Origin: Candidatus Alcyoniella australis
GTDB taxonomy: Bacteria; Lernaellota; Lernaellaia; JAVCCG01; Alcyoniellaceae
Assembly (NCBI GenBank): GCA_030765605.1
Contig: JAVCCG010000103.1
Span: 1 to 12,759, forward strand
Length of the DNA: 12,759 nucleotides
Direction: 5' to 3'
Of the stretch, positions 1-12,759 are shown piece by piece. Below the pieces are notes generated by a model that was not told the DNA's origin, did not search any database, and worked only from the letters and a program-made list of their open reading frames with translations. Position 1 is the stretch's first letter, and every line of letters starts with the position of its first letter. Position numbers and translations under genes: made by a program.

Positions 1-237
1 GGGGCCGGAAAAGGACCCCTACGCCGGCCTCCTCCTCGGGGCTCTTGCCCCCCCCCCCCCCCCCAAGTTCTACTGCCAAATAAAGCAAAAAAGCTCGCCG
101 GACAGCCAATTGCGTGATGCAACACACCACGTAAATCGTCCATATTACACCCCATAATTGACGTTAATTCAATAAAAACAGGCACTAACGCCATGAGGCC
201 CATCCTTCGAAAAAAATGAAAGCCTTTAACTTTTCTC
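1..237. other. Unassigned start of window with poly-C tract
   Basis: No gene can be supported here. The first 47 bases are GC-rich, then come 17 consecutive C, then clearly AT-rich DNA. One frame (from base 2 to a TAA at 155-157) is open from the left edge and its first residues, GPEKDPYAGLLLGALA, could be the tail of a protein entering from outside the window, but the frame then passes through the poly-C tract and into AT-rich sequence that does not look coding. No tRNA, terminator or repeat unit was recognised in 65-237. Confidence 0.4.
48..64. repeat. Homopolymeric tract of 17 C
   Basis: An uninterrupted run of 17 cytosines that marks a sharp change from GC-rich to AT-rich sequence. Such tracts can be slipped-strand (phase-variable) sites, but they are also typical places for assembly breaks and miscounted bases. 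No confidently identified reading frame spans it, so no function is assigned. Confidence 0.9.
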
Positions 238-266
238 TTGACATTAATACCTCTCATATTTATTAT
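238..266 (+). promoter_or_regulatory. Sigma-70 type promoter
   Basis: The -35 box TTGACA (238-243) is a perfect consensus match. A 17-bp spacer follows, then the -10 box TATTAT (261-266, five of six matches). Transcription would begin near 273-274, only about 22 nt before the ATG at 295 and just upstream of the AAGGAG ribosome binding site at 280-285. It would drive the short ORF and then the HD-GYP gene. This is the best promoter in the window. Confidence 0.72.
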
Positions 267-294
267 TGTATTGAGTCTTAAGGAGAACGGAAAG

Positions 295-690
295 ATGAAC
301 CAAGGGCGGTTCGAAATCAAACGCAGGTTTATGGGCCGAACCGCATGCGGAAAAGTCGGACAAGACAACGGGAGCAGGACAATGAGGAACCGGGCAATAA
401 AGGATGAGAATCAAAAGGTCAATGGCCTGGGCAACGAAGGGGGATCGCTACCGGTTAAACAACACGGAGTTGGCTGGACCGGGCGGGTTGCCAAGGCGTT
501 CAATCCAGAACAGAGAGCTCCATCGGATGTCTGCGCAAGCAGCGGAGTCGGCTGGACGGGTCTGACGGGCGTCGACCAAGTCCACCTGCCTCGGTTAATG
601 ATCAGGGCGCTGTGGGTCTACGACCTGGACAGGCCGGAGACTTTGCCGTCTCTCGGACTGCAGCACCTGATTTCCCAGATTGACGACTGA
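295..690 (+). CDS. Hypothetical 131-residue protein
   Basis: I do not recognise this protein. The ATG at 295 is preceded by AAGGAG (280-285) at a 9-nt spacing and by a near-consensus promoter, so this start is preferred over the TTG at 238, which is itself part of the -35 box. The product is polar and basic in its first half, with no membrane segment, signal peptide or known motif. The hexapeptide GVGWTG occurs twice, about 30 residues apart, with matching DNA near 467-485 and 544-562. Codon use includes several AGG/AGA arginines and is less GC-biased than in the neighbouring HD-GYP gene, which starts 40 nt downstream and is probably co-transcribed. It could be a real small protein, a recently acquired ORF, or a leader RNA that is open by chance. 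Confidence 0.4.
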   Translation: MNQGRFEIKRRFMGRTACGKVGQDNGSRTMRNRAIKDENQKVNGLGNEGGSLPVKQHGVGWTGRVAKAFNPEQRAPSDVCASSGVGWTGLTGVDQVHLPRLMIRALWVYDLDRPETLPSLGLQHLISQIDD

Positions 691-730
691 GGCCGATCGG
701 AGCAAGTTGGGTAACGGATAGGGGGATCGG

Positions 731-2689
731 ATGTCATTCAAAGAGCTGCCCCAGGCTTCCCGGCTCTACGTAATTCTGCTGATCACGGCAGGTGTCGTAG
801 CCCTGGGATATTCGTTCAAACTGCCGTTGTCGCGGGAGTTGGACTTCGCCTTTGCCGTGTATCTTGGCCTGGCGATCATCACCTCGCGGATGACCGTCAA
901 GGTGCCGTTTTCCAACGTTCACTTCTCGATCGACACGGCGTTCGTGTTCGCGATCATCATGCTCTACGGCATGCTGCCGGCGATCTTCGCCGACGCCATC
1001 GGCAAGTTCGTGTTGAGCATCACCAACACCAGCCCGCGCACGCGATTCAAGATCCCGTTCAACGTCGCCTCCGGCGTCCTGGCGGTTTTCGGGGCCTCCT
1101 ACGTCTATACGCTGTTGTTGGGCAGCGGCGGCAACGCCACGCTTTCCGATCAAATTCTGCCGATCGTTGCGATGGTCACGGTCTACTACCTGGTCAATAC
1201 CACGACCGTTGCCACGGGCATCTGCATCACCGAGCCGCAAAACCTGCTGAGGTTCTGGCTCAAGAACTTTCTGCAAACCAGTATCGGCTTCTATACCGCG
1301 GGCTCGATCGCAGCGCTGCTGTTCATCCTGGACACCCAGGCCAGCGCGCTGGGTTTCCTGGTGACGATCCCGATCATCGGCCTGACCTACTTCAGCCAGC
1401 AGATCTACCTGCAGAAGGAAGAGGAGTCGCACTCGCACATCTCCGAGCTTGAGGACCTGCACATGTCGACGGTCCGCGCCCTGGCGCTGGCCACAGACGC
1501 CAAGGACGCCTACACCCACGGCCACGTGCACCGCGTGCAGGCCTACGCCGTGAGCCTGGCGCGCAAGCTCGGGATCGAGGAAGAGGCCACGATCAAGGGC
1601 ATCAGCTTCGCGGCCCAGGTCCACGACATCGGCAAGATCGCGATCCCCGACGCGATCCTCAACAAGCCGGGCAAGTACTCGGAGTCCGAGTTCCAGATCA
1701 TGAAGTCGCACCCGATCATCGGCGCCGAGATGCTCAAGGGCATTCCGCTGCCGTTCCCGGTGAGCAAGATCGTGCGCCACCACCACGAGAAATGGAACGG
1801 GCGCGGATACCCCGACGGCCTGGCCGGCCAGGAGATCCCTTTCGAGAGCCGGATCCTGACCGTGGTCGACGTCTACGACGCCATCCGTTCCAGCCGGCCC
1901 TACCGGCCGAAGATGGAGAAGGAGAAGGCGATCGCGATCATGCGCAAGGAGAAGGGCTTTACGCTCGATCCGAGCATCACCGACGTTTTCCTCGAACACC
2001 TCGACGAACTCGAGCACGACGTCGAGATCAGCCACAACGATCTGATGGACATCCTGCGCTCGAACAACATCGTCATCGACTACGACGAATCCCACGAAGC
2101 GGGGATGAAACGGCGCATGGCTTACGCCGATCGGGAGCGCGAGCTGTTCGACGGCTTCTCCAAGATCTTCGCCAGCGAGTCCGACGCCGGCTCGACCCTG
2201 GAGATGCTCTCGGGGTTCATCTCCAACGTGGTGCCGCATTCGACGTTCCTGGTCTACGTGCCCGACGAGGACGGCATGCAGCTGCGGCCGCTGATCGTCA
2301 GCGGCAAGGACGACGACGACATGCGCCACAACGTGATCAGCATCAGCGCGAGCACCAGCGGCTGGGTCTTCTCCAACGAGAAGCCCACGGTCTGTAGGCC
2401 TAACGATGCCGAGTTCGCCAACTCGGTCAGCGGCAAGGCCGCCTACCAGTCGTGTCTTTCGCTGCCGATCATCTTCCTGGGCAAGTCGATCGGTGTGATC
2501 ACCCTCTACTCGTTCTTCGAGAGCGCCTTCGCGGCAGAGGACCAGGACCTGCTGTTCCGCTTCAGCCCGTTCATCGGCTCGCAGCTCAAGAGCCTGATCG
2601 ACCGTTACAGCAGCGAGTCCGACGGGTCCGCGTCACCAGCCAAATCCAAGGTGGTCAACATGCCGGTGCTGGGCAAACGCAAGGACTAA
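731..2689 (+). CDS. Membrane HD-GYP phosphodiesterase with GAF domain
   Basis: Probable cyclic-di-GMP phosphodiesterase of 652 residues. Residues 1-225 are hydrophobic, with about six or seven membrane spans (roughly 11-28, 39-51, 66-90, 112-131, 141-162, 183-200, 204-221), and I recognise no named sensor domain there. A short link (about 226-245) leads to a complete HD-GYP domain (about 246-440): GHVHRV with H265, the HD pair H298-D299 in HDIGK, H327, the HHH at 350-352, the GYP at 359-361 and D380 in VVDVYDAI. All the metal and signature residues I can place are present, so activity is expected. A GAF-like domain (about 470-622) follows, with an unstructured tail. GGGGGA ahead of the ATG at 731 supports the start. 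It would hydrolyse c-di-GMP in the cytoplasm in response to a membrane or GAF-bound signal. The order membrane-HD-GYP-GAF is less usual than GAF before HD-GYP. Confidence 0.9.
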   Translation: MSFKELPQASRLYVILLITAGVVALGYSFKLPLSRELDFAFAVYLGLAIITSRMTVKVPFSNVHFSIDTAFVFAIIMLYGMLPAIFADAIGKFVLSITNTSPRTRFKIPFNVASGVLAVFGASYVYTLLLGSGGNATLSDQILPIVAMVTVYYLVNTTTVATGICITEPQNLLRFWLKNFLQTSIGFYTAGSIAALLFILDTQASALGFLVTIPIIGLTYFSQQIYLQKEEESHSHISELEDLHMSTVRALALATDAKDAYTHGHVHRVQAYAVSLARKLGIEEEATIKGISFAAQVHDIGKIAIPDAILNKPGKYSESEFQIMKSHPIIGAEMLKGIPLPFPVSKIVRHHHEKWNGRGYPDGLAGQEIPFESRILTVVDVYDAIRSSRPYRPKMEKEKAIAIMRKEKGFTLDPSITDVFLEHLDELEHDVEISHNDLMDILRSNNIVIDYDESHEAGMKRRMAYADRERELFDGFSKIFASESDAGSTLEMLSGFISNVVPHSTFLVYVPDEDGMQLRPLIVSGKDDDDMRHNVISISASTSGWVFSNEKPTVCRPNDAEFANSVSGKAAYQSCLSLPIIFLGKSIGVITLYSFFESAFAAEDQDLLFRFSPFIGSQLKSLIDRYSSESDGSASPAKSKVVNMPVLGKRKD

Positions 2690-2706
2690 AAACCCTGATC
2701 GCAACC

Positions 2707-2744
2707 AACGGCGGCGGCCTGGATCGGGTCGCTGCTGCTGTTTT
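2707..2744 (+). terminator. Probable intrinsic terminator of HD-GYP gene
   Basis: Twelve bases at 2707-2718 pair with 2731-2742 around a 12-nt loop, including three G-U wobbles, and T residues (2741-2744) follow. The wobbles pair only in the + strand RNA; the - strand copy would have A-C mismatches. It therefore fits the HD-GYP transcript, whose stop is 18 nt upstream, and not the convergent lipoprotein gene. The T tract is short, so this is moderate evidence. Confidence 0.45.
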
Positions 2745-2825
2745 CAATCGATGCTGCCGAGGATCGTACTTACCGCTGGGTGCCGAATCGCTCGCGTGGC
2801 GTGCCGGGGCCGTTGATGGAAACGA

Positions 2826-4454
2826 CTATCGTGTCAGGACAGAGCAATCGACGATCAGCGGGCTGTCCGGGTTGCGGTAGAGGCCCCAGCAGTAATCCAT
2901 GAACAGGCCCAGCACGTAGGTATGGAACCAGGCCTCCACGGTCTGGTCTTCCAATCGCCTGCTGGTGGGTGGAAAGACCTCCAGCTGCTGATCCTCGGGA
3001 ACGGAATCATCCCACGGGTCCCAGTTTTCAAAGTCTTGATACTGGGTGATCGAGCGGAAGGCATAGGCCTGGATTAGGCGCACTTCGTCGTTGGTCAGGT
3101 AGTAGCCGGCGGTGGCCGACTGCAATAGATTGACCGCTATATCCCGAAAATAATTGTCAGGCTCGACGTCGATCAGCGACAGGTCGAGGGTCATATCGCG
3201 TTCAAAGCGTTTTTCGAGCCCATCGAGCCCCTTAAGCGCCAGGTCATTGTGGCCGCTGTGCAGGGCCAGGGCGATGTTGGCGATGTGAAGCGAGCGCATG
3301 ATGTGGGCGTTGGGCGGGTTGTTGATAATCGCGCCCAGCTCGTAGATGCCGGGGCCGTCGAGGGAATCGCAGTCGTTGTTCAGCGGGTCGCCGTAGGCCA
3401 GTAGAGCGCTGGCGCATTTGGCATTGCACTCCGCGTCGGGTACCAGCCAATCCCAGGCAGTGAACGAGACGATGTCGCCGATCCGCGCCTCCTCGGGCTC
3501 GGGGTCGATCCCCGGTCGATAGGCGTTGCCCTGGCTGTCCTTGGAGCGGATCAGGTAGGCGTTGTCCACGATGTCCCGGGCGAACAGCCGCAGCAGGTCG
3601 CGCGTCTCGCCGCAGGTCTGACGCACTTGGGGGTCTGCCGCGTGCTGCGCGGCATGATCGATGGAGACCGCGGTCTTGAACAAGTAGCCCAGGCCGTCTT
3701 TGGACCGGGTGTTGGTGACCCAAACCTCGCCCCAGTAGGGATTGTCCGTATAGCGAAAACGCGAGCAGTTCCAGCGGTCGTAGGGGTGGAACCAGTTGGA
3801 GTAGTCCACGTATTTCTTGCGGCCGTCGTGGGTGGTGTAGCCGTGGTTGAAGGCCGCCACGTTGCGCGCCATCAGGTGTTGCAGCGGGTCGGATTCGTCG
3901 TGGACCATCCCGAGCATCGTCGAGCTGATCCCGGCGCAGAACTGCTGCGTCAGCTCGCCCAGCAGCGGATCGCCGCTTGCCAAGTACCAGCCGATGGCCG
4001 AAGAGAGCAACAGCGAGTTGGACTTGAGGATGTTGTGCCCGCCGTGTTCCTCGGAATATTTGTGGATGATCGAAACCGTGTCGCCGTGCTTCTCGGCGTA
4101 GACCTCTCCCCACCACAGGCGGTAGTCACGCATGCCCGTGGAGGAGTCCACCCCGTGGCTCATCCGCAGCAGCCAGTCGGCGTAAGAACTTTGTTCGTAA
4201 AAATCGCGTAGCAGCTCGGAGAAGGCGATCAGCTGCTGGGCGGGAATCGGCTCGGAGTCGTCCTGACGGATGAAGCTGAAGGGCAGGCCGGGCGGATAGG
4301 GCTCGTCGTCGTCGTCCAGATCGTCGTCGTCGATCTCGTCCTCACCCGCATCGTCATCGTCGTGATCCGTTTGATCGACGCTGTCGCAGGCTGCCGCGGG
4401 CAGCAGTGACAGCACGAGCAGAATCAGCAGCAGTCTTCGTACAACGGACCCCAT
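2826..4454 (-). CDS. Uncharacterised lipoprotein with Asp-rich tether
   Basis: A 542-residue predicted lipoprotein of unknown function. Residues 1-23 form a lipoprotein signal: two arginines, a Leu-rich core and LPAAAC with C23 as the lipidated residue. Asp at +2 would, by the enterobacterial Lol rule, favour retention in the inner membrane facing the periplasm. Residues 27-51 are an acidic tether made largely of Asp runs. The rest (about 55-542) looks globular and mostly helical, rich in Trp, Tyr and His, and has several Cys that could pair in the periplasm (for example in AECNAKC and NNDCDS). The helix-turn pattern could suit an alpha/alpha toroid, as in some polysaccharide-active enzymes, but I see no diagnostic catalytic motif, so no activity is assigned. 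The ATG at 4454 lacks an obvious ribosome binding site and lies 9 nt after the response-regulator stop, which suggests translational coupling. Confidence 0.72.
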   Translation of the reverse strand: MGSVVRRLLLILLVLSLLPAAACDSVDQTDHDDDDAGEDEIDDDDLDDDDEPYPPGLPFSFIRQDDSEPIPAQQLIAFSELLRDFYEQSSYADWLLRMSHGVDSSTGMRDYRLWWGEVYAEKHGDTVSIIHKYSEEHGGHNILKSNSLLLSSAIGWYLASGDPLLGELTQQFCAGISSTMLGMVHDESDPLQHLMARNVAAFNHGYTTHDGRKKYVDYSNWFHPYDRWNCSRFRYTDNPYWGEVWVTNTRSKDGLGYLFKTAVSIDHAAQHAADPQVRQTCGETRDLLRLFARDIVDNAYLIRSKDSQGNAYRPGIDPEPEEARIGDIVSFTAWDWLVPDAECNAKCASALLAYGDPLNNDCDSLDGPGIYELGAIINNPPNAHIMRSLHIANIALALHSGHNDLALKGLDGLEKRFERDMTLDLSLIDVEPDNYFRDIAVNLLQSATAGYYLTNDEVRLIQAYAFRSITQYQDFENWDPWDDSVPEDQQLEVFPPTSRRLEDQTVEAWFHTYVLGLFMDYCWGLYRNPDSPLIVDCSVLTR

Positions 4455-4463
4455 CGCGCGATG

Positions 4464-4847
4464 CTACAAGTTAAAACTGTTGTTGTCACCTGCGGTGCGG
4501 ATGCGTGCGATCAAGACCTTGGGGCTGAACGGTTTGGTGATGTAGTCCTCCGCGCCGAGCTCCAATCCGGCGATCACGTCGGAGTCGTCGCCCTTGGCCG
4601 TGAGCATCAGGATCGGAATTCGCGAGGTCTTGGCGCCGTTCTTCAGCGCCTTGCAGACCTCGAGCCCTCGAGGCCGGGCAGCATCAGGTCGAGCACCATC
4701 AGATCGGGCAGGCTCGCGCGCCCTGCTCAACGCCCGTTCTCCCGAGGTCACGCATTCAACCTGATAGCCCTCCTTGGTCAGGTTGTATTCGATTAGCTCG
4801 AGAATCGCCTCCTCGTCGTGGACGATCAGTATCCGTTGCTTGGCCAT
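4464..4847 (-). CDS. Single-domain response regulator with compensating frameshifts
   Basis: CheY/PhoB-type receiver domain of 127 residues with no output domain. The start MAKQRILIVHDEE, PILMLTAK (switch Thr) and DYITKPFSPK (conserved Lys) identify the family. The central segment after RARE (residue 45) to about residue 61 reads as unrelated Pro/Arg-rich sequence. In the next frame the same DNA encodes LPDLMVLDLMLPGLEG, the expected receiver core with the phospho-acceptor Asp codon at 4688-4690. Restoring two bases near 4712 and one base between 4664 and 4665 recovers a normal receiver of 128 residues. As written, the protein lacks its phosphorylation site. His10 also replaces the first acidic residue of the usual metal-binding pair. 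GGGAG precedes the ATG. This is either two sequencing or assembly errors or a recently decayed gene. With the frame restored it would be a phosphorelay output partner of unknown target. Confidence 0.75.
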   Translation of the reverse strand: MAKQRILIVHDEEAILELIEYNLTKEGYQVECVTSGERALSRAREPARSDGARPDAARPRGLEVCKALKNGAKTSRIPILMLTAKGDDSDVIAGLELGAEDYITKPFSPKVLIARIRTAGDNNSFNL

Positions 4848-4858
4848 GCCTGCTCCCT

Positions 4859-4893
4859 ACGATAGCGATTGCTTTTACAAACGTAGCTATCGT
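4859..4893 (-). promoter_or_regulatory. Inverted repeat ahead of response regulator
   Basis: A perfect 8-bp inverted repeat, ACGATAGC (4859-4866) and GCTATCGT (4886-4893), is separated by 19 bp. It lies 12-46 nt upstream of the response-regulator start, directly next to its ribosome binding site. On the - strand, TTGACG (4891-4896) overlaps the distal arm and could be a -35 box, although the -10 at the matching distance is poor. It could be an operator or a leader hairpin. No T tract follows, so it is not an intrinsic terminator. Confidence 0.4.
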
Positions 4894-4925
4894 CAAGCTA
4901 TGTTGGCCAAAGATTAATTATTTAT

Positions 4926-4940
4926 GAAAACACTGTTTTC
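4926..4940. promoter_or_regulatory. Palindrome GAAAACACTGTTTTC
   Basis: A perfect 7-bp inverted repeat around a single central base, in the AT-rich space between the formate dehydrogenase terminator and the response-regulator gene. A binding site for a dimeric regulator of the response regulator/lipoprotein unit is possible. The T run that follows on the + strand could suggest a terminator, but the stem is AT-rich and no + strand gene enters from the left. Confidence 0.3.
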
Positions 4941-4983
4941 TTTTTTACGTAAACTAAATATTCCCATGCGTCCCTCTGGAATG

Positions 4984-5012
4984 AAAAAAGGCCCGGAGAA
5001 GCTCCGGGCCTT
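4984..5012 (-). terminator. Intrinsic terminator of the fdhA-nuoEF operon
   Basis: Arms 4988-4998 and 5002-5012 form a perfect 11-bp GC-rich stem with a 3-nt loop. Read on the - strand, a run of six T follows at once (the A run at 4984-4989, which shares its last two bases with the stem). It begins 24 nt after the diaphorase stop codon. This is a textbook Rho-independent terminator and separates the formate dehydrogenase unit from the response regulator gene. Confidence 0.88.
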
Positions 5013-5035
5013 GGGAATTTAAATTAAGAGACCGA

Positions 5036-6778
<1,743 letters not shown>

Positions 6779-6782
6779 TTTG

Positions 6783-6792
6783 CTCCCCCTCC
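6783..6792 (-). promoter_or_regulatory. Ribosome binding site deciding nuoEF start
   Basis: On the - strand the sequence GGAGGGGGAG, which begins in the fdhA stop codon, lies 4 nt (from its last base) ahead of ATG 6778. This strong site fixes the diaphorase start downstream of the fdhA stop and removes a 29-residue frame extension that has no family similarity. Confidence 0.75.
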
Positions 6793-9482
6793 TAGGCGTC
6801 GGCTTTGACGATGCGCGCTGCGCAGACTTTGTACTCAGGAATGTTGGCCACCGGATCGATCGCATCGTTGGTCAACATGTTGGCTGCGGCCTCGGCAAAG
6901 TGGAAGGGAATGAAGATCGAGCCGCGTGCCACACGCGGGGTAAGCATCGCCTTGGTGGTGATCTCTCCGCGCCGGGTGGCGACCTTGATCATCTCGCCGT
7001 CCGCAATGCCTTTCTCTTTGGCATCCAAGGGGTGGATCTCCACGTGGCCGCTTGATACCAGGGCGTCGAGAATCGCCGAACGCCGCGACATGCTGCCGGT
7101 GTGGAAATGCTGCAAGATCCGGCCGGTGCTCAGAACCATGTTCCATTCATCGTCGGTCTGCTCTGCCGGAGGCTTGTAGGTCATCGGCGTAAGCACGCCC
7201 AGGCCGCGTGAGAACTTGTCTTTGTGCAGGTATACGGTGCCCGGATGCTCGGCATTGGGACACGGCCACTGAATGCCCACGTCACGAAGCCGCTCGAACG
7301 ACAGGCCCGCGTATGAAGGAGTCAGGTCGGTGACCTCTTTAAAGATCGCCTCGGGAGTGCGCGCGAACTCGTGGCCGAACAGCTTGGCCAGGTCGGCGAT
7401 GATTTCGTAATCGGGCTTGGTCTCGCCGCGTGGCTTGAGCGCCACGTTGCTCAGCTGGACCCGGCGTTCGGTGTTGGTGACCGTTCCGAGCTTTTCGGCG
7501 AACGATACCGCGGGCAACACAACGTCGGCGATCGCCGTGGTCTCGGTGTTGACGATGTCCTGCACCACCAACAGGTCGAGTTTATCGAGACAGTGCTTGA
7601 CGTGATTGAGGTTGGGGTCGGAGACCATCGGGTTCTCGCCCATAACGTACAGCGCCTTGATCTGCTCGCCGCAGGCCGGGATCATCTTGGTTAGGGTCAA
7701 GCCCGGGTTGGGGTTGAGCTCCACGCCGCCCCAATATTCGCTGAACTTCTTAATTGCGTCGGGGTTGTTTACCGGCTGATATCCGGTGAAGACGTTGGGC
7801 AGACCGCCCATGTCACAGGCGCCCTGCACGTTGCTCTGACCGCGCAGCGGATTGACTCCGCCGCCCTCGAATCCGAGGTTGCCGGTGATCAACTGGGTGT
7901 TGACGCACGATTTGACGTTGTCCACGCCGTGGCTGGACTGGGTGATGCCCATGCAGTAGTACAGGGCCCCGCGTCCGCTGGTGGCGTAGAGCTTGGCCGC
8001 TTCGTAAAGATCCTCGGGCGTAATGCCGGCGAGCTCTTCGACCTTCTCGGGGGTGAAGAATTCGAGGCTCTGGCGGTACTCCTCGAAGTTCTCGGTGCGC
8101 GAGTCGATGTAGGCCTGGTCCTGCCAGCCCTCGAGCAGAATGATGCGTTGCATTCCACAGAGCAGGGCCACGTCTGAGCCGTTCTTGTGTCGCAGCCAGA
8201 TGTCGGCGAACTCGACCAGGTCGGTGCGGCGCGGATCGCAGACGATCAGCTTGCAGCCGTGATGTTTAACAGCCTGCTTGAGCATCGAGCCGAACACCGG
8301 ATGGTTCCAGGTGGTGTTGGTGCCGATGGCCAGCACGATTTTGGAGGAAGTAACTTCGGCCATGCTGTTGGTCATGGCGCCTGAACCCAACGTGGAGGCC
8401 AGACCGGCCACCGTTGAGCTGTGTCAGAGTCGTGCGCAGTGATCGACATTGTTCGTGCCGATCACCGCGCGAGCCAAACGCTGTAGTTGGTAGTTCTCTT
8501 CGTTGGAAACCTTGGCCGAGGCCAGAAAGGCGATCGAGTCGGGGCCGTGCTCGGCCTTGATCGCACCGAGTTTGTCCGCAACATATTGCAGAGCCTCGTC
8601 CCAGCTCGCGGGCGTAAGCTCGCCGTTTTTGCGGACCAGGGGGGTGGTCAGGCGTTGATCGGAATCGACGAAGTCCAGTCCGAAGCGCCCCTTGACGCAG
8701 AGCATGCCCTTGTTCGGCTGCTGCTCCCAATTGCCCTCGTGCGCCATGGCGAAAGCGTAGTGCTCGTCTTTGGTGTGAAAGTCGATCTGGCAACCCACAC
8801 CGCAATAGGGGCAGGTGACCTTGGTGGCCTTGGTTTCCCAGGTGCGCACCGAGCCGTGGGTCTGCTTGAGGGTCAGGGCTCCAACCGGGCAGACCTGAAC
8901 GCACTCACCGCACTGCACGCAGGTTGAATCACCCATCGGCAGATCGTTGTCGCAGATAACCTTGGCTTCGTTGCCGCGGTAGCCGAAGTCCAGCACCTGG
9001 TTGACGACCACGTTTTGGCAGGCTTGGACGCAACGGCCGCAGTGGATGCACTTGTTTTCGTCGCGCACGATGCCCTCGGACGATTCGTCACGAGGATGCG
9101 GCTCGACGTCGATCTGGAAAGCGGGACGCTCAATGCCCAGGCTATAGGCCATGTCCTGCAACTCGCAAGCGCCGTTGGCCTGGCAGGAGATGCAGTTGTG
9201 GTTTCCCTCGGCCAACAACAGCTCGACGATCATCCGGCGCGTTTCGAGCACCTGCGGCGAGTTGTTGAGGATTACCATTCCGTCCTTGGCCTGCAATGCG
9301 CAGCTCTCCTGGAGACCGCGCATCCCCTCGACCTGGACAACGCAGGCGCGACAGCGCCCGGCCTTGCCGGTCTTGGCGTGCCAACACAGAGCGGGGATAT
9401 AGACTCCCGCCGCCTTTGCAGCCTGTAGTACGGTCTGACCCGGCTGTGCCGCGATCGTCTTACCGTCAATGGTGATTTGCAC
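6792..9482 (-). CDS. fdhA: Selenocysteine formate dehydrogenase, NAD-linked large subunit
   Basis: Molybdenum- or tungsten-dependent formate dehydrogenase alpha subunit, 896 residues with selenocysteine at 353. A UGA (8424-8426) interrupts the frame inside HCARL-U-HSSTVAGLA, exactly where family members have Sec or Cys, and homology continues unbroken. Domains: a NuoG/FdsA-like [2Fe-2S] domain (C33, C44, C47, C61); a His/Cys [4Fe-4S] motif (H95, C97, C100, C106); two ferredoxin [4Fe-4S] sets (C145, C148, C151, C155; C188, C191, C194, C198); the catalytic-domain [4Fe-4S] (C224, C227, C231, C262, then K264); and the bis-pterin domains. R547 in RGQSNVQGACDMG matches the conserved active-site Arg, and H354 follows Sec. 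The start is GTG at 9482, after GGGAGG at a short spacing. No Tat signal, so cytoplasmic. It interconverts formate and CO2, and its partner is the diaphorase gene 13 nt downstream. Confidence 0.95.
8394..8426 (-). promoter_or_regulatory. Sec UGA codon and SECIS-like hairpin
   Basis: Eleven nucleotides after the UGA a hairpin can form: GG (8412-8411) with CC (8395-8394), a U-U mismatch, then GGCC (8409-8406) with GGCC (8400-8397), closing the loop GGUCU (8405-8401). From memory, the E. coli fdhF SECIS has the same 11-nt distance and a loop containing GGUCU, with a U in the equivalent bulge. This hairpin would bind SelB and direct Sec insertion. The sequence also encodes the conserved VAGLAS, so part of the similarity is protein-driven. 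Confidence 0.78.
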
Positions 9483-10066
9483 AATACCTCCCGTTGCTAA
9501 TGTTGCATGGGCGTCGCTTTATTTCGGTGCAACCTCAAACAAGCATTTAGGTCGGATCTAAGTTTTCTCCCACTGTCCGATCGCTTTCGATTGTTACGAA
9601 AACAAACGATGTCTCTATACAGATAGTCAATAGGTCCATTTGATAATTTCAATGATATGACGTTGAGTGAACAACGAAAAAATCGGCTGAATAATACGCC
9701 AGGATCAACAAATTGGCAAATGAAAAAAGCTATTCCGTTATGCTGAAAAAGATATAGTTGGCCTTTGAAAATAAAGGAGATATCACTTTTGTTGCATGCG
9801 TGTTAAGTACCCTGAAATATCATTATATTAATGGTTGTCATTGGAGTGTTTCGATAGGCTGAAACAGCGATTCTCACAATAAATATTAGCCTGTAAAATT
9901 AAATTTAACGGCAAGGGAACATTGGGAGTTAGGCGCGGCCTACGCTGCTCATCCCATGCCGTGTTCCGGTCGGGTTTTCGGTTGCTCTGGATAGATAATA
10001 ATCTGATAATGCCGTCTTGAATTGATTAACGGGCTGGGTTTGGACCGACCCAGGCAGGGGCGGGGT
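9483..10066. other. AT-rich divergent intergenic region
   Basis: 584 bp without a supportable gene, markedly AT-rich between GC-rich genes, holding the control regions of fdhA (- strand) and the beta-propeller lipoprotein (+ strand). Short inverted repeats are visible: TTGTT/AACAA at 9591-9605, CGTTG/CAACG at 9661-9676 and TGTTTC/GAAACA at 9847-9866. In the fdhA leader, TTGCA/TGCAA arms could pair just upstream of the ribosome binding site. I found no convincing sigma-54 or sigma-70 promoter on the - strand and no tRNA-Sec gene. Confidence 0.6.
9982..10010 (+). promoter_or_regulatory. Possible promoter of beta-propeller lipoprotein gene
   Basis: TTGCTC (9982-9987), a 17-bp spacer, and GATAAT (10005-10010, five of six matches to the -10 consensus). 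Transcription would start near 10017, about 50 nt before the ATG at 10067. The -35 box matches the consensus poorly, so the call rests on the -10 box and the spacing. Confidence 0.4.
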
Positions 10067-12529
10067 ATGCGGCAGTTAAATCTGCACAAGGCAATCGTTG
10101 TGTTGGCAATGCTTTGTCTATTCGGCGCGTTGTTCATCGGCTGCGAGGCGGAGGATGGCGACCAGGGCGATGAGGACGAAGCACCGCGCGTGTATCGTGA
10201 TTCGCCCTGGCCGATGTTCCGCAACAACCATCTAAATAACGGCCGTTCGTTCGTGGCGCCGCTGGCCACACAGCTCGAGCCCTGGACCTTCGATACGGCC
10301 AAGGGGATGTTTCACGCTCCGGTGATTGACGGCTACGGCACGATCTACATCGGTTCGGCGGACACCAATTTCTACGCGATCAATCCCGACGGCAGCGAGC
10401 GCTGGCGGGTGGAGACCGACGAGCTGATCGACTCCACCGCGGTGGTTGGACCCGACGGCACGATCTACGTTCCGTGCGGCGATGGCTATTTGCGCGCCCT
10501 GGACCAGCAGGGGAATGAGCTGTGGCGACTGGCGCCCATTGGCGACGACGGGTTTCTCACCTGGTGGGAGGGGCACCTGACCATGCGCCAGGACGGCACG
10601 CTGTTCGCGGGCAACGACGACCGCCGACTGTATGCGATCAGCACGGAGGGAGAAGTGCTCTGGACCTTCCCCACGGGCGACCAGATCTGGTCGCTCCCCG
10701 CGTTCCACTACGACGGCACGATCTTTTTCGGCAGCAACGATCTACTTATGCGCTCGCTGGATTTCAACGGCGCAAAGCGCTGGAACGCCTTTACCCTCGG
10801 GCCGGTATCCTCGTCCCCGGCGATTTTCGACGACGGCACGACCGTGGTCGTGGGCTCGTTCGATGGGCATCTGCACGCCTTTACAACGGATCGCGGCTAT
10901 CTGCTGTGGAGCTTTCCCACGCGCGACCACATCTACTCATCGCCCGCCATCGCCGCGGACGGCACGATCTACGTCGGCTCCACCGACGGCACGCTGTACG
11001 CGATCAACCCCGACGGGACCCAACGTTGGGCCTTCGATACTCTTGACCCGATCCGCTCCAGCCCGGCGATCGACGCCGAGGGCAACGTCTACTTCGGCTG
11101 CGGCGACGGCCGAATCTACAGCCTCGACGCCCAAGGCGACCGGCGTTGGTCGTTCGACACCTCGATCTCCGACCGCAACGACCTCAACGGTTCCCCGGCG
11201 CTGAGCTACGAGGGGGCGGTGATCGGCGGTGAGTCGGGTCAGATCAACTTCGTGCCGTACGATTACTGCCAGCGCGAAGACGATCCGCGCTGCTCGCTAC
11301 AACCCGAGGAGGACATCGCGCCCGAGGGCGCGATGCTCTACCACTTCACCTCCGGCGGCAGCTCCACCCAGCAGGTCCAAGGCGAGCCGATCCCCACCGA
11401 GGTGCTGACCTTCCGGCTGGTGGTCAGGCGCAACGGCGACACGGTCCGCGCGCGGATCGACTCCGAGACTCTGCAGGTCACGGCCGAGCCCGACTTTAGG
11501 CGCCGCGTCGAGGTCTCGGCCGACGGCAACTTCGTCAGCATCATCCCCGAGCAGGATCTGGGCATGTCCACGGCCTACACCGTCGGACTTGGTGGCGATT
11601 ACATCACCGGCGGACTGCGGATCGGCAACAAGTGGATCGGCGGCAAGCGCTCGGGCTCCTTTGCCGGCGGTTTCGACTTCACCACCGCAGCGCCCACCGG
11701 AGGCGAGCTGCCGCTGTCGATCGACGAGCAGCAGGTGGACGTGCTGCTGCTTCGGCGCCTGGCCGTACCCCAGCCGCCGATGATGACCACCTTCAACCAG
11801 ATCGGCTTCGACTCCTACAACTTCCTGTTGGCGCCGGTCTTCATCGACGAACAGAACAGGCGGATGGTGCTGCTCGCGGTGGAGGGCACGCCCGGGCTGG
11901 AGCCGACGATCCTGTTCAATACGCGCACGGTGTTTGCGCTCAACGTCGAGTACGTTGATTCGTACTTCAGCGCGATCAGCGAGGGGTTCGCCGTGGACGT
12001 CAACGACGTTTCGATTTCCCTCGATCAATTCCGACTCAGCGGCAGGATCGAGCCGGACCGCACCGCCCAGAGTCTCAACGCCTACGCCGAGGTGCGCTGT
12101 TCCAACATCGAGTTCTTCGGCAGGTCCCTGGATATGCTCGGCCTGTGCCATCCGCGCAGCGGCAAGATGATTCTCAACGGCACGGCGATGTTCGCGCCGC
12201 GCGGCGAACTGGGTAAGCGCCCGACGGGCCTTGAGCTGCTGGGACTGGAATACGTGGCCGACGGCGGTTGGTACAACGGCGGATACATTGAGGCGGACTT
12301 CGCGGCCCCGGGCTTTGACGCGACGCAGCATCTGCCGGTGATCGTGGTGCTGGATTCGGCCGACAACTCGGTGCTCGACCAAAGTTACGGGTTGAGCCTG
12401 GAGCGGATGGTCAACGAATCCGGCGAGCTTAGCGGCGTGCGGCTGCACGTGCAGCCGGAGTTTAATCCCTCGGGCAAGACCTATATCGTGGTCGACAACC
12501 TGTTTCCCCTGGCCGCGGTTCAACTATAA
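10067..12529 (+). CDS. Lipoprotein with PQQ-type beta-propeller and Ig-like region
   Basis: A predicted surface or periplasmic lipoprotein of 820 residues. The ATG at 10067 follows a GGGG-rich site and gives a proper signal (basic start, hydrophobic 9-25, FIGC with C26 lipidated); the TTG at 10022 would bury that signal behind 15 extra residues. Glu at +2 fits outer-membrane sorting by the enterobacterial rule. An acidic linker (27-40) leads to about eight PQQ/BamB-like blade repeats (about 45-400) of the pattern DGTIYVGS..G.LYAI.PDG...W.F.T....SSPAI, whose DNA also repeats a GACGGCACGATCTA-like core. Around 420-545 is an Ig-like segment with the shape of bacterial adhesin or SbsA-type domains, ending in GFDFTTA. 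The last 270 residues are beta-rich and unrecognised. Such propellers usually bind proteins or ligands structurally. I do not see the Ca/PQQ-site residues of an alcohol dehydrogenase, so no enzyme role is claimed. Confidence 0.82.
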   Translation: MRQLNLHKAIVVLAMLCLFGALFIGCEAEDGDQGDEDEAPRVYRDSPWPMFRNNHLNNGRSFVAPLATQLEPWTFDTAKGMFHAPVIDGYGTIYIGSADTNFYAINPDGSERWRVETDELIDSTAVVGPDGTIYVPCGDGYLRALDQQGNELWRLAPIGDDGFLTWWEGHLTMRQDGTLFAGNDDRRLYAISTEGEVLWTFPTGDQIWSLPAFHYDGTIFFGSNDLLMRSLDFNGAKRWNAFTLGPVSSSPAIFDDGTTVVVGSFDGHLHAFTTDRGYLLWSFPTRDHIYSSPAIAADGTIYVGSTDGTLYAINPDGTQRWAFDTLDPIRSSPAIDAEGNVYFGCGDGRIYSLDAQGDRRWSFDTSISDRNDLNGSPALSYEGAVIGGESGQINFVPYDYCQREDDPRCSLQPEEDIAPEGAMLYHFTSGGSSTQQVQGEPIPTEVLTFRLVVRRNGDTVRARIDSETLQVTAEPDFRRRVEVSADGNFVSIIPEQDLGMSTAYTVGLGGDYITGGLRIGNKWIGGKRSGSFAGGFDFTTAAPTGGELPLSIDEQQVDVLLLRRLAVPQPPMMTTFNQIGFDSYNFLLAPVFIDEQNRRMVLLAVEGTPGLEPTILFNTRTVFALNVEYVDSYFSAISEGFAVDVNDVSISLDQFRLSGRIEPDRTAQSLNAYAEVRCSNIEFFGRSLDMLGLCHPRSGKMILNGTAMFAPRGELGKRPTGLELLGLEYVADGGWYNGGYIEADFAAPGFDATQHLPVIVVLDSADNSVLDQSYGLSLERMVNESGELSGVRLHVQPEFNPSGKTYIVVDNLFPLAAVQL

Positions 12530-12632
12530 TCCGCGTCTGTTTGCGCACTTGAAATAACGACCGCCGAGCTATTGTTACTTGCACCGGGGGGCGTATCGGG
12601 TGTTATCCTTAGCAATGGTCGTGGACAAACTG

Positions 12633-12644
12633 CGACGATCGTCG
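12633..12644. repeat. 12-bp palindrome CGACGATCGTCG
   Basis: A perfect palindrome that ends 5 nt before the ATG at 12650, covering the position where a ribosome binding site would be expected. GTCGTGG also occurs twice nearby (12619-12625 and 12641-12647). It could be an operator or could mask translation initiation, but the high local CpG content makes chance a fair explanation. Confidence 0.3.
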
Positions 12645-12649
12645 TGGGT

Positions 12650-12759
12650 ATGAATACTTATAGCCTCTCCCAGCGTAGCGCACTGCTTATTCTCGTGATG
12701 GCCTTGGCCTGCGCGCTGGTAGCGGGCTGTGCCGGGATCGGCCGCGGTTCGCAACCTCA
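12650..12759 (+). CDS. Lipoprotein, N-terminal part only
   Basis: The first 36 codons of a gene that runs off the right edge. The translation begins MNTYSLSQRSALLILVM and reaches LVAGC, a canonical lipobox with C27 as the lipid-modified residue, followed by AGIGRGSQP. This is a clear type II signal peptide; Ala at +2 is compatible with export to the outer membrane. The ribosome binding site is weak. It lies 120 bp after the beta-propeller lipoprotein gene on the same strand. The mature domain is outside the window, so its function is unknown. Confidence 0.62.
   Translation, partial: MNTYSLSQRSALLILVMALACALVAGCAGIGRGSQP

Follow-up and report, generated by a model that had tools for sequence, protein, structure and literature searches.

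A predicted selenocysteine-containing formate dehydrogenase with a fused NuoE-NuoF subunit in Candidatus Alcyoniella australis

The fdhA-fdhB locus

Analysis of a 12,759-nucleotide stretch of contig JAVCCG010000103.1 (the window) revealed two adjoining genes, fdhA and fdhB, encoding the components of a formate dehydrogenase (FDH), together with the features listed in Table 1. ORF calling under the standard code yields two minus-strand frames in place of fdhA, one of 352 residues (8424-9482) and one of 539 residues (6792-8411). When the TGA between them is read as U, a single 896-residue frame runs from 9482 to 6792 on the minus strand. This TGA, at residue 353, is the only one among the 896 codons, and the frame contains no further stop or frameshift. 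The first-pass annotation, which did not state the strand, had described frames of these two lengths split by a single in-frame UGA, and both were recovered as described. The plus strand showed no comparable frame across these positions.

Residues 222-891 of fdhA match the formate dehydrogenase alpha model TIGR01591 (NCBIfam, 812.6 bits, cut-off 666), and both this match and the Pfam matches run across the UGA. Aligning the joined 896 residues, a check proposed earlier, gave an end-to-end alignment with FDH alpha subunits. The UGA, found in the context NNVDHCARL-U-HSSTVAGLA, falls on the Cys/Sec column of this alignment, in agreement with the catalytic position originally assigned to it from CARL-U-HSSTVAGLA. 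We conclude that the two neighboring frames are almost certainly one FDH gene with an internal UGA read as selenocysteine. The second gene, fdhB, begins 13 nt past the fdhA TAG stop, behind an AGGAGG sequence, and matches both TIGR01959 and TIGR01958 above their cut-offs within a single ORF.

The minus strand of the window also encodes a 127-residue response-regulator receiver without an output domain (4464-4847). The middle segment carrying the phospho-acceptor motif (LPDLMVLDLMLPGLEG) falls in a different frame: two frame shifts about 17 codons apart, which compensate each other and are either real or assembly errors, remove the phosphorylated Asp. A lipoprotein-like protein of 542 residues with an Asp-rich stretch past its signal peptide (2826-4454, minus strand) had no NCBIfam or Pfam match.

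Table 1. Features of the fdhA-fdhB locus in window coordinates.
Feature	Position	Strand	Details
fdhA, predicted Sec-containing formate dehydrogenase alpha subunit, 896 aa	6792..9482	-	GTG start 9482, TAG stop 6794-6792
fdhA N-terminal NuoG-like [2Fe-2S]/[4Fe-4S] region	about aa 1-205		Pfam Fer2_4, NADH-G_4Fe-4S_3, Fer4
fdhA molybdopterin catalytic region	about aa 218-891		Pfam Molybdopterin, Molydop_binding
In-frame UGA, predicted Sec353, Mo/W ligand position	8424..8426	-	Homologue alignment, Cys/Sec column
Shine-Dalgarno-like GGGAGG ahead of fdhA GTG start	9483..9496	-	By eye
SECIS element, Rfam SECIS_3 (RF01989)	8371..8429	-	50.2 bits, E 2.8e-9, end to end
Apical stem-loop GGCC-GGUCU-GGCC	8409-8397	-	Loop 8405-8401
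fdhB, NuoE-NuoF fusion, 580 aa, NAD(P)H/FMN diaphorase subunit (by homology)	5036..6778	-	

SECIS element, decoding machinery and codon conservation

The score of the SECIS element lies below the Rfam gathering score of 63 bits, despite the end-to-end match. Folded alone, the element is unexceptional (z = -1.0), and since the single-sequence fold gave no significant signal, it was assessed by comparative tests. The GGUCU loop is present in 47 of 50 other TGA genes versus 7 of 35 Cys genes encoding the same Gly-Leu (Fisher p = 9e-13, a generous value, as the test treats related sequences as independent), and the 4-bp apical stem is complete in 47 of 50 other TGA genes versus 5 of 46 Cys genes. 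At synonymous positions, TGA genes preserve the loop and stem and Cys genes do not. Covariation, computed over 51 homologues, gave 18 double-changed stem cells against 2.9 in shuffles; stem cells were paired in 97.4% of cases, compared with at most 53% for slid partners. Apical stem variants among the homologues include GGCC/GGCC, UGCA/UGCA, GGCA/UGCC and CGCC/GGCG. At columns 17-31 of the stem, the window has a U.U mismatch in place of the U-G or U-A pair of nearly all relatives.

A published model of bacterial SECIS elements comprises a 3-9 nt loop with a G in the first two positions, an upper stem of 4-16 bp, 16-37 nt between UGA and loop and an MFE of at most -7.5 (Fig. 2A, PMC13188914). 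The window element agrees with this model, having the 5-nt loop GGUCU, a 4-bp GC stem and 18 nt between UGA and loop; its apical part of 22-28 nt folds at -10.7 to -10.9 kcal/mol. The loop begins 21 nt past the U of the UGA, as it does at codon 140 of Escherichia coli K-12 fdhF. A SECIS-like hairpin with a GGUCU loop at the fdhF distance had been proposed from the window alone; loop and spacing do match fdhF, and the hairpin covaries across the homologues.

The genome (4.29 Mb, 157 contigs, 98.05% complete, 0.05% contamination) was searched with family models. It encodes selB (355.8 bits, cut-off 242), selA (579.8 bits, cut-off 268), selD (386.1 bits, cut-off 125) and tRNA-Sec (76.1 bits, gathering score 47), the last also identified by ARAGORN as tRNA-SeC with anticodon TCA. 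The machinery (SelA, SelB, SelC and SelD) that the first-pass annotation took the UGA to imply, and whose absence it would have held against a selenoprotein, is thus present above curated cut-offs. The selD gene (L010, G000:C133) has its own in-frame UGA at the known Sec site (GAG-U-ACK). A second UGA-containing FDH (L123, G000:C119, about 101.5 kb; HQARI-U-HSSTVASL) holds the one remaining SECIS_3 match of this genome (43.9 bits), with the loop AGUUU where the window has GGUCU, and its leader is twin-arginine (TAT)-like (MKVTRRKFITVSGA). FdhD is encoded in the same genome. SelA was found in 5 of 7 genomes examined from this little-known bacterial class, which therefore decodes selenocysteine.

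Among 97 homologues compared at the Sec353 codon, drawn from genome contigs and whole genomes of many phyla, 51 (window included) carry TGA and 46 carry TGC or TGT for Cys. A genuine stop, due to nonsense mutation or sequencing error and resulting in a pseudogene or two separate polypeptides, would be in line with the splitting of fdhA under the standard code and with a contig-only assembly (157 contigs) as the source of the base calls at the TGA (8424-8426). This explanation is nevertheless very improbable, because the same Sec/Cys column carries TGA in dozens of unrelated genomes, 50 other homologues in all, including the nearest gene, which is 83% identical and comes from another genome of the same class. 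The preserved synonymous positions of the hairpin, the full Sec machinery and 896 codons otherwise free of stops and frameshifts likewise speak against it. Still less probable is a general code change or suppressor through which UGA would be read as Trp or Cys. Genomes in which UGA encodes Trp or Gly exist; here, however, selB and selA contain no internal UGA, selD has one only where Sec is known to occur in it, the long window ORFs give normal translations under table 11 and a SECIS element follows the UGA of fdhA. Throughout the conserved genes examined in the genome, in-frame UGA occurs nowhere except at Sec sites.

Selenocysteine insertion at UGA353 is thus the preferred reading. SelB carrying Sec-tRNA-Sec would bind the GGUCU hairpin downstream of codon 353, and selenocysteine would be inserted there in place of termination. 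In the tree, the clade holding the window fdhA comprises 33 rows, 31 with Sec and 2 with Cys. The window gene and L103 (Sec) are sister to the two Cys genes, both from Planctomycetota (L022/L023), which are also the nearest relatives outside the class. As the Cys of this pair is nested in an otherwise Sec clade, the tree reads most simply as a Sec-to-Cys change in these two genes. Sec/Cys exchange is documented for FdhA (PMC13188914, PMC1794560), and the tree fits the change from Sec to Cys described in PMC1794560.

Among the selenoprotein families of bacteria, FdhA is the most widely distributed (PMC13188914, PMC1794560), and the window gene accordingly adds nothing new on recoding. It is a correct but ordinary finding, the commonest kind of bacterial selenoprotein, and joining the two frames restores a gene that standard annotation would report as two pieces.

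The NuoE domain of the fused beta subunit

The NuoF part of fdhB contains the glycine-rich FMN/NADH motif as well as the [4Fe-4S] cysteines. In the NuoE domain, three of the four [2Fe-2S] cysteines are gone: where complex I has QVCTTTPCML and VECLGAC, fdhB has QVDTNIPAML and VEDLGSC, the latter with a new cysteine three residues further on. The first pair, the aligned CxxxxC, is absent from all eight fused beta subunits of the clade (window, L103, L024, L037 and L134-L137; the seven besides that of the window belong to other genomes), two of which (L135 and L136) retain the second cysteine pair. All four NuoE cysteines are kept in the complex-I-like homologues compared. Where the alpha subunit beside such a beta is readable at the site, it carries UGA (6 of 6).

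At one locus (L164, G356:C16), a fused beta belonging to this clade adjoins a 602-residue protein in place of an FDH alpha. This neighbor matches FDH alpha over its N-terminal 204 residues only, as a HydA-type hydrogenase subunit would. Because a beta subunit is found here beside a HydA-like protein and not an FDH alpha, the arrangement suggests that the fused beta may be an NAD(P)H module shared between enzymes. We see about even odds that these proteins form a small unrecognized subfamily, in which a fused NuoE-NuoF diaphorase subunit that has lost the NuoE [2Fe-2S] cluster (equivalent to N1a) acts as a compact NAD(P)H module, in most cases with Sec-containing FDHs and once beside a hydrogenase-like protein. 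A literature search for NuoE-NuoF fusions without the cluster cysteines found nothing. This NuoE domain is the only unusual part of the finding, and fdhB offers a natural experiment on whether NAD-linked electron transfer requires the off-path [2Fe-2S] cluster found in NuoE-type domains.

Predicted enzyme and comparison with known systems

Taken together, we place at roughly 97% the probability that fdhA is a selenoprotein gene for the alpha (catalytic) subunit of a cytoplasmic NAD(P)-linked FDH, with Sec at UGA353 and the NuoE-NuoF beta as its partner. The enzyme fits the FDH1/FdsABG type in the NuoG-like N-terminal Fe-S region of its alpha subunit and in its adjoining NuoF-like FMN subunit with a NuoE-like domain; it departs from this type in that the NuoE-like domain has one of the four [2Fe-2S] ligand cysteines. 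By analogy, Sec353 would ligate the Mo or W of a bis-MGD cofactor, at which formate would be oxidized or CO2 reduced. Electrons would pass from the N-terminal Fe-S clusters of the alpha subunit to the NuoF-like FMN domain of the fused beta and on to NAD(P), the coenzyme predicted from homology to NuoF.

An electron-bifurcating FDH of the HylABC type, as opposed to a simple NAD(P)-linked one, appears unlikely, though L022, the nearest homologue of the alpha subunit outside the class, adjoins a NuoE encoded separately and a HydB-type NuoF that carries a ferredoxin region at its C-terminus. By contrast, fdhB ends at the NuoF [4Fe-4S] region with no added ferredoxin-like domain among its Pfam matches, its NuoE domain is missing cluster cysteines, and no ferredoxin-type gene adjoins it among the ORFs of the window. 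The simple NAD(P)-linked enzyme is accordingly favored.

As a possible link between this enzyme and the methyl branch of the Wood-Ljungdahl pathway, FTHFS (PF01268) was sought genome-wide (98% complete) and not found, although an acetyl-CoA synthase gene (CdhC/AcsB; L129, G000:C88) is present. Formate assimilation through the methyl branch is thus unsupported, and oxidation or formation of formate is a likelier role for the enzyme than CO2 fixation through that branch.

The best match among solved structures is the alpha subunit of Methylobacterium extorquens FDH1 (MeFDH1, PDB 7vw6/7e5z), which aligns with fdhA residues 4-896 (E 9e-217). Like the window enzyme, MeFDH1 pairs an FdsA-like alpha with a diaphorase beta, in its case as a heterodimer (PMC10869683). 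Its alpha subunit has Cys at the metal ligand (HCTRLCHAS), whereas the window has HCARL-U-HSS. For the MeFDH1 beta, a [2Fe-2S] cluster has been reported in addition to [4Fe-4S] and FMN (PMC10869683), in contrast to the window NuoE domain with three of its four ligand cysteines missing. By its description, not by sequence, the window enzyme can also be likened to the NADP-linked FDH of Moorella thermoacetica, a tungsten-selenium-iron protein with an alpha subunit of 96 kDa and a beta subunit of 76 kDa (Yamamoto et al. 1983, as cited in PMC13040438). According to PMC13040438, two genes encode this 96 kDa alpha, which may reflect a UGA split like that of the window.

E. coli FdhH (fdhF, PDB 1aa6) is homologous to fdhA in the catalytic region but has no NuoG-like region at its N-terminus and acts within formate hydrogenlyase. 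Its gene and fdhA are identical in UGA, GGUCU loop and spacing (+21 in both) and at 29 of the first 42 nt from the UGA; the apical stem of fdhF differs in having a bulged U where that of the window has the U.U mismatch. Rhodobacter capsulatus FdsABG (PDB 6tg9/6tga) resembles the window enzyme in its FdsA-like alpha with a NuoG-like N-terminus and its NuoF- and NuoE-like partners. Its gamma and beta subunits are separate chains, whereas the window beta is fused. To our knowledge, the R. capsulatus enzyme is not a selenoprotein.
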